From positions 1 to 64,000 of the forward strand of contig CAJFOJ010000036.1 in assembly GCA_904396495.1 (NCBI GenBank): a DNA stretch of 64,000 nt, given 5' to 3'. Position numbers and translations under genes: made by a program. Positions 1 to 64,000 of this stretch are shown here, piece by piece. Below the pieces are notes generated by a model, which worked only from the letters and a program-made list of their open reading frames with translations, ran no database searches and had not been told where the DNA came from. The DNA comes from an uncultured Oscillospiraceae bacterium (lineage in GTDB: Bacteria > Bacillota > Clostridia > Oscillospirales > Ruminococcaceae). The number at the start of each line of letters is the position of its first letter. Position 1 is the first letter of the stretch.

Positions 1-243
1 CCGGCCGCTCCTTCCAATGCCGTCCCCTACCGGACACGCCCTCTTCCGAAGCCTTTCTATTATATCATCACTCCTATGCCTTGTCAACTCCTTTTTTGCC
101 AAATTTTTAATTATCAGTATTTTAAATAATTTTATGTGCATTAAATTATAGTATTTTGTTTGATTTATGCTTATTTATTGACTTTACCAAGCAAAAACAT
201 TATAATATTGCTAATTTTAGGTTTAAAAAAGGAGAGAAATGAT

Positions 244-942
244 TTGGAGGAGAAGAAAAAGGCATTACAGGCAGCCTTTCCCCATACCATTCCCGTTTTG
301 ACAGGATTTTTATTTTTAGGGGCGGCCTATGGAATTTTAATGACCGAGGCAGGCTATACCTGGATTTGGACCCTGCTTACCTGCGTTTTTGTATTTGCGG
401 GATCGATGCAATTTGTATCAGTTGGTATGATTTCTTTAGGATTTCATCCCATTAGCGCTGTACTAATGACTTTGATGGTCAATGCCCGTCATCTTTTTTA
501 CGGAATTTCTATGTTACAAAAATTTAAAGATACCGGCAAACTAAAACCCTACTTGATTTTCAGTCTGTGCGATGAAACTTTTTCTCTTCTCTGCACCGCA
601 CAACCTCCAGCAGGTGTTAGTTCCAAATGGTTTATGTTTTTTATTGCTATTTTAGATCATTTATATTGGATAATTGGCGGACTGATGGGTTCTGTGCTTG
701 GTTCTTTTGTCACTTTTAATACAAAGGGAATTGATTTTGTGCTTACAGCGCTTTTTATTGTTTTGTTCATTAATCAGTGGAAAGCAACTAAAAACCATCT
801 CCCAGTTTTAATAGGAGTAGGCGCATCCCTCCTTTGCCTGATTTGTTTTGGTCCCTCTAACTTTTTGATTCCTGCGATGATCTTGATCCTAATCCTCGTT
901 ACTTTGCTGAAAAAGCCCTTGGAAAAGGAGGAATTGCTGTGA
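244..942 (+). CDS. azlC: AzlC family branched-chain amino acid exporter, large subunit
   Basis: Multi-TM protein with AzlC-like sequence (AAYGILMTEAGYTWIWTLLTCVFVFAGSMQFVSVGM, LMVNARHLFYG). Overlaps an AzlD-like ORF. A TTG start at 244 is more plausible than the ORF-track start at 160. Confidence 0.85.
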   Translation: MEEKKKALQAAFPHTIPVLTGFLFLGAAYGILMTEAGYTWIWTLLTCVFVFAGSMQFVSVGMISLGFHPISAVLMTLMVNARHLFYGISMLQKFKDTGKLKPYLIFSLCDETFSLLCTAQPPAGVSSKWFMFFIAILDHLYWIIGGLMGSVLGSFVTFNTKGIDFVLTALFIVLFINQWKATKNHLPVLIGVGASLLCLICFGPSNFLIPAMILILILVTLLKKPLEKEELL

Positions 943-1268
943 CCGACCTTCAGTCAGCCTTATTTTTTGGCATCATTGCCCTTACAACAATACTGACCCG
1001 TGCACTGCCGTTTCTTTTATTTCCATCCCACAAGGAAACGCCTCGGTATATCACTTATCTTGGAAATGTCATTCCCTTCGCCATGATTGGTATGCTAGTT
1101 GTATATTGCCTTAGAAATGTCTCACTGCAGTCTTTTCCTTTTGGCCTTCCGGAATTGATCGCAATCGCTGTCATTACGATTCTTCACCTCTGGAAAGGAA
1201 ACACTTTGCTTAGTATTGGCGTCGGCACAGTGACTTATATGGTTTGCGTGCAATTTATATTTATATGA
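939..1268 (+). CDS. azlD: AzlD family branched-chain amino acid transport protein
   Basis: 109-aa TM protein (ILTRALPFLLFPSHKETPRYITYLGNVIPFAMIGMLVVYCLR). Its start overlaps the azlC stop. Confidence 0.85.
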   Translation: MTDLQSALFFGIIALTTILTRALPFLLFPSHKETPRYITYLGNVIPFAMIGMLVVYCLRNVSLQSFPFGLPELIAIAVITILHLWKGNTLLSIGVGTVTYMVCVQFIFI

Positions 1269-1269
1269 G

Positions 1270-1301
1270 AAAAAGCTCCCGCCTGGCAGGAGCTTTTTCT
1301 T
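1270..1301. terminator. Bidirectional intrinsic terminator between azlD and the surface-polymer cluster
   Basis: aaaaagctcccgcctggcaggagctttttct: GC stem with A/T tracts on both sides, between convergent genes. Confidence 0.85.
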
Positions 1302-2760
1302 ATTTTTTCAGTCTTGGGACAAACTTGCCCAAAATGTTTTTGGTCAAAAACAGCATCGTTTCATCTTTAAGCAGCAGCAATGCTCCAAAGTAAACGCAAA
1401 CACAAACCGGCACAATCACAATACAATTGGCGATCATGCCGAATCCCAATTGTTTGACAAGCCAGGTAATGGGGATAAACAGCATCGACAGCAAAATGTA
1501 CTTCACATTTGTCCGGGTAAAGAACCGAAAATCAATGCTCAACCGGTTTCGGATAAACCAAAACATAATCGCCATGACGACGATTTCGGCAATGAGTGTA
1601 GTGGAAATTGCCGTCACCGGTGTGTATAGCCCCATCCAAATGAGCAAGCCGTTTAACAGCACATTTAACACACCGCCTACCAACAAAATCCGCACCAGGA
1701 ATTTTTCCTGGTTTTTGACATAGAGTACCTGGTTGGCGCAGATAGTGTAAACAGAGCTTTCCATCGTACGAATGGCAAAAATGATAAGCACGGGAATTGA
1801 GGCATCGTATTTACCTCCGCCATAAATCCACATAATTTCCGGCGCCAGGCAGGCGATCCCCATACAGGCGGGAAAAACCACCAGCATAAAACTCCTATAA
1901 CTTTTGTTCAAAAGCTCCATATACTGAGTTTGATTGTGATTGCTGTTGTAATAGGCGAGTCGCGGTACTGCCACCATGACAATCGAAGACAGTAAATTGG
2001 ATATCATGTAGGTAATATCCTGGGGCGTTTTATAAACAGTGACAGAAACTTTGTCCACCACCTGTCCCAACATCATTTTGTCCAACTGGGTATAAAGGAG
2101 ATTTACATTGGAAATGACAAGGATACTGATTAACGGAAGAATGTGCTTTTTGATTTCCAAGTCCTTAAAACTGATGGGAATCCTCTTGGTAACGTAGACA
2201 AAACTAATGAGATTGTTCAGGATATCGGTTAATACGATGATTACGCTGTATTTGACCACGTCGTCCGGCTTGTGGATAAAGGCGAAAATCCCTATGACAT
2301 AAAGCAACCGAACGATCACCGTTTTAATGGTAATAAAGCGGTAATTTTCCACCGCTTCGTTTAGCCACTCCACCATAAAGATGTTGGCAAACACCTTGAA
2401 TCCCAACACCAGATAAATCATCCGAGTCATGGATTCCACCGAAAACCACACAATACCGGTATAGGCGATAAGTACGATAACATTGGTGCAGATACCGATG
2501 GAAAACAGGCTGGAATATAGCTTTTTGGTTTTTTCTTTGTCGTCCCGAACCCCAGCCAACTCCCGGATACCATAGGTATAAATCCCAAAGACGCCAAAAA
2601 TCAGGGCAAAGTCAAGCCATGTGCTGGCGTCGTTAAAAGCACCGTACAATTCCTTGTCAAACAGCCGTTGGATATACGGCCCCACCAAAACCGGCACAAT
2701 CAACCGAAAGACTTTAAGCACAAAATTGTATATGGAGTTGGTCGCAATTGATTTAGACAT
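1300..2760 (-). CDS. Oligosaccharide flippase / polysaccharide biosynthesis protein (Wzx-like)
   Basis: 486-aa polytopic protein in the MATE/PST superfamily style (SKSIATNSIYNFVLKVFRLIVPVLVGPYIQRLFDKELYGAFNDA), inside a glycan cluster. Confidence 0.85.
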   Translation of the reverse strand: MSKSIATNSIYNFVLKVFRLIVPVLVGPYIQRLFDKELYGAFNDASTWLDFALIFGVFGIYTYGIRELAGVRDDKEKTKKLYSSLFSIGICTNVIVLIAYTGIVWFSVESMTRMIYLVLGFKVFANIFMVEWLNEAVENYRFITIKTVIVRLLYVIGIFAFIHKPDDVVKYSVIIVLTDILNNLISFVYVTKRIPISFKDLEIKKHILPLISILVISNVNLLYTQLDKMMLGQVVDKVSVTVYKTPQDITYMISNLLSSIVMVAVPRLAYYNSNHNQTQYMELLNKSYRSFMLVVFPACMGIACLAPEIMWIYGGGKYDASIPVLIIFAIRTMESSVYTICANQVLYVKNQEKFLVRILLVGGVLNVLLNGLLIWMGLYTPVTAISTTLIAEIVVMAIMFWFIRNRLSIDFRFFTRTNVKYILLSMLFIPITWLVKQLGFGMIANCIVIVPVCVCVYFGALLLLKDETMLFLTKNILGKFVPRLKK

Positions 2761-3655
2761 CTTTACCCTCTTTTAAATTGGGATGATATTCGTGGTCAAA
2801 CGATAGGTAGTAAGGCTTATGGGTGGAAATTTGACGTCCCTCTGGCGGGGGAGTCATGTAGTCCCCATAGCAAACCTTTAAGGTCTCATGGGTATTTGCC
2901 GGAACCGGCAGTCGAAATCCATCGTAATCTACATATTGGGGCGTCCCCAGCCATTCCCGCTTAAAATCGTATTTATGGCTAAAAGTAAAAGAAAGGATAT
3001 CGCTGCACATCGTGTCATCCTTTTTCAGTTTAGGAAACACTTTTTTATACCACCAGTTGCGAATCTTATCATTTTTAAAAACCTGGTTGGTCACTCTGTA
3101 TAAATACCGCCCCGCATGCTCCGGAATATATTTTCTTTTGGCGTTAAAATCGAACATGGTGATGAGTTCGGTCATCCGGCGAAGAAACCCGTTTTTTACA
3201 TAGTCGTCCAGTACAAAAATATCTACAAAAATCCCATGGTGCATATTCAAAGCCTTATTTTGCACCTCCGCAAATGCAGTATTCTTTTTGCGGATCTTGG
3301 CAAATTTCATGTTATATCCTTTGTCGGTTTCTACATCCTGGAAAAAGTACCCCTCCACTGGATTTTTTAGCCAAAGTTCCCGGAATCGGTCGTAATCCCT
3401 CCGGAACATGATAATATCCGCGTCGTCGTCCCATGGGATGAAACCGTGGTGCCGCACAGCTCCCAGCTCGGAGCCGTAAAAGAGATAATATGGAATCCCA
3501 TATTTGCGGCAGAATCCATCAATGACAAGCAAAATTTCATTGACTGTCTGCTGAACCCGTTTTAGAGTCTCTTCGTCCATTACACCATATCCTTCCAAGT
3601 CAAAATCATTATTTTTTAGCGGCTTTTTTGAAGATCTTATCGTGGAAACGGGCAA
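2753..3655 (-). CDS. LicD family phosphotransferase
   Basis: LicD signature: YYLFYGSELGAVRHHGFIPWDDDADIIMFRRDYDRF. Confidence 0.88.
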   Translation of the reverse strand: MPVSTIRSSKKPLKNNDFDLEGYGVMDEETLKRVQQTVNEILLVIDGFCRKYGIPYYLFYGSELGAVRHHGFIPWDDDADIIMFRRDYDRFRELWLKNPVEGYFFQDVETDKGYNMKFAKIRKKNTAFAEVQNKALNMHHGIFVDIFVLDDYVKNGFLRRMTELITMFDFNAKRKYIPEHAGRYLYRVTNQVFKNDKIRNWWYKKVFPKLKKDDTMCSDILSFTFSHKYDFKREWLGTPQYVDYDGFRLPVPANTHETLKVCYGDYMTPPPEGRQISTHKPYYLSFDHEYHPNLKEGKDV

Positions 3656-5117
3656 TCACCGGCTTAGGCCCTTTCGGAAACTCCCGGTCAATAAAGTACA
3701 TCACCGCACTCATATACATCCAGAAGATGACACCTAAATAATAGTGGCCGTAGACAATACCAGTGTCGGTCATGGTTCGCAGCAAAATGGTAGCAATAAT
3801 GCAGATACCCGCTATAGCCAATTTGTTTTGATGCTTGTTTTGATAGCTCCAGATCATGTACCGGATCACACGCACCAGCACCATCAAGCCAAAAATCACA
3901 AAAATGCCAAGGCCAACTAAACCGGATGCCGCCGCAATTTGGAAGAATAGGTTGTGAAGCCCACCCGTCACACCTGGGAGGTAGACTTCATCGCCAAAGT
4001 TTGTAAAATACCGAGCCGCGTAGCGGTAAGCATGAGTGGGTACGTTGTCGTTGCCCACTCCAAAGAGAGGGTCATTTTCAATAATATGGGCTCCCGCTTG
4101 CCACAGGTAATATCGCCCACCGTATTTAGAGCCGTAATCTTCCCGCTCCAAATCAGCCGCCGCATTGCCCGTCATATCGTCGTTCAAAGGGATGTCGGTA
4201 TTGGGCAGGCTCTGCACCAATTGCTCACTGATAGCGGAATCTTGGATAACAAGACTCGGCAGGACGCCGATCGCCAGTTCGTGAGCACCGTTCACCGCGA
4301 GGGGGAGAATAATCGCCGCCGCCACAATTTTCTTGCTCAACTTCTTTTTGTCCCCCACTGTCTTATAAAGGGGAATCCCCATCAAAACCGGCAGCAAAAT
4401 CAGATAGAAGCAAAGGGTTAAGACACTTCCGCGGGAATTGCACATAAATAGGATCATCATTTCGACGAAAGCGTTTGCTATATAAAACCACCGGAGCCGT
4501 CTGGGGAGATTGCCCTTTAAAATAATCAGGCAGACCACCGTCAGCATGATGTTTAAAACCGAAAAGAAACTCGCCGCGTTGGGATTGGTATAAAAGCCCC
4601 ATATTCTACCGCTATAGACACCGTAATAATAGATGTCCTCCCCGATGAGATAGCTAAACTTTAGGTTCAAAAAGTATGTGATAAAGCTCACAAGCTGTCC
4701 CACAAAGGATATAATCATAAAAACGTGGTTAAACCGCAACAGCTCTCTTTTTACCTGCCCTGGTTCCTTCTTCTCGTCGTAGGCATAGAGCACCATCATA
4801 TTGACCACCATGTAACATAGCATGGCCAAGTTTCGTGCGAAATTCTCTTCCCGGTTGACAATACAAGTTATCGCATAGGATATCAAAAACAGATAGAGTA
4901 TTCCCCGATACCGGTTGACCATAAACAGCCGGTCGGTAAACAAATCTTTCACTAAAATGCAAGCCGACCACAGCAAAGTGAACTTCACCAGTGGCCCCAC
5001 AATGGGATTTAAAAACGCACAGGTGCGGAGAACAACCATGACAAGCAGCACTATGCGGAATGTATTATGGTCAAAGACTACGTTCACCAGTCTGGACCAA
5101 AAGCCTTTCTTTTCCAT
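3609..5117 (-). CDS. O-antigen ligase/polymerase family protein (Wzy-like)
   Basis: Polytopic protein with a late segment GAHIIENDPLFGVGNDNVPTHAYRYA...GGLHNLFFQIAAASGLVGLGIF, typical of Wzy_C/WaaL-type proteins. Confidence 0.8.
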   Translation of the reverse strand: MEKKGFWSRLVNVVFDHNTFRIVLLVMVVLRTCAFLNPIVGPLVKFTLLWSACILVKDLFTDRLFMVNRYRGILYLFLISYAITCIVNREENFARNLAMLCYMVVNMMVLYAYDEKKEPGQVKRELLRFNHVFMIISFVGQLVSFITYFLNLKFSYLIGEDIYYYGVYSGRIWGFYTNPNAASFFSVLNIMLTVVCLIILKGNLPRRLRWFYIANAFVEMMILFMCNSRGSVLTLCFYLILLPVLMGIPLYKTVGDKKKLSKKIVAAAIILPLAVNGAHELAIGVLPSLVIQDSAISEQLVQSLPNTDIPLNDDMTGNAAADLEREDYGSKYGGRYYLWQAGAHIIENDPLFGVGNDNVPTHAYRYAARYFTNFGDEVYLPGVTGGLHNLFFQIAAASGLVGLGIFVIFGLMVLVRVIRYMIWSYQNKHQNKLAIAGICIIATILLRTMTDTGIVYGHYYLGVIFWMYMSAVMYFIDREFPKGPKPVIARFHDKIFKKAAKK

Positions 5118-6218
5118 TTATTCTCCTCCTGTCGTATGGTTGAGATAGCGTTTTTCCATCTCTTTTACCAATTCGTCTGCATCAAAGTGACGGGCCATTA
5201 ACAGTTCCCTATGGGAAGCTCGCTCCACATCTTTTGCCTGTAACACAGTTTCTGCCACTGAATTTTTGTTATCCTCCAACGAGAAAAAGCGCACCAAGTC
5301 GGAAATTTGAACTTCCTCTGTCACTGTATCGGAAACAAAGCAACATAACCCGGAACAAACCGCCTCCACAACAGTAAGCGGGAACCCTTCAAACAGGGAG
5401 GGCAACATCATACAGTCCATAGCGTTTAAAAAATCCTGGGGATTGCGGACATTGCCGGTAAAAATCACCTGGCTTTCAATCCCCAACTCTACAGTTTCTT
5501 CTCTGAGTTGTTGTTCCAGCGGGCCGTCTCCGACAATTAACAGGCTGCTTTGCGGGTACAGCTTGAGCACCGATGCAAAAACTTCAAGAGTAAATCGGTG
5601 ATTCTTAACCGGCACGAGTCGGCCCAGTTGGCCCACCACAAACCGGTCTGACACCCCCAAATCCTTCCGCACCTTTTCCCTAACCTGGGGAACAAAATCA
5701 AATTTTTGAAGGTCAATGCCGTTGTTTACCACGGTAAACGGCGCATCACCATAAGCAAATTTTCCTGCCGCATTGGAGCAGGCAAGCCGCTCAACATCCA
5801 TTCTTTGAAGCTTCGGTTTGTTAAGCCGGTGGAGAATTTTCGGGTACAAAAACCCCTCCACCCTTGCGCTGTGGCAATGGGCGATGACAATTGGAATTCC
5901 TGCTCGTTTGGCTTCTTCAAGAGGGCAGATATTGCTGTCGGAGGAAAGGTGAATATGGCAGACGTCAAAATGTTCCTCTTTCATAATCCGCCGCAAGTCC
6001 TGCCGGTGCTTTTGCGGATGACGGCTGCGCGCCGCGATAACCTTTAGCCGTCCTCCGAGTCCTTTGATATCCTTTTCAAAATAGGGATGGGGATCATTAG
6101 AAAGAAAGGTGCAATCAAATCGATTCCGATCGAGCTTACGAAATAAATTAACCGCATAGGTGGAAAGCCCGCCATTCCCCTTTCCGATAATTCCCATCAG
6201 GATTTTTATCTTTTTCAA
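5118..6218 (-). CDS. Glycosyltransferase family 4 (GT-B)
   Basis: GKGNGGLSTYAVNLFRKL; GRLVPVKNHRFTLEVFA; MMLPSLFEGFPLTVVEAVCSGL. Confidence 0.88.
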   Translation of the reverse strand: MKKIKILMGIIGKGNGGLSTYAVNLFRKLDRNRFDCTFLSNDPHPYFEKDIKGLGGRLKVIAARSRHPQKHRQDLRRIMKEEHFDVCHIHLSSDSNICPLEEAKRAGIPIVIAHCHSARVEGFLYPKILHRLNKPKLQRMDVERLACSNAAGKFAYGDAPFTVVNNGIDLQKFDFVPQVREKVRKDLGVSDRFVVGQLGRLVPVKNHRFTLEVFASVLKLYPQSSLLIVGDGPLEQQLREETVELGIESQVIFTGNVRNPQDFLNAMDCMMLPSLFEGFPLTVVEAVCSGLCCFVSDTVTEEVQISDLVRFFSLEDNKNSVAETVLQAKDVERASHRELLMARHFDADELVKEMEKRYLNHTTGGE

Positions 6219-6616
6219 TCCGCTTCCTCCTTGGAAAGGAGATCGTTTTTTATTTTAGTCGTGGATATTTCAGGCGTCCGCGGCAGGTAAATGACCTCAC
6301 AGAGGTCACTGAGGAAATCGAACTTTCCCTTCCAGTCGTCCCCCATAACAAATACATCTACCTTAAATTCCTTCACGTCCTCCCGCTTCTGCTCCCAGCA
6401 GGTCTCAGGGATGACCAAATCCACATATCGGATCGCCTCCAGAAGGGCTTTTCTCTTTTCGTAAGAAAAATAACACTCTTTGCCTTTGCCCCGGTTAAAT
6501 TCGTCAGTGGACAGAGCGACGATTAAATAATCCCCTTGCTCCTTGGCCCGTCGGAGCAGATTGATGTGCCCATAATGAAGCAAATCAAAAGTGCCATAGG
6601 TAATCACTTTTCTCAT
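6215..6616 (-). CDS. tagD: Glycerol-3-phosphate cytidylyltransferase (TagD-like)
   Basis: MRKVITYGTFDLLHYGHINLLRRAKEQGDYLIVALSTDEFN; HxGH nucleotidyltransferase motif. Start placed at the internal ATG. Confidence 0.88.
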   Translation of the reverse strand: MRKVITYGTFDLLHYGHINLLRRAKEQGDYLIVALSTDEFNRGKGKECYFSYEKRKALLEAIRYVDLVIPETCWEQKREDVKEFKVDVFVMGDDWKGKFDFLSDLCEVIYLPRTPEISTTKIKNDLLSKEEAD

Positions 6617-6642
6617 CAGGATAATTTCCTTTCCCACAAGCG

Positions 6643-7806
6643 TTATAACGCAATTCCGGCGATTCTTAAAACTCGTTCACAGTCTTTGCCGCCTTCATAC
6701 TTATTTACCAGTCTATTGACCTTTTGCCGCTTTTCCTTATAATCGTCTCTTCCATTTAACAGATGGTCCACAAAGGCCAAAAACTCCTCAGGTGTATTAA
6801 TAAAATTCCCTGGCATCAATTCACGGGGATCGTCCACCACAAAGCCCCGGTTCTTTTGGTATTCCTCCATGTCATCCACGGTAAATCCGATCGGTCGATC
6901 CAGCAGCAGATAATCAAAATACACCGACGAGTAATCAGTGATGAGGGCATCGGCATGGGATAAAAGCTCATACAAGTTGCACTGTGTCGCCTGCATCCGG
7001 GAATTGGTGACAATTTTGATGTTACTAAAGCCCTTTGTATCAATGAGATTCAAATCCTGGGCTGGATGGATCTTCGCAATCATCAGGCAGTTTTGCTCTT
7101 TGAGCCGCTCATTTACCCGCTCCATATCCTTCCGATTGGAAAGGATAGGAAGGCCTGTCCCCTCAGTTGCTTTTATATCGTCCTGTCCCAAAAAATCTGA
7201 CTGGCGAAAAGTCGGCAGCCACAAAATCACCTTGTCGTATCCTTCCTCAAACCCCAATTGCTTCAACGCATCGTTTTTCACAAACAATGCATCATTTCTC
7301 GGATGACCGCAAATTTTTACCTGCTCTCTGCGGCAACCAAAGGATTTTTGGATAATGGGCGCAAAAAAGTCCGAAGCCGCCAACACATAGGTAAAGAAGT
7401 TATAGTCCCTGTCATCCAGAAAGTTTCCGATCTTTTTCAACGGAGAGCCATGGGTGGTATTAATGACCACCTGTTTAGAGGACGGCTTGATAGGATACTT
7501 TCCAAAGGAAAAAAAGAAGTATTTCGCGGTAAAAAAGTGTTTCACTCCCGCTTTTGGACTGACAAAACGCACATTGTCAAGATGAGGCCGCGACGCAAAA
7601 TCCTCCCAATCGTTAATGGCACAAATAATTTGATACTGGGAGCAATCTCTAGAAACCATGTAATCGTAGATCGCCTTAGCGTTATCCCGAAACCCCATAT
7701 TGCTGTAAAATACGACTTTATTGGGATTTTTCGGAATTAATTTATTGGCAGCGGACAAAAGCCCGCTTGCTTTCATAATCGCATCTTTATTCATCAGAGG
7801 CCTCAA
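6643..7806 (-). CDS. CDP-glycerol glycerophosphotransferase family protein (TagB/TagF-like)
   Basis: [54 protein letters not shown]. Confidence 0.88.
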
Positions 7807-8624
7807 TTCTTCCGGAGAAATTTTTGATAGACAAAGCTTCTCAGCCCATTGGGCATCAGGCTAACCGCCACATGCGCCATGGAGGAACTCAAGTAATCCC
7901 CATAGCTGCTAAGACCCAACTGATGGATTTTCTTTTTGACCGCCACAGCGTTTTTCAGATATTTCCATCCTCCGCGGCGTTTATACATATCCCCACCAGT
8001 GCGAAAATAAAGCAAATACTGGTCGAGATTTCTCCCTTTTGCTCCATTAACCAGCATTCTAGCCCAGAGGTAATAGTCCTCAAATCCCATGGCGTGCTGG
8101 TAACTGCCCGCGTCCAAAACTGCCTGTTTTTTGTACATGACAGTAGGATGGTTAAAGGGATTCCTCTTTTTGGCATACTCATAGATTTCCTGATGAGTGA
8201 GTGGAACAGCCTTTTTAGAAATGACGTTTGTCACATCCCCGTCGAATTCCAACTCATGACAGCCGCAGATGCTGAGGTCTGGGTCGTCTCGGAAGGCTTT
8301 CAGCTGCTCTGCAAAGCGATTGGATACCGCAATATCGTCAGTATCCATCCGGGCTACCAACGGATAATCGCACTGGGCAAGCCCAATGTTGAGCGCTTTC
8401 CCCAATCCCACATTCTCTTTCAGCGGCACTGACTTGATAAGCGGCGTTTTCTCTTTATATTCTGCGATTACGCGGCTTAAATCCTCTGTCAAAGGGCCGT
8501 CCTCTACCAACACTATTTGGGCGGGCAAAACGGTTTGATTGAGCATGCTGTCCAAACTCTGCCGCAGGTATTCCGGATTCTCTTTAATATAAACCGACAT
8601 CAAGACCGAAAAATCCATCCTCAT
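7803..8624 (-). CDS. Glycosyltransferase family 2
   Basis: [27 protein letters not shown]...[22 protein letters not shown] fold with DTDD motif. Confidence 0.88.
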
Positions 8625-8920
8625 TCCAAGCTTTCTATCTGTTTTTGGTTATTTTGGCAAAACAAATGCTTATGAAAAGACATATGTATTCTATATTATA
8701 GCAAAAACTTTCTCCATAATCAACCAGAAGAAAAATTTCTCCCTTTTGCTTTAAGTGTTGGCGATGTAAAACAACAACGTATCCAAAAAATAATAAAATG
8801 ACGAAGTGCCTTATTTTGTTAGCTATCATTCCCCATTGGTCCACTTGAAAGCTATCATTTTAGCCAGGTCATCTAATTTATCTATAAAGCAAAACTCCAG
8901 CACGTCTGTTACATTAACAT

Positions 8921-8956
8921 AAAAAAATGCGCCGGATAAAACCGGCGCATTTTTTC
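8921..8956. terminator. Intrinsic terminator downstream of the P-type ATPase
   Basis: aaaaaaatgcgccggataaaaccggcgcattttttc, perfect 10-bp stem with A/T flanks. Confidence 0.85.
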
Positions 8957-11663
8957 AATTTTTTTTAGAACGTCTAAATATCTTTTGAATAATTGCTGAC
9001 AAAATTGGCGCAAAGGCAAGATATCCGGCGACGATAAGCAATTGTTGCCCATTTAAAGCCACCGTCTTAAAAATCATCTGAGCTGGCGGCCAGAAAATCG
9101 CGGTAAAAATAATGGATGCCGAAAATAGCGCCGCCAACACTAGTTTCCAGTTATTCCAAAATGGAATGGTAAAGATGGTTTTCTCCTCGCTTTTACACTC
9201 GAATACATGAATAAGCTGGGTGAGAACCAACGTCAAAAATGCCGCGCTCCTCGCCAAGTCCAGATTCCCATAATTGGTCAGGAATTGAACGAACACCCCT
9301 AACGTGGTCAAGCCGATGAGGCACCCCCTAAAAATAATTGTCGTCAATAACCCATTTGAAAAAACACTTTCGGTAGAGCGACGGGGTGGTTTTTTCATGC
9401 TGTCTTTGTCGGTGGGTTCTAATCCCAGCGCAATGGCCGGCAACCCATCCGTCACTAAATTGACCAGTAAAATATGGATGGGCAGCAGCACCACCGGTAA
9501 CCCCATGAGGATGCCCAAAAACATCGTAAGCACTTCCCCGATGTTACAGGACAAAAGGTATCGGATAAATTTGCGGATATTTCCGTAGATGGTTCTACCT
9601 TCCTCCACCGCAGTCACTAAAGTGGCAAAATTGTCGTCTAACAGAATGACATCGGACGCCTCTTTTGTCACATCAGTACCGGAAATTCCCATACTGACTC
9701 CGATGTCCGCCTCTTTCACCGCCGGCGCGTCGTTGACGCCGTCTCCCGTCATGGCAGTGATATGCCCCTTTTTCCGGAACGCTCGGACAATTTTTAGCTT
9801 GTGATGAGGGCTTACCCTGGCAAACACCGTCACGTCGTCAATCTGCTGCTCCAATTCCTCGTCGGAGATGACATCCAGTTCCTTTCCGGTCAGCACTTTG
9901 TCCCCGTCGTGGAAAATCCCGATTTGTTTGGCGATGGCACAGGCGGTGAGCTTGTGGTCGCCGGTTATCATCACCGTTTTAATGCCCGCTTTCCGACAGG
10001 TGAGCACTGCTTCTTTGGCTTCTTTACGTGGAGGGTCCATCATGCCGGTGAGGCCCAAAAAGACAAGCCCCGTTTCAGCGCGAGAGGTGGATTCTCCGCC
10101 TACCAACGGCTTGTAGGCCATCGCCAATACTCGTAGCCCCTTTCCCGCCATTTGGGTACTGGCCTTTTCAATTTTATCTTTCAGCTCCCCCGTAAGTGGT
10201 AAAACCCTATCTCCTAACAGGACGCCGCTGCATTTATCCATCACAACATCGCAGCCGCCTTTTGTTAACGCAAACCGCTGCCCCATCCGATTTTCGACGA
10301 CAACTGTCATCATCTTTCTTTTGCTGTCAAAGGGAATTTCATCTACTCGGCGGTACTCATTTGCCAAAGACTGCTGTGTCACCCCTGCCTTGCTCGTCAT
10401 AATCAGCAGTGCCGCCTCAGTGGGATCGCCCACAATGGCATAACTGCCGCTGTCCTCTTTTAAGAATCCTTTTCCCGGTTCGGAGCGGATGGCCGCGTTG
10501 TTGCAGAGGGCACAAACCTCCAATAGCCGCTTTCCTGCCCCATGTCCCTGGGGGTTTACAAGTTTTCCATCCATTACAAACTTTCCGGATTTTCGGTAAC
10601 CGCTACCGGTAACCTCGATTTCCTCACCGGAAACGAAAATCCGTTGTACCGTCATTTTGTTTTCGGTGAGAGTTCCGGTTTTATCGGAACAAATTACGTC
10701 GGCACAGCCTAGCGTCTCCACCGCATGAAGCTTTCGAATTAGAGATTTTCGCTTGACCATCCTCCCCACTGCCAAGGCGAGGGAAATAGTGACAATGGCG
10801 GGGAGGCCCTCCGGCACCGCCGCCACAGCCAGGCTCACGCCGGTCAGTAGCATACTCATCACCGGTTCGCCTCGCAAAAATCCTGCGAAAGCCACAATGG
10901 CACAGATTATGAGGCAGCCGATGGCGACGATTTTTCCCAGCTCATCCAGCCGCTTTTGCAATGGAGTGGGCTCTTCTTTGATTTCGCTAATCATCCCGGC
11001 GATTTTTCCCATTTGGGTGTTCATGCCAGTGGCAATGATGCGGGCTTCCCCCCGTCCGGCCGCCACCGTTGTTCCCATGTACAGGAGGTTCATCTGATGA
11101 AGCACATTTTCCACCCCGTCGGTTTTCCCCACTTCTTTGTCCACTGCTGTGGATTCCCCGGTTAGCACCGATTCATCTGCGGACAGAGTCACCGCTTTCA
11201 GCAATACGGCGTCGGCAGGCACCCTGTCCCCCGCCTCTACCGAAATGACATCTCCCACCACAAGCTCCTCACTAGGAACCTGTGCCAGCACGCCGTCCCG
11301 GTAAACTTTTGCCAAAGGAGCTGCCATTTTTCGAAGGGCCTCCAGCGTCTTTTCCGTCTTAAATTCCTGGACAAAGCCCATGATGCCATTTAAGAGCACG
11401 ATGACACCAATGGTCATCGCCTCGGTGTACTCTCCCATAAAAACCGTCACCGCCGTGCTAATCAGCAGCACCATGGTGAGAAAATCCTTAAATTGACAGA
11501 CAAATATTTTAAATGGGTGTACCTTTTCTCCCTGCTTTAAAGCATTTTTTCCGTTTTCCTTTAACCGTTTTGCAGCCTCTTTGCCAGATAAGCCCAATAC
11601 GGGTTTTGCGGGAGGTACCTCCCGGGGCTCCTCTTCTCTATCCAAATAATCCAGTAGTTTCAC
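8955..11663 (-). CDS. Cation-translocating P-type ATPase (calcium-transporting, PMCA/SERCA type)
   Basis: DKTGTLTENKMTVQ; VPEGLPAIVTISLALAVGRMVKRKSLIRKLHAVETLG; MTGDGVNDAPAVKEADIGVSMG. A GTG start at 11663 has a GGAGG RBS; the ORF track extends to 11726. Confidence 0.93.
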   Translation of the reverse strand: MKLLDYLDREEEPREVPPAKPVLGLSGKEAAKRLKENGKNALKQGEKVHPFKIFVCQFKDFLTMVLLISTAVTVFMGEYTEAMTIGVIVLLNGIMGFVQEFKTEKTLEALRKMAAPLAKVYRDGVLAQVPSEELVVGDVISVEAGDRVPADAVLLKAVTLSADESVLTGESTAVDKEVGKTDGVENVLHQMNLLYMGTTVAAGRGEARIIATGMNTQMGKIAGMISEIKEEPTPLQKRLDELGKIVAIGCLIICAIVAFAGFLRGEPVMSMLLTGVSLAVAAVPEGLPAIVTISLALAVGRMVKRKSLIRKLHAVETLGCADVICSDKTGTLTENKMTVQRIFVSGEEIEVTGSGYRKSGKFVMDGKLVNPQGHGAGKRLLEVCALCNNAAIRSEPGKGFLKEDSGSYAIVGDPTEAALLIMTSKAGVTQQSLANEYRRVDEIPFDSKRKMMTVVVENRMGQRFALTKGGCDVVMDKCSGVLLGDRVLPLTGELKDKIEKASTQMAGKGLRVLAMAYKPLVGGESTSRAETGLVFLGLTGMMDPPRKEAKEAVLTCRKAGIKTVMITGDHKLTACAIAKQIGIFHDGDKVLTGKELDVISDEELEQQIDDVTVFARVSPHHKLKIVRAFRKKGHITAMTGDGVNDAPAVKEADIGVSMGISGTDVTKEASDVILLDDNFATLVTAVEEGRTIYGNIRKFIRYLLSCNIGEVLTMFLGILMGLPVVLLPIHILLVNLVTDGLPAIALGLEPTDKDSMKKPPRRSTESVFSNGLLTTIIFRGCLIGLTTLGVFVQFLTNYGNLDLARSAAFLTLVLTQLIHVFECKSEEKTIFTIPFWNNWKLVLAALFSASIIFTAIFWPPAQMIFKTVALNGQQLLIVAGYLAFAPILSAIIQKIFRRSKKN

Positions 11664-11869
11664 GTTAAGCCTCCGTAAATATGATACCATTGTAAGATTA
11701 GTACATGTTATGAAGCCTCCCCTCAAAATAGTCCATCTTCCCCTTGTATCCGCCTTACAAATGCGTTATAATAATGTTTATTGATGGAACTGCGCCGTGT
11801 TCTGGCTTTCATCCCTTACAACAGAGGCGCTGCAACAAATTATCGGTGCAAATGAATTGGGGAAAACAG

Positions 11870-12607
11870 ATGAACCAAACTGTACTCATCACCGGAGCAT
11901 CCGGCGGCATCGGCCAGGCGACCGCTCTCGTTTTTTGGCAGAAGGGATACAAAGTAGTCCTTCATTACCACACCCACGGTGAAACGCTCCAGACACTTTG
12001 CCGTGACATGAACAGCACCCGGCCATCCAGTGCCATTGCATTATCCGCCGACATCACAAGTCGCAGCCAGGTAAATGCCCTTTTTGACAGGGCGGAGAAG
12101 GAGTTTGGCAGCGTTAACGTCCTTGTCAATAACGCCGGTATTGCCCAGCAAAAGCTTTTTACCGAATTAAGCGACAGCGACTGGGATCGGATGTTTAACA
12201 CAAACGTCAAAGGAATGTTTTACTGTTGTCAACGGGCTGTACCGCAGATGATACGCCAAAAGCGGGGAAAAATTGTCAACATTTCTTCTATGTGGGGGCA
12301 GGTAGGCGCTTCTTGTGAGGTGCATTACTCCGCCGCTAAGGGTGCTGTCATCGCCTTTACCAAGGCCCTGGCAAAAGAACTGGGGCCATCCGGTATCCAA
12401 GTGAACTGCGTTGCACCCGGTGTTATCGACACCCCTATGAACGGGCATCTTTCCCCTGACGTCATGAAAGCTCTCAGGGATGAAACCCCATTGGGCACTA
12501 TCGGCACTCCTCAGGATGTAGCAGAATGTATCCTGTTTTTGAGCTCTCCCCTGTCCGACTTTATCACAGGACAGGTTCTCGCCCCCAATGGCGGAATCGT
12601 CATCTGA
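11870..12607 (+). CDS. Short-chain dehydrogenase/reductase (FabG-like SDR)
   Basis: TGASGGIGQ, NNAG and YSAAKG motifs. In-frame ATG at 11870 preceded by a GGGG-rich RBS. Confidence 0.9.
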   Translation: MNQTVLITGASGGIGQATALVFWQKGYKVVLHYHTHGETLQTLCRDMNSTRPSSAIALSADITSRSQVNALFDRAEKEFGSVNVLVNNAGIAQQKLFTELSDSDWDRMFNTNVKGMFYCCQRAVPQMIRQKRGKIVNISSMWGQVGASCEVHYSAAKGAVIAFTKALAKELGPSGIQVNCVAPGVIDTPMNGHLSPDVMKALRDETPLGTIGTPQDVAECILFLSSPLSDFITGQVLAPNGGIVI

Positions 12608-12632
12608 CATTTTAAATAAGTGAGGTAATTTC

Positions 12633-13454
12633 GTGAAAAAGAACAGCCAACTTAAAACTGCGGCGATTTCCGCCATTATTATCCTTTTGTTGACTTTGCT
12701 CATTGTCTTTGGTTTCCGTTCGCTTTTTACCCCTGTTGGCGGCAACCATTCCGCTTCTGACCCCGCCTCTATTCAGTCCTCCGTGCCTTCGCCGGAACCA
12801 TCCAGCGAACCGGAGCCGCCTGAGCCGGAAGATACTGCTGCCTGGGGGGAACCCCTCCCGGAAAATGAGATGCCCGCTGGAGAGGATTGGTTTGACGACG
12901 CCATCTTTATCGGTGACTCCCTCACTGAAGGGCTAAGTGCCTACGGCTTGTTGGACAGTAGCAATGTGGTAGCCAGCACCGGTATTAACCCTCAGACCAT
13001 CCTGACCACAGACTGCATTGAACAATCGGACGGCTCTACCGTGACAGTGCTTCACGCCATCGCTTCGAGGAATCCCGCTAAAATCTATGTCATGCTCGGC
13101 TCTAATGGCGTCGCTTTCATTGACAAGGATACGCTGGTAGAGGTTTACGGAGAATTTGTGGACAACCTAAAATCCGCTCATCCTGACAGCGACATCTACC
13201 TACAATCTATTCTGCCGGTCACCCACGCCAAGGAAACTGAAGACAGCCGTTACGCCAACAGCAAAATCGACGAATACAACCAAGCCATTATGGAAATGGC
13301 CGGTGAAAAGCAGGTTTACTATGTCAATGTTGCCGAAGCTTTAAAGGACGAAAACGGCTGCCTCCCCGACGACGTGGGAAGCGACGGGATGCATTTTGGC
13401 CCCTCTACTTATAACCTATGGCTGGAATATCTCAGAGCGCACTATGCCGAATAA
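12633..13454 (+). CDS. Membrane-anchored SGNH/GDSL hydrolase family protein
   Basis: N-terminal TM, Pro/Ser/Glu-rich linker, IFIGDSLTEGLSAYG block and a C-terminal GSDGMHFG catalytic His region. Confidence 0.8.
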   Translation: MKKNSQLKTAAISAIIILLLTLLIVFGFRSLFTPVGGNHSASDPASIQSSVPSPEPSSEPEPPEPEDTAAWGEPLPENEMPAGEDWFDDAIFIGDSLTEGLSAYGLLDSSNVVASTGINPQTILTTDCIEQSDGSTVTVLHAIASRNPAKIYVMLGSNGVAFIDKDTLVEVYGEFVDNLKSAHPDSDIYLQSILPVTHAKETEDSRYANSKIDEYNQAIMEMAGEKQVYYVNVAEALKDENGCLPDDVGSDGMHFGPSTYNLWLEYLRAHYAE

Positions 13455-13460
13455 AGATAG

Positions 13461-13497
13461 AAAATCCCCTTTGGGTTAAAACCCAAAGGGGATTTTT
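13461..13497. terminator. Intrinsic terminator between convergent SGNH hydrolase and clpB
   Basis: aaaatcccctttgggttaaaacccaaaggggattttt. Confidence 0.88.
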
Positions 13498-13499
13498 GT

Positions 13500-16115
13500 T
13501 TATCCATCTTTTCGTTCTTCCTTGATGGCCAATTCGCTGCCATTGTAATCGACGACAATGGTGGAATTCGGGTGAACCAAATCGGCAATAATCATCCGTC
13601 CGATGAGGGTTTCCACTTTGCGCTGCAAGAACCGTTTTAGAGGACGGGCTCCGTAGATGGGATCGTAACCCTGTTCTACAATATAATCCTTCGCCGTGTC
13701 GGTGAGTTTCACATCCAGCTGACGGTCTTTTAGACGTTTGCGCAAATCCGTAAGCTGCAACTCGACAATCTGGAAAATATCCTTCTTGGTCAGCGGTTTG
13801 TAAAAGACGATTTCGTCCAGCCGGTTTAAGAATTCTGGACGGAAGGAGCGCTTTAGCACCTCTTCCACCTGTTTTCTCGCCTCTTCGGTGATGTTTCCCT
13901 CACTGTCAATGCCGTCCAACAGATAGGTAGAGCCCAAATTGCTGGTCAGGATAATGATGGTATTTTTGAAATCAACGGTGCGGCCTTGGGAATCGGTGAT
14001 CCGACCGTCGTCCAGCACCTGTAACAGGATGTTGAACACATCGGGATGTGCTTTCTCTATTTCATCGAACAAAATGACCGAATAGGGCTTCCGGCGGACT
14101 GCCTCTGTGAGCTGGCCGCCTTCCTCGTACCCCACATATCCGGGAGGCGCACCGATGAGCCGAGACACCGAGAATTTCTCCATGTATTCGCTCATATCGA
14201 TGCGGACGATGTTGTGCTCGTCATCAAAAAGCGTCTCGGCAAGAGCCTTGGCCAGCTCCGTCTTGCCAACGCCGGTGGGCCCTAGGAAGAGGAAGGAACC
14301 GATGGGCCGGTCGGGATTCTGGATGCCAGCCCGAGAACGGATAATGGCCTCGGTGACCTTTTCGACCGCCTCGTCCTGTCCGATGACGCGCTCGTGGAGA
14401 ATATCCTCTAAATGGAGCAGTTTTTCCCGCTCTCCTTCCATCAGCCGTGCCACTGGAATACCGGTCCACCGCTCCACAATTCGGGCGATTTCCTCATCAG
14501 TCACTTTATCCCGCAGCAAACTGGAGTGTTTCTTTGACTCCTCCGCCAACGCCTCTTCATCGGCCAGTTGTTTCTGCAACGCGGGTAATTTGCCGTATTT
14601 GAGCTCTGCCGCCTTGTTTAAGTCATATTCCCGCTGGGCTTTTTCGATTTGGGCGTTAACCTGCTCAATTTCTTCCCGCAGCTTTTGTACCTTGCCAATG
14701 GCATCTTTTTCACTTTCCCATTTTGCCTTCATGGATTTAAATTTATCCCGAAGTTCGGCGAGTTCTTTTTGAATTTCAGCTAGATGCTCTTTGGACAAAG
14801 CGTCGCTTTCTTTTTTAAGCGCCGCCTCCTCAATTTCCAGTTGGATAATTTTTCTAGAAATCTCATCGAGCTCAGTGGGCATGGAATCGATCTCGGTACG
14901 GATCATGGCGCAAGCCTCATCGATAAGGTCGATGGCCTTATCGGGTAAAAAACGGTCGGTGATATACCGGTGGGACAGCGTGGCCGCAGCGATCAACGCC
15001 TGATCCTGAATTTTCACCCCGTGGAACACCTCATACCGCTCTTTGAGGCCCCTCAAAATGGCAATGGTATCTTCCACCGTGGGTTCATCCACCATCACCG
15101 GTTGGAAACGGCGCTCCAAAGCCGCGTCTTTTTCAATGTACTGCCGATATTCATCCAGGGTCGTTGCGCCGATACAGTGGAGTTCGCCTCTGGCCAGCAG
15201 CGGTTTTAAGAGGTTGCCCGCATCCATGGACCCCTCGGTTTTGCCCGCGCCGACGATGGTGTGCAGCTCGTCTATAAAGAGGATAATTTTCCCCTCGCTC
15301 TGTTTCACTTCGTTGAGGACCGCTTTGAGCCGCTCCTCAAATTCGCCTCTAAACTTCGCGCCAGCGATTAAAGCACCCATATCGAGGGAAAATATAATCC
15401 TGTCCTTTAGGCTGTCGGGAACATCTCCGCGGACAATCCGTTGGGCAAGCCCCTCGGCAATGGCAGTTTTCCCGACGCCGGGCTCGCCGATGAGCACAGG
15501 ATTGTTTTTGGTCTTTCTTGACAGAATCCTGATAACGTTTCGAATCTCATTGTCCCGTCCAATGACCGGGTCTAGTTTTTGGTTGCGGGCTTCCGCCACT
15601 AAGTCCTGCCCATATTTTTTCAGCACGTCATAGGTTCCTTCCGGCGAATCAGAAGTTACCCGCGTGTTTCCCCGCACCGACTGCAAAGCCTGTAAAAATC
15701 GGTTTTTATTCAGGTCAAAGGCACTGAATACCGACTTTAACGCACTTCCTGGATTCTCCAAAATCGCCAGAAAAATGTGTTCTACCGAAACGTATTCATC
15801 CTGCATCTGATCGGCAAGCTTTTCGGATTGAGTCAGCACTTTGTCCGCCTGTGCTGATACATACACTTTATCAGCCTCTCTACCGGGTCCGGTAACTTTG
15901 GGCATTTTTTCGATCTCAGTCCGAACCCCCTGCATCAACGCATTGTTTTCGATGTTCATTTTGGCAATGAGTTGTGGAATCAAGCCATCCTGTTGAGCTA
16001 ATAAAGCGTAACAAAGATGGGGGACATCTACCTGCATATTTTGGTACTCAATAGCCAAACTTTGCGCTTCTGAAATTGCCTCTAACGACTTTTGGGTCAA
16101 TTTTTGTGCATTCAT
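13500..16115 (-). CDS. clpB: ATP-dependent chaperone ClpB
   Basis: Two AAA+ modules ([35 protein letters not shown]), coiled-coil middle domain and Clp N domain. ATG at 16115. Confidence 0.95.
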
Positions 16116-16176
16116 ATCCTTCAAACCTACCTTTCTAAGGCCATTGCTGACCTGTTATTTTCAAATTATTCATAAA

Positions 16177-16203
16177 TTAGCACTCTTTATCTCTTAGTGC
16201 TAA
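16177..16203. promoter_or_regulatory. CIRCE element (HrcA operator) upstream of clpB
   Basis: TTAGCACTC-N9-TAGTGCTAA; one mismatch to the CIRCE consensus TTAGCACTC-N9-GAGTGCTAA. Confidence 0.88.
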
Positions 16204-16206
16204 TTT

Positions 16207-16235
16207 AGTATAACTCATTTTTCCAAAGTTGTCAA
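16207..16235 (-). promoter_or_regulatory. Sigma-A promoter of clpB
   Basis: On the minus strand TTGACA-N17-TATACT, immediately upstream of the CIRCE. Confidence 0.8.
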
Positions 16236-16351
16236 CCCCCATTGTGAATCTCCTGTAAACTATTCTTTGTTGCTAATGTATACCGTTTCATAATGAAACG
16301 TTGTTTTCGTTCAGTTTATAGGATAATATAGAAATCTAGGAGGTGGCCTTT

Positions 16352-16873
16352 ATGATTTTGTCCGGAAAAGAAATTTTAGCCCATATTGGCAATGAAATCG
16401 TAATCGACCCTTTTGATCCCCAAAAGACTCGATCCCAACAGCTATAATCTTTCTCCTCACAATGAGCTTCTCGTCTACCAAGGTGATGTCCCAGACATGA
16501 AAAAGCCCAACTCCACGCAAAAATCCAAATTCCTTCAGAAGAATTGTTACTGGAGCCGGGAAAACTTTATCTTGGGCGAACCCGAGAATATACAAAAACC
16601 GATTATTACGTTCCCATGCTGGAAGGCCGCTCTTCCATCGGAAGGTTAGGGCTATTCATCCACGTGACGGCTGGTTTTGGCGACATTGGGTTCTCCGGCT
16701 ATTGGACATTGGAGATTTTCTGCGTCCAACCTATCCGGATCTACCCTGATGTAGAAATCTGCCAAATCTATTATCACACCATAGAGGGCGATTATGACCG
16801 TTATATCAGTGGCAAATACCAAAACAATACCGGTATTCAACCCAGTTCTCTTTACAGAGATTTTGAGAAATAG
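16352..16873 (+). pseudogene. dcd: dCTP deaminase (dcd), disrupted by two compensating single-base frameshifts or sequence errors
   Basis: Frame 1 MILSGKEILAHIGNEIVIDPFDPQ (then stop); frame 2 RLDPNSYNLSPHNELLVYQGDVPDMKKPNSTQ; back to frame 1 KIQIPSEELLLEPGKLYLGRTREYTKTDYYVPMLEGRSSIGRLGLFIHVTAGFGDIGFSGYWTLEIFCVQPIRIYPDVEICQIYYHTIEGDYDRYISGKYQNNTGIQPS. The joined product is a full-length Dcd. Confidence 0.85.
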
Positions 16874-16909
16874 AGGTATGCGCGAAAAGGGAAGCATACA
16901 GTATTAATA

Positions 16910-16939
16910 AAAGCACCGGCTAGTTTAGCCGGTGCTTTT
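16910..16939. terminator. Intrinsic terminator between dcd and the beta-propeller gene
   Basis: aaagcaccggctagtttagccggtgcttt. Confidence 0.85.
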
Positions 16940-16945
16940 ATATTT

Positions 16946-19108
16946 TTAAAAGTTAATTTGCCAAAGCATTTGCCCGCTGTCAATGTTAAACGCAACCAAC
17001 GAAGACGCACTAGTTACATAGAGCACATTGTCCTTCACAAAGCCCCTCTGATTATAGACTTTGCTGGGATACTGGTACTCCACCTTTTTTACGACGCCCT
17101 CTGCGCTTAACTGGTACAGCGCATAATAACATCCGCTCTCTCCGCTGGCGGCGTCATACTTAAAGTAACTAAATCCAATGAGGCCTCGCTCCGGAATCGT
17201 CAACAAAGCCTGGGGATTGTCGATGGACTCACTGTATATATCTCCTTCCACAGCGAGCGCACTGGAAATCTCAATAATACGGCTGGGTGAAAGCATATCG
17301 TAAAGCGACAGCTTCAATCCCGGATTTTCACTTTCCTGAATCTCCAAGCTAGCCATTTGTCCATCGCCAAATGGAATCATCGGCATAGTGTGATTCGGCA
17401 AGGCAAGCTTTTTAGATTCTGCTGGCTGAGCCGCGTCAGATACATCGATAACGGTAACCTGATCTGGCTCATTCGCAGTAACAAAATAAATCTTTTCCTT
17501 GTCAAAATAAGCCGCACTAATTCTTTCGCCGTCGGCGATATCGTCCAATGTCGCAACTTTTTGTAAGTGCTGATCCAAAGTATACAAAATATTGTCGTTG
17601 CCCCGAGTGGTAATAACGCGTAAAACGCCCTGATATTCATCTATCGATTCGGAATCAAACAGCCTTCCGAGAAGTTCTATTTCACCCACAAAGTCAAAGT
17701 TGCCCTTGCCAAACTCAGACTTAACAATGGAGGTGTAAGTACTTCCATTCTGATAGACATAGTCAGCAAGATAAATGCTATTCTCGTTGATATATAATTC
17801 GCTGCTATCGCCTATGATCGCCATCGTATCATAAAAAGATTCCGGCTCTTTTAACAAAATGGAAGATGCAACAATGTAGCACGGGCTCTGAGCATATTGG
17901 CTCACATAAATGTCGTCGGCACCAACCGTCTCGTAGTCCCCACCGGTCATCTGGAAAGGCACATAACTCTGCACCGTTTCCTCCGCTGGATCAGAAACCG
18001 TCTTCCGCGTCACAAGGTACAAAAAGCCTCCCGATATTCTGGAAGAAAGCAAACAGCCGTCCTGATACGAGTTAGAAATTAACTCGGGGAATTGCGGATT
18101 GGAAATATCGTAGGTTGCAACAGCAGTAACAATATCGGAAGTATTCTGTTTCTCTTCACTTCCCGCTGGCTTGTAATACGCCGATCCCACAATCGTCAGC
18201 CGTCCCTGGCTTACATAGCAGTTGAGCAATTGTATATTGCTAAACTCATAATCAGCGTCATTCTGCATGCCAAAATCGACAAACAGCTCAGCTATCACCC
18301 TAGATTTACTGCCGTCTACCGCGCTGATTACCACCGACTGTCTTCCGGTAGACAAATCTTCAGAAATTGAATAAATATACTCGCCGTCAAACTGAGCAAT
18401 GTCGGTCTGGCTGCCAACATTGGTCTGTCTTGCCGACATCAAAGAAGGATTATTCCCGAAAATAGTGGAAAAATTGGACGAATAGGCAACCCCCTTGACC
18501 TGGGCTGGGTTCATTTTATTTAACTCACTTATTTTCTCAAAAATATCACTGTATTCAGAAGTTCCGCCTTGGCTTCCTCCCACCAAAGCCTCCCCATAAT
18601 CCGTACCATCAGATGAGCTTTCCGAATTGGAGGATGGCAGGTTTTCTTCTTCCTCATTTGTTTCGGATGGGGGAGATTGTGTACCCGCACTCAAATTGCC
18701 TTCCACCTCGTTTTGGAAGGAAGTGTCCTGTTGGTTAGAGGGTTCATTGATATTACTGCCATCATCTGCGGGTTGCTGGGAAGGTTCCCCCGGCTCTAAT
18801 GTCTGAGGCCCTTCAAAAGTACCCGACACGCTGGGGGGATTAGAGGAAATCCCAGGGTCGCCCACCATCCAAAGGTTTTGCTGCCCCACAACAACCAAGG
18901 CAAAACAGGCCACAGCCGCTGCCATAATGGGAGAAAGGACCTTCCAGGCCGGTGTTTTCTGTTTGGAGGGAAGGCGCTGCTTCATCATATCCGGTTCCAA
19001 TGCCAACGGCACTGGGATGTCTTCCGCTTCTCTTCGCAGCATTTCCATAAATTCCAACTGCTCGCCCGTCAGGTTAAAATCTCTCTTTACTTTAGGATCA
19101 ATTGGCAC
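16946..19108 (-). CDS. Membrane-anchored extracellular beta-propeller domain protein, putative anti-sigma partner of the adjacent ECF sigma factor
   Basis: Short cytosolic N-terminus, one TM (VLSPIMAAAVACFALVVVG), Ser/Pro/Glu linker, then a large repeat region (beta-propeller PF09826-like). GTG start overlaps the sigma factor stop. Confidence 0.75.
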   Translation of the reverse strand: MPIDPKVKRDFNLTGEQLEFMEMLRREAEDIPVPLALEPDMMKQRLPSKQKTPAWKVLSPIMAAAVACFALVVVGQQNLWMVGDPGISSNPPSVSGTFEGPQTLEPGEPSQQPADDGSNINEPSNQQDTSFQNEVEGNLSAGTQSPPSETNEEEENLPSSNSESSSDGTDYGEALVGGSQGGTSEYSDIFEKISELNKMNPAQVKGVAYSSNFSTIFGNNPSLMSARQTNVGSQTDIAQFDGEYIYSISEDLSTGRQSVVISAVDGSKSRVIAELFVDFGMQNDADYEFSNIQLLNCYVSQGRLTIVGSAYYKPAGSEEKQNTSDIVTAVATYDISNPQFPELISNSYQDGCLLSSRISGGFLYLVTRKTVSDPAEETVQSYVPFQMTGGDYETVGADDIYVSQYAQSPCYIVASSILLKEPESFYDTMAIIGDSSELYINENSIYLADYVYQNGSTYTSIVKSEFGKGNFDFVGEIELLGRLFDSESIDEYQGVLRVITTRGNDNILYTLDQHLQKVATLDDIADGERISAAYFDKEKIYFVTANEPDQVTVIDVSDAAQPAESKKLALPNHTMPMIPFGDGQMASLEIQESENPGLKLSLYDMLSPSRIIEISSALAVEGDIYSESIDNPQALLTIPERGLIGFSYFKYDAASGESGCYYALYQLSAEGVVKKVEYQYPSKVYNQRGFVKDNVLYVTSASSLVAFNIDSGQMLWQINF

Positions 19109-19709
19109 GTCCGCCTTCCTCCTTTCCCGTTTTTTCTGTGGTTAACGCCATTCGCATTTTGGCCAGCGCCCTGCTATGCTTAGACCGGACGGTATTCCGG
19201 TTTAGGTGCAACATCTCACCGATTTCAGCGCTGTCATAGCCCCCGAACACCGTCAGGGAAACGATCATACGCTCCTCATCGCTTAAAACCCCAAGCGCTT
19301 GCTTTAGCTCCAACGATTCCTCGGAGCCGTTTACAGACAACTCCACCTCATCCAAGTCGCTTTGCTGGTTTCTCACAACATAAGTTTTGAGCTTTCGTTT
19401 GCACTTTGCTGATAAGATCTTAAACATCCAACTGCGAAAGGCGTCAGGGTTTTTCAGTTTCGAAATGCCAGCATAGGCGTCCATCACCGCGTCACTGACC
19501 GCGTCTTGCGCATCCTGATCGTCTTTCAGCACATAGTAGGCAAACTTATACAAGTCCTTGTAAATATGTTGATAAAGCTGCGCAAAGGCATCCTTGTCGC
19601 CTTTTTTCGCTACAAGAACAAGGTTTTGGAGTTCTGACAATTCCCTCACCTCATTGTCAAGCCGCAGCGAAGTATCCAAAATACTTTGCAATATATCAGT
19701 GTTCTTCAC
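19098..19709 (-). CDS. RNA polymerase sigma factor, sigma-70 family (ECF type)
   Basis: Region 2 (KGDKDAFAQLYQHIYKDLYKFAYYVLKDDQDAQDAVSDAVMDAY) and region 4 (LSDEERMIVSLTVFGGYDSAEIGEMLHLNRNTVRSKHSRALAKMR). Confidence 0.9.
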   Translation of the reverse strand: MKNTDILQSILDTSLRLDNEVRELSELQNLVLVAKKGDKDAFAQLYQHIYKDLYKFAYYVLKDDQDAQDAVSDAVMDAYAGISKLKNPDAFRSWMFKILSAKCKRKLKTYVVRNQQSDLDEVELSVNGSEESLELKQALGVLSDEERMIVSLTVFGGYDSAEIGEMLHLNRNTVRSKHSRALAKMRMALTTEKTGKEEGGRAN

Positions 19710-19856
19710 AGGGCTTTCTGTTGCATCACTAGTTTAATTTCTTTTGAATATATCTAAAATAATAGAAAATGTAAATTTTCTTTTGGAAATATAACAATAA
19801 ATCGCAGGAAAGGCACTCGTTTGGAATTCTTACAAAACGACTATTTTTCACAATCT

Positions 19857-21575
19857 TTATAAAAATATTTTGTCGGTTTGGGCATTCCCCAATATATCGG
19901 TACACCGGTAATTAAATAAGACTGCTGTCTCAATTTGTTCGCCGGTAAAAGGATCAAACGGAAAGATCTCCAGATGGGCCATTTTATAGACCTGTTTTGG
20001 GTCGAGGCCGTGGTATTCCTCTAAGAGAGTTCCCGCTTCCAGCTCTCTACGGTAGAAGGCGTATACCTCTTCCCTCCTCGAGACAGTCAAATCCTCCTGA
20101 AGCCAAGCAGGCAATTTTTTAGCTTTTTCGTGGGAATAAAGATCAAACTTCATGAGCCAACGAAGCCTATCCCCGTCAACTCCCGGTAATCCCATGCCAA
20201 ATTCATACAATATATCGTACTGCTCCACTTTAGAATGAGGGCGCAAATGGTATTCCTTTTGCCGGTAAAAACAGCGAAAGCATTCATAAAAATCAAATGG
20301 AGACGGTGTCAATTCCACTAAATAGTCAAGGCTTTTTTGAAACCGGTTAGAATTGTAATAGGTTTCCACCAGTTCCTCAATGCCCTTGAGCCTGAGCATG
20401 TCCGCAAAAGGCAAATCCCTTGTAAACAGCGTTTCATAGGGTGCTTCATCCCGGCAAACGATTCCAAACTCCCCTTGCTGTTCCCGAAGTCCGGAGCCCT
20501 TTAAAAGCTTTAAAAATCCCAGTTGAAACTGATCGGGATGCAATTTATATACATCATTAAAAGAATGCCCAAAACTCTCAAAATTTTCATATGGCAGCCC
20601 GGCAATCAAATCCAAATGCAGGTGGATGTTCTTTCCCTTTTTAAGTTTTCTCACCACCTGACCAATATCGCTAAATGCACCCTTGCGGTCGATGGCCCTT
20701 AACGTTTTCAAATTTGTGGACTGCACGCCGATTTCAAGCTGAAACAGCCCCGGGCGGACCCGATTCAAAAAATCCGTCATTTCATCGGTAAGCAAATCAG
20801 CTGCAAGCTCAAAATGAAAATTTGTGACCCCGTTGTCATGCTCAAAAAGGTATCGCCAAATTTCCATAGCGAACTCCCGATTGGCATTAAAAGTCCGATC
20901 CACAAACTTTACCTGCCTTACCTTGTGTTCCAAAAAAAACGAGAGTTCCTTTTTCACCTTAGAAATAGGCTGAAACCGGACACCACTGTCCACAGAAGAG
21001 AGACAATACTGGCAGTGGAAAGGACAGCCACGCTGGGCTTCATAATATAAAATCCGATTTTCATACAAATCAAGATCCTGGTACACAAATGGAAGTTTCC
21101 CCAAATCGAGAGGCTTTGCCGGGGTATTGCGAACAATTTGTCCATTTTTTTTATAAATTAGAGAAGGAACGTCATGCAGCGGCGTCCTACTTTCCAAAGC
21201 AAGACAAAGCTGCGAAAAGGATTCCTCCCCTTCTCCATACAATACAAAATCAGCAGCGGTTTCCCTCAAAATTTGTTCGCCGTCAAAGCTTACTTCCGGT
21301 CCGCCCAGAGCAATCAACGCCTGTGGCAAAACCTTTTTGAGATTTTCCATTAAGCGTTTGATGATCCCAATATTCCAAATGTAACAGGAAAAGCCAATTA
21401 ATTCCGGCTGCCGGTAATAAATTTCTTCCAAGATCAAATCCTCAGACTGATTGATGGTGTATTCTTGAATCTCGCATTCGATGCCATACTGCTCTTTGGC
21501 GAACTGTCCAAGCGACCGAACTGCTAAACAGGAGTGTATAAATTTTGCGTTGATTCCGACCAGAAGTTTTTTCAT
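19857..21575 (-). CDS. B12-binding-domain radical SAM protein (DUF4080-type)
   Basis: N-terminal B12-binding-like fold (GFSCYIWNIGIIKRLMENLKKVLPQALIALGGPEVS), CPFHCQYCLSS radical SAM CxxxCxxC, DUF4080-like C-terminus. Confidence 0.85.
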   Translation of the reverse strand: MKKLLVGINAKFIHSCLAVRSLGQFAKEQYGIECEIQEYTINQSEDLILEEIYYRQPELIGFSCYIWNIGIIKRLMENLKKVLPQALIALGGPEVSFDGEQILRETAADFVLYGEGEESFSQLCLALESRTPLHDVPSLIYKKNGQIVRNTPAKPLDLGKLPFVYQDLDLYENRILYYEAQRGCPFHCQYCLSSVDSGVRFQPISKVKKELSFFLEHKVRQVKFVDRTFNANREFAMEIWRYLFEHDNGVTNFHFELAADLLTDEMTDFLNRVRPGLFQLEIGVQSTNLKTLRAIDRKGAFSDIGQVVRKLKKGKNIHLHLDLIAGLPYENFESFGHSFNDVYKLHPDQFQLGFLKLLKGSGLREQQGEFGIVCRDEAPYETLFTRDLPFADMLRLKGIEELVETYYNSNRFQKSLDYLVELTPSPFDFYECFRCFYRQKEYHLRPHSKVEQYDILYEFGMGLPGVDGDRLRWLMKFDLYSHEKAKKLPAWLQEDLTVSRREEVYAFYRRELEAGTLLEEYHGLDPKQVYKMAHLEIFPFDPFTGEQIETAVLFNYRCTDILGNAQTDKIFL

Positions 21576-21821
21576 ACCGTTGACCTTTCCCTGTCAATTT
21601 TATATAATCTAACCTTCTTAAGTGTGAGCTGATTCAATTGCCACAGTATTTGTATGTGTCACAAAAAATTGGGCATTCATTTAACTGTTTTTCGATAATA
21701 TCTCTTCTGCCGCCTTTGAAAACATTATAACACACCATCTGAGATAAAACAAAAAAATTAATCCGGAAATAACCACCTCAAATAATTTCCAAGATATTCC
21801 TCATTCATAAATTATTTACAT

Positions 21822-21852
21822 AATATATTTTAGAATTTTTCTAAAATATATT
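21822..21852. repeat. Perfect AT-rich inverted repeat overlapping the rubrerythrin -35 box (candidate operator)
   Basis: AATATATTTTAGAA-ttt-TTCTAAAATATATT; 14-bp arms, 3-nt spacer. Confidence 0.8.
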
Positions 21853-21879
21853 GACAACTATTTTCAATGGCGCTATAAT
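21851..21879 (+). promoter_or_regulatory. Consensus sigma-A promoter of the rubrerythrin gene
   Basis: TTGACA-N17-TATAAT, exact consensus. Confidence 0.9.
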
Positions 21880-21932
21880 AAATCCATAGTTCGAAAGAAC
21901 CAAGAAAAAATCAATTTTTGGAGGATTTGGAT

Positions 21933-22478
21933 ATGAAAAAGTTTATTTGTAAAATCTGTGGTTATGTTTATGAAGGTGAAGCGGCTCCCGAAAAATGCCC
22001 TCAGTGTGGCGCCCCTGCTTCTAAATTTGAAGAGCAGACCGGTTCTATGGTCTGGGCGGACGAGCACCGCATCGGCGTTGCCGAAGGCGTTGATCCTGAG
22101 ATCGTCGAGGGCTTGCGCATGAACTTCACCGGCGAATGCACTGAAGTTGGTATGTATCTCGCCATGTCCCGCCAAGCCATCCGCGAAGGCTACCCCGAAA
22201 TTGGCGCCTTCTATCAGCAGGCCGCTTACGAAGAAGCAGAGCACGCCGCAAAATTCGCGGAACTTTTGGGCGAAGTTGTCACCAACTCCACCAAAAAGAA
22301 CTTGGAACTTCGCGTCGCCGCTGAAAACGGCGCCACCGCCGGCAAATTTGAACTGGCAAAGAAAGCGAAAGCCCTCAACTTGGACGCTATCCACGACACT
22401 GTTCACGAGATGGCGAAAGACGAAGCTCGTCACGGCTGTGGTTTTGAAGGCCTCTTAAAGAGATACTTCGGTAAATAA
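21933..22478 (+). CDS. Rubrerythrin family protein with N-terminal rubredoxin domain (reverse-rubrerythrin architecture)
   Basis: [28 protein letters not shown] rubredoxin-like domain, then a diiron domain with EEAEHAA and DEARHG. ATG 21933 preceded by GGAGG. Confidence 0.9.
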
Positions 22479-22491
22479 TTTTTGGTTTCTC

Positions 22492-22527
22492 AAAAAACGG
22501 AACGAAAAGATTTCGTTCCGTTTTTTT
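22492..22527 (+). terminator. Intrinsic terminator of the rubrerythrin gene
   Basis: aaaaaacggaacgaaaagatttcgttccgttttttt. Confidence 0.88.
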
Positions 22528-22584
22528 GTATAAATGACGGTTTTTCTCCTAGAAAAATACTTTGAATTTATGCAGAATATCTTC

Positions 22585-22613
22585 TTGACAAATAATTCTA
22601 TCTGTCGTATACT
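22585..22613 (+). promoter_or_regulatory. Sigma-A promoter of the leu operon leader
   Basis: TTGACA-N17-TATACT. Confidence 0.82.
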
Positions 22614-22629
22614 AATTATCAATATGAAA

Positions 22630-22904
22630 ATGCTTTGACAGGGAAAAAGTATCCTGCCTTTGGAGTTTCAGAGAGCTGCCGGTTGGTGAGAGGCAGTACC
22701 CGGGATGATACAACTGGCCCTTGAGCAGCCGCCTGAACGCAGAAGTCTGTCAGTAGGAGCGGACGGGATCTCCGCCGTTATCAGAGGAGCAGTATTCGCC
22801 TTTACCGGCTGATGCGATAGAGTGGGTGCAGTTGCGCCAATGAGAATGGTACCGCGGAAGTTACGCTTTCGTTTCTTGATAACAGGAAACGAAAGCGTTT
22901 TTTG
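22630..22904 (+). ncRNA. T-box leader (leucine) upstream of leuA
   Basis: Stem I-like cagagagctgccggttggtgagaggcagta; candidate specifier CTG (22714-22716) followed by 4 nt and TTGAGC; T-box core TGAGAATGGTACCGCGG (22841-22857); terminator cgctttcgtttc...gaaacgaaagcgtttttt. Confidence 0.93.
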
Positions 22905-22982
22905 TTACCAAAAAACCGTTCCAATCGTATCATTACTGGAAAAAGAATCACCACAACAGCTCAGAAAGGAAGGCTGGCAGTA

Positions 22983-24647
22983 ATGAAAAACGCAAGCAAA
23001 TATCAACGGGGATATTTCCTTCCCCCAACCTGTGAAATGAAATGGGCCAAGAAAGACTACATTGACAAAGCTCCCATTTGGTGCAGCGTTGACCTTCGGG
23101 ACGGCAATCAGTCCCTCATCATCCCCATGAGTTTGGAAGAAAAAATAGAATTCTTTAAACTGCTGGTAAAAGTGGGCTTTAAGGAAATTGAGGTGGGCTT
23201 TCCTGCCGCCTCCGAGACGGAATACACCTTTTTGCGAACCCTTATCGAACAAGACCTCATTCCCGACGACGTGACCATCCAAGTCCTCACCCAGTCGAGG
23301 GAGCACATCATCAAAAAAACCTTTGAGGCCTTAAAGGGTGCGAAACATGCCATTGTCCACCTGTATAACTCTACCTCAGTGGCTCAGCGGGAACAGGTCT
23401 TTAAAAAATCTAAGAAAGAGATTATTGAAATTGCCGTTTCCGGCGCCAAGTTATTTGACAAGTTCGCCGCCGAAACCGAAGGAAACTTTCTGTATGAATA
23501 CTCCCCCGAAAGCTTCACCGGTACCGAGATGGAATTTGCTTTGGAAATCTGCAACGCAGTACTGGACGTCTGGAAGCCCACACCTGACAGAAAAGTCATC
23601 GTTAACCTCCCCGTCACCGTTTCTATGTCGATGCCTCATGTTTACGCCAATCAAGTGGAATTCATGTGCGACAACTTAAAATACCGGGAAAACGTCATCG
23701 TCTCCCTCCACCCCCACAACGACCGGGGCTGTGCGGTGGCCGATTCGGAGCTGGGACTTTTGGCGGGTGCCGACCGCATCGAAGGGACTTTGTTTGGCAA
23801 CGGCGAGCGCACCGGCAACGTAGATATTATCACCCTGGCCCTCAACATGTACTCCCACGGCGTCGATCCAAAGCTCGACTTCTCCAATCTTCCCGAGATC
23901 ACCGAACTGTATGAGCGTGTCACCCGGATGCATGTCTATGAGCGCCAGCCCTACAGCGGTCAGCTTGTATTCGCCGCTTTCTCTGGCTCTCATCAGGATG
24001 CCATCGCCAAGGGGATGAAGTGGCGGGAAGAAAATCACTGCGACACCTGGACCGTCCCCTACCTTCCTTTGGATCCCAAGGATGTGGGCCGCGTTTACGA
24101 GACCGATGTCATTCGCATCAACAGCCAGTCGGGAAAGGGCGGTATCGGCTACCTGATGGAACAGAACTTCGGCTACGATCTGCCGCCGAAAATGCGGGAA
24201 GACTTCGGTTACGCCGTCAAGAGCGTCTCCGACCATCTCCACAAAGAGCTCATGCCAGACGAGGTTTTGGACATATTCCAAAAAGAATATGTCAATGTCA
24301 ACAATCCCATCAAGCTGATCGACTACCACTTTACCCGTAATGGCGACGTAAAAGTAGATTTGACCATCGACGTAAACGGCGAGACACAATCCCTCCACGG
24401 CAAAGGAAACGGCCGCTTGGACGCTGTCAGTAACGCCATCAAGGAGAACCTCTCCATTCAATACACAAACCTCACCTATAAGGAACATGCATTACAGGAA
24501 GGCTCCGGCGCACAGGCAGTCGCCTATGTGGGCATCACCGCCCCCAACGGAAAAACGGTTTGGGGTGCCGGTATCCACGACGATATTATTGCCGCTTCCA
24601 TCCAAGCGTTGTTCAGCGCAATCAACCGCATGCAGCCAGAAGGCTAA
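22983..24647 (+). CDS. leuA: 2-isopropylmalate synthase
   Basis: WCSVDLRDGNQSLIIPMSLEEKIEFFKLLVKVGFKEIEVGFPAAS; LHPHNDRGCAVADSELGLLAGADRIEGTLFGNGERTGNVD. ATG at 22983. Confidence 0.95.
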   Translation: MKNASKYQRGYFLPPTCEMKWAKKDYIDKAPIWCSVDLRDGNQSLIIPMSLEEKIEFFKLLVKVGFKEIEVGFPAASETEYTFLRTLIEQDLIPDDVTIQVLTQSREHIIKKTFEALKGAKHAIVHLYNSTSVAQREQVFKKSKKEIIEIAVSGAKLFDKFAAETEGNFLYEYSPESFTGTEMEFALEICNAVLDVWKPTPDRKVIVNLPVTVSMSMPHVYANQVEFMCDNLKYRENVIVSLHPHNDRGCAVADSELGLLAGADRIEGTLFGNGERTGNVDIITLALNMYSHGVDPKLDFSNLPEITELYERVTRMHVYERQPYSGQLVFAAFSGSHQDAIAKGMKWREENHCDTWTVPYLPLDPKDVGRVYETDVIRINSQSGKGGIGYLMEQNFGYDLPPKMREDFGYAVKSVSDHLHKELMPDEVLDIFQKEYVNVNNPIKLIDYHFTRNGDVKVDLTIDVNGETQSLHGKGNGRLDAVSNAIKENLSIQYTNLTYKEHALQEGSGAQAVAYVGITAPNGKTVWGAGIHDDIIAASIQALFSAINRMQPEG

Positions 24648-24674
24648 TCTCATAGAAAGGCAGGAAATCCACCC

Positions 24675-25928
24675 ATGGCAATGACAATGACACAAAAAAT
24701 TTTAGCGGCCCACGCCGGGCTTCCAGAGGTGAAACCCGGCCAGCTCATCAAGGCGAAGCTCGATATGGTGTTGGGAAACGACATCACCTCCCCCGTAGCC
24801 ATCAACGAATTCAACAAAGCCGGATTTCAGGATGTTTTCGACACTGAAAAAATTTCCCTGGTTATGGACCACTTTGCCCCTAATAAGGATATTAAGGCGG
24901 CCCAGCAGTGCAAGCAGTGCCGTACTTTCGCAAAAAGCTTCAACATTAAAAACTACTACGATGTAGGAGAAATGGGCATTGAACACGCTCTTCTCCCCGA
25001 AAAAGGCCTGGTAGCCCCTGGAGAACTGATTATCGGCGCCGATTCTCACACCTGCACCTACGGTGCTTTGGGCGCTTTCTCCACTGGTGTCGGCTCCACC
25101 GACATGGCCGCAGGCATGGCCACCGGGGAAGCCTGGTTCAAGGTTCCCTCGGCCATTCAATTCAACCTGACCGGCAAGCTGCAAAAATGGGTCAGCGGTA
25201 AAGATGTGATCCTCCACATCATCGGCATGATTGGTGTGGACGGCGCCCTCTATAAATCCATGGAGTTCACCGGCGAAGGCTTAAAAAACCTCACCATGGA
25301 CGATCGGCTCTGCATGGCCAACATGGCCATCGAGGCGGGGGCTAAAAACGGCATCTTCGATGTGGATGAAACCACCCTTGCATACGTCAAAGGCCGCGTT
25401 AACCGCCCCTTTAACACCTATAAAGCTGACCCTGACGCCGAGTACGAGCAGGTTATCAATATCGACCTTTCGAAGATCACTCCCACCGTTTCCTTCCCCC
25501 ATCTGCCGGAAAATACCAAGACCTTTGACGAAATCGGGGACGTACCCATCGACCAGGTTGTGATTGGTTCCTGCACCAATGGCCGTCTTTCCGACATGGC
25601 AACAGCAGCGGAAATCCTCAAGGGCAAACACATTGCCGAAAACGTCCGCTGTATCGTCATCCCGGCTACCCAGCAGATTTACAAGGAATCCATGAAGCTG
25701 GGTTACTTGGAGACCTTTATCGATGCCGGCTGCATCGTCTCCACTCCCACCTGCGGCCCTTGTCTGGGCGGCTATATGGGGATTTTGGCGGAGGGTGAGC
25801 GCGCTGTTGCCACCACCAACCGCAATTTTGTTGGCCGGATGGGCCACGTGGATTCGGAAGTGTACCTCGCAAGCCCCGCGGTGGCGGCTGCTTCCGCCAT
25901 TGCAGGTAAAATTGCAAAACCGGAATAA
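24675..25928 (+). CDS. leuC: 3-isopropylmalate dehydratase large subunit
   Basis: [52 protein letters not shown] (Fe-S ligands). Confidence 0.95.
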
Positions 25929-26120
25929 TTTCTATTTGCCAGACCTCCTTGCAGCGGCGTGAAACAAGACGCTCAAAAAGCAGTTTCACTGCCGCCGCCC
26001 ACAAGGCGGAGCGAATATCGTCTGCAAGTTCTTTTAAAGTAAACTTTGACTTTATAAAATCGGACGGAGGAATCCTAGATTCCAGACCCGTCCCACCCCT
26101 TCAGAAAGGATTTGACTGCC

Positions 26121-26603
26121 ATGAATACCAAAGGCTTTGCCCATAAATTTGGGGACAACGTGGATACCGACGTCATCATCCCCGCCCGCTACCTGAACAC
26201 GGCCGACCACAAAGAACTGGCCTCTCATTGCATGGAAGACATCGACAAGGATTTTACAAAAAAAGTGAAAACCTCCGATATTATTGTTGCCGGCTACAAC
26301 TTCGGCTGCGGCTCCTCCCGGGAGCACGCCCCCATCGCCATCAAGGCCGCCGGGGTCTCCTGCGTCATCGCTAAAACCTTTGCCCGCATCTTTTACCGCA
26401 ATGCTATCAATATCGGCCTCGCTATTTTGGAGTGTGAGGAGGCAAGCGAAAAAATTGCCGACGGCGATGAGGTCGCCATCGACTTCGACACCGGCGTCAT
26501 CACCAATGTGACGAAAAACGAAACCTACCAGGCCCAGCCTTTTCCCGACTTCATCAAGGACATCATTAACAAAGGCGGCCTGTTAAATTCAATAAAAAAG
26601 TAG
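26121..26603 (+). CDS. leuD: 3-isopropylmalate dehydratase small subunit
   Basis: [44 protein letters not shown]. Confidence 0.95.
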
Positions 26604-26619
26604 AGGAAAGGAAGTCATT

Positions 26620-27693
26620 TTGATGAACAAAACCATCACCGTCATCAAAGGTGACGGCATTGGCCCGGAAATTGTCACCCAGGCCCTGCGGGTTCTGGAC
26701 AAAATCGCCCAAAAATACGACCACAACTTCACCTATCAAGAAATTGACGCAGGTGGCTGCGCCATCGACAAATACGGCACCTCCCTGCCCGAAGAAAGCC
26801 TAAAAAAATGTCTCGACTGCGATAGCGTTTTGCTGGGAGCCGTCGGCGGGCCAAAATGGGACGGCGTAGACAAAAGCATCCGCCCCGAGGCGGCCCTTTT
26901 GGGGATCCGCTCCGCCATGGGACTGTACGCCAACCTCCGTCCGGCTAAGCTCTTCCCTCAGCTGAGCAGTGCCTCCCCTCTGAAACCTGAAATCGTCACC
27001 CGCGGCATCGATCTTTTAATGGTCCGGGAACTCATCGGCGGCGCATATTTCGGAGACCACATCACCGAGGAGAAAAACGGCGAAAAAGTGGCCACCGATA
27101 TGATGACCTACAGTGAACATGAAATCGAGCGCATCGCCCGCACCGCCTTTAACACCGCCCGCAAGCGGGGCAAACGGGTTATTTCCGTCGATAAAGCAAA
27201 TGTCCTGGACTCCTCCCGCCTGTGGAGGGCTGTCGTCCACCGGGTCGCCAAAGAATACCCCGATGTCACCTGCACCGACATGCTGGTGGACAACACCGCT
27301 ATGCAGCTGGTCAAAGACCCGTCCCAGTTTGACGTAGTCGTCACCGAAAACCTTTTCGGTGACATCCTCTCCGATGAAGCCAGCATGATCACCGGTTCCA
27401 TCGGCATGATCCCCTCTTCGAGTCTGGGAGAAGGCACCCGCGGCATGTATGAACCCATCCACGGTTCCGCCCCCGACATCGCCGGCAAAAACCTCGCTAA
27501 CCCCATCGGCACCATTCTTTCCGCCGCCATGATGCTCAAATACTCCTTCGATATGGACGAGGAATCCGAGGATATTGAAGCAGCCGTTAACAAGGCCCTT
27601 GACGACGGCTACCGCACCGGCGATATCATGAGCGACGGTATGACCCAGGTCACCTGTTCCGAAATGGGCGACAAAATACTTGAAAATATCTAA
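26620..27693 (+). CDS. leuB: 3-isopropylmalate dehydrogenase
   Basis: ITVIKGDGIGPEIVTQALRVLDKIA; FGDILSDEASMITGSIGMIPSSSLG; EPIHGSAPDIAGKNLANPIG. Confidence 0.95.
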   Translation: MMNKTITVIKGDGIGPEIVTQALRVLDKIAQKYDHNFTYQEIDAGGCAIDKYGTSLPEESLKKCLDCDSVLLGAVGGPKWDGVDKSIRPEAALLGIRSAMGLYANLRPAKLFPQLSSASPLKPEIVTRGIDLLMVRELIGGAYFGDHITEEKNGEKVATDMMTYSEHEIERIARTAFNTARKRGKRVISVDKANVLDSSRLWRAVVHRVAKEYPDVTCTDMLVDNTAMQLVKDPSQFDVVVTENLFGDILSDEASMITGSIGMIPSSSLGEGTRGMYEPIHGSAPDIAGKNLANPIGTILSAAMMLKYSFDMDEESEDIEAAVNKALDDGYRTGDIMSDGMTQVTCSEMGDKILENI

Positions 27694-27699
27694 TTTTGG

Positions 27700-27728
27700 T
27701 TGACATGGACTTTTATTTGTGCTATGCT
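27700..27728 (+). promoter_or_regulatory. Sigma-A promoter of the Met T-box leader
   Basis: TTGACA-N17-TATGCT, starting 7 nt after the leuB stop. Confidence 0.78.
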
Positions 27729-27744
27729 TGATTTCAATACCAAA

Positions 27745-28020
27745 ACATTGTGATGGAAAGAGTATTTTGGATACCTGTTTCACAGAGAGTCGTCACTTGG
27801 TGGAAAGCGACAAATAGGCCCAAAAGAAGATGGTTCCGGAATGGCGCACCGAGGTGAGAAAATGCTTAGGCCGCGACAGGATTCGCCTGTTATAGCGATA
27901 CAGTATCCCAAAAGGCGTACTGGACGAGGCTTATTTCCGCGAGGGATAGGCGAAATGAAGTGGTAACACGGGATTTTCCCCGTCTTCATGGCATAAAAGC
28001 CGGAAGACGGGTTTTTTGTT
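27745..28020 (+). ncRNA. T-box leader (methionine) upstream of the DUF6440-like ORF and metY
   Basis: Candidate specifier ATG (27841-27843) in a stem-I context; T-box core aatgaagtggtaacacggg (27953-27971); terminator cccgtcttc...gaagacgggtttttt. Confidence 0.88.
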
Positions 28021-28154
28021 TTTGTCCCAATTTGGCTTTGTGTTTCTGGCCATAGGCTATAGATACTAAATGGATATTGTAGGCAAAATACAGAGTACTT
28101 AGAAGTAGGTGCTCAGAGAACTATGACAAAATTTAAAATCACGGAGGAACATTT

Positions 28155-28316
28155 ATGGAACGTTTTAAGAAAATTTATCAGCAGGGTACGATTGATGTGC
28201 TTGAAATTTGGGTGGATACAGAAACAGGTGTAAATTATGTTTTTCATAGAAATGGAAACGCAGCAGGCTTTACTCCATTACTGGACAAAGAAGGGAAACC
28301 GATAGTAACATCGTAA
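28155..28316 (+). CDS. Small DUF6440-like protein (53 aa), below the ORF-track length cutoff
   Basis: GGAGG RBS then MERFKKIYQQGTIDVLEIWVDTETGVNYVFHRNGNAAGFTPLLDKEGKPIVTS*; the D-x-x-T-G-V-x-Y...G-F-T-P-L-L-D pattern resembles the DUF6440 family. Confidence 0.75.
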   Translation: MERFKKIYQQGTIDVLEIWVDTETGVNYVFHRNGNAAGFTPLLDKEGKPIVTS

Positions 28317-28433
28317 TGCCATAAATATGTACTTGCTTAGGCTACCCCTGTTCTGGAAGTACAAAGCAGCAGTCTAGCCTATTCTTAAAAACAATCCAGC
28401 TGTGAAATAAAGAAAAATTTAGGAGGAACCACT

Positions 28434-29699
28434 ATGAGAGAAGAAACCAAATGTCTGCACGCGGGCTACACTCCCAAAAACGGCGAACCACGCGTCGTTC
28501 CTATCTGCCAGAGTACAACTTATGTGTACGAAAGCACCGATGAAGTGGGGGCCCTTTTTGACCTGACCAAAGACGGGTATTTTTATTCCCGCATTGCCAA
28601 TCCCACTGTCTGCGCCGTCGAAGATAAAATTGCCGCTTTAGAAGGCGGCGTCGGAGCTCTCTGCACCACTTCCGGTCAGGCAGCAAACCTGCTTGCTGTC
28701 CTCAATATCTGTTCCGCTGGCGACAGCATCATCAGCGCTCCTACCATTTATGGCGGAACAATCAATCTCTTTGCCGTCACTTTGAAGCGCTTAGGAATCG
28801 AGTGCATCTTTGTAGATCCCGAAGCTTCTGAAGAGGAAATTCAGAAAGCCTTTAAGCCCAACACCCGTCTCGTTTTTGGTGAAACTATTGCAAATCCCGC
28901 CATCTGTGTCTTTGATATCGAAAAATTCGCCAAAATTGCTCATAAAAACGGTGTACCGCTCATCATTGACAATACCTTCGCCACACCGATTCTCTGCCGT
29001 CCCTTTGAGTTCGGGGCCGATATTGTCACCCACTCCACCACTAAATACATGGATGGCCACGCCGTTCAGGTAGGCGGCGTCATCGTTGACAGCGGAAACT
29101 TCGACTGGACAAACGGCAAATACCCTGAACTCTGTGAACCAGATGAATCTTACCACGGTCTTCGCTATGTGGAGGCTTTCGGAAAATCAGCCTATATTAC
29201 CAAGGCCCGTGTCCAGCTGATGCGCGACTTTGGCGTTTACCCCGGCGCCACAGCGGCATTTTACCTGAACCTGGGGCTGGAAACCTTGGCCGTCCGGATG
29301 GAGCGTTACTGTGAAAACGCTGAGAAAGTCGCCCGTCACTTTGCGGCGTCCGATAAGGTGGAGTCCGTGAGTTATCCTACCCTCGAAACCGACCCTTATC
29401 ACGAGCGCGCAAAAAAATACCTTCCCAAAGGTTGTAGCGGCGTTTTGTCTTTTACCATTAAGGGCGGTCGGGAAAAGGCAGCCAAGTTTATGGACAGTTT
29501 ACAGCTCGCTTCGAATGAGGTCCATGTGGCGGATATCCGCACCTGTGTCCTTCACCCGGCCAGCGCCACTCATCGGCAGCTTACCGACGAACAGCTGGTC
29601 GCCGCCGGCATTAACCCAGGACTCATCCGGTTTTCAGTGGGACTTGAAAACATCAACGATATTATCGAAGATATCGACCAAGCGCTTGCAAAAATTTAA
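28434..29699 (+). CDS. metY: O-acetylhomoserine aminocarboxypropyltransferase / cysteine synthase family (Cys/Met metabolism PLP enzyme)
   Basis: PICQSTTYVYESTDEVGALFDLTKDGYFYSRIANPT; HSTTKYMDGHAVQVGGVIVD; length and motifs of MetY. Confidence 0.88.
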   Translation: MREETKCLHAGYTPKNGEPRVVPICQSTTYVYESTDEVGALFDLTKDGYFYSRIANPTVCAVEDKIAALEGGVGALCTTSGQAANLLAVLNICSAGDSIISAPTIYGGTINLFAVTLKRLGIECIFVDPEASEEEIQKAFKPNTRLVFGETIANPAICVFDIEKFAKIAHKNGVPLIIDNTFATPILCRPFEFGADIVTHSTTKYMDGHAVQVGGVIVDSGNFDWTNGKYPELCEPDESYHGLRYVEAFGKSAYITKARVQLMRDFGVYPGATAAFYLNLGLETLAVRMERYCENAEKVARHFAASDKVESVSYPTLETDPYHERAKKYLPKGCSGVLSFTIKGGREKAAKFMDSLQLASNEVHVADIRTCVLHPASATHRQLTDEQLVAAGINPGLIRFSVGLENINDIIEDIDQALAKI

Positions 29700-29711
29700 C
29701 GTGGGTACAAT

Positions 29712-29742
29712 AAAAAGAGGCGGGAGTTTCCCGTCTCTTTTT
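29712..29742 (+). terminator. Intrinsic terminator of metY
   Basis: aaaaagaggcgggagtttcccgtctcttttt. Confidence 0.85.
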
Positions 29743-29791
29743 ATGATCTTTTTTATACCTATCATCCGGCCAACACTCAATATTTTTCAGT

Positions 29792-30313
29792 TTATTTTTT
29801 CTCCTGTGCAAATCCCATTCGGCACATTGACCAGTTGAGGGTGCTTTTTCGAACCCGCTCATAAATGTCCCATAAGTTGTCAACAATCCTCACCTCAACT
29901 CCGCGGAGAAACAATTCCGCGAACAAATCGTCTATCCGATTCTTTCCAATGGGAACCTGTGTTGTTTTTGCTATATAGTATCCTGCAATTTCATCTTGCA
30001 GCTCAAATCCTTCCGGATCAAATTCATATAAATATAGGGCGGTGTTCTTCATCGCTTCAAACCACTTGTTTTCGATCACGATAACATGGCTTTCTGCGGT
30101 GGAAGAAAAATATTTTTTCCTGTCTTCCGAGGATGTGTCAGCGCCAGCATAATAGGTTACCCTGGGACAATTTCTCGGGGTGAGAAAGTTGGGCAGTCGC
30201 CGCTCATCAATCGCCCATACAAGCCCTTCTTTTTGGTTTAAATCCTTTCTTTTGGGAACCCTTGGATGGAATACCACAATATTCTCATCTTCGCTCACAT
30301 GAAACAACCGCAT
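29792..30313 (-). CDS. Uncharacterised protein, DUF6886-like
   Basis: MRLFHVSEDENIVVFHPRVPKRKDLNQKEGLVWAIDERRLPNFLTPRNCPRVTYYAG; ATG at 30313. Confidence 0.65.
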   Translation of the reverse strand: MRLFHVSEDENIVVFHPRVPKRKDLNQKEGLVWAIDERRLPNFLTPRNCPRVTYYAGADTSSEDRKKYFSSTAESHVIVIENKWFEAMKNTALYLYEFDPEGFELQDEIAGYYIAKTTQVPIGKNRIDDLFAELFLRGVEVRIVDNLWDIYERVRKSTLNWSMCRMGFAQEKK

Positions 30314-30471
30314 TCCCCATTCCCCCTTTTTTCCATCATACCACAAATCAAAATTTCTTTCTATTGGTTTTCTTTATTTGACAAAATGATGAGCAGAAGC
30401 TTGAAATGTTCCTTTTTTCTCCAGAACCTTACAAGATTTTCCATCCTGTCTCTGACAATCTTTTTACCCTG

Positions 30472-30512
30472 AATGCCGTATCCTATTGAGTAGGAATACG
30501 GCATTATTTTTT
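30472..30512 (+). terminator. Strong terminator-like hairpin immediately upstream of spoIIAA
   Basis: AATGCCGTAT-CCTA-ttgag-TAGG-a-ATACGGCATT-atttttt. Confidence 0.8.
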
Positions 30513-30543
30513 GGACAAGCTTTCGCAATCAGGAGGGATTCAA

Positions 30544-30849
30544 ATGCCTATCACAACCATCTATGAAAACGGAACCGTCACAGCGTTTTTATCCGGGGAC
30601 ATTGACCACCACACGGCTGCAGTTATGCGGGAGACAATCGATCAAACGGTGGAGAGCTCCCTTCCCCAAAAACTCATCATTGACTTTAAGGACGTGACCT
30701 TTATGGATAGCAGCGGTATCGGTCTCGTCATGGGACGATATAAGCTCATGCGTTCCATCAACGGGGAAATTGAGGTACGAAACGTCTCCTCGCATATCAA
30801 AAAAGTAATGAAGCTAGCAGGGCTCGATCTGTTAGCCGTTGTTAAATAA
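30544..30849 (+). CDS. spoIIAA: Anti-sigma F factor antagonist SpoIIAA
   Basis: STAS domain with KLIIDFKDVTFMDSSGIGLVMGRYKLM, in spoIIA operon context. ATG 30544. Confidence 0.92.
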   Translation: MPITTIYENGTVTAFLSGDIDHHTAAVMRETIDQTVESSLPQKLIIDFKDVTFMDSSGIGLVMGRYKLMRSINGEIEVRNVSSHIKKVMKLAGLDLLAVVK

Positions 30850-30874
30850 GTTTGGACAGAAAGGCTGAATTTGA

Positions 30875-31318
30875 ATGAAAGCAATCAACGAAATGACATT
30901 ATCCTTTATTAGTCGCTCCGCCAACGAGGGCTTTGCCCGCGCGGCGGTAGCGTCGTTTTTTGTACAGCTCGACCCCACTGTCGAGGAGATGTCCGACATC
31001 AAAACTGCCATCAGTGAGGCAGTGACAAACGCCATCGTCCACGGCTATCAGGACAGCTTGGGCAAAGTCCAAATTTGCGCTCGCATCTACCCTGACAACC
31101 GCATTTACATAAGAATTAAAGACCAGGGTTGCGGTATCCCCGACATCGAAAAAGCAATGGAGCCCCTTTTCACCACCTGCACTACCGGCGAACGCGCAGG
31201 CCTGGGTTTTGCTGTCATGCAGTCCTTTATGGACAAAGTCAAAGTTCGCTCCACCGTGGGAAAGGGCACCACCGTTATCCTCACCAAAAAGCTCAGCTCC
31301 AAACAGCAAAATGCATAA
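30875..31318 (+). CDS. spoIIAB: Anti-sigma F factor SpoIIAB (serine kinase)
   Basis: GHKL kinase motifs: DIKTAISEAVTNAIVHGY; IKDQGCGIPDIEKAMEPLFTTCTTGERAGLGFAVMQSFMD. Confidence 0.94.
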   Translation: MKAINEMTLSFISRSANEGFARAAVASFFVQLDPTVEEMSDIKTAISEAVTNAIVHGYQDSLGKVQICARIYPDNRIYIRIKDQGCGIPDIEKAMEPLFTTCTTGERAGLGFAVMQSFMDKVKVRSTVGKGTTVILTKKLSSKQQNA

Positions 31319-31979
31319 AACTCCCGCAGAAAAAGACATTTTTGTCGCTCAGAACCTGGGACTCGTCCATTCTTTGGCCCATCGACTCAAAGGCAGAGGC
31401 ATCGAATACGAGGAGCTGTATTCGGCAGGTTGTGTCGGCCTGGTCAAGGCCATGGAGGGGTTTGACGAATCCCGTGGGCTCAAGTTTTCCACCTACGCTG
31501 TCCCTGTAATCTTAGGAGAAATGAAGCGCCTATTCCGCGACGGTGGTTCCGTTAAAGTCAGCCGCTCTTTAAAAGAGCTTTCCCTCAAAGTCTCCAGAGA
31601 ACGAGACAAGTTGAGCGTCTCTTTGGGGCGAGAGCCAACGGTAGGTGAATTATCGGAATCTTTAGGAGTAGAACCTCAGCTCATTTCCGAAGCAATTAAC
31701 GTCGCTCTTCCCACAATTTCTCTCACTCAGCCTGGCGAAGAAGGTGGCGGACAAATCGACGTGGAAGTGGATTCCCCGGAGGAGCTCCTTTCCGACCGTC
31801 TTGCTTTGAGAGAGGTTCTAAAAGAGTTGGATGAAAAGGACCGCCTCCTCTTGGTGATGCGCTACTATAAAAACTGGACTCAGACGCAGACCGCCACCTG
31901 TCTCGGCATGACCCAGGTGCAGGTCTCCCGCAGGGAAAAGAAATTGCTCCTTTATCTGCGTGGAAAGCTTCTAGAATAG
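31311..31979 (+). CDS. sigF: RNA polymerase sporulation sigma factor SigF
   Basis: ATG at 31311 overlaps the spoIIAB stop; sigma-70 regions 2/3/4 (EELYSAGCVGLVKAMEGFDESRGLKFSTYAVPVILGEMKRLFRD). Confidence 0.93.
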   Translation: MHKTPAEKDIFVAQNLGLVHSLAHRLKGRGIEYEELYSAGCVGLVKAMEGFDESRGLKFSTYAVPVILGEMKRLFRDGGSVKVSRSLKELSLKVSRERDKLSVSLGREPTVGELSESLGVEPQLISEAINVALPTISLTQPGEEGGGQIDVEVDSPEELLSDRLALREVLKELDEKDRLLLVMRYYKNWTQTQTATCLGMTQVQVSRREKKLLLYLRGKLLE

Positions 31980-32083
31980 CCCTCCAAATTCGGAATAGCG
32001 GAGGGTATTTCCCCGCTGTTCCGATTTTTGAGATTACCCTAACCAAATAGGAGAAAAAGGGAAGCATCTACCCTATATCAATA

Positions 32084-32118
32084 AACAAAACCCGGCGAAA
32101 AATACGCCGGGTTTTGTT
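32084..32118. terminator. Bidirectional terminator between sigF and atpC
   Basis: aacaaaacccggcgaaaaatacgccgggttttgtt. Confidence 0.85.
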
Positions 32119-32522
32119 TATTGTAGTTTTCTGGCTACGCTAATACGGTTAAGTGCGGTTTTTAGCTTGATTTCTTCCATATCCTGCTCCCGTTTTGACT
32201 GTTGCCGCAATAGCCGTTCTTTTGCTCGATCGGCAGCTTTCTGGGCGCGATCCACATCGATCTCGTCCGCCCACTCACAAGCAGGTGTCACGATAGTCGT
32301 CACATTGTTCCCGGTTTTCAAAAAGCCCCCCGCAACAGCCGCCAGCCGCTCTCCTTCCTCTGTCCGGATTTTCAACGTTCCAATGTCCAAAAGGGTGACA
32401 TAACGGGCATGATTGGCCAAAATTCCCACATCCCCGCCAGTCGTCCGAACCAAAAGAAAAGTCGCTTCTCCGTCATAAAAAATTCGATCGGGCGTTACCA
32501 CCCTCAGTTTGAAATTTGCCAT
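32118..32522 (-). CDS. atpC: ATP synthase F1 subunit epsilon
   Basis: FKLRVVTPDRIFYDGEATFLLVRTTGGDVGILANHARYVTLLDIG. Confidence 0.93.
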   Translation of the reverse strand: MANFKLRVVTPDRIFYDGEATFLLVRTTGGDVGILANHARYVTLLDIGTLKIRTEEGERLAAVAGGFLKTGNNVTTIVTPACEWADEIDVDRAQKAADRAKERLLRQQSKREQDMEEIKLKTALNRISVARKLQ

Positions 32523-32616
32523 TTTAATCGTCAGATCCTTTCTAGGAAATGAAACGTCCTAATTAATAGACGGAAAAACGGTCAGATAGATTCCTTAAAA
32601 CTTGTTTCTCCAACCG

Positions 32617-34922
<2,306 letters not shown>

Positions 34923-34940
34923 AGGTATTTCCTCCCTTTG

Positions 34941-36455
34941 TCACTGCCGTCCCAAAAATTTTCCCACAAAGGCACGGAGCACTTCGTTAAGCCGGTGGGT
35001 ATTTTCTTCGGTCAAATCCCCGGTCTGTCGGATGCTGTCTGTAATTTCCGGGTAGGATTCATCTATAAAGTTGTAGAGCTGTTGTTCAAATTCGGCAATC
35101 TGCTCCACCGGAATGTCTTGCAAATAGTTGTTGATAACCGCGTAGATGATAATGACCTGATGTTCTACCGCCACTGGTGAATTTTTATCTTGTTTCAGCA
35201 CCTCGACGATTCGGGCCCCCTGATCCAGACGCTCCTTGGTGTCTTTATCCAAATCGGAGCCAAACTGGGCGAAAGCTTGCAATTCCCGATACTGGGAATA
35301 GGCGAGTTTTAGCTGTCCCGACACCTTTTTCATCGCCTTGATCTGTGCGTTTCCGCCGACACGGGACACCGAAATGCCCGGATTAACCGCAGGGCGCACA
35401 CCAGCGTTAAAAAGCTCGGTCTCTAAGAAAATCTGTCCATCAGTGATGGAAATGACGTTTGTTGGAATATACGCAGATACGTCTCCCGCCTGTGTTTCGA
35501 TGAGAGGCAATGCCGTCAAAGACCCGCCCCCCAGTTCGGGCGACAGGTTGGCCGCCCGCTCCAACAGCCGGGAATGAAGGTAAAATACATCGCCAGGATA
35601 GGCCTCCCGCCCCGGGGGCCGCTTTAAAAGGAGGGAAAGTGCCCGATATGCCACCGCGTGTTTTGACAGATCGTCGTAGACACAGAGTACATCCCGTCCT
35701 CTGTACATAAAGTATTCCCCCATGGCGCAACCGGTGTAGGGCGCGATATACTGGATAGGCGCCAGCTCTGATGCCGTCGCCGACACCACTACGGTGTACT
35801 CCATCGCCCCCGCCCGCGACAGAGAATCGACCACATTTGCCACAGTAGATCGCTTCTGCCCAATGGCCACATAAATGCAGATAATATCTTTTCCCCTCTG
35901 GTTGATGATGGTGTCGATGGCAATGACGGTCTTTCCCGTCTGTCTATCTCCAATGATGAGTTCCCTCTGACCCCGGCCAATGGGAATCATTGAATCGATA
36001 GCCTTGATGCCGGTCTGCAAGGGCCGGTTGACGCTTTTCCGCTCGATGATTCCGGGAGCCGGACTCTCAATTGGCCGGTTTTGCTCAGTTAGAACTGGGC
36101 CCTTGCCGTCGATGGGCTCGCCTAAGGGATTTACCACTCTTCCCAACAACGCTTCGCCCACCGGAACCGAAACAACTTCGTTGGTGCGGCGCACGGTATC
36201 CCCTTCTTTGATCCCTTCGTCGCGCCCCAATAAAACGGCGCCCACAAAATCTTGCTCCAGGTTGAGCGCCATACCGTGCACATCGCCGCCAAAGTCCAAA
36301 AGTTCTCCCGCCATGCAGTTTTCCAGCCCGTAGACCCGGGCGATACCGTCGCCCACTGTCACGACTGTTCCCACATCCTTGCGCTCCATTTTACTCTCAT
36401 AGTTTTTAATCTGCGCTTTAATCAGATTGGTGATTTCTTCAGGGTGTACATCCAT
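34941..36455 (-). CDS. atpA: ATP synthase F1 subunit alpha
   Basis: [53 protein letters not shown]. Start likely the internal ATG (MDVHPEEI). Confidence 0.95.
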
Positions 36456-36490
36456 CTGGGCCCTCCTTTCCCTTTTCATTCACAGATAAG

Positions 36491-37033
36491 CTATGCGATA
36501 ACCCCGCGGATCTGGTGTCTTAAACCATCTAGCCCCTCGCGAACCGACCCGTTTACTTCCCTGTTGTCGTATTTTAAGATAACCCCGCCGATAATGGAAA
36601 CATCCACCTTGTTTCGCAGCAGGATTTCGTTTCCCGTCAGCCGGGACAACTTTTCCCGCAGCCTTTGAAGCTGATCTTCAGACAACGGCACTGCTGTGAC
36701 CGCCTCCACTTCCAATAGTCCCAATTGCTGCCGGTAAAGCGTGTCAAAGCAGTTTGAAATCAAGAAAAATAGCCTCATCCGCCGTTTATCGCAGAGAATG
36801 CGCAAAAAATTGTAAAGGATTCCCTCAAGTTTCCCCCCAAAAGTCTCCTCCATAATCTTCTGCTTGTCACTAGCGTCCACAGCCGGGGAATCCATTAAGG
36901 ACAAAAAAGCTGTCTCCTTTTGAAATACGTCCCTGAGGATATCCATTTGAGCCTTTATTGTATCCAGCTTATTATCTTCCATCGCCGCCTGAAACAGCGC
37001 GTCTCCGTAGATTTTCTCCGCTAACTCCGCCAT
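36491..37033 (-). CDS. atpH: ATP synthase F1 subunit delta
   Basis: AtpH-like sequence in operon position: YGDALFQAAMEDNK...VDVSIIGGVILKYDNREVNGSVREGLDGLR. Confidence 0.92.
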   Translation of the reverse strand: MAELAEKIYGDALFQAAMEDNKLDTIKAQMDILRDVFQKETAFLSLMDSPAVDASDKQKIMEETFGGKLEGILYNFLRILCDKRRMRLFFLISNCFDTLYRQQLGLLEVEAVTAVPLSEDQLQRLREKLSRLTGNEILLRNKVDVSIIGGVILKYDNREVNGSVREGLDGLRHQIRGVIA

Positions 37034-37533
37034 GACTCGTCCCCCACTGTATCTATAAACTGGTCGATGAGCTTTTTGTGGTCGTCGGAGTCCATCTCCT
37101 TTTGCAACAGATCGGACGCTGCCATAAGGGCGATATCGGCAATCTCATCTTTGATTTGGTTGACTGCCTTTTTCTTTTCCGCTTCGATTTGTTCCTGTGC
37201 CCGCTCCATCATGTTACCTGCAGCGTCCTTAGCCTCCCCGATAATCGACTCAGACCGCAATTGGGCACGTTTAGTGGCGGACCGGACAATTTCCTCCGCC
37301 TCTAATTTTGCACCAGACAGCTTTTCCTCATACCGCTCCTTAAGCTGATGGGCCTCAACCTTTGTGGCATCCGCGTTTTGATAAGTTTCCGCCACTTCCC
37401 GTTCCCGCATTTCAAACATTTTTTTGACCGGTTTGTAGAGAAACCGCTTGAGGATGAGATAAATCAGCAGGAGGTTTATCAGCATAAAAAAGATCTTCCA
37501 CAGGTCAATCGAAAAGACTTCCCCTGTCTCCAT
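37021..37533 (-). CDS. atpF: ATP synthase F0 subunit b
   Basis: N-terminal TM then a long amphipathic helix (KMFEMREREVAETYQNADATKVEAHQLKERYEEKLSGAK), in operon position. Confidence 0.92.
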   Translation of the reverse strand: METGEVFSIDLWKIFFMLINLLLIYLILKRFLYKPVKKMFEMREREVAETYQNADATKVEAHQLKERYEEKLSGAKLEAEEIVRSATKRAQLRSESIIGEAKDAAGNMMERAQEQIEAEKKKAVNQIKDEIADIALMAASDLLQKEMDSDDHKKLIDQFIDTVGDESWRS

Positions 37534-37572
37534 GCGTTCCTCCTCCGTTTCGTAATTTTATAGGGAAACGGG

Positions 37573-38603
<1,031 letters not shown>

Positions 38604-38633
38604 CCTTTTCACCTCCCAGTTTACGCAACTCGT

Positions 38634-39020
38634 CTACTGAATATCTTTCCCCGAAAATCCCATAAAATAATACCCAATTTTGGGAGAAAGCATGGGAACA
38701 AATACTGCAAACGGATTAAGTAGTAAAAAGCCCGTCATCAGACATACTGCCGCTGCGCCAAAGCGGAGCAGATAAATGACAATATAAAAAATCCTCGCGC
38801 GGGCAGCACTTTTGTCTGTGAGACGTTTGACTGTGTATGCCAGCGCAAGGTGGTTTGAGACGGCGTATATAGTGCCTAACAAAAGACCTAGAAAGATTTT
38901 ACCGTCCACCTGTTTTAAAAACAATGCGGATATCGCTATGAACACGGCGTCTAAAAACGCCGCAGCAGATGCAACCACACGCAGATTTGGCGTAAACTCT
39001 TTCAACGGACATCCCCCCAA
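38634..39020 (-). CDS. ATP synthase subunit I-like membrane protein
   Basis: Small 4-TM protein directly upstream of atpB (GLLLGTIYAVSNHLALAYTVKRLTDKSAARARIFYIVIYLLRF). Confidence 0.75.
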   Translation of the reverse strand: MGGCPLKEFTPNLRVVASAAAFLDAVFIAISALFLKQVDGKIFLGLLLGTIYAVSNHLALAYTVKRLTDKSAARARIFYIVIYLLRFGAAAVCLMTGFLLLNPFAVFVPMLSPKIGYYFMGFSGKDIQ

Positions 39021-39029
39021 AAAGCTATT

Positions 39030-39380
39030 TTAGGCTTTGGGCTCTTTTTTTATCCCGTCGGTGAAGTCAATCGGAATGGTAAATAAAATACCGGTCTGAG
39101 GTTCAGACAAATCACCAATGACTTTCTTGATGACCTCTCTGATCGTCACGATTTCCTCTTCCTCTGACACAAACATAATGGTTTTATTGTTGTCTTTTGC
39201 CGGATCGATAATGGAACGGAGATAGGCAATCAAAGGATCATCCTCTCCTGAATGGGTCAGTACCCGCGCCATGCCGGAAGTTTCAATAATCGTCGCGCCG
39301 CGAATTCCCGCTTCGGAGAGCTCAACCATCAGTTCATCTAATTTGTCAGTGTTGTTGAGTACAAATACTAAAAGCTTCAT
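39030..39380 (-). CDS. Putative PII-like (GlnB superfamily) small protein
   Basis: MKLLVFVLNNTDKLDELMVELSEAGIRGATIIETSGMARVL: ferredoxin-like/PII-like N-terminus. 9 nt from the subunit I ORF. Confidence 0.6.
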   Translation of the reverse strand: MKLLVFVLNNTDKLDELMVELSEAGIRGATIIETSGMARVLTHSGEDDPLIAYLRSIIDPAKDNNKTIMFVSEEEEIVTIREVIKKVIGDLSEPQTGILFTIPIDFTDGIKKEPKA

Positions 39381-39415
39381 TTTCTGCCTCCTCTGTCAGA
39401 TGTCAACAAGTACTT

Positions 39416-39450
39416 AAAAAGGCGGACATAAATTTATATCCGCCTTTTTT
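39416..39450. terminator. Intrinsic terminator downstream of the ROK regulator
   Basis: aaaaaggcggacataaatttatatccgccttttt. Confidence 0.82.
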
Positions 39451-39486
39451 CTATTCAATTATAGCACATTTCCATAAAAAAGGTAA

Positions 39487-40710
39487 TTAAAATCCGCCTT
39501 TATTAATAAAAAATTCACGAGTCGCCAATGAAGCCGCTGCCAAAAATACGTTTTGGAGTGTAATTTCGCTGCGGGCAAGTATCTTGCTCCCAAAATCAGC
39601 GGGTTTTCCCTGAGACGTTTTGATAATGTACTCTGTCAAATACTCAAAAGCCTCCCCTTCTCCAAATAAAACAATTTGATCCGGATCAAAAAATAGCACC
39701 ATATCATAAAAAAGAGATAAATACACGTCGCCAGTATCGCGGAAAATTTTTAATACCGGCATATCCTGAGGAATGTAATCCGGATCTCGAAACAGGTCGG
39801 CCACCTTTGGAAATAACCCGGAAGTCTGCTCCCACAAAATCGGCGTCTTTTCTGGAGAATAAACCTCTTTTACCCGATTTAAAAAGCGCTCCTGAGAAAG
39901 CACAGCACCGGCACAACCATTTTTGCCGCATCCACACTCCGGACCGTCAGCTATCTTGTAATGAACAACATCCAAAACTTTTCCATGGGCTCCGTGGTAA
40001 AGCTCCTGCCCAATGCTCACAGCGCAATCAAAGTCTTTGGCATAGCGAAAAACCAAAATATCCTTTCGCTCTTCCTCATAGTTTTGATTGTAGTCAGTCT
40101 CGGCTGTAGCGACCCCCTCTATCAAAGTTCCAAATGCCATCGGGACCGCCACAAACTCTGACAGCCGTTCTTGTAGGCCACTGTAATCTACCCTGCCGTC
40201 CGGTTCCAGGTTTACTTTTAACATTCCATAGTACTCTTTGCTAACACACACGCCCAATCCGGCTACCAAACCCGGCTTCAAGTCATTCTTATACATGATA
40301 TCCTGATAGAGCTTTTCGATTGCAGCAAAAATATCCTCAGCTTTTTCCTCCGGGTTAATCGCATTCATGTGTTTTTCGATAATATCTCCCTTTAAGGTGC
40401 ACAAGCCAAAGTAAATAAATCCGCCATCAACAACTAAACCCATCCCCATCTTATAGGTGGGATTGACATCCAACAGAATTTTCTTTCTCCCTCTCGGGAT
40501 TTTATTCCCTTTGGGAAGCTGTTCCCCTTTTTCATAGATAATCCCCTGCTCGATCATCTCGTTGGTGATGATTGTCACAGCCGCCTTCGTAATCCCAATT
40601 TTTCGTGCAATATCAATCCGGGATGTAGGGCCTTCATTTCGCAGGAGTTTCAAAATCTGCATCCTATTTTGCCTTTTTAGATCCAATTTGCTAATTCCAT
40701 TTGTAGCCAT
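39487..40710 (-). CDS. ROK family transcriptional regulator (NagC/XylR type)
   Basis: N-terminal HTH (NRMQILKLLRNEGPTSRIDIARKIGITKAAVTIITNEMIEQGII) plus ROK domain with zinc-ligand-like CGCGKNGC. Confidence 0.9.
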   Translation of the reverse strand: MATNGISKLDLKRQNRMQILKLLRNEGPTSRIDIARKIGITKAAVTIITNEMIEQGIIYEKGEQLPKGNKIPRGRKKILLDVNPTYKMGMGLVVDGGFIYFGLCTLKGDIIEKHMNAINPEEKAEDIFAAIEKLYQDIMYKNDLKPGLVAGLGVCVSKEYYGMLKVNLEPDGRVDYSGLQERLSEFVAVPMAFGTLIEGVATAETDYNQNYEEERKDILVFRYAKDFDCAVSIGQELYHGAHGKVLDVVHYKIADGPECGCGKNGCAGAVLSQERFLNRVKEVYSPEKTPILWEQTSGLFPKVADLFRDPDYIPQDMPVLKIFRDTGDVYLSLFYDMVLFFDPDQIVLFGEGEAFEYLTEYIIKTSQGKPADFGSKILARSEITLQNVFLAAASLATREFFINKGGF

Positions 40711-40879
40711 GATCGCACCCTTTTGCTTTCTGTCCGCTCGTCATTCTGACAAGTAATTTTAGACATTATTTTCCATTTTTTTGGACTTTTATATTTTTAT
40801 TATAACAAATAACCATAGCCCAATTCTTGGCTAAATTGTTAACAAAATAAAATGATTATATTAAAAATTTATAACATTT

Positions 40880-41623
40880 TTAAACAAATAAGGTTTGTTT
40901 GAATTCGTGATTTTGATAGGGATAAGCCGTAAAAACGCCATCAATATTTAAAGTACCTAATAGAATCTCACTATAACTATTAAACTTTTGCTTTTTTAGC
41001 TCCCCTTTCAGCCATGTCTCGTCCTTTCCCATTTGTTTCAAATTTCCAGGAATTAGCCTTCCATCAATAATAATGTTGGCGACCAATTGTTGTTGCTGAG
41101 GCAGTAATTTTAAATCTTTAGTGGTAACCGGCCTGTTCCCCTCTTTCGGAAGAATGCTCAAATGGCCGCTTGTCTCCATCACTATGCTGTAAACATCGGA
41201 AAGATCAAAATAACCTGCATGCCGACACTCTGCGGTCAGGTCACCTAAATCATACTTGGCCCGCATCATGTTTTTCTCATAAATCTTTCCTTTATCCATT
41301 AAAATAATCGGCGTTCCATTAAAGAACTTTCGCGCCTTATAGGATTTGCAGTTCCAATACGAAATCCCTGTCGCAATTAATCCGTAAATCGCCATAGCAA
41401 AAACGCAGTCTATCACGGGAGTATCCGCCGCAAAAGCCATTTCCCCCGCTATCGAACCAATCGAAATTCCGATAATATAATCGAAAAAAGTAAGCTGGGA
41501 GATCTGTTTGAACCCCATAATTTTTGTTAGGATAAACAAAGTGGTAATCGACGCCAAGCTTCTCAACAAAATTTCCCCGGACTGTAACCAGTCAAAGGAA
41601 CGAAACCAATCCCACATTTTCAT
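40880..41623 (-). CDS. DUF421 domain-containing membrane protein (YetF-like)
   Basis: Three N-terminal TMs; QISQLTFFDYIIGISIGSIAGEMAF; GTPIILMDKGKIYEKNMMRAKYDLGDLTAECRHAGYFDLSDV. Confidence 0.88.
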   Translation of the reverse strand: MKMWDWFRSFDWLQSGEILLRSLASITTLFILTKIMGFKQISQLTFFDYIIGISIGSIAGEMAFAADTPVIDCVFAMAIYGLIATGISYWNCKSYKARKFFNGTPIILMDKGKIYEKNMMRAKYDLGDLTAECRHAGYFDLSDVYSIVMETSGHLSILPKEGNRPVTTKDLKLLPQQQQLVANIIIDGRLIPGNLKQMGKDETWLKGELKKQKFNSYSEILLGTLNIDGVFTAYPYQNHEFKQTLFV

Positions 41624-42060
41624 TCTCCTTTAAATTTATTTAAATTATAGTATTATCCTGTAAAAAGAATATAAACATCAAAAACGTTTACATTGGATAC
41701 AAAATTTGTCAAGATATCCTAATCTAAGCCTATAATATCAAAAAAAATCTATTGCACAAATTCCGATTTTTATTAAAATGTTAAGTACAAAGTTTATCTG
41801 TATAAAAAGAATCGACTACAAAGGGAATAATTAGCTTAATTTACTATATATTATATTTTTATAATGTTTTGGCTTTTATCGATCAACACTTGTATTACAT
41901 ACACCTGACCTCAGATGCTGTTTAATATTTATCTATGGGGTTTTAAATGATTTGGTAAGATTTTGCCTGTCCAATATGTATGAAAGATTTTTAGGGGAAG
42001 GTAGGAGCTCCCCTACAAGTCTTACATAAATAATATATAATATAGAAGGAGATTGATGAG

Positions 42061-45000
42061 ATGTTGCACAAACGACTGAAAAAGCGTTTGGCTTCCTGTT
42101 TGTGTGCCGTGCTTGCGGTAACCTGCATTTTAAGCAGCATTCCGGTACAAGCACAGTCGCGCAGCCAGGGATCCGGCGGCAAGGTCAACTGGGCAAGTGG
42201 TCTTACATATGAGACCAACTGGACAAACGAAGAATTCAACAGTGATACATACTCAGACTACGACCACGTCAAAATGACAGACGGTGCAAAAGCCAACAGT
42301 ATTTGGGCAGCCGAATGCGCCGGTTTTAAAAAGAGAGATAGTAATGAGCCGGTCACATTTACTTTTGATCTGGGAGAAAAAAGAGAGGTCAATGAAGTAA
42401 ATTTCTCCGGCTGGGACGGCAATCAAAGCGGCGTCCGCAACCCCAGTCATTTTAAAGTAGAGTATACCGATGACAACGGGGATTGGCAGCTTTTCTATGA
42501 AGGGGATATCGGCCGTGCCTCTCCGGAAGGCGCAGAAGTCGCCTACCAGTATGGGTACGAAATGCCGGACAACGGATCGGTTACCACTCAGAATATCCGT
42601 TTGTCCCTTACATTAGATGTTAACTCAGGCGTTGCTTTCTTGGATGAGATTGAAATTCTGTCTCCCGCCGATGAATCCACAGAGGAGCCAGAAGAACCAG
42701 TTAATCCCGACGTCGAGTTTGTAAACGTGGCTCTGGGTGCCTCCTACACCTCTGAGAAAGAAGAGTATTTTGAGACTTGGACCGACGATGGCACCAAATT
42801 GACCGATGGCCAAAAGGGCAACGGCAATAAAGACGCAGCCTATGTCGGATACGCTTTCACTAACTCGGATACTGTGACGGAAACCGATCGTCCATGGGAC
42901 TGGGTTGTCGATCTCAATGGCGTCAAAGAAATCAACAGCATCAGCGTCAGCGGCTGGGCCAACTACGCCGAATGGAATTATCAACCTAAGTTCTACAACT
43001 TCTATTATACCGACGAAAACGGAGAAGAACAGGAATTTTATCTTTTCCCGGAAGATAATACGGGACTGGGGTATGACAACCAGACATATACTATGTCCTA
43101 CGCTCTTCCCAACAATGAAACTGTAAAGGCAAGCAGCGTCCGTATCAGCATGCAGCCGTATAGTACCCGCCTGTTCTTGGATGAGATCGAGGTTATGGGG
43201 ATAAATGACGGCAGCATCGGCAGTTCTGATTTGCCTGATCCACCCGCAGAAAACGTGGAAGTGGTTTCTTCCGGTTTGAGATACAACTCCAATTACTCTG
43301 AGTTTGCGGCAGGTTATGCAGATAATGCCCGCATTAAGCTCACTAATGGCATCGTTGCTACCGAAATGGAAGATACTTCTAACAACGTAGCCTTTAACGT
43401 CACAGCGGACAAGCCTCTGCAACTGACCTTCAAGCTATCTGAAACCAAGGATTTCAAGGCCGCAACCATTTGCGGTTGGTCCGATTCCGTCGCCCCCTCT
43501 TATACAGTGGCGTACCGCAATCCGGACACTACCTGGACATCCTTAACTACAGAGCAGGCCAATACTGGCCGTTATACCGTGAGTTCGGTAATCGCGGGAG
43601 ATTATACCGCTGCCACCGACGAAATACAGGTGACGTTGAGTGTTACCGAGGATACCGTGGTATATCTGGATGAAATTCTTATTTATGCGGCAAAAGAGGA
43701 AGAACCATCCACCATTGATCCCAATAACATCATTGGCGGCCTTCCCTACAAGACCAATCTGTTAGACGGAAATGCCAATGCAGGAGAGGGCGACTATCAC
43801 CCCGATCACGCCGACGTAGACAGAGTCCGTTTAACTGACGGCAAGAAAGCCCCCAGCAAATCAACCTGGGAGAACGAGAACACAGTAGGTCTACACACTC
43901 CTACCGCTGATGTTCCTCACGACGATCCGGATGAGAAGCGTATTCTCTTGGAATTCAATCTGGACGAACCCAAATCCTTTGAGCAGATTTCCTTCAATGG
44001 GTTCATGAGCGCTGATGTCGGTATCGTATTCCCGTCCCATTTGACCATCGAGTACAAAAATGGGGATGCGGACTGGCAGACGTTGTACGACAAAGACATC
44101 AACGCACCTGCTTCATCCATGTACCGGTTTACCTATTTGGTACCCGGCGATGAGCCGATGACCATTACTGACATCCGCTTCATCTACTCCTGTACCAACG
44201 ATCACGGCTGGGTGTTCCTTGACGAGTTGGAGGTATTGGAAAACGCTGACACCTCTATTTCCAATTTGAACCCTGAGGCTTCTAAAGCCCATAACCTTCT
44301 TTCTGGGATTCCCTATACCACTACTTTGCAGGACGGTGACGCCAATGCAGGTACTGGCGACTTCCATGGCTCACACCCCGACCCAGATCGCAAACTGCTG
44401 ACAGATGGTTTGTATTCCAGCGGATATGAAGATCCCAACGGCGTCTACTTTAACGCTCGCGATAGCCTATATACCATTCCTGCTGATGTTGTCTTCGATT
44501 TAGGCGAATCCAAAACTTTCGAAGAAATTAGTATCAGCACAGTCGGAAATACCTATATTTATTTGCCTGCCAAAACGGTTATCAAGATTTCCGACGACCA
44601 GGAGAACTGGAGAACAATTTATTCCGGTGACTGGAGTGGCGAGGCAAACGATGTAAGCAAGGAATTTATCCTGACTGCTGTGGAAGGCGAACCGATTACC
44701 GCGCGGTATATCAGCTTTGACTTCTACCATCGCTTCGACTGGATGGGACTGGATGAGATTCAGATTTTTGATGAAGCCACTGGAACTGAATCTTATGGAA
44801 CCATTACATTGAAACAGCCACCTTTGGAAGATTTACGCGGCATTGCGCCTACTATTTCTGAGGATGGCACCCATATCATTTTGCCGGAATCCACCTCCGA
44901 ATATTTTGACGTAGGATTATTCGGCTCTGATAACCTGACCGTCATCGATTTAGACGGAAATATCTACACTCCTTTGGTGGACACCACTGTCAACCTGATC

Positions 45001-48000
45001 TACAAAGCCATCGACAAAGAAACCGGTGAAATCATCAAAGGCGACTACAACGTACAAGTCACAGTTCCCGGCCAATATCAGGAAGCGGCTGGAGATAATG
45101 AAGTTCCCGATACTATGCCCGCTCTCCGAGAGTGGAAAGGTTCTACCGGAAACTTTACGTTAAATGACAACACTGCTATTGTCGTCGACGCTTCTGCCGA
45201 TGCGCGCACAAGGGAAATCGCCAATCAAATCAAAGATTTCTTCAAGGATATGTTAGGCAGAACCGTCACCGTTGAACAAGGTGCTCCCGTGCCGGGTGAC
45301 ATCTACTTAACATTGGATTCCTCCATCCCTGAAATGGGCGAGGAAGGCTATTACATGGAGGTTGGCGATTACGTCACCATCACAGCATATGGTCACACCG
45401 GTCTGCTCTATGGCGGCGTCAGTGCAACCCAGATCCTCTATAGCGATCCTTGGCATATGAGTATTCCCAAGGGTATCGCCCGGGATTACCCCATGTATTC
45501 TATCCGCGGCGGCATGATCGACGTTGCTCGTGCCTATGTCCCTATGGAATATCTTCAGGAAATTACCCGGTATATGGCATGGTTTAAACTCAATGAAATC
45601 CATGTCCATATTAACGACCGCGGTGAAAACAACTATGCGGCATTCCGTCTGGAAAGTGATATCCCGAACTTGACTTCTGAAGACGGATATTATACCAAAG
45701 ATGAATACCGTGCCTATCAAGAGGATGCTTTGAAATACGGCATCAAAGTGGTCACTGAATTTGATACTCCCGGCCACTCCGACTGCTTTGCCGATGTCCC
45801 CGGCATTAAAATGCTCGATTCTTCCCATATTGACATCACCGATCCTGGTTCGGTTGAAGTAATCAAGAGCATGTTTGACGAATTCTTGGGCGGAGACAAC
45901 CCTGTTATTATCACTGACACCGTCCACATCGGCGCTGACGAGTACCCCTACACCACCAACGAGGGCGAGGCGATTCGTCAGTACACCTATGACATCGCAA
46001 ACTATGTCAAAGAATTGGGCTATACCCCCAGATTCTGGGGCGGTCTCTGGTACAACTCCGGCTTGCCCAACGGCGTAGAATCCAACCCTGGCGTACAGAC
46101 CAATGGCTGGGCTCACGACACTCCTTCCATCTCCGAGTTGTACGACATGGATTATGACATCGTCAACACCTATAACATGATCCTCTACTCGGTTCCCGGC
46201 GGAAACTACGGCTTTGCAAACTACTATGACTTAGCAAGGCTCTATAACGACTGGAACCCCAACTGGTACGAATACAAGGGAACCATGCAGGTACCTTTGG
46301 GACATCCTCAAACCTTAGGTGCTGAATTCGCGGTTTGGAACGATGTTCACACCTTTGGTGGCGGAACCTCCAACTTTGATATCTTCCAGCGCGTCAAATA
46401 CGGCGTTATGCTGGTTGCTGAAAAAGACTGGCAGGGTGCTCCCAAGGAAGATCAAAACTATGCAGATTTCTCCAGAAGAATGGACTTGTTCTGGGATAAA
46501 GTTCCCGGTGCCAACCCCAATCGCTTTGTTGAGAGCAAGGGTGGGCAAATCATTGAGTACGATTTTGAGTCGGTTGACGGAAACACCGTAAAAGACTTTT
46601 CCGGAAACGGCTATGACGGTACTTTAAACAATGCTTCCATCACCGACGAAAATGGTAACCACGTTGCCACCTTTGACGGCAATGGATATCTATCTCTCCC
46701 GATGGATAACGTCGGCTATCCCTTCTCGGTTGAGTTTGATATTATGCTCACCGACAACTCCAACGAAGAGGCCACCCTCTTCAGCAGTGATGAAGGTACC
46801 TTCTACTTAAATGTCGACGGAACCGGCAAGCTGGGCTTTAAACGTGACGGTTACATCCTGAAAGATGGCAAGGCCTTCTTTGACCCTGAAGGATATACCT
46901 TTGCTTTCGACTATTCCTTCCCGCTTAACGAATGGGTACACGTAAAAATCCACTCAGAAAGCAATAACTCCTATAATGAGACCTTCCTGGAAATCAATGG
47001 ACAGGAATACAAAGCCGAAATGCAAAACTCCATCGTGGATACCAGCAAAACATGGACGGATACTCAATTCAGTACAACTACCGTCCTCCCCACTGAGAGA
47101 ATCGGCGATAAGATGGTTGGTTCCATCGACAATCTGAACATCATTGACACCGCTAACTACACCCGCAGCCCGAACTTGGCCCTCTATGCGGACGCCACTA
47201 TGTCCTCCAGAGAGTCCGAGTCTGAAATGGGGCCGGAAATGGCTGTCGACGGTCAGATTATCACCGATAACAGAGACCGTAGCCGTGCTTCCTTCGGACG
47301 GGATGAAGACGATCAATGGCTCATTATCGATTTGGGCTCTGTCCAGACTATCGACCAGATTGTCCTGTATCCCTTTGAGCAGGCTCCTGAATTTGAGGTT
47401 TTGATCTCTGAAACCGGAAATGATGACGATTGGCAGCAGGTCTTCTACAAGAATACCGGCACCAACGGCGGTGAACGCGGTCAAGTCTATACCATAGACT
47501 TTGATCCCACTAATGCTAGATACGTCAAATATCATCAGCTCAAGAGATGGCAACATGAATCTTGGGGCACTTACAGCGGATCTATTTCGGAAATCGAGGT
47601 ATACCGCACCGCCGGCGACTACGATATCACTGTCGGTTATGTGGAAGGCGGTAAGGTCGTTCCCAGCGTGACCACGGCTGATGCAGGTGAAGAGGTCACC
47701 TTAAACGTAACGCCTAATACCGACTATGTGGTCAGCTCGGTCAAGGTTAACGGAACGGAAGTCACTCCGGAAGACGGTGTGTATCGTTTCCAAATGCCTG
47801 CAAACGATGTTATTGTCACCGCTGAATTTACTTCCAATGCCCCTGCTGTTTACACAGTGGACATCGCAGCGACTGTCAACGGCAAAGTTGAATCCAACAA
47901 GCGTATTGCGGTGGAAGGCGACACTGTAACCCTCTTTGTAACACCGGACGAAGGCTACCGCGCCAAAACTGTTCAGGTCAACGGCACTGCTATCACTCCG

Positions 48001-49158
48001 GTCGACGGCGTGTACAGCTTTATCATGCCTGCTGAGACAGCTTCTGTCACCGCTGAGTTCGAATTAATCCCTGAAACCGAGCTATACAACATCACCATTG
48101 CCCCCACGGAAAATGGTACGATTACTGCAGACAGAACAACGGCTGCTGAAGGCGACAAGGTCGTTTTGACAGTAATTCCTGCCGAAGACTACTCCATTGA
48201 CACTGTCACAGTAGACGGCGCTGAAATTACCGCAGTTGGCGGTGAATACTCCTTTACGATGCCTGCAAAAGATGTTGAAGTAGCGGCGACCTTCAAACAG
48301 AATGAAGCCGAACCTTCCTATACGATCACCGTTTCCAATACAACCGGCGGCAAAATTGTACCGGAGAAGACCACTGCTAAGGCGGGAGAAATTATCCGCG
48401 TAAGCGTTACCGCTTATACCAATTACTATCTTGACACACTCTACTGCAACGACGAGGAACTGTTTGCACGCGATGGTATTTACTCCTTTGTAATGCCCGC
48501 TGAAGACGTTGTGCTCTCCGCATCGTTCAGATATTACGGTAGTTCTTCCGGCGGTGGATGGACGGGTGGCGGTTCCTCTAGGCCCTCTGAGCCTTCTGAG
48601 CCCGAAACCCCTGCTGAGCCCACCTGGGAGCAAGTTGACGGCGGTTGGAAGCTCAAAGGAGCAGACGGCAGTTACCTGACTGGCTGGCAGAAAGTAGACG
48701 GCGTATGGTACTATCTCAGATCCAATGGTATGATGGTTACCGGCTGGTTCCAAGATGGTTCTACTTGGTACTACTTAAAGTCTAACGGTGCTATGGCCAC
48801 TGGCTGGCTCAAATTAGGCAACGTCTGGTACTACCTGAAGTCCAATGGAGCAATGCAAACTGGCTGGCTCTACGACGGCGGAGTATGGTACTGGCTCTAC
48901 GACTGGGGTGGCATGGCCAACACCAGTTGGGTGAAAGTGAACAACACTTGGTACTACTTTAGAGGTAACGGTCATATGATGACCGGTTGGCTCCAGCAGG
49001 GAAGCACCTGGTATTATCTAAAATCCTCCGGTGCTATGGCGACTGGATGGAACTGGGTAGGCAATAAGTGCTACTACTTCTACTCAAACGGTAAAATGGC
49101 TGCTAACACCACTGTAGGCGGTTACCGTGTCAATGCCAATGGCGAATGGGTGCAATAA
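42061..49158 (+). CDS. 2365-aa secreted surface protein: signal peptide, five discoidin-like modules, GH20 hexosaminidase-like catalytic domain, LamG-like and F5/8C-like domains, four InlB-B-like repeats, C-terminal choline-binding/cell-wall-binding repeats
   Basis: Signal peptide MLHKRLKKRLASCLCAVLAVTCILSSIPVQA; GH20 core EITRYMAWFKLNEIHVHINDRGENNYAAFRLES, FDTPGHSD, HIGADEYPY; repeats GxWYYLxSNGxMxTGW at the C-terminus. Confidence 0.92.
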   Translation: MLHKRLKKRLASCLCAVLAVTCILSSIPVQAQSRSQGSGGKVNWASGLTYETNWTNEEFNSDTYSDYDHVKMTDGAKANSIWAAECAGFKKRDSNEPVTFTFDLGEKREVNEVNFSGWDGNQSGVRNPSHFKVEYTDDNGDWQLFYEGDIGRASPEGAEVAYQYGYEMPDNGSVTTQNIRLSLTLDVNSGVAFLDEIEILSPADESTEEPEEPVNPDVEFVNVALGASYTSEKEEYFETWTDDGTKLTDGQKGNGNKDAAYVGYAFTNSDTVTETDRPWDWVVDLNGVKEINSISVSGWANYAEWNYQPKFYNFYYTDENGEEQEFYLFPEDNTGLGYDNQTYTMSYALPNNETVKASSVRISMQPYSTRLFLDEIEVMGINDGSIGSSDLPDPPAENVEVVSSGLRYNSNYSEFAAGYADNARIKLTNGIVATEMEDTSNNVAFNVTADKPLQLTFKLSETKDFKAATICGWSDSVAPSYTVAYRNPDTTWTSLTTEQANTGRYTVSSVIAGDYTAATDEIQVTLSVTEDTVVYLDEILIYAAKEEEPSTIDPNNIIGGLPYKTNLLDGNANAGEGDYHPDHADVDRVRLTDGKKAPSKSTWENENTVGLHTPTADVPHDDPDEKRILLEFNLDEPKSFEQISFNGFMSADVGIVFPSHLTIEYKNGDADWQTLYDKDINAPASSMYRFTYLVPGDEPMTITDIRFIYSCTNDHGWVFLDELEVLENADTSISNLNPEASKAHNLLSGIPYTTTLQDGDANAGTGDFHGSHPDPDRKLLTDGLYSSGYEDPNGVYFNARDSLYTIPADVVFDLGESKTFEEISISTVGNTYIYLPAKTVIKISDDQENWRTIYSGDWSGEANDVSKEFILTAVEGEPITARYISFDFYHRFDWMGLDEIQIFDEATGTESYGTITLKQPPLEDLRGIAPTISEDGTHIILPESTSEYFDVGLFGSDNLTVIDLDGNIYTPLVDTTVNLIYKAIDKETGEIIKGDYNVQVTVPGQYQEAAGDNEVPDTMPALREWKGSTGNFTLNDNTAIVVDASADARTREIANQIKDFFKDMLGRTVTVEQGAPVPGDIYLTLDSSIPEMGEEGYYMEVGDYVTITAYGHTGLLYGGVSATQILYSDPWHMSIPKGIARDYPMYSIRGGMIDVARAYVPMEYLQEITRYMAWFKLNEIHVHINDRGENNYAAFRLESDIPNLTSEDGYYTKDEYRAYQEDALKYGIKVVTEFDTPGHSDCFADVPGIKMLDSSHIDITDPGSVEVIKSMFDEFLGGDNPVIITDTVHIGADEYPYTTNEGEAIRQYTYDIANYVKELGYTPRFWGGLWYNSGLPNGVESNPGVQTNGWAHDTPSISELYDMDYDIVNTYNMILYSVPGGNYGFANYYDLARLYNDWNPNWYEYKGTMQVPLGHPQTLGAEFAVWNDVHTFGGGTSNFDIFQRVKYGVMLVAEKDWQGAPKEDQNYADFSRRMDLFWDKVPGANPNRFVESKGGQIIEYDFESVDGNTVKDFSGNGYDGTLNNASITDENGNHVATFDGNGYLSLPMDNVGYPFSVEFDIMLTDNSNEEATLFSSDEGTFYLNVDGTGKLGFKRDGYILKDGKAFFDPEGYTFAFDYSFPLNEWVHVKIHSESNNSYNETFLEINGQEYKAEMQNSIVDTSKTWTDTQFSTTTVLPTERIGDKMVGSIDNLNIIDTANYTRSPNLALYADATMSSRESESEMGPEMAVDGQIITDNRDRSRASFGRDEDDQWLIIDLGSVQTIDQIVLYPFEQAPEFEVLISETGNDDDWQQVFYKNTGTNGGERGQVYTIDFDPTNARYVKYHQLKRWQHESWGTYSGSISEIEVYRTAGDYDITVGYVEGGKVVPSVTTADAGEEVTLNVTPNTDYVVSSVKVNGTEVTPEDGVYRFQMPANDVIVTAEFTSNAPAVYTVDIAATVNGKVESNKRIAVEGDTVTLFVTPDEGYRAKTVQVNGTAITPVDGVYSFIMPAETASVTAEFELIPETELYNITIAPTENGTITADRTTAAEGDKVVLTVIPAEDYSIDTVTVDGAEITAVGGEYSFTMPAKDVEVAATFKQNEAEPSYTITVSNTTGGKIVPEKTTAKAGEIIRVSVTAYTNYYLDTLYCNDEELFARDGIYSFVMPAEDVVLSASFRYYGSSSGGGWTGGGSSRPSEPSEPETPAEPTWEQVDGGWKLKGADGSYLTGWQKVDGVWYYLRSNGMMVTGWFQDGSTWYYLKSNGAMATGWLKLGNVWYYLKSNGAMQTGWLYDGGVWYWLYDWGGMANTSWVKVNNTWYYFRGNGHMMTGWLQQGSTWYYLKSSGAMATGWNWVGNKCYYFYSNGKMAANTTVGGYRVNANGEWVQ
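42160..44790 (+). repeat. Five tandem beta-sandwich (discoidin-like) modules, each ending in a conserved LDEI/LDEL motif
   Basis: Ends: VAFLDEIEIL (~42630), RLFLDEIEVM (~43170), VVYLDEILIY (~43657), WVFLDELEVL (~44209), WMGLDEIQIF (~44740); roughly 490-555 nt spacing. Confidence 0.75.
47623..48535 (+). repeat. Four tandem InlB B-repeat-like ('bacterial repeat') modules
   Basis: Four ~70-aa units of the type YDITVGYVEGGKVVPSVTTADAGEEVTLNVTPNTDYVVSSVKVNGTEVTPEDGVYRFQMPANDVIVTAEF. Confidence 0.85.
48640..49156 (+). repeat. C-terminal choline-binding/cell-wall-binding repeats (about 8 units)
   Basis: TGWQKVDGVWYYLRSNGMMVTGWFQDGSTWYYLKSNGAMATGWLKLGNVWYYLKSNGAMQTGW... Confidence 0.9.
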
Positions 49159-49221
49159 TCTTTTCTCTATTGCGAAAGCATTCCATCTGCTCTCCTTTAT
49201 ATGATAGCATCTTTATTGCAG

Positions 49222-49250
49222 AAAAGGCCCCGATTATTTCGGGGCCTTTT
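49222..49250 (+). terminator. Intrinsic terminator of the GH20 gene
   Basis: aaaaggccccgattatttcggggcctttt. Confidence 0.88.
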
Positions 49251-49398
49251 CTTACTTTAATAACCAGTCTATATTCAAATAAAAATGGGCGGTTTTATGA
49301 ACTATTTCAATAAAGTCAGACAATATTTTATTAAAAAGCGACCTTCTTGAATTCAGGTATATAGCGTTTATTCAGTGTTTCTTTTCGACATAACAAAT

Positions 49399-49446
49399 CA
49401 CCCCACTTGTTATTCAGTATAAGTATACTGAATAACAAGTGGGGTG
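49399..49446. repeat. Perfect 23-bp inverted repeat with 2-nt spacer
   Basis: CACCCCACTTGTTATTCAGTATA-ag-TATACTGAATAACAAGTGGGGTG. Confidence 0.95.
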
Positions 49447-49475
49447 CACTTCATGAGGGATTCTTCCGTTTTTTG

Positions 49476-50552
49476 TTATTCTACCTTCATCGTCCAGCCA
49501 AACGGATCAGGGCATTTGCCCCACTGAATTCCAGTTAACTCATCGTAAAGCCGCTGGGACAGCTTGCCAATTTTGCCGTCGGAAAGCTTCATGTCAATAT
49601 CTTTGTATCGGAGCAATCCCACTGGGGAAATAACAGCCGCCGTACCGCTTCCAAACATTTCCGTAAAGATTCCTTTGTTATAATCATCTAATAATTCGTC
49701 AATAGAAAGCCTTCTCTCGTTCACCTTATAGCCCCAACTTTTAAGCAGTTCAACCACCGATTTCCTAGTAATACCCGGCAAAATACTGCCTTGTAACGCA
49801 GGTGTAACGACTTCGTCGCCCAGTACAAAAAAGACGTTCATGGCGCCGACCTCTTCGATGTACTTTCTCTCGACACCATCCAGCCATAGCACCTGGGAAA
49901 AGCCTTCTTCAGCTGCCACATCCTGAGCCTTCAAAGAAGCTGCATAGTTTCCACCTGTCTTAGCGAATCCTGTACCGCCCCGCACTGCGCGGACGTACTC
50001 ATTCTCAACAAAAATACTCACTGGGTTTAATCCAGTTGCGTAATAGGCCCCTACCGGACACATAATGATGAGAAATTTATACTCCGAGGACGAATGGGCC
50101 CCTAAGGACGGTTCTGTACCAATAATAAAGGGCCGGATATATAGCGAAGTACCTTCCGCATGGGGAACCCAATCCTTGTCCAGTTTAATGAGTTCAATCA
50201 GCGCTTTAAGGGCAAATTCCTCGTCGATTTGCGGAATACAAAGGCGGTCATTAGACCTGTTCAACCGTTTAAAGTTCTCCCAAGGACGGAACAAATAAAT
50301 TTCGCCGTGAGGATTCCGATAGGCCTTCATTCCCTCAAAGGTCTCCTGCCCATAATGGAGACAAGTACAGGCAGGGCTTAGCTCTAAAGGACCGTAGGGA
50401 ACGATTCTCGCATCATGCCATCCTTCTTCTTTGTTCCAATCCATTTCAAACATATGGTCGGTAAAATATTTGCCGAATACCAGATGATTTTCGTCCGGTT
50501 TTTGTTTTGGCGCGGTATTCCGCACAATTTTGATTTCATTCATGGCAGTCAT
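49476..50552 (-). CDS. ilvE: Branched-chain amino acid aminotransferase
   Basis: LHYGQETFEGMKAYRNPHGEIYLFRPWENFKRLNRSNDRLCIPQ; GGTGFAKTGGNYAASLKAQ; LPGITRKSVVELLKSWGYKVNERRLSIDEL. Confidence 0.93.
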   Translation of the reverse strand: MTAMNEIKIVRNTAPKQKPDENHLVFGKYFTDHMFEMDWNKEEGWHDARIVPYGPLELSPACTCLHYGQETFEGMKAYRNPHGEIYLFRPWENFKRLNRSNDRLCIPQIDEEFALKALIELIKLDKDWVPHAEGTSLYIRPFIIGTEPSLGAHSSSEYKFLIIMCPVGAYYATGLNPVSIFVENEYVRAVRGGTGFAKTGGNYAASLKAQDVAAEEGFSQVLWLDGVERKYIEEVGAMNVFFVLGDEVVTPALQGSILPGITRKSVVELLKSWGYKVNERRLSIDELLDDYNKGIFTEMFGSGTAAVISPVGLLRYKDIDMKLSDGKIGKLSQRLYDELTGIQWGKCPDPFGWTMKVE

Positions 50553-50681
50553 TCCTCGATCCTTTCACAAAATTTTATTATCTTTCAGTATATCACGGAG
50601 GGTAATCCCTGTCAATTCGCAGAATGGTAAAAATACATTTCCTTTCCTTCGCACTATTTCAAAAAATTTGTGGATAACTTG

Positions 50682-50729
50682 AAACCAACAGGTCGAAAAG
50701 GGAGCAAATCCTTTTCGACCTGTTGGTTT
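50682..50729. terminator. Bidirectional-looking 20-bp hairpin between ilvE and degV
   Basis: AAACCAACAGGTCGAAAAGG-gagcaaat-CCTTTTCGACCTGTTGGTTT(T). Confidence 0.75.
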
Positions 50730-51021
50730 TACCATATTTATAACGCATTATCCGTGCGTTTACTGATACCCTGTTAATAAATCCATTGAAAATCTTCTAT
50801 TTTGAAATCTAACGTAAGGATATTTCTAAATACTAGTGCCAATGACGCCATATTCCTATACTTTTCAAAATAACTATCCAGTCGTGTGATTTGCCATCAT
50901 ACTTTTCAGGATTTATAGAGTATGGATATTATAAAGCAATCCGTTTTCAGTCCATCCAGATAACCTTCGCTGCAACAAAGGCAACCCACTTTCTTTAACA
51001 GCCCTTATCATCATTTAGTCT

Positions 51022-51903
51022 TTAAATATCCCGCGTGTCTCCCACAAAGAACACCGCCACCGTTCCCGGTCCGGAATGGGTACCGATAACCGGTCCGATG
51101 TATCCAATGACAATATTTTTTATGCCGAAGCGTTTTTTAATCAGATCGGCCACATATTTTGCGTCATCCTCACAATCACCGTGGCTAATGTAAATCACAT
51201 CGTTTTGATGGGAGCCAATCCGCTCTCCCATTTTATCTACCAGCCAGTTTAGCGATTGCCTCCGGCCCCGAACCTTTCCCACATTGATGAGTCGCCCCCC
51301 ATCATCAACGTGCAAAACCGGCTTAATGCCAAGGGCAGTACCCATAATGGCGGTCATTTTAGAAACCCGGCCGCCCCGGTGGAGGAAATGAAGGTCATCG
51401 ACGGTAAAGTTGTGACAGAAATGCAACTTTTCCGCTTCAATAATCTCCGCGAGCTCTTCCAGACTCTTTCCCTGTTCTTTTAAAGATACAGCATAATTGA
51501 GCATCAGCCCCTGCCCCATAGATGCAGCCAATGAATCCACCACCATGATTTTCGCCTCTGGATGCCGCGCCATCACGTCGTCAGCTGCAACAGTACAGCT
51601 TTGATAGGTGCCGCTCAAAGCTGAAGAAAAAGCCAAATGGAACACATCATACCCTTCTTCTACCAATTTCTCAAAGGCAGAAGTCGCTTTATCCAAGGAT
51701 ACCTGGGCAGTTTTGGATTCTCCGCCCCCTCTTAGTTGCTGGTAAAACTCTTTGACAGGTAAATTATCTTCACTGGCGGAATCATATTCGATCCCATTGA
51801 TAGTGTAGGTCATCCCCAATAAATGGATGCCGTGGGCTTTGTAGTAAGACATCTCCATGTCGCAAGTGGTTTCAGTCGAAATGATATATTTCCTGTTTTC
51901 CAA
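51022..51903 (-). CDS. DegV family fatty-acid-binding protein
   Basis: KYIISTETTCDMEMSYYKAHGIHLLGMTYTINGIEYD; SSALSGTYQSCTVAADDV; IGPVIGTHSGPGTVAVFFVGD. Likely TTG start near 51903. Confidence 0.88.
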   Translation of the reverse strand: MENRKYIISTETTCDMEMSYYKAHGIHLLGMTYTINGIEYDSASEDNLPVKEFYQQLRGGGESKTAQVSLDKATSAFEKLVEEGYDVFHLAFSSALSGTYQSCTVAADDVMARHPEAKIMVVDSLAASMGQGLMLNYAVSLKEQGKSLEELAEIIEAEKLHFCHNFTVDDLHFLHRGGRVSKMTAIMGTALGIKPVLHVDDGGRLINVGKVRGRRQSLNWLVDKMGERIGSHQNDVIYISHGDCEDDAKYVADLIKKRFGIKNIVIGYIGPVIGTHSGPGTVAVFFVGDTRDI

Positions 51904-52305
51904 ATTGACCCCCTCTTTCCGCACAAAGTATAAAGACAACAATACATGCCCTTTATACTTTGTATTATAATGGAGATAGGAAAATTCCGCAAGATAAATG
52001 AAAGGTTTCCTGCAAAATATTTTATACACCATAGTCGGAGTTTGGGAGTTTACAGTGCAGTAACATTTTATAAATTTCCTTTCGATATAATAAAAAAATC
52101 TAAGGTAAGCAAGTTTACGCAGTACGGGAGAAAACGATATTGAAAAAGCGCAAGAGCTGTGCTAATTTCAATAAAAATTGGATGCCAGTCATTATTTAAC
52201 GTTGGCGACAGCGCAATCTGCCGACCTTTTTTGAGAGCGGGAATTGTAACTATCAGCGTTTCTTCAATCAGTGGAAAACTGAGGAATCTGGAAAGAAGGT
52301 TTTTT

Positions 52306-53142
52306 ATGAAGCAAAACATATTAGAAGAACTTGTGGCGACACTGAAACAGTTATCCTATGACGATCCCGTCATTGCCGTAGCTGGATCCCACGCGAAGGG
52401 GCAGGCAGATTCCCTCTCGGACATTGATTTATTCCTGTTTTTCCGGAATCCAAAGCCCTATGAAGATCGCAAAAGGATCCTCCAGACATTTTCCGACGAC
52501 AGAACACAGCCGTGGATCACTGAAAATTTTGATTATCCTTGGGGTGGTTCGGCTGACTTTACCTATCAGGGAATTCCAGTGGAAACGACTGTCCGGTTGA
52601 TTCCCGAGGCGGAGCGCATCGCTGCCGACTGTCTTGAAGGAGAGTTTTCGATTATTCCTCAGACCTGGACCAGCAACGGCTATTACACCTATATTTATCT
52701 GAGTGAATTTTCCTTTTTAAAGCCTTTATACGATCCACAAGGATTCTTATCCAAATACCGAAAGATGGTGGAGGTCTATCCCCCAAAGCTCAAGCGCTCT
52801 ATTCTCAGATGTTTTTTACAGCGCGCCGGAACATGGATCGGTAACTTTCATTATAAGACCGCAGCCGCACGGGAGGATTCTTTATTTGTCGCACCAATCG
52901 TCATCCACACTCTTATGGATATGATCCAAATTATTTTTGCTCTCAACGAAAGATATTACCCCGGAGACAAAAAGTTAGATCAGGCGCTCAAGAGCCTTGC
53001 CTACTGTCCTGCACAACTATTAGAAAACCTAGATTTTCTGCTCACGCTTTCACAAGATACCGCTCGCTATCAACAGCAGATGAAGCTTCTCACTGCAATT
53101 TATCAGGAACTCACGCAAAAATGCGCGTTGGTTGGAATTTGA
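52306..53142 (+). CDS. Nucleotidyltransferase domain-containing protein (DUF4037-like C-terminus)
   Basis: AVAGSHAKGQADSLSDIDLFLF NTP_transf motif; C-terminal ALNERYYPGDKKLDQALKSL. ATG 52306 with AGAAGG RBS. Confidence 0.8.
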   Translation: MKQNILEELVATLKQLSYDDPVIAVAGSHAKGQADSLSDIDLFLFFRNPKPYEDRKRILQTFSDDRTQPWITENFDYPWGGSADFTYQGIPVETTVRLIPEAERIAADCLEGEFSIIPQTWTSNGYYTYIYLSEFSFLKPLYDPQGFLSKYRKMVEVYPPKLKRSILRCFLQRAGTWIGNFHYKTAAAREDSLFVAPIVIHTLMDMIQIIFALNERYYPGDKKLDQALKSLAYCPAQLLENLDFLLTLSQDTARYQQQMKLLTAIYQELTQKCALVGI

Positions 53143-53252
53143 TGTTTCTTGTAAGCGGTGTTATTGAATTTCTAACCAAAATGGTCCTCTTTTCTTTTTA
53201 CATAAAATTTTCATATATTTAATAAAAATCCAAAATGTTCAAAATAAAGTAC

Positions 53253-53280
53253 TTGATTTTTCACAAATAATCGATATAAT
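53253..53280 (+). promoter_or_regulatory. Sigma-A promoter of groESL
   Basis: TTGATT-N16-TATAAT immediately upstream of the CIRCE. Confidence 0.75.
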
Positions 53281-53323
53281 AGATAGTGTTAGCACTCGAA
53301 GTAAATGAGTGCTAACACTATCT
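53281..53323. promoter_or_regulatory. CIRCE element (HrcA operator), core 53289-53315, with extended palindrome
   Basis: AGATAGTG-TTAGCACTC-gaagtaaat-GAGTGCTAA-CACTATCT; core perfect, arms extended to 17 bp. Confidence 0.97.
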
Positions 53324-53361
53324 AAGTAACCAAATAATAGAATAAATTGAGGAGGATATGA

Positions 53362-55302
<1,941 letters not shown>

Positions 55303-55320
55303 TCTTCTTAAAAAGGCTAA

Positions 55321-55357
55321 AAAAAGACGAAACGGAGTTCCGTTTCGTCTTTTTTTA
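55321..55357 (+). terminator. Intrinsic terminator of groESL
   Basis: aaaaagacgaaacggagttccgtttcgtcttttttt. Confidence 0.88.
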
Positions 55358-55397
55358 TGTAAAGATTATCACTGGAATCGCTTTTAAAATATATCGC

Positions 55398-55892
55398 TTA
55401 TTTTCGCCGATGTTTTAGATACTTCCATAAAAGAGCCACCGTTCCAAGGCAGAGAACTCCAGTCACTACAAATAAAGGAAGATAGGAATCCCATGTAGAG
55501 GTCACCCAAATGTCTGTAGGTCTATCAGCTCCGCCAATGATGTTCTCAATGGCGGGGGACTGGTTGAGTTGATAGATGACATATCCGGATAAAATCAGCA
55601 GCAAAAAACTGACAACTGCCATAATAATCAACAACCACTTCACCTTTTTTCGTGGCCGGGCAATCGCCTGCACCATATTTTTATCCGGTTCTTCCTCTCC
55701 TTTTACCAAAGCGTCCAACGAAATTCCAAAAATTTCACTCAACTTACAGAGATAAGTTAAATCTGGAGCCGACTGATTCAACTCCCATTTGGATATCGTC
55801 TGCCTTGTCACGTCTAGTTTTTCGGCAAGCTGTTCCTGGGACAGACCTTGCCGCCGTCTCAGCATTTGTATATTGTCCCCCAAATGAATCAT
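55398..55892 (-). CDS. XRE-family HTH transcriptional regulator with C-terminal TM segments
   Basis: LGDNIQMLRRRQGLSQEQLAEKLDVTRQTISKWELNQSAPDL plus two hydrophobic helices. Confidence 0.9.
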   Translation of the reverse strand: MIHLGDNIQMLRRRQGLSQEQLAEKLDVTRQTISKWELNQSAPDLTYLCKLSEIFGISLDALVKGEEEPDKNMVQAIARPRKKVKWLLIIMAVVSFLLLILSGYVIYQLNQSPAIENIIGGADRPTDIWVTSTWDSYLPLFVVTGVLCLGTVALLWKYLKHRRK

Positions 55893-56020
55893 AGAGAGAC
55901 CCTCCTTTCTTCCAGATTATCTTACCAAAAAGGTGCGTTGCACACTACCTACTCGAACCGGAATTTCCGCAACGTATCGTTGCAAAGCCGATAACTGCGT
56001 TGGTTTTCTTCTATTAAATC

Positions 56021-56851
56021 CTACTTCTTTTGATAAATCAAAATTTGAAATTCAATTGTTGTATTTAACTCGGAAAGGGATAAAAGACGCTGTGTACCCT
56101 CTTGAGGTGTTTTATAATAGTAGGGGGTCATTTTAAATAAATTGTCAATATCCTTCTGACAACGCAACTCTATTTGCTCTCTGACCAAAGATCGTCCAAC
56201 TAGTTCAAATCCATTCAGTGCATAATCCCTCACCTGGTTGAGATAGGGCTTATCATATAGCACCTGCTTTAGCTCCCATAAATGATGTTCTCCTGGAATG
56301 GCCATCGCCATCAAGCCCCGTGGTTTCAAAACTCGCAGGAATTCTTCCCCGCAGTAGGGTGCAAACAGGTTTAACAGCAGGTCACAGCACCCATCCTGTA
56401 CCGGAAGATGAAATATACTCCCCACCGCATAGTCGATGTCCTGATCCTTTTTCGCCGCCTTGTCAAGGGCAAACTTGGAGATATCCACCCCCATCATCCG
56501 AGTTTGGATCCCCTCTTTTTTCAAAAAATGATAGAGATGAGAAGTGTAATATCCCTCCCCGCATCCGGCATCTAAAGCGGTGATTTCCCTACCGTTTTTG
56601 GGAAGATGGGCCATTACCGACTCGCACAGCGACCGGCAGAGAGAAAGATAATAGCCTTCGCCTAGAAAGTTCTGGCGCGCCACCACCATCAGTTTGTTGT
56701 CCCCCGGCATCTTGGAGTGCTTCCCTTTGATAGGCAGCAAGTTTACATACCCACTTTTCGCGCGGTCGAAGTTGTGGCGGCCGGGACAGCAATAGGCCTT
56801 TTCCTCCTGCTTTAAAGGCTTCCCGCAGATAGGACAAATAAACGGCGGCAT
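56021..56851 (-). CDS. 23S rRNA (guanine-N1)-methyltransferase, RlmA/RrmA family
   Basis: N-terminal Zn finger FICPICGKPLKQEEKAYCCPGRHNFDRAKSGYVNLLP; SAM motif ALDAGCGEGYYTSHL. Confidence 0.87.
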   Translation of the reverse strand: MPPFICPICGKPLKQEEKAYCCPGRHNFDRAKSGYVNLLPIKGKHSKMPGDNKLMVVARQNFLGEGYYLSLCRSLCESVMAHLPKNGREITALDAGCGEGYYTSHLYHFLKKEGIQTRMMGVDISKFALDKAAKKDQDIDYAVGSIFHLPVQDGCCDLLLNLFAPYCGEEFLRVLKPRGLMAMAIPGEHHLWELKQVLYDKPYLNQVRDYALNGFELVGRSLVREQIELRCQKDIDNLFKMTPYYYKTPQEGTQRLLSLSELNTTIEFQILIYQKK

Positions 56852-57010
56852 AGAATATCCCCCTCTTTTTTCATCTCAATACCCCTATTGTACCACATTG
56901 ATTGTAATGCGAGAAGCCCGATTTTGCCATTTTGATAGCAAAATTAAGGATGGGATTTTCAAAGGGCTCCTTCAAAAAAACGTAGCTTTGCTGCGTTTAT
57001 TCTACCATAA

Positions 57011-57040
57011 AATAACCTCCGGTCATGCCCGGAGGTTATT
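57011..57040. terminator. Intrinsic terminator at the end of the aro operon
   Basis: aataacctccggtcatgcccggaggttatt, directly after the aroE stop on the minus strand. Confidence 0.82.
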
Positions 57041-57041
57041 G

Positions 57042-57881
57042 CTATTTCCCATAAACAACTTTTCCGATTACTGTTTCCAGGTAGCCGGCCATTTCGCCAA
57101 AGTCAAACTCCTGTCCAGTAAAAATCGAAAAGGCGTAGATCGCCTGATTGATAAGCATTCCCAGTCCGTTGAACGCCCTGAGTCCTCTTTTCCGGCTTTC
57201 CCGCAAAAGGGTGGTTTCCGACGGTTTATATACGATGTCGTACACCGCCGCTTCTGTCTCATCCAGGAAAGAAAAATCATCAAAATTGTCCGATATTCCC
57301 TCCATTCCCAGAGGCGTCGCATTGATGATAATACCAGCGGACTTTGCACATTGCCGCTGCATCTCAGGGGATATTTTATGTACAGTAACCCCCTCTCTCT
57401 CGGCAAAGGCAGAGGCTTTTTCCGGCGTCCGGCACAGGACAGACACTCTCGCTCCCACATCGACCGCCTTTTGGCAAATGGAGAGTGCCGCTCCACCCGC
57501 TCCGATCAGCAAAATATCGCTTTTGTCCATTTGGATACCGTTCTGTTTTAAAGAGGCGTACAATCCATCTCCATCGGTGTTATAACCTTTGCATCTTCCA
57601 CCGGAAATTTTAACGGTGTTCACCGCTCCACATCTCGCGGCATAAGAGTCGCAATCGTCAAGATAATTCATGATTGCTTTTTTATGGGGCAGTGTTACGT
57701 TAAATCCAGCGAAGCCTTCTGTCGTCGCCATCCGGACAAACTCCTCCAGTTCCCCGTCTTGCACATGATGGGCGGTATAGTCGCAACAAATCCCTAAATG
57801 CTCGGCCATTTTTGTGTGGATCACCGGGGACAAGGTGTGGGCAATGGGATCGCCAATCACCCCCATACGAAAGCGTTTCAT
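57042..57881 (-). CDS. aroE: Shikimate dehydrogenase
   Basis: MGVIGDPIAHTLSPVIHTKMAEHLG; GFNVTLPHKKAIMNYLD; INATPLGM. Confidence 0.94.
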   Translation of the reverse strand: MKRFRMGVIGDPIAHTLSPVIHTKMAEHLGICCDYTAHHVQDGELEEFVRMATTEGFAGFNVTLPHKKAIMNYLDDCDSYAARCGAVNTVKISGGRCKGYNTDGDGLYASLKQNGIQMDKSDILLIGAGGAALSICQKAVDVGARVSVLCRTPEKASAFAEREGVTVHKISPEMQRQCAKSAGIIINATPLGMEGISDNFDDFSFLDETEAAVYDIVYKPSETTLLRESRKRGLRAFNGLGMLINQAIYAFSIFTGQEFDFGEMAGYLETVIGKVVYGK

Positions 57882-58381
57882 CGTTTGTACCTCCTCACCT
57901 CATCCAAAATCTTTGCGGCTACCTGTTTCGGTGCGCCGCTATTCTCCACCGTGATTTGTCCATAAAGTCGATACAACTCTATCCGCTCGTGGTAAAGTTT
58001 GTGAATTCGGGTAACGTCATCAGCTAACAAAGGCCTGCCAGACAAATTCTCTCCCAAAATATCCGATACCGGCCGGTCAAGAAAAACAATGATGCCATTT
58101 TGGGAAAGCGCAACCATATTTGCTTCCCGCAAAATCACACCGCCTCCAGTGGCAATCACTAGGCCGCAGCGTTTTGACACTTCTTCAGCACATTGCTGCT
58201 CAAAATCTCGAAAGGCCAGCTCCCCATCCTCAGCAAAAATCCGCGGTATCGTTTTTTGCGCTTTTGCTTCAATTACCTCGTCCAAATCCACAAAAGAATA
58301 CCCCGCTCGTTGCGCCAAAATCTGTCCTACGGTACTTTTGCCAGAACCCGGCATCCCAATGAGCACGATATTATTTTCCAT
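57878..58381 (-). CDS. aroK: Shikimate kinase
   Basis: IVLIGMPGSGKSTVGQILAQRAGYSFVDLDEVIE; GLVIATGGGVILRE. Confidence 0.93.
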   Translation of the reverse strand: MENNIVLIGMPGSGKSTVGQILAQRAGYSFVDLDEVIEAKAQKTIPRIFAEDGELAFRDFEQQCAEEVSKRCGLVIATGGGVILREANMVALSQNGIIVFLDRPVSDILGENLSGRPLLADDVTRIHKLYHERIELYRLYGQITVENSGAPKQVAAKILDEVRRYKR

Positions 58382-59213
58382 CTTGTTCCACCCCTATGGC
58401 ATTTTTGTAATACCCTAAAATCTTAAGCGTCTGAGAGGCTTTTGAAATTTCCTCCAAAATTCCCTCAATCCGGCTATCAATGGTATCGGCGGTAAAATCA
58501 AGAAAAAAGAGGTACTCCCAGTTTTTGTTGGCAATGGGGCGTGATTCAATCTTTGACAGGTTTAAGTTCTCCCGGGCAAAAATTCCCAAAATCCGATATA
58601 AGCTCCCGCTGACATGGGGCAGCGTAAATGCCAACGAAACCTTGTTGTTTTCCGGGGAGTGAATGGGTTGCGGCGCCACCACCACAAAACGGGTCTGATT
58701 TTGATCCTTAAAGTTTGTCTTTTCAGTCAAAATTTCCAAATGGTAGATTGCTGCCGACCGGCGGCTGGCAATAGCGGCCCAATGGAGATTTTTCCCCTCG
58801 CTGACTTTTTTTGCTGCTGCGGCGGTATTGTACACAGCGGTTTGTTTCCAGTTGGGATGTTCTGCCAAAAAATCCCTGGATTGAAAAAGTCCCTGCTCGT
58901 GAGAAAAAACCTCGGTAATATCCGCTAATTCCGTTCCCGGGTTTACCAGCAGGCAGTGATTGACCTCAATGGGACATTCCCCCACAATATAAAAGCCGTA
59001 CTGGCCTAAAAGATCGTAGACAGCGGCTATAGCGCCAGTGGAACTGTTTTCCAACGGCAAGACAGCATAATCCGCCTTTTGTTGTTTAATCGCTTCAAAA
59101 GCCCCTCTGAAGGAGCCTGCTGTTATCAGCTGAGCCCCTTCTCCAAAATAGGAAAGGGCGGCCTCCTCTGCATAAGAACCGGGAACGCCGCAATACGCAA
59201 TAATATCTTTCAT
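58371..59213 (-). CDS. pheA: Prephenate dehydratase
   Basis: MKDIIAYCGVPGSYAEEAALSYFG; LPLENSSTGAIAAVYDLL; C-terminal ACT domain (VSGSLYRILGIFARENLNLSKIESRPI). ATG 59213. Confidence 0.93.
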   Translation of the reverse strand: MKDIIAYCGVPGSYAEEAALSYFGEGAQLITAGSFRGAFEAIKQQKADYAVLPLENSSTGAIAAVYDLLGQYGFYIVGECPIEVNHCLLVNPGTELADITEVFSHEQGLFQSRDFLAEHPNWKQTAVYNTAAAAKKVSEGKNLHWAAIASRRSAAIYHLEILTEKTNFKDQNQTRFVVVAPQPIHSPENNKVSLAFTLPHVSGSLYRILGIFARENLNLSKIESRPIANKNWEYLFFLDFTADTIDSRIEGILEEISKASQTLKILGYYKNAIGVEQDGK

Positions 59214-59245
59214 TTCTTTTGATCCTTTACCAACTGATAGGTGTC

Positions 59246-60301
59246 TTAAGACAAGGCTTCTAGCACCGACAAGGCCGTCGCGCTTTCCACCACTACCGAT
59301 GCCCGGGAAAGGATACAAGGGTCGTGGCGTCCTTTAACCACAAGAGTGCTGTCCTGCATAGTGGCCAAATCAACGGTTTTCTGTTCTCTGCTGATAGACG
59401 AAGTGGGCTTGATCACCACCTGAAACACAATGGGCATTCCGTTGGAAATTCCCCCTAAAATACCGCCATTATAGTTCGTCTCAGTGACGACCCTCCCGTT
59501 ATCCATCCTCATTTGGTCATTCACCTCGTGACCGTAGGCGGAGGCAAATCCAAAGCCCAACCCAAATTCAATACCCTTCACCGCAGGTACCCGAAAAATG
59601 TTGCGGGCAATTATCCCTTCCAGGTTGTCCTTATCGGGAGAGCCGACTCCGCATGGCATCCCGATCACGGCGCACTGGATAATCCCCCCCACTGAAGTGA
59701 GATTCATCCGCGCCTCTTGAACGAGCGCTTTCATCCGTTCTCCGGCCTCGTCGTCCAAAACGGTAAAATCCTTCTCTGCCAAAGTTTCAAAGGCATTTTG
59801 CGTCAATGTCGTTGGGGAAAATGGGACATCCTTTTGTGACCCCAGCTGTAAGATATGAGCGCCGACGAAAATGCCCCTTTCCCGTAGAGCCAGCTTCGCC
59901 ACAGCTCCCGCGAACACCAAAGGCGCCGTCAGCCGACCGGAAAAATGTCCGCCGCCCCGGTAATCATTATATCCCTGGTACCGCACAAAGCCGGTAAAAT
60001 CCGCATGGGAAGGCCGGGCCAAATTTTTCGTCCGGTCATAATCGGCCGAACGGGTATTGCCGTTCTGGATGATGGCGCAAAGGGGCGTTCCCGTGGTTTT
60101 CCCCTCAAACACACCGCTGAGAATCTTAGGAGCGTCCGCTTCTACCCGGGGGGTGGACAGACCGTCGCCCTTCGCTCGGCGGCGGTTCATCTCCCGGGAA
60201 ATAAAATCTGGATCTATCGGTACTCCAGACGGCAGATTTTCTACCACCACGCCAACAGCTGGGCCATGGGATTCCCCAAACACCGTATATTCCAGTTTCA
60301 T
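59246..60301 (-). CDS. aroC: Chorismate synthase
   Basis: FGESHGPAVGVVVENLPSGVPID; RPSHADFTGFVRYQGYNDYRGGGHFSGRLTAPLVFAGAVAK. Confidence 0.95.
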   Translation of the reverse strand: MKLEYTVFGESHGPAVGVVVENLPSGVPIDPDFISREMNRRRAKGDGLSTPRVEADAPKILSGVFEGKTTGTPLCAIIQNGNTRSADYDRTKNLARPSHADFTGFVRYQGYNDYRGGGHFSGRLTAPLVFAGAVAKLALRERGIFVGAHILQLGSQKDVPFSPTTLTQNAFETLAEKDFTVLDDEAGERMKALVQEARMNLTSVGGIIQCAVIGMPCGVGSPDKDNLEGIIARNIFRVPAVKGIEFGLGFGFASAYGHEVNDQMRMDNGRVVTETNYNGGILGGISNGMPIVFQVVIKPTSSISREQKTVDLATMQDSTLVVKGRHDPCILSRASVVVESATALSVLEALS

Positions 60302-61533
60302 CTGCCGTCCTCCCTCACTTTCCCGCCTAAACGGCGGTAATCATCCCAAAACATGGGATAAGATTTTCCGACGCATTCTGCGCCCAAAAGCCGCACTTTT
60401 CCGGTACACCCAACCGCCGCTGCCGCTGTCGCCATAGCAATGCGATGATCGTTGCAACAGTCTACAAAGCCCTCTCCAGTCCCGGGAAGAGCTTCCTGCC
60501 CCCAGACGGTAATGCTGTCCTCCCCTTCTTCTGCAAGCGTTCCCAAAGCGCACAACATAGAACAGGTAGTGGAGATGCGGTCGCTTTCTTTAAGCCGCAG
60601 CCGAGCCCCGTTGACGAACCGGGTAACCTTTCCAGCACGGTAGGCCGCCGCCACTGCCAGTGCCGGAACTAAATCCGGGATGTCGCTGACATCCAGCTCA
60701 TAGTCTCCCTGCTGGGAGAAATCCTCTAAAATCGTCTTAATAGCCCGATCCCCCTGGCTGGAATTGGGATTGAGCCCCTCCAATACCACGTCGCTCCCAA
60801 TAAAATCAGCGGCCAAAAAAAACGCCGCCTGAGAGTAATCCCCTTCCACCATCATATCTTGTGGAAAATATCTTTGACTACCCGGAACAATAAATTCCCG
60901 GTCATCCCGGCTCTCTATTTTGATGCCAAAAGTCCTGAGGACCTCCAGCGTCATATCCACATATCCTTTGGACTCCAGCTGATCGGTAATCACAATTTTG
61001 CTATCTCCATCCAGCAGTGGAAGGGCATATAAAAGGCCTGTGATAAACTGGGAACTCACCTTACCGCTCAACTCACAGACACCGCTTTGAAGTGTACCCC
61101 AGGTCGTCAATTGGCCGTTGCTTTTGCCATACTGGATCCCCATCTTATCGAATATCCTGAAATACGGCTCTAACGGACGATCCAAAAGCCTTCCGTGGCC
61201 TTGAAAAATCAGTTTTTTTTGAGGGCAGAGCGCCACCGCAACCGGAATCAGAAATCGGAGTGTCGATCCCGACTCATTGCAGTCAATTAGGACAGAAGCC
61301 CCCTGTATCATCCGGCGTCCGTGAAATAAAGCGGTGCTCCCATCAAGGGAATAATCTGCTCCCAACGCCTTCATGCCTTCCAAGGTCGCGAGAATATCAG
61401 CGGACAATGTGAGGCTTTTTACCTCGCCGCCTCCGGCAAGTGCCGCCGCAATCACCAACCGATGCCCAATACTTTTAGAGGACGGTACTGTTAATTTCCC
61501 CTGAAGCCTTCGGGGCAAAATCGTAAGGTTCAA
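60298..61533 (-). CDS. aroA: 3-phosphoshikimate 1-carboxyvinyltransferase (EPSP synthase)
   Basis: LTVPSSKSIGHRLVIAAALAGG; NESGSTLRFLIPVA; RLRLKESDRIS; DHRIAMATAAAAV. TTG start at 61533 proposed. Confidence 0.94.
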   Translation of the reverse strand: MNLTILPRRLQGKLTVPSSKSIGHRLVIAAALAGGGEVKSLTLSADILATLEGMKALGADYSLDGSTALFHGRRMIQGASVLIDCNESGSTLRFLIPVAVALCPQKKLIFQGHGRLLDRPLEPYFRIFDKMGIQYGKSNGQLTTWGTLQSGVCELSGKVSSQFITGLLYALPLLDGDSKIVITDQLESKGYVDMTLEVLRTFGIKIESRDDREFIVPGSQRYFPQDMMVEGDYSQAAFFLAADFIGSDVVLEGLNPNSSQGDRAIKTILEDFSQQGDYELDVSDIPDLVPALAVAAAYRAGKVTRFVNGARLRLKESDRISTTCSMLCALGTLAEEGEDSITVWGQEALPGTGEGFVDCCNDHRIAMATAAAAVGCTGKVRLLGAECVGKSYPMFWDDYRRLGGKVREDGR

Positions 61534-61550
61534 AACGCCACCTCTTTCTG

Positions 61551-62636
61551 TCAAATCGTCTCTTGCACCCACTGGGCAAAAGTCTCTTTGGAGGTCTTTT
61601 GCAAAATCGCCTCGCCAATTCGCTTGCACAACACCAGGGTAATCGATCCGCCGCTTCCCTTTTTATCGTAGGCAAGCGTCTCAACCAGCGCCTTTATTGG
61701 CACCTTTTCCGCCTTTACCGGAAGCCCAAAAGTGGAAAGCAGCGCCCTGAGCCTTTGAGCAGTTCCAGAAGGCGTAATTCCCTGCCTTTCGCCAATCTCG
61801 CAAATGGCCACCATACCGCAGGCTACGGCCTCTCCGTGCATATAGGTGCTGTAATGGCCCAGTTTTTCGTAGGCGTGGCCCAAAGTATGACCAAAATTAA
61901 GTACCATGCGTTCCCCCGTGTCCATTTCGTCCTGCTCCACAATCTCTTTTTTGATGTGGCAGCAAACCCGGATGATCTCCTCCATATGGGGAAGCAGTTC
62001 CTCCCGGTTTTTGCAGCCTTCTAATAACTGGAAGAGCTTCTCGTCCCGGATCATCCCATATTTGATCACCTCGGCCAGTCCATCAAAAAAAATCCGGTCG
62101 CTAAGGGTTTTAAGGGTCTGAGGATCAATGAGGACCTGCTTGGGCTGATAAAACATTCCTGCCAAGTTTTTCCCCTGTTTTAAGTCTACCGCAACCTTTC
62201 CACCAACCGAACTGTCCACCTGGGCCAACAGGGTAGTGGGAATCTGCACAAAGGGAATCCCACGCAACAGCGTAGCCGCCGCAAAACCCACCATGTCACC
62301 GGCGACGCCACCGCCCAACGCCACTATCAAATCCCCTCGTGTCATGGGAAAAGGATCGGGGTGCAACAACCCGTCGTACAACTGCACAACAGTCTCTAGA
62401 TTCTTGCTTTGCTCCCCCGCCGGAAAATCGATGAGCTTCACCGCAAAGCCCGCCTTTTCCAGAGAGGAGACAACAGTGTCGGCATATAGCGGCCGGACGT
62501 TAGAATCGGTTATCACCGCAATACGTTCGCCCTGAAATACCTCTTTGATCCTCTCCCCGGCTTTTTGCAGCAGCCCGTTTTCAATAAAAATATCGTAATC
62601 CCGTCCACCGGACAAATTGACATGTAGCTTCTTCAT
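61551..62636 (-). CDS. aroB: 3-dehydroquinate synthase
   Basis: DLIVALGGGVAGDMVGFAAATLLRGIPFVQIPTTLLAQVDSSVGGKVAVDLKQGKNLAG; NFGHTLGHAYE. Confidence 0.95.
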   Translation of the reverse strand: MKKLHVNLSGGRDYDIFIENGLLQKAGERIKEVFQGERIAVITDSNVRPLYADTVVSSLEKAGFAVKLIDFPAGEQSKNLETVVQLYDGLLHPDPFPMTRGDLIVALGGGVAGDMVGFAAATLLRGIPFVQIPTTLLAQVDSSVGGKVAVDLKQGKNLAGMFYQPKQVLIDPQTLKTLSDRIFFDGLAEVIKYGMIRDEKLFQLLEGCKNREELLPHMEEIIRVCCHIKKEIVEQDEMDTGERMVLNFGHTLGHAYEKLGHYSTYMHGEAVACGMVAICEIGERQGITPSGTAQRLRALLSTFGLPVKAEKVPIKALVETLAYDKKGSGGSITLVLCKRIGEAILQKTSKETFAQWVQETI

Positions 62637-62680
62637 CGAGAACCAGCCCTTCCGTGAAGTGTTACTTTTTCAGATCTATT

Positions 62681-63691
62681 TTACAGCGTTTTTCCCGACA
62701 ATTCAACCAGTGGGCGCAAGTCCTTCACAAGCTTGTCGAAGGCCGTGGGCGTAATGGACTGCTTACCGTCGCAAAGTGCCTTAGCAGGATTGTTGTGCAC
62801 CTCGATAATCAAGCCGTCTGCCCCCACTGCAGCGGCCGCTTTCGCCATAGGCTCCACCATCCAAGCTATGCCGCAAGCGTGGCTCGGGTCGACGATTACC
62901 GGCAGATGGGAAACACTCTTGAGCATGGGGACAGCGGAAATGTCAAGGGTATTTCGGGTAGCCGTCTCGAATGTCCGGATGCCCCTCTCGCAGAGGATGA
63001 CGTTTTCATTGCCACTTGCCATGATGTATTCGGCGCTCATCAAAAGCTCCTCTAAGGTGTTTGCCAAACCCCGCTTTAGGAGGATCGGCTTATCGCAGTG
63101 GCCCAACTCCTTCAAAAGCTCAAAATTCTGCATATTTCTGGCCCCGACCTGAATGACATCAACATCGGCAAAAAGGTCAATATGGGAGATAGACATAATC
63201 TCAGTGACGATGGGAAGCCCTGTTTCCTTTTTCGCCTCTAAGAGCAGTTTGATGCCGTCGTCGTGCAAGCCCTGGAAAGCGTAAGGGGATGTTCTCGGCT
63301 TGAAAGCGCCCCCGCGGAGAAATCTAGCCCCGCTTTTTTTTACGTCCTTAGCGACCTCAATAATCTGTTCCCGACTCTCCACCGAACACGGGCCGGCAAT
63401 AATTTGGAAATTTGTGCCGCCTATTTTTGTGCCGTTCACATCGATGATGGTGTCATCCTCATGGAACTTCCGGTTGGCCAATTTGTATGGCTCTTGCACC
63501 CGCCTAACCGCTTCCACCACGTCATTTGCCGAGATGTCGTCGGCGTTTATTTTGCTGGTGTCGCCTACCAGCCCAATAATGCTGGACTGTTCGCCTTCGA
63601 TCATATGGGTCTTGAGCCCTAAATCTTGGATATTGTGAATCAGTTTCTCAACTTCTGAGTGATCTGCGTTTTTCTTTAAGATGATTACCAT
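62681..63691 (-). CDS. aroF: 3-deoxy-7-phosphoheptulonate (DAHP) synthase, type I-beta with N-terminal regulatory domain
   Basis: FQIIAGPCSVESREQIIEVAKDVKKSGARFLRGGAFKPRTSPYAFQGL; VDPSHACGI; extra N-terminal ferredoxin-like domain MVIILKKNADHSEVEKLIHNIQDLGLKTHMIEGEQ. Confidence 0.94.
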   Translation of the reverse strand: MVIILKKNADHSEVEKLIHNIQDLGLKTHMIEGEQSSIIGLVGDTSKINADDISANDVVEAVRRVQEPYKLANRKFHEDDTIIDVNGTKIGGTNFQIIAGPCSVESREQIIEVAKDVKKSGARFLRGGAFKPRTSPYAFQGLHDDGIKLLLEAKKETGLPIVTEIMSISHIDLFADVDVIQVGARNMQNFELLKELGHCDKPILLKRGLANTLEELLMSAEYIMASGNENVILCERGIRTFETATRNTLDISAVPMLKSVSHLPVIVDPSHACGIAWMVEPMAKAAAAVGADGLIIEVHNNPAKALCDGKQSITPTAFDKLVKDLRPLVELSGKTL

Positions 63692-63801
63692 AAAAGCTCC
63701 CTCTTTCTGTATTTACGACAATTTCATTCTCTTCGAATTAATGAAAGGCTTCCGGTTTTTGGGTACGACAGGCGGATCCAACCCGGCATCCAAAAACCAA
63801 A

Positions 63802-63837
63802 AGAGCCTGCATCTTCGTCTCCAAAGATGCAGGCTCT
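63802..63837 (-). terminator. Intrinsic terminator in the aro operon leader (attenuator)
   Basis: Minus strand AGAGCCTGCATCTT-tggagacg-AAGATGCAGGCTCT-tttggttttt; 14-bp perfect stem. Confidence 0.9.
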
Positions 63838-63863
63838 CATTTTACCTATTAGGAAAATGACAG

Positions 63864-63974
63864 TTAGCAGTCATTGCACAACGAAAGATGCGTACAACAA
63901 TTAAGACCGGTGCCAAAATAAAAGCCCCAGCCAAAATAGCCTGTAAATCGTTTCGTTGCGTTCAAAACAGACAT
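63864..63974 (-). CDS. Aromatic-rich 36-aa leader peptide of the aro operon attenuator
   Basis: Minus-strand ATG at 63974 with AAAGGA upstream; MSVLNATKRFTGYFGWGFYFGTGLNCCTHLSLCNDC*; 7 aromatic codons in 11; followed by the terminator at 63837-63802. Confidence 0.85.
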   Translation of the reverse strand: MSVLNATKRFTGYFGWGFYFGTGLNCCTHLSLCNDC

Positions 63975-64000
63975 AGCCACTTTTCCTTTCATTCATTTTA

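Follow-up and report, generated by a model that had tools for sequence, protein, structure and literature searches.

A candidate Phe/Tyr leader-peptide attenuator family upstream of aro operons across much of class Clostridia

What sets the expression of the common aromatic pathway in Clostridia? Control of amino acid synthesis in Firmicutes is usually taught as the work of T-boxes and DNA-binding regulators, and the classical leader-peptide attenuators known in this group are, to our knowledge, limited to scattered examples at his and ilv-leu genes. The question is raised by a 64,000-nucleotide stretch of DNA from an uncultured Oscillospiraceae bacterium (GCA_904396495.1, contig CAJFOJ010000036.1, positions 1 to 64,000; hereafter the window), which carries an aromatic biosynthesis operon on its minus strand. 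The first gene, aroF (62681 to 63691), encodes a DAHP synthase (PRK08673/DAHP_synth_1) and is followed by aroB, aroA, aroC, pheA (prephenate dehydratase plus ACT), aroK, and aroE (57042 to 62636). NCBIfam and Pfam matches bear out the gene order aroF-aroB-aroA-aroC-pheA-aroK-aroE given in the first-pass annotation, with aroK assigned by the best match among shikimate kinase models at a score below the curated cut-off. The operon includes pheA, without tyrA or trp genes. On the same strand downstream of aroE lie genes for an RlmA-like 23S rRNA (guanine) methyltransferase (56021 to 56851) and a Cro/CI-type HTH regulator (55398 to 55892).

The aro leader region (63.7 to 64.0 kb) matched neither the T-box family (RF00230) nor any other Rfam family, and a T-box at this site was ruled out, as the covariance model found matches in the window only at 22626 and 27741. 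These two T-boxes (22626 to 22879 and 27741 to 27990, plus strand) both exceed the gathering score. The genome holds 12 T-box matches in all, 9 of them above the cut-off and one directly upstream of trpE.

Upstream of aroF, on the minus strand, is a short ORF encoding a 36-residue peptide, MSVLNATKRFTGYFGWGFYFGTGLNCCTHLSLCNDC, which begins at an ATG at 63974 and ends with a TAA at 63866 to 63864 (ORF coordinates, 63864 to 63974); equivalents are found at most sampled Clostridial aroF loci. It is preceded by a Shine-Dalgarno (SD) sequence, AAAGGA, at 63984 to 63989. The translation is exactly that proposed in the first-pass annotation, as is the composition of codons 10 to 20 (63915 to 63947), FTGYFGWGFYF, with 4 Phe, 2 Tyr, and 1 Trp; translation and conservation together mark this stretch as the aromatic regulatory codon run. 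When the 300 nt upstream of aroF were shuffled with dinucleotide content preserved, an SD-preceded ATG ORF of 10 to 60 residues in which 7 or more of 12 residues were aromatic arose in 0.03% of shuffles. A near-consensus promoter, TTGACA-17-TACAAT, lies on the same contig just beyond the window edge (about 64038 to 64010), its 3' end 35 nt upstream of the leader ATG. The predicted transcription start is thus at about 64003, ahead of the leader, whereas a start downstream of 63864 would, according to the first-pass annotation, have counted against attenuation; the whole leader, ribosome-binding site included, therefore falls within the predicted transcript.

An intrinsic terminator (63801 to 63838) separates the leader stop from aroF. 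It had been described as a perfect 14-bp stem (63837 to 63802) beginning 26 nt after the stop and followed by a U-tract. The terminator and U-tract are present, but sequence and folding give a stem of 17 bp (15 Watson-Crick and 2 G-U pairs; −29.9 kcal/mol) closed by a GAGA tetraloop and beginning 25 nt past the stop, and the U-tract (63800 to 63790) is broken by GG (UUUUGGUUUUU). The whole leader folds far more stably than its dinucleotide shuffles (z = −6.9), and most of the difference comes from the terminator. When the full leader is folded, UUUUCC immediately past its stop (63851 to 63860) pairs with the SD region GGAAAA (63981 to 63989). The same UUUUCC has an alternative partner, GGUAAAA beside the terminator, an arrangement that could link leader translation with the antiterminator.

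Since U-rich, AT-rich DNA readily yields Phe and Tyr codons, the short ORF might be incidental, and the hairpin might act constitutively or serve to end a transcript that comes from upstream. Relatives bear directly on this. We collected aroF homologs from 61 related whole genomes, together with 80 loci with organism names, which gave 104 nonredundant upstream regions (set 1), and scored as a leader any ATG ORF that follows an SD and has 6 or more F/Y/W among 12 residues. Leaders were present upstream of aroF in 61 of the 104 regions, compared with 0.24% in dinucleotide shuffles and with 6 of 1,002 upstream regions of other large ORFs from the set 1 loci. Four of these controls had at least 7 aromatics: L036, an alternative start at the same locus; L075; L100; and L054, for which we have no explanation. 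At L075 (about 7777) the aromatic leader MNGRLNLNGTKAYYFYFSQSFYFSAGYF stands before a chorismate mutase/pheA-like gene, with aroF after that gene, and at L100 (about 4262) the leader MHKATQFKTYSYPNNYYYFSGYYVSLN stands before a second DAHP synthase gene. A looser cut-off, 5 of 12, gave the 70 set 1 leaders used for modeling, one of which (L019) has no recognized SD; examples are MKNIIGKGISGKYYFYFSWGYFYFSAGYFFCKK from Clostridium magnum (L064), MSTFTFAAEYRYFSFTYYFGKAYFGLAENECV from Oscillibacter valericigenes (L070), and MKSITLSKTYFYYYFSFAFYFGKAFSGFAAS (L088). A second sample of the class, comprising 147 genomes and 89 aroF upstream regions (set 2), had leaders in 50 regions and in 27 of 39 families. 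A recognizable leader is missing from about 40% of the sampled aroF loci.

In the aligned cores, F and Y make up 84 to 89% of the residues in aromatic-majority columns and interchange freely; judged from these alignments, the conserved trait is the amino acid class of the peptide rather than the nucleotide sequence, and for this reason the family appears to have been missed by Rfam. The comparison of relatives called for in the first-pass annotation thus came out in its favor, the aromatic run and the terminator being kept in the leaders of both sets while the nucleotide sequence is not. A terminator lies between leader and aroF in 120 of 120 modeled leaders, at set medians of about 34 and 36 nt past the stop, and in 74% of leaders, versus 3.6% of shuffles, the 90 nt before the ATG contain a promoter that matches the consensus at 10 or more of its 12 bases. 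An incidental ORF is hard to credit in view of its near absence from composition-matched shuffles, the conservation of F/Y content over much of a class with F and Y swapping within aromatic columns, and the strong promoter directly upstream; even with the weak antiterminator of the window (see below) in its favor, we consider this explanation extremely improbable. Aromatic leaders also precede aroF in metagenome bins labeled Lentisphaerae, Treponema, and Fusobacteria (L103, L104, and L107), where either the operon was transferred together with its leader or the contigs were misbinned.

Does the family have the pairing logic of an attenuator? Each leader was divided into segment 1 (upstream of the aromatic run), segment 2 (from the end of that run up to the terminator), segment 3 (terminator 5' arm and loop), and segment 4 (3' arm). 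Nucleotide alignment of the three nearest leaders was too small and too gapped to count covarying pairs; in place of covariation, complementarity was set against shuffles, swaps, and segment pairs that an attenuator does not need. Duplex energies were compared with those of dinucleotide shuffles and combined by Fisher's method over the 120 leaders. With loci treated as independent, 1:2 pairing (P = 9e-47) and 2:3 pairing (P = 5e-43) were both enriched, and there was no excess of 2:4 (P = 0.17) or 1:3 (P = 0.09) complementarity over shuffles in the same leaders. One leader per family (n = 27) gave 3e-13 for 1:2, 2e-11 for 2:3, 0.26 for 2:4, and 0.16 for 1:3. The pattern was seen separately in set 1 and set 2, and 2:3 pairing was stronger at a leader's own locus than with segments 2 swapped in from other loci. 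The enriched pairs alone are those needed by the classic attenuator topology, in which 1:2, 2:3 (the antiterminator), and 3:4 are mutually exclusive, and this arrangement was found across relatives. A ribosome footprint placed at the middle aromatic codon left the terminator 5' arm 72% paired upstream, compared with 54% in shuffles; placed on the stop codon, it left the arm 31% paired upstream. In the "AAE" leaders, GCAGC before the run is complementary to UGCUGC or GGCUGC after it (peptide CC or LAA), which suggests a possible reason for the conserved-looking tails.

A leader peptide might also work by a different route, with a passing or stalled ribosome exposing a translation start or changing the stability of the RNA, in which case the switch would not be the terminator. 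Pairing of the leader ribosome-binding site with UUUUCC after the stop, through which leader translation may itself be controlled, would suit such a route. The terminator found between leader stop and aroF at every modeled locus would not, nor would the fit of the complementary segments to the 5' arm of that terminator (2:3) and not its 3' arm (2:4). We regard the different route as very unlikely and continue with attenuation at the terminator.

In the sequence of the window itself, segment 1 (GCAACGAAACGAU; 63947 to 63959) pairs in the minimum-free-energy fold with segment 2 (AUCUUUCGUUGUGC; 63876 to 63889), which lies in the peptide tail. This 1:2 hairpin is clear in the fold (P = 0.10 versus shuffles). 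The 2:3 duplex is no better than chance (P = 0.74), and as long as the 3' arm has yet to be made, pairing of the terminator 5' arm reaches 0.29, less than the mean of its shuffles (P = 0.85). On full-length equilibrium folding the terminator prevailed in every ribosome state and the states were not discriminated, so that a switch in the window must be kinetic; folding of the growing transcript was used in its place. In part-made transcripts, segment 2 also forms the 5' base of a predicted antiterminator spanning about 63890 to 63810, whose nucleus is a small hairpin, CAUUUUCC-UAAU-AGGUAAAAUG, directly before the terminator (63838 to 63859). With 8 to 10 nt of the 3' arm made and a ribosome stalled at F20, the values were 0.62 for the antiterminator and 0.08 for the terminator; with the ribosome at the stop they were 0.21 to 0.28 and 0.47 to 0.54, respectively. 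A stall at W16 favored the antiterminator too. A comparably long antiterminator is predicted for L004. A 2:4 antiterminator, considered because of the likeness between the tail GCAUCUUU and the 5' arm of the terminator, was rejected, the family showing no excess of 2:4 complementarity. Because the antiterminator is weak in the window, the mechanism there is drawn mainly from the family.

We conclude that a translation-coupled transcription attenuator of the trp/phe/his type very probably stands in front of the aro operon. The features that carry this conclusion, namely, the ORF, the promoter match, the terminator, their conservation, and the family-wide pairing topology, are all observed. The ribosome-mediated attenuation proposed in the first-pass annotation is thus well supported by the leader, promoter, terminator, and pairing logic of the family and by the T-boxes that take the place of the leader at some loci without it (see below); the part that did not stand out from shuffles is the antiterminator of the window (P = 0.74 for the 2:3 duplex and 0.85 for 5'-arm pairing), favored there in part-made transcripts only. 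From these features we infer ribosome stalling, sensing of charged tRNA, an effect on expression, and a weight for each amino acid. Transcription would start about 30 nt upstream of the leader ATG. When aromatic aminoacyl-tRNA is plentiful, the ribosome would reach the stop and mask the antiterminator segment (tail codons, stop, and the first nucleotides after it); the terminator at 63838 to 63801 would then form, and transcription would end before aroF. A shortage of charged tRNA-Phe or tRNA-Tyr would stall the ribosome in the F/Y-rich run, where it would cover segment 1, whereupon the tail segment would pair with the terminator 5' arm and transcription would read through into aroF-aroB-aroA-aroC-pheA-aroK-aroE.

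Which amino acids would such a leader read? It had been proposed that Phe, Tyr, and Trp are sensed together. The Phe and Tyr part of that proposal agrees with the family, both residues being present in all 70 set 1 leaders and their cores, with Tyr at 27 to 33% of core residues. The Trp part holds less well: Trp occurs in 17 of 70 set 1 and 16 of 50 set 2 leaders, amounts to 2.0 to 2.8% of core residues, and shares its place with Leu. It often sits in the slot x-W-[GSAC]-[FY]-[FY], where W was counted 12 times and L 11 times and where Phe, Pro, and Gln also occur. The residue is kept in the two nearest relatives of the window, L004 (78% aroF identity) and L005 (76%), and is patchy in others at about 70%; outside the set 1 cores, Trp accounts for 0 of 1,308 residues. 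SAG-type leaders (e.g., L015, L018, L062, and L064) often have W, L, P, or Q immediately ahead of [GSAC]-[FY]-[FY]-[FY]. The codons at this position mostly end in G (TGG, TTG, CTG, CCG, and CAG), a hint that the RNA is under a constraint by which exchange of W and L may be neutral. The T-box upstream of trpE in the same genome has UGG at what seems to be its specifier position. A leader was looked for upstream of tyrA of this genome, and none was seen.

In Corynebacterium glutamicum, the aroR leader contains Phe-Tyr-Phe, yet only Phe limitation matters and Tyr supply has no effect (PMC11802643); codon content alone is therefore no proof of each input. An attenuator that in practice senses Phe, or Phe and Tyr, and in which the one Trp codon, and maybe the Tyr codons as well, have little regulatory effect would accord with this precedent, with the appearance of Trp in only about a quarter of set 1 leaders that all have Phe and Tyr, and with an operon that has pheA but neither tyrA nor trp genes in a genome where trpE is under its own T-box. 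The retention of W16 in L004 and L005, the lack of Trp outside the cores, and the response to a W16 stall in the folding models speak for a role of Trp, and the share of Tyr in the cores is hard to square with irrelevance. We put the restriction to Phe, or Phe and Tyr, at slightly below an even chance. A further reading, tentative and somewhat short of even, is that one peptide acts as an OR gate, its F, Y, and, in some lineages including that of the window, W codons being interchangeable so that a shortage of any aromatic amino acid is read; the leader would then set flux through the whole shikimate pathway, and terminal branches such as trp would keep T-boxes. In our main reading, Trp codon 16 probably does serve as a third input, though a weaker and lineage-specific one. 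Given the scarcity of Trp, the Leu in its slot, the trpE T-box, and the aroR precedent, sensing is likely for Phe, probable for Tyr, and possible for Trp in the lineage of the window. What these sequences point to, then, is a widespread Clostridial family of Phe/Tyr attenuators in which Trp is optional.

Loci of the class without a leader were scanned for T-boxes, and 7 of the 20 scanned had a match to the family, all in the aroF orientation. In other Clostridial families, a T-box stands in the place of the leader at aroF/DAHP synthase at eight loci (L154, L168, L182, L206, L207, L209, L210, and L214), L154 by a conserved-sequence match only and the seven others confirmed by Rfam. Such a change of sensor at a single gene has precedents with other amino acids (PMC2965389).

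The Clostridial leaders resemble the trp, pheA, and pheST attenuators of E. coli (trpL, pheL, and pheM) in having a peptide rich in the end-product amino acid(s) of the pathway, a tail segment that alternates between segment 1 and the terminator 5' arm, and a terminator before the first gene. The E. coli leaders respond chiefly to Trp or Phe and govern terminal branches or a synthetase, whereas the Clostridial run of Phe and Tyr, sometimes with Trp, would control the common shikimate operon. In the ilvGMEDA leader of enteric bacteria, a single peptide senses Leu, Ile, and Val, all end products of one branched pathway; that leader is multivalent, as the Clostridial aro leader may be, but serves branched-chain rather than aromatic amino acids. 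The closest precedents stand at the same gene. In C. glutamicum, the aroR leader precedes a DAHP synthase operon and acts by ribosome stalling (PMC11802643); compared by description only, it differs from the Clostridial runs, which have 5 to 11 aromatics in 12 codons and sometimes Trp. The uORFC-13-1 motif is a predicted upstream ORF of Acholeplasma that contains one or more Phe codons and is followed directly by a terminator and aroF (PMC8632094); its 24 examples, likewise compared by description only, come from Acholeplasma and environmental sequences, have Phe only, and are not reported from Clostridia. Within Firmicutes, leader-peptide attenuation instead of a T-box has been predicted for his genes (PMC2965389; PMC9413887) and has experimental support for ilv-leu in Staphylococcus aureus (PMC5794164); these attenuators serve other pathways, and their reported distribution is far narrower than that of the Clostridial aro family.

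Leader-peptide attenuation, multi-amino-acid leaders, aroF leaders in C. glutamicum and Acholeplasma, and Firmicute his and ilv-leu leaders were thus already known. We found no earlier description of the Clostridial aro leader family in open-access papers or in Rfam; older work in closed journals or databases of predicted attenuators could mention it. What appears to be new is a Phe/Tyr-rich leader family that extends over much of class Clostridia, with strong comparative support. In many Clostridia, gut bacteria among them, the family stands at the point where aromatic synthesis begins, and it suggests how end products may set the common aromatic pathway. Within this one class, T-boxes and leader peptides exchange at the same gene, and the leaders offer natural multi-codon examples with which to study the weight of each of several amino acids in a ribosome stall.
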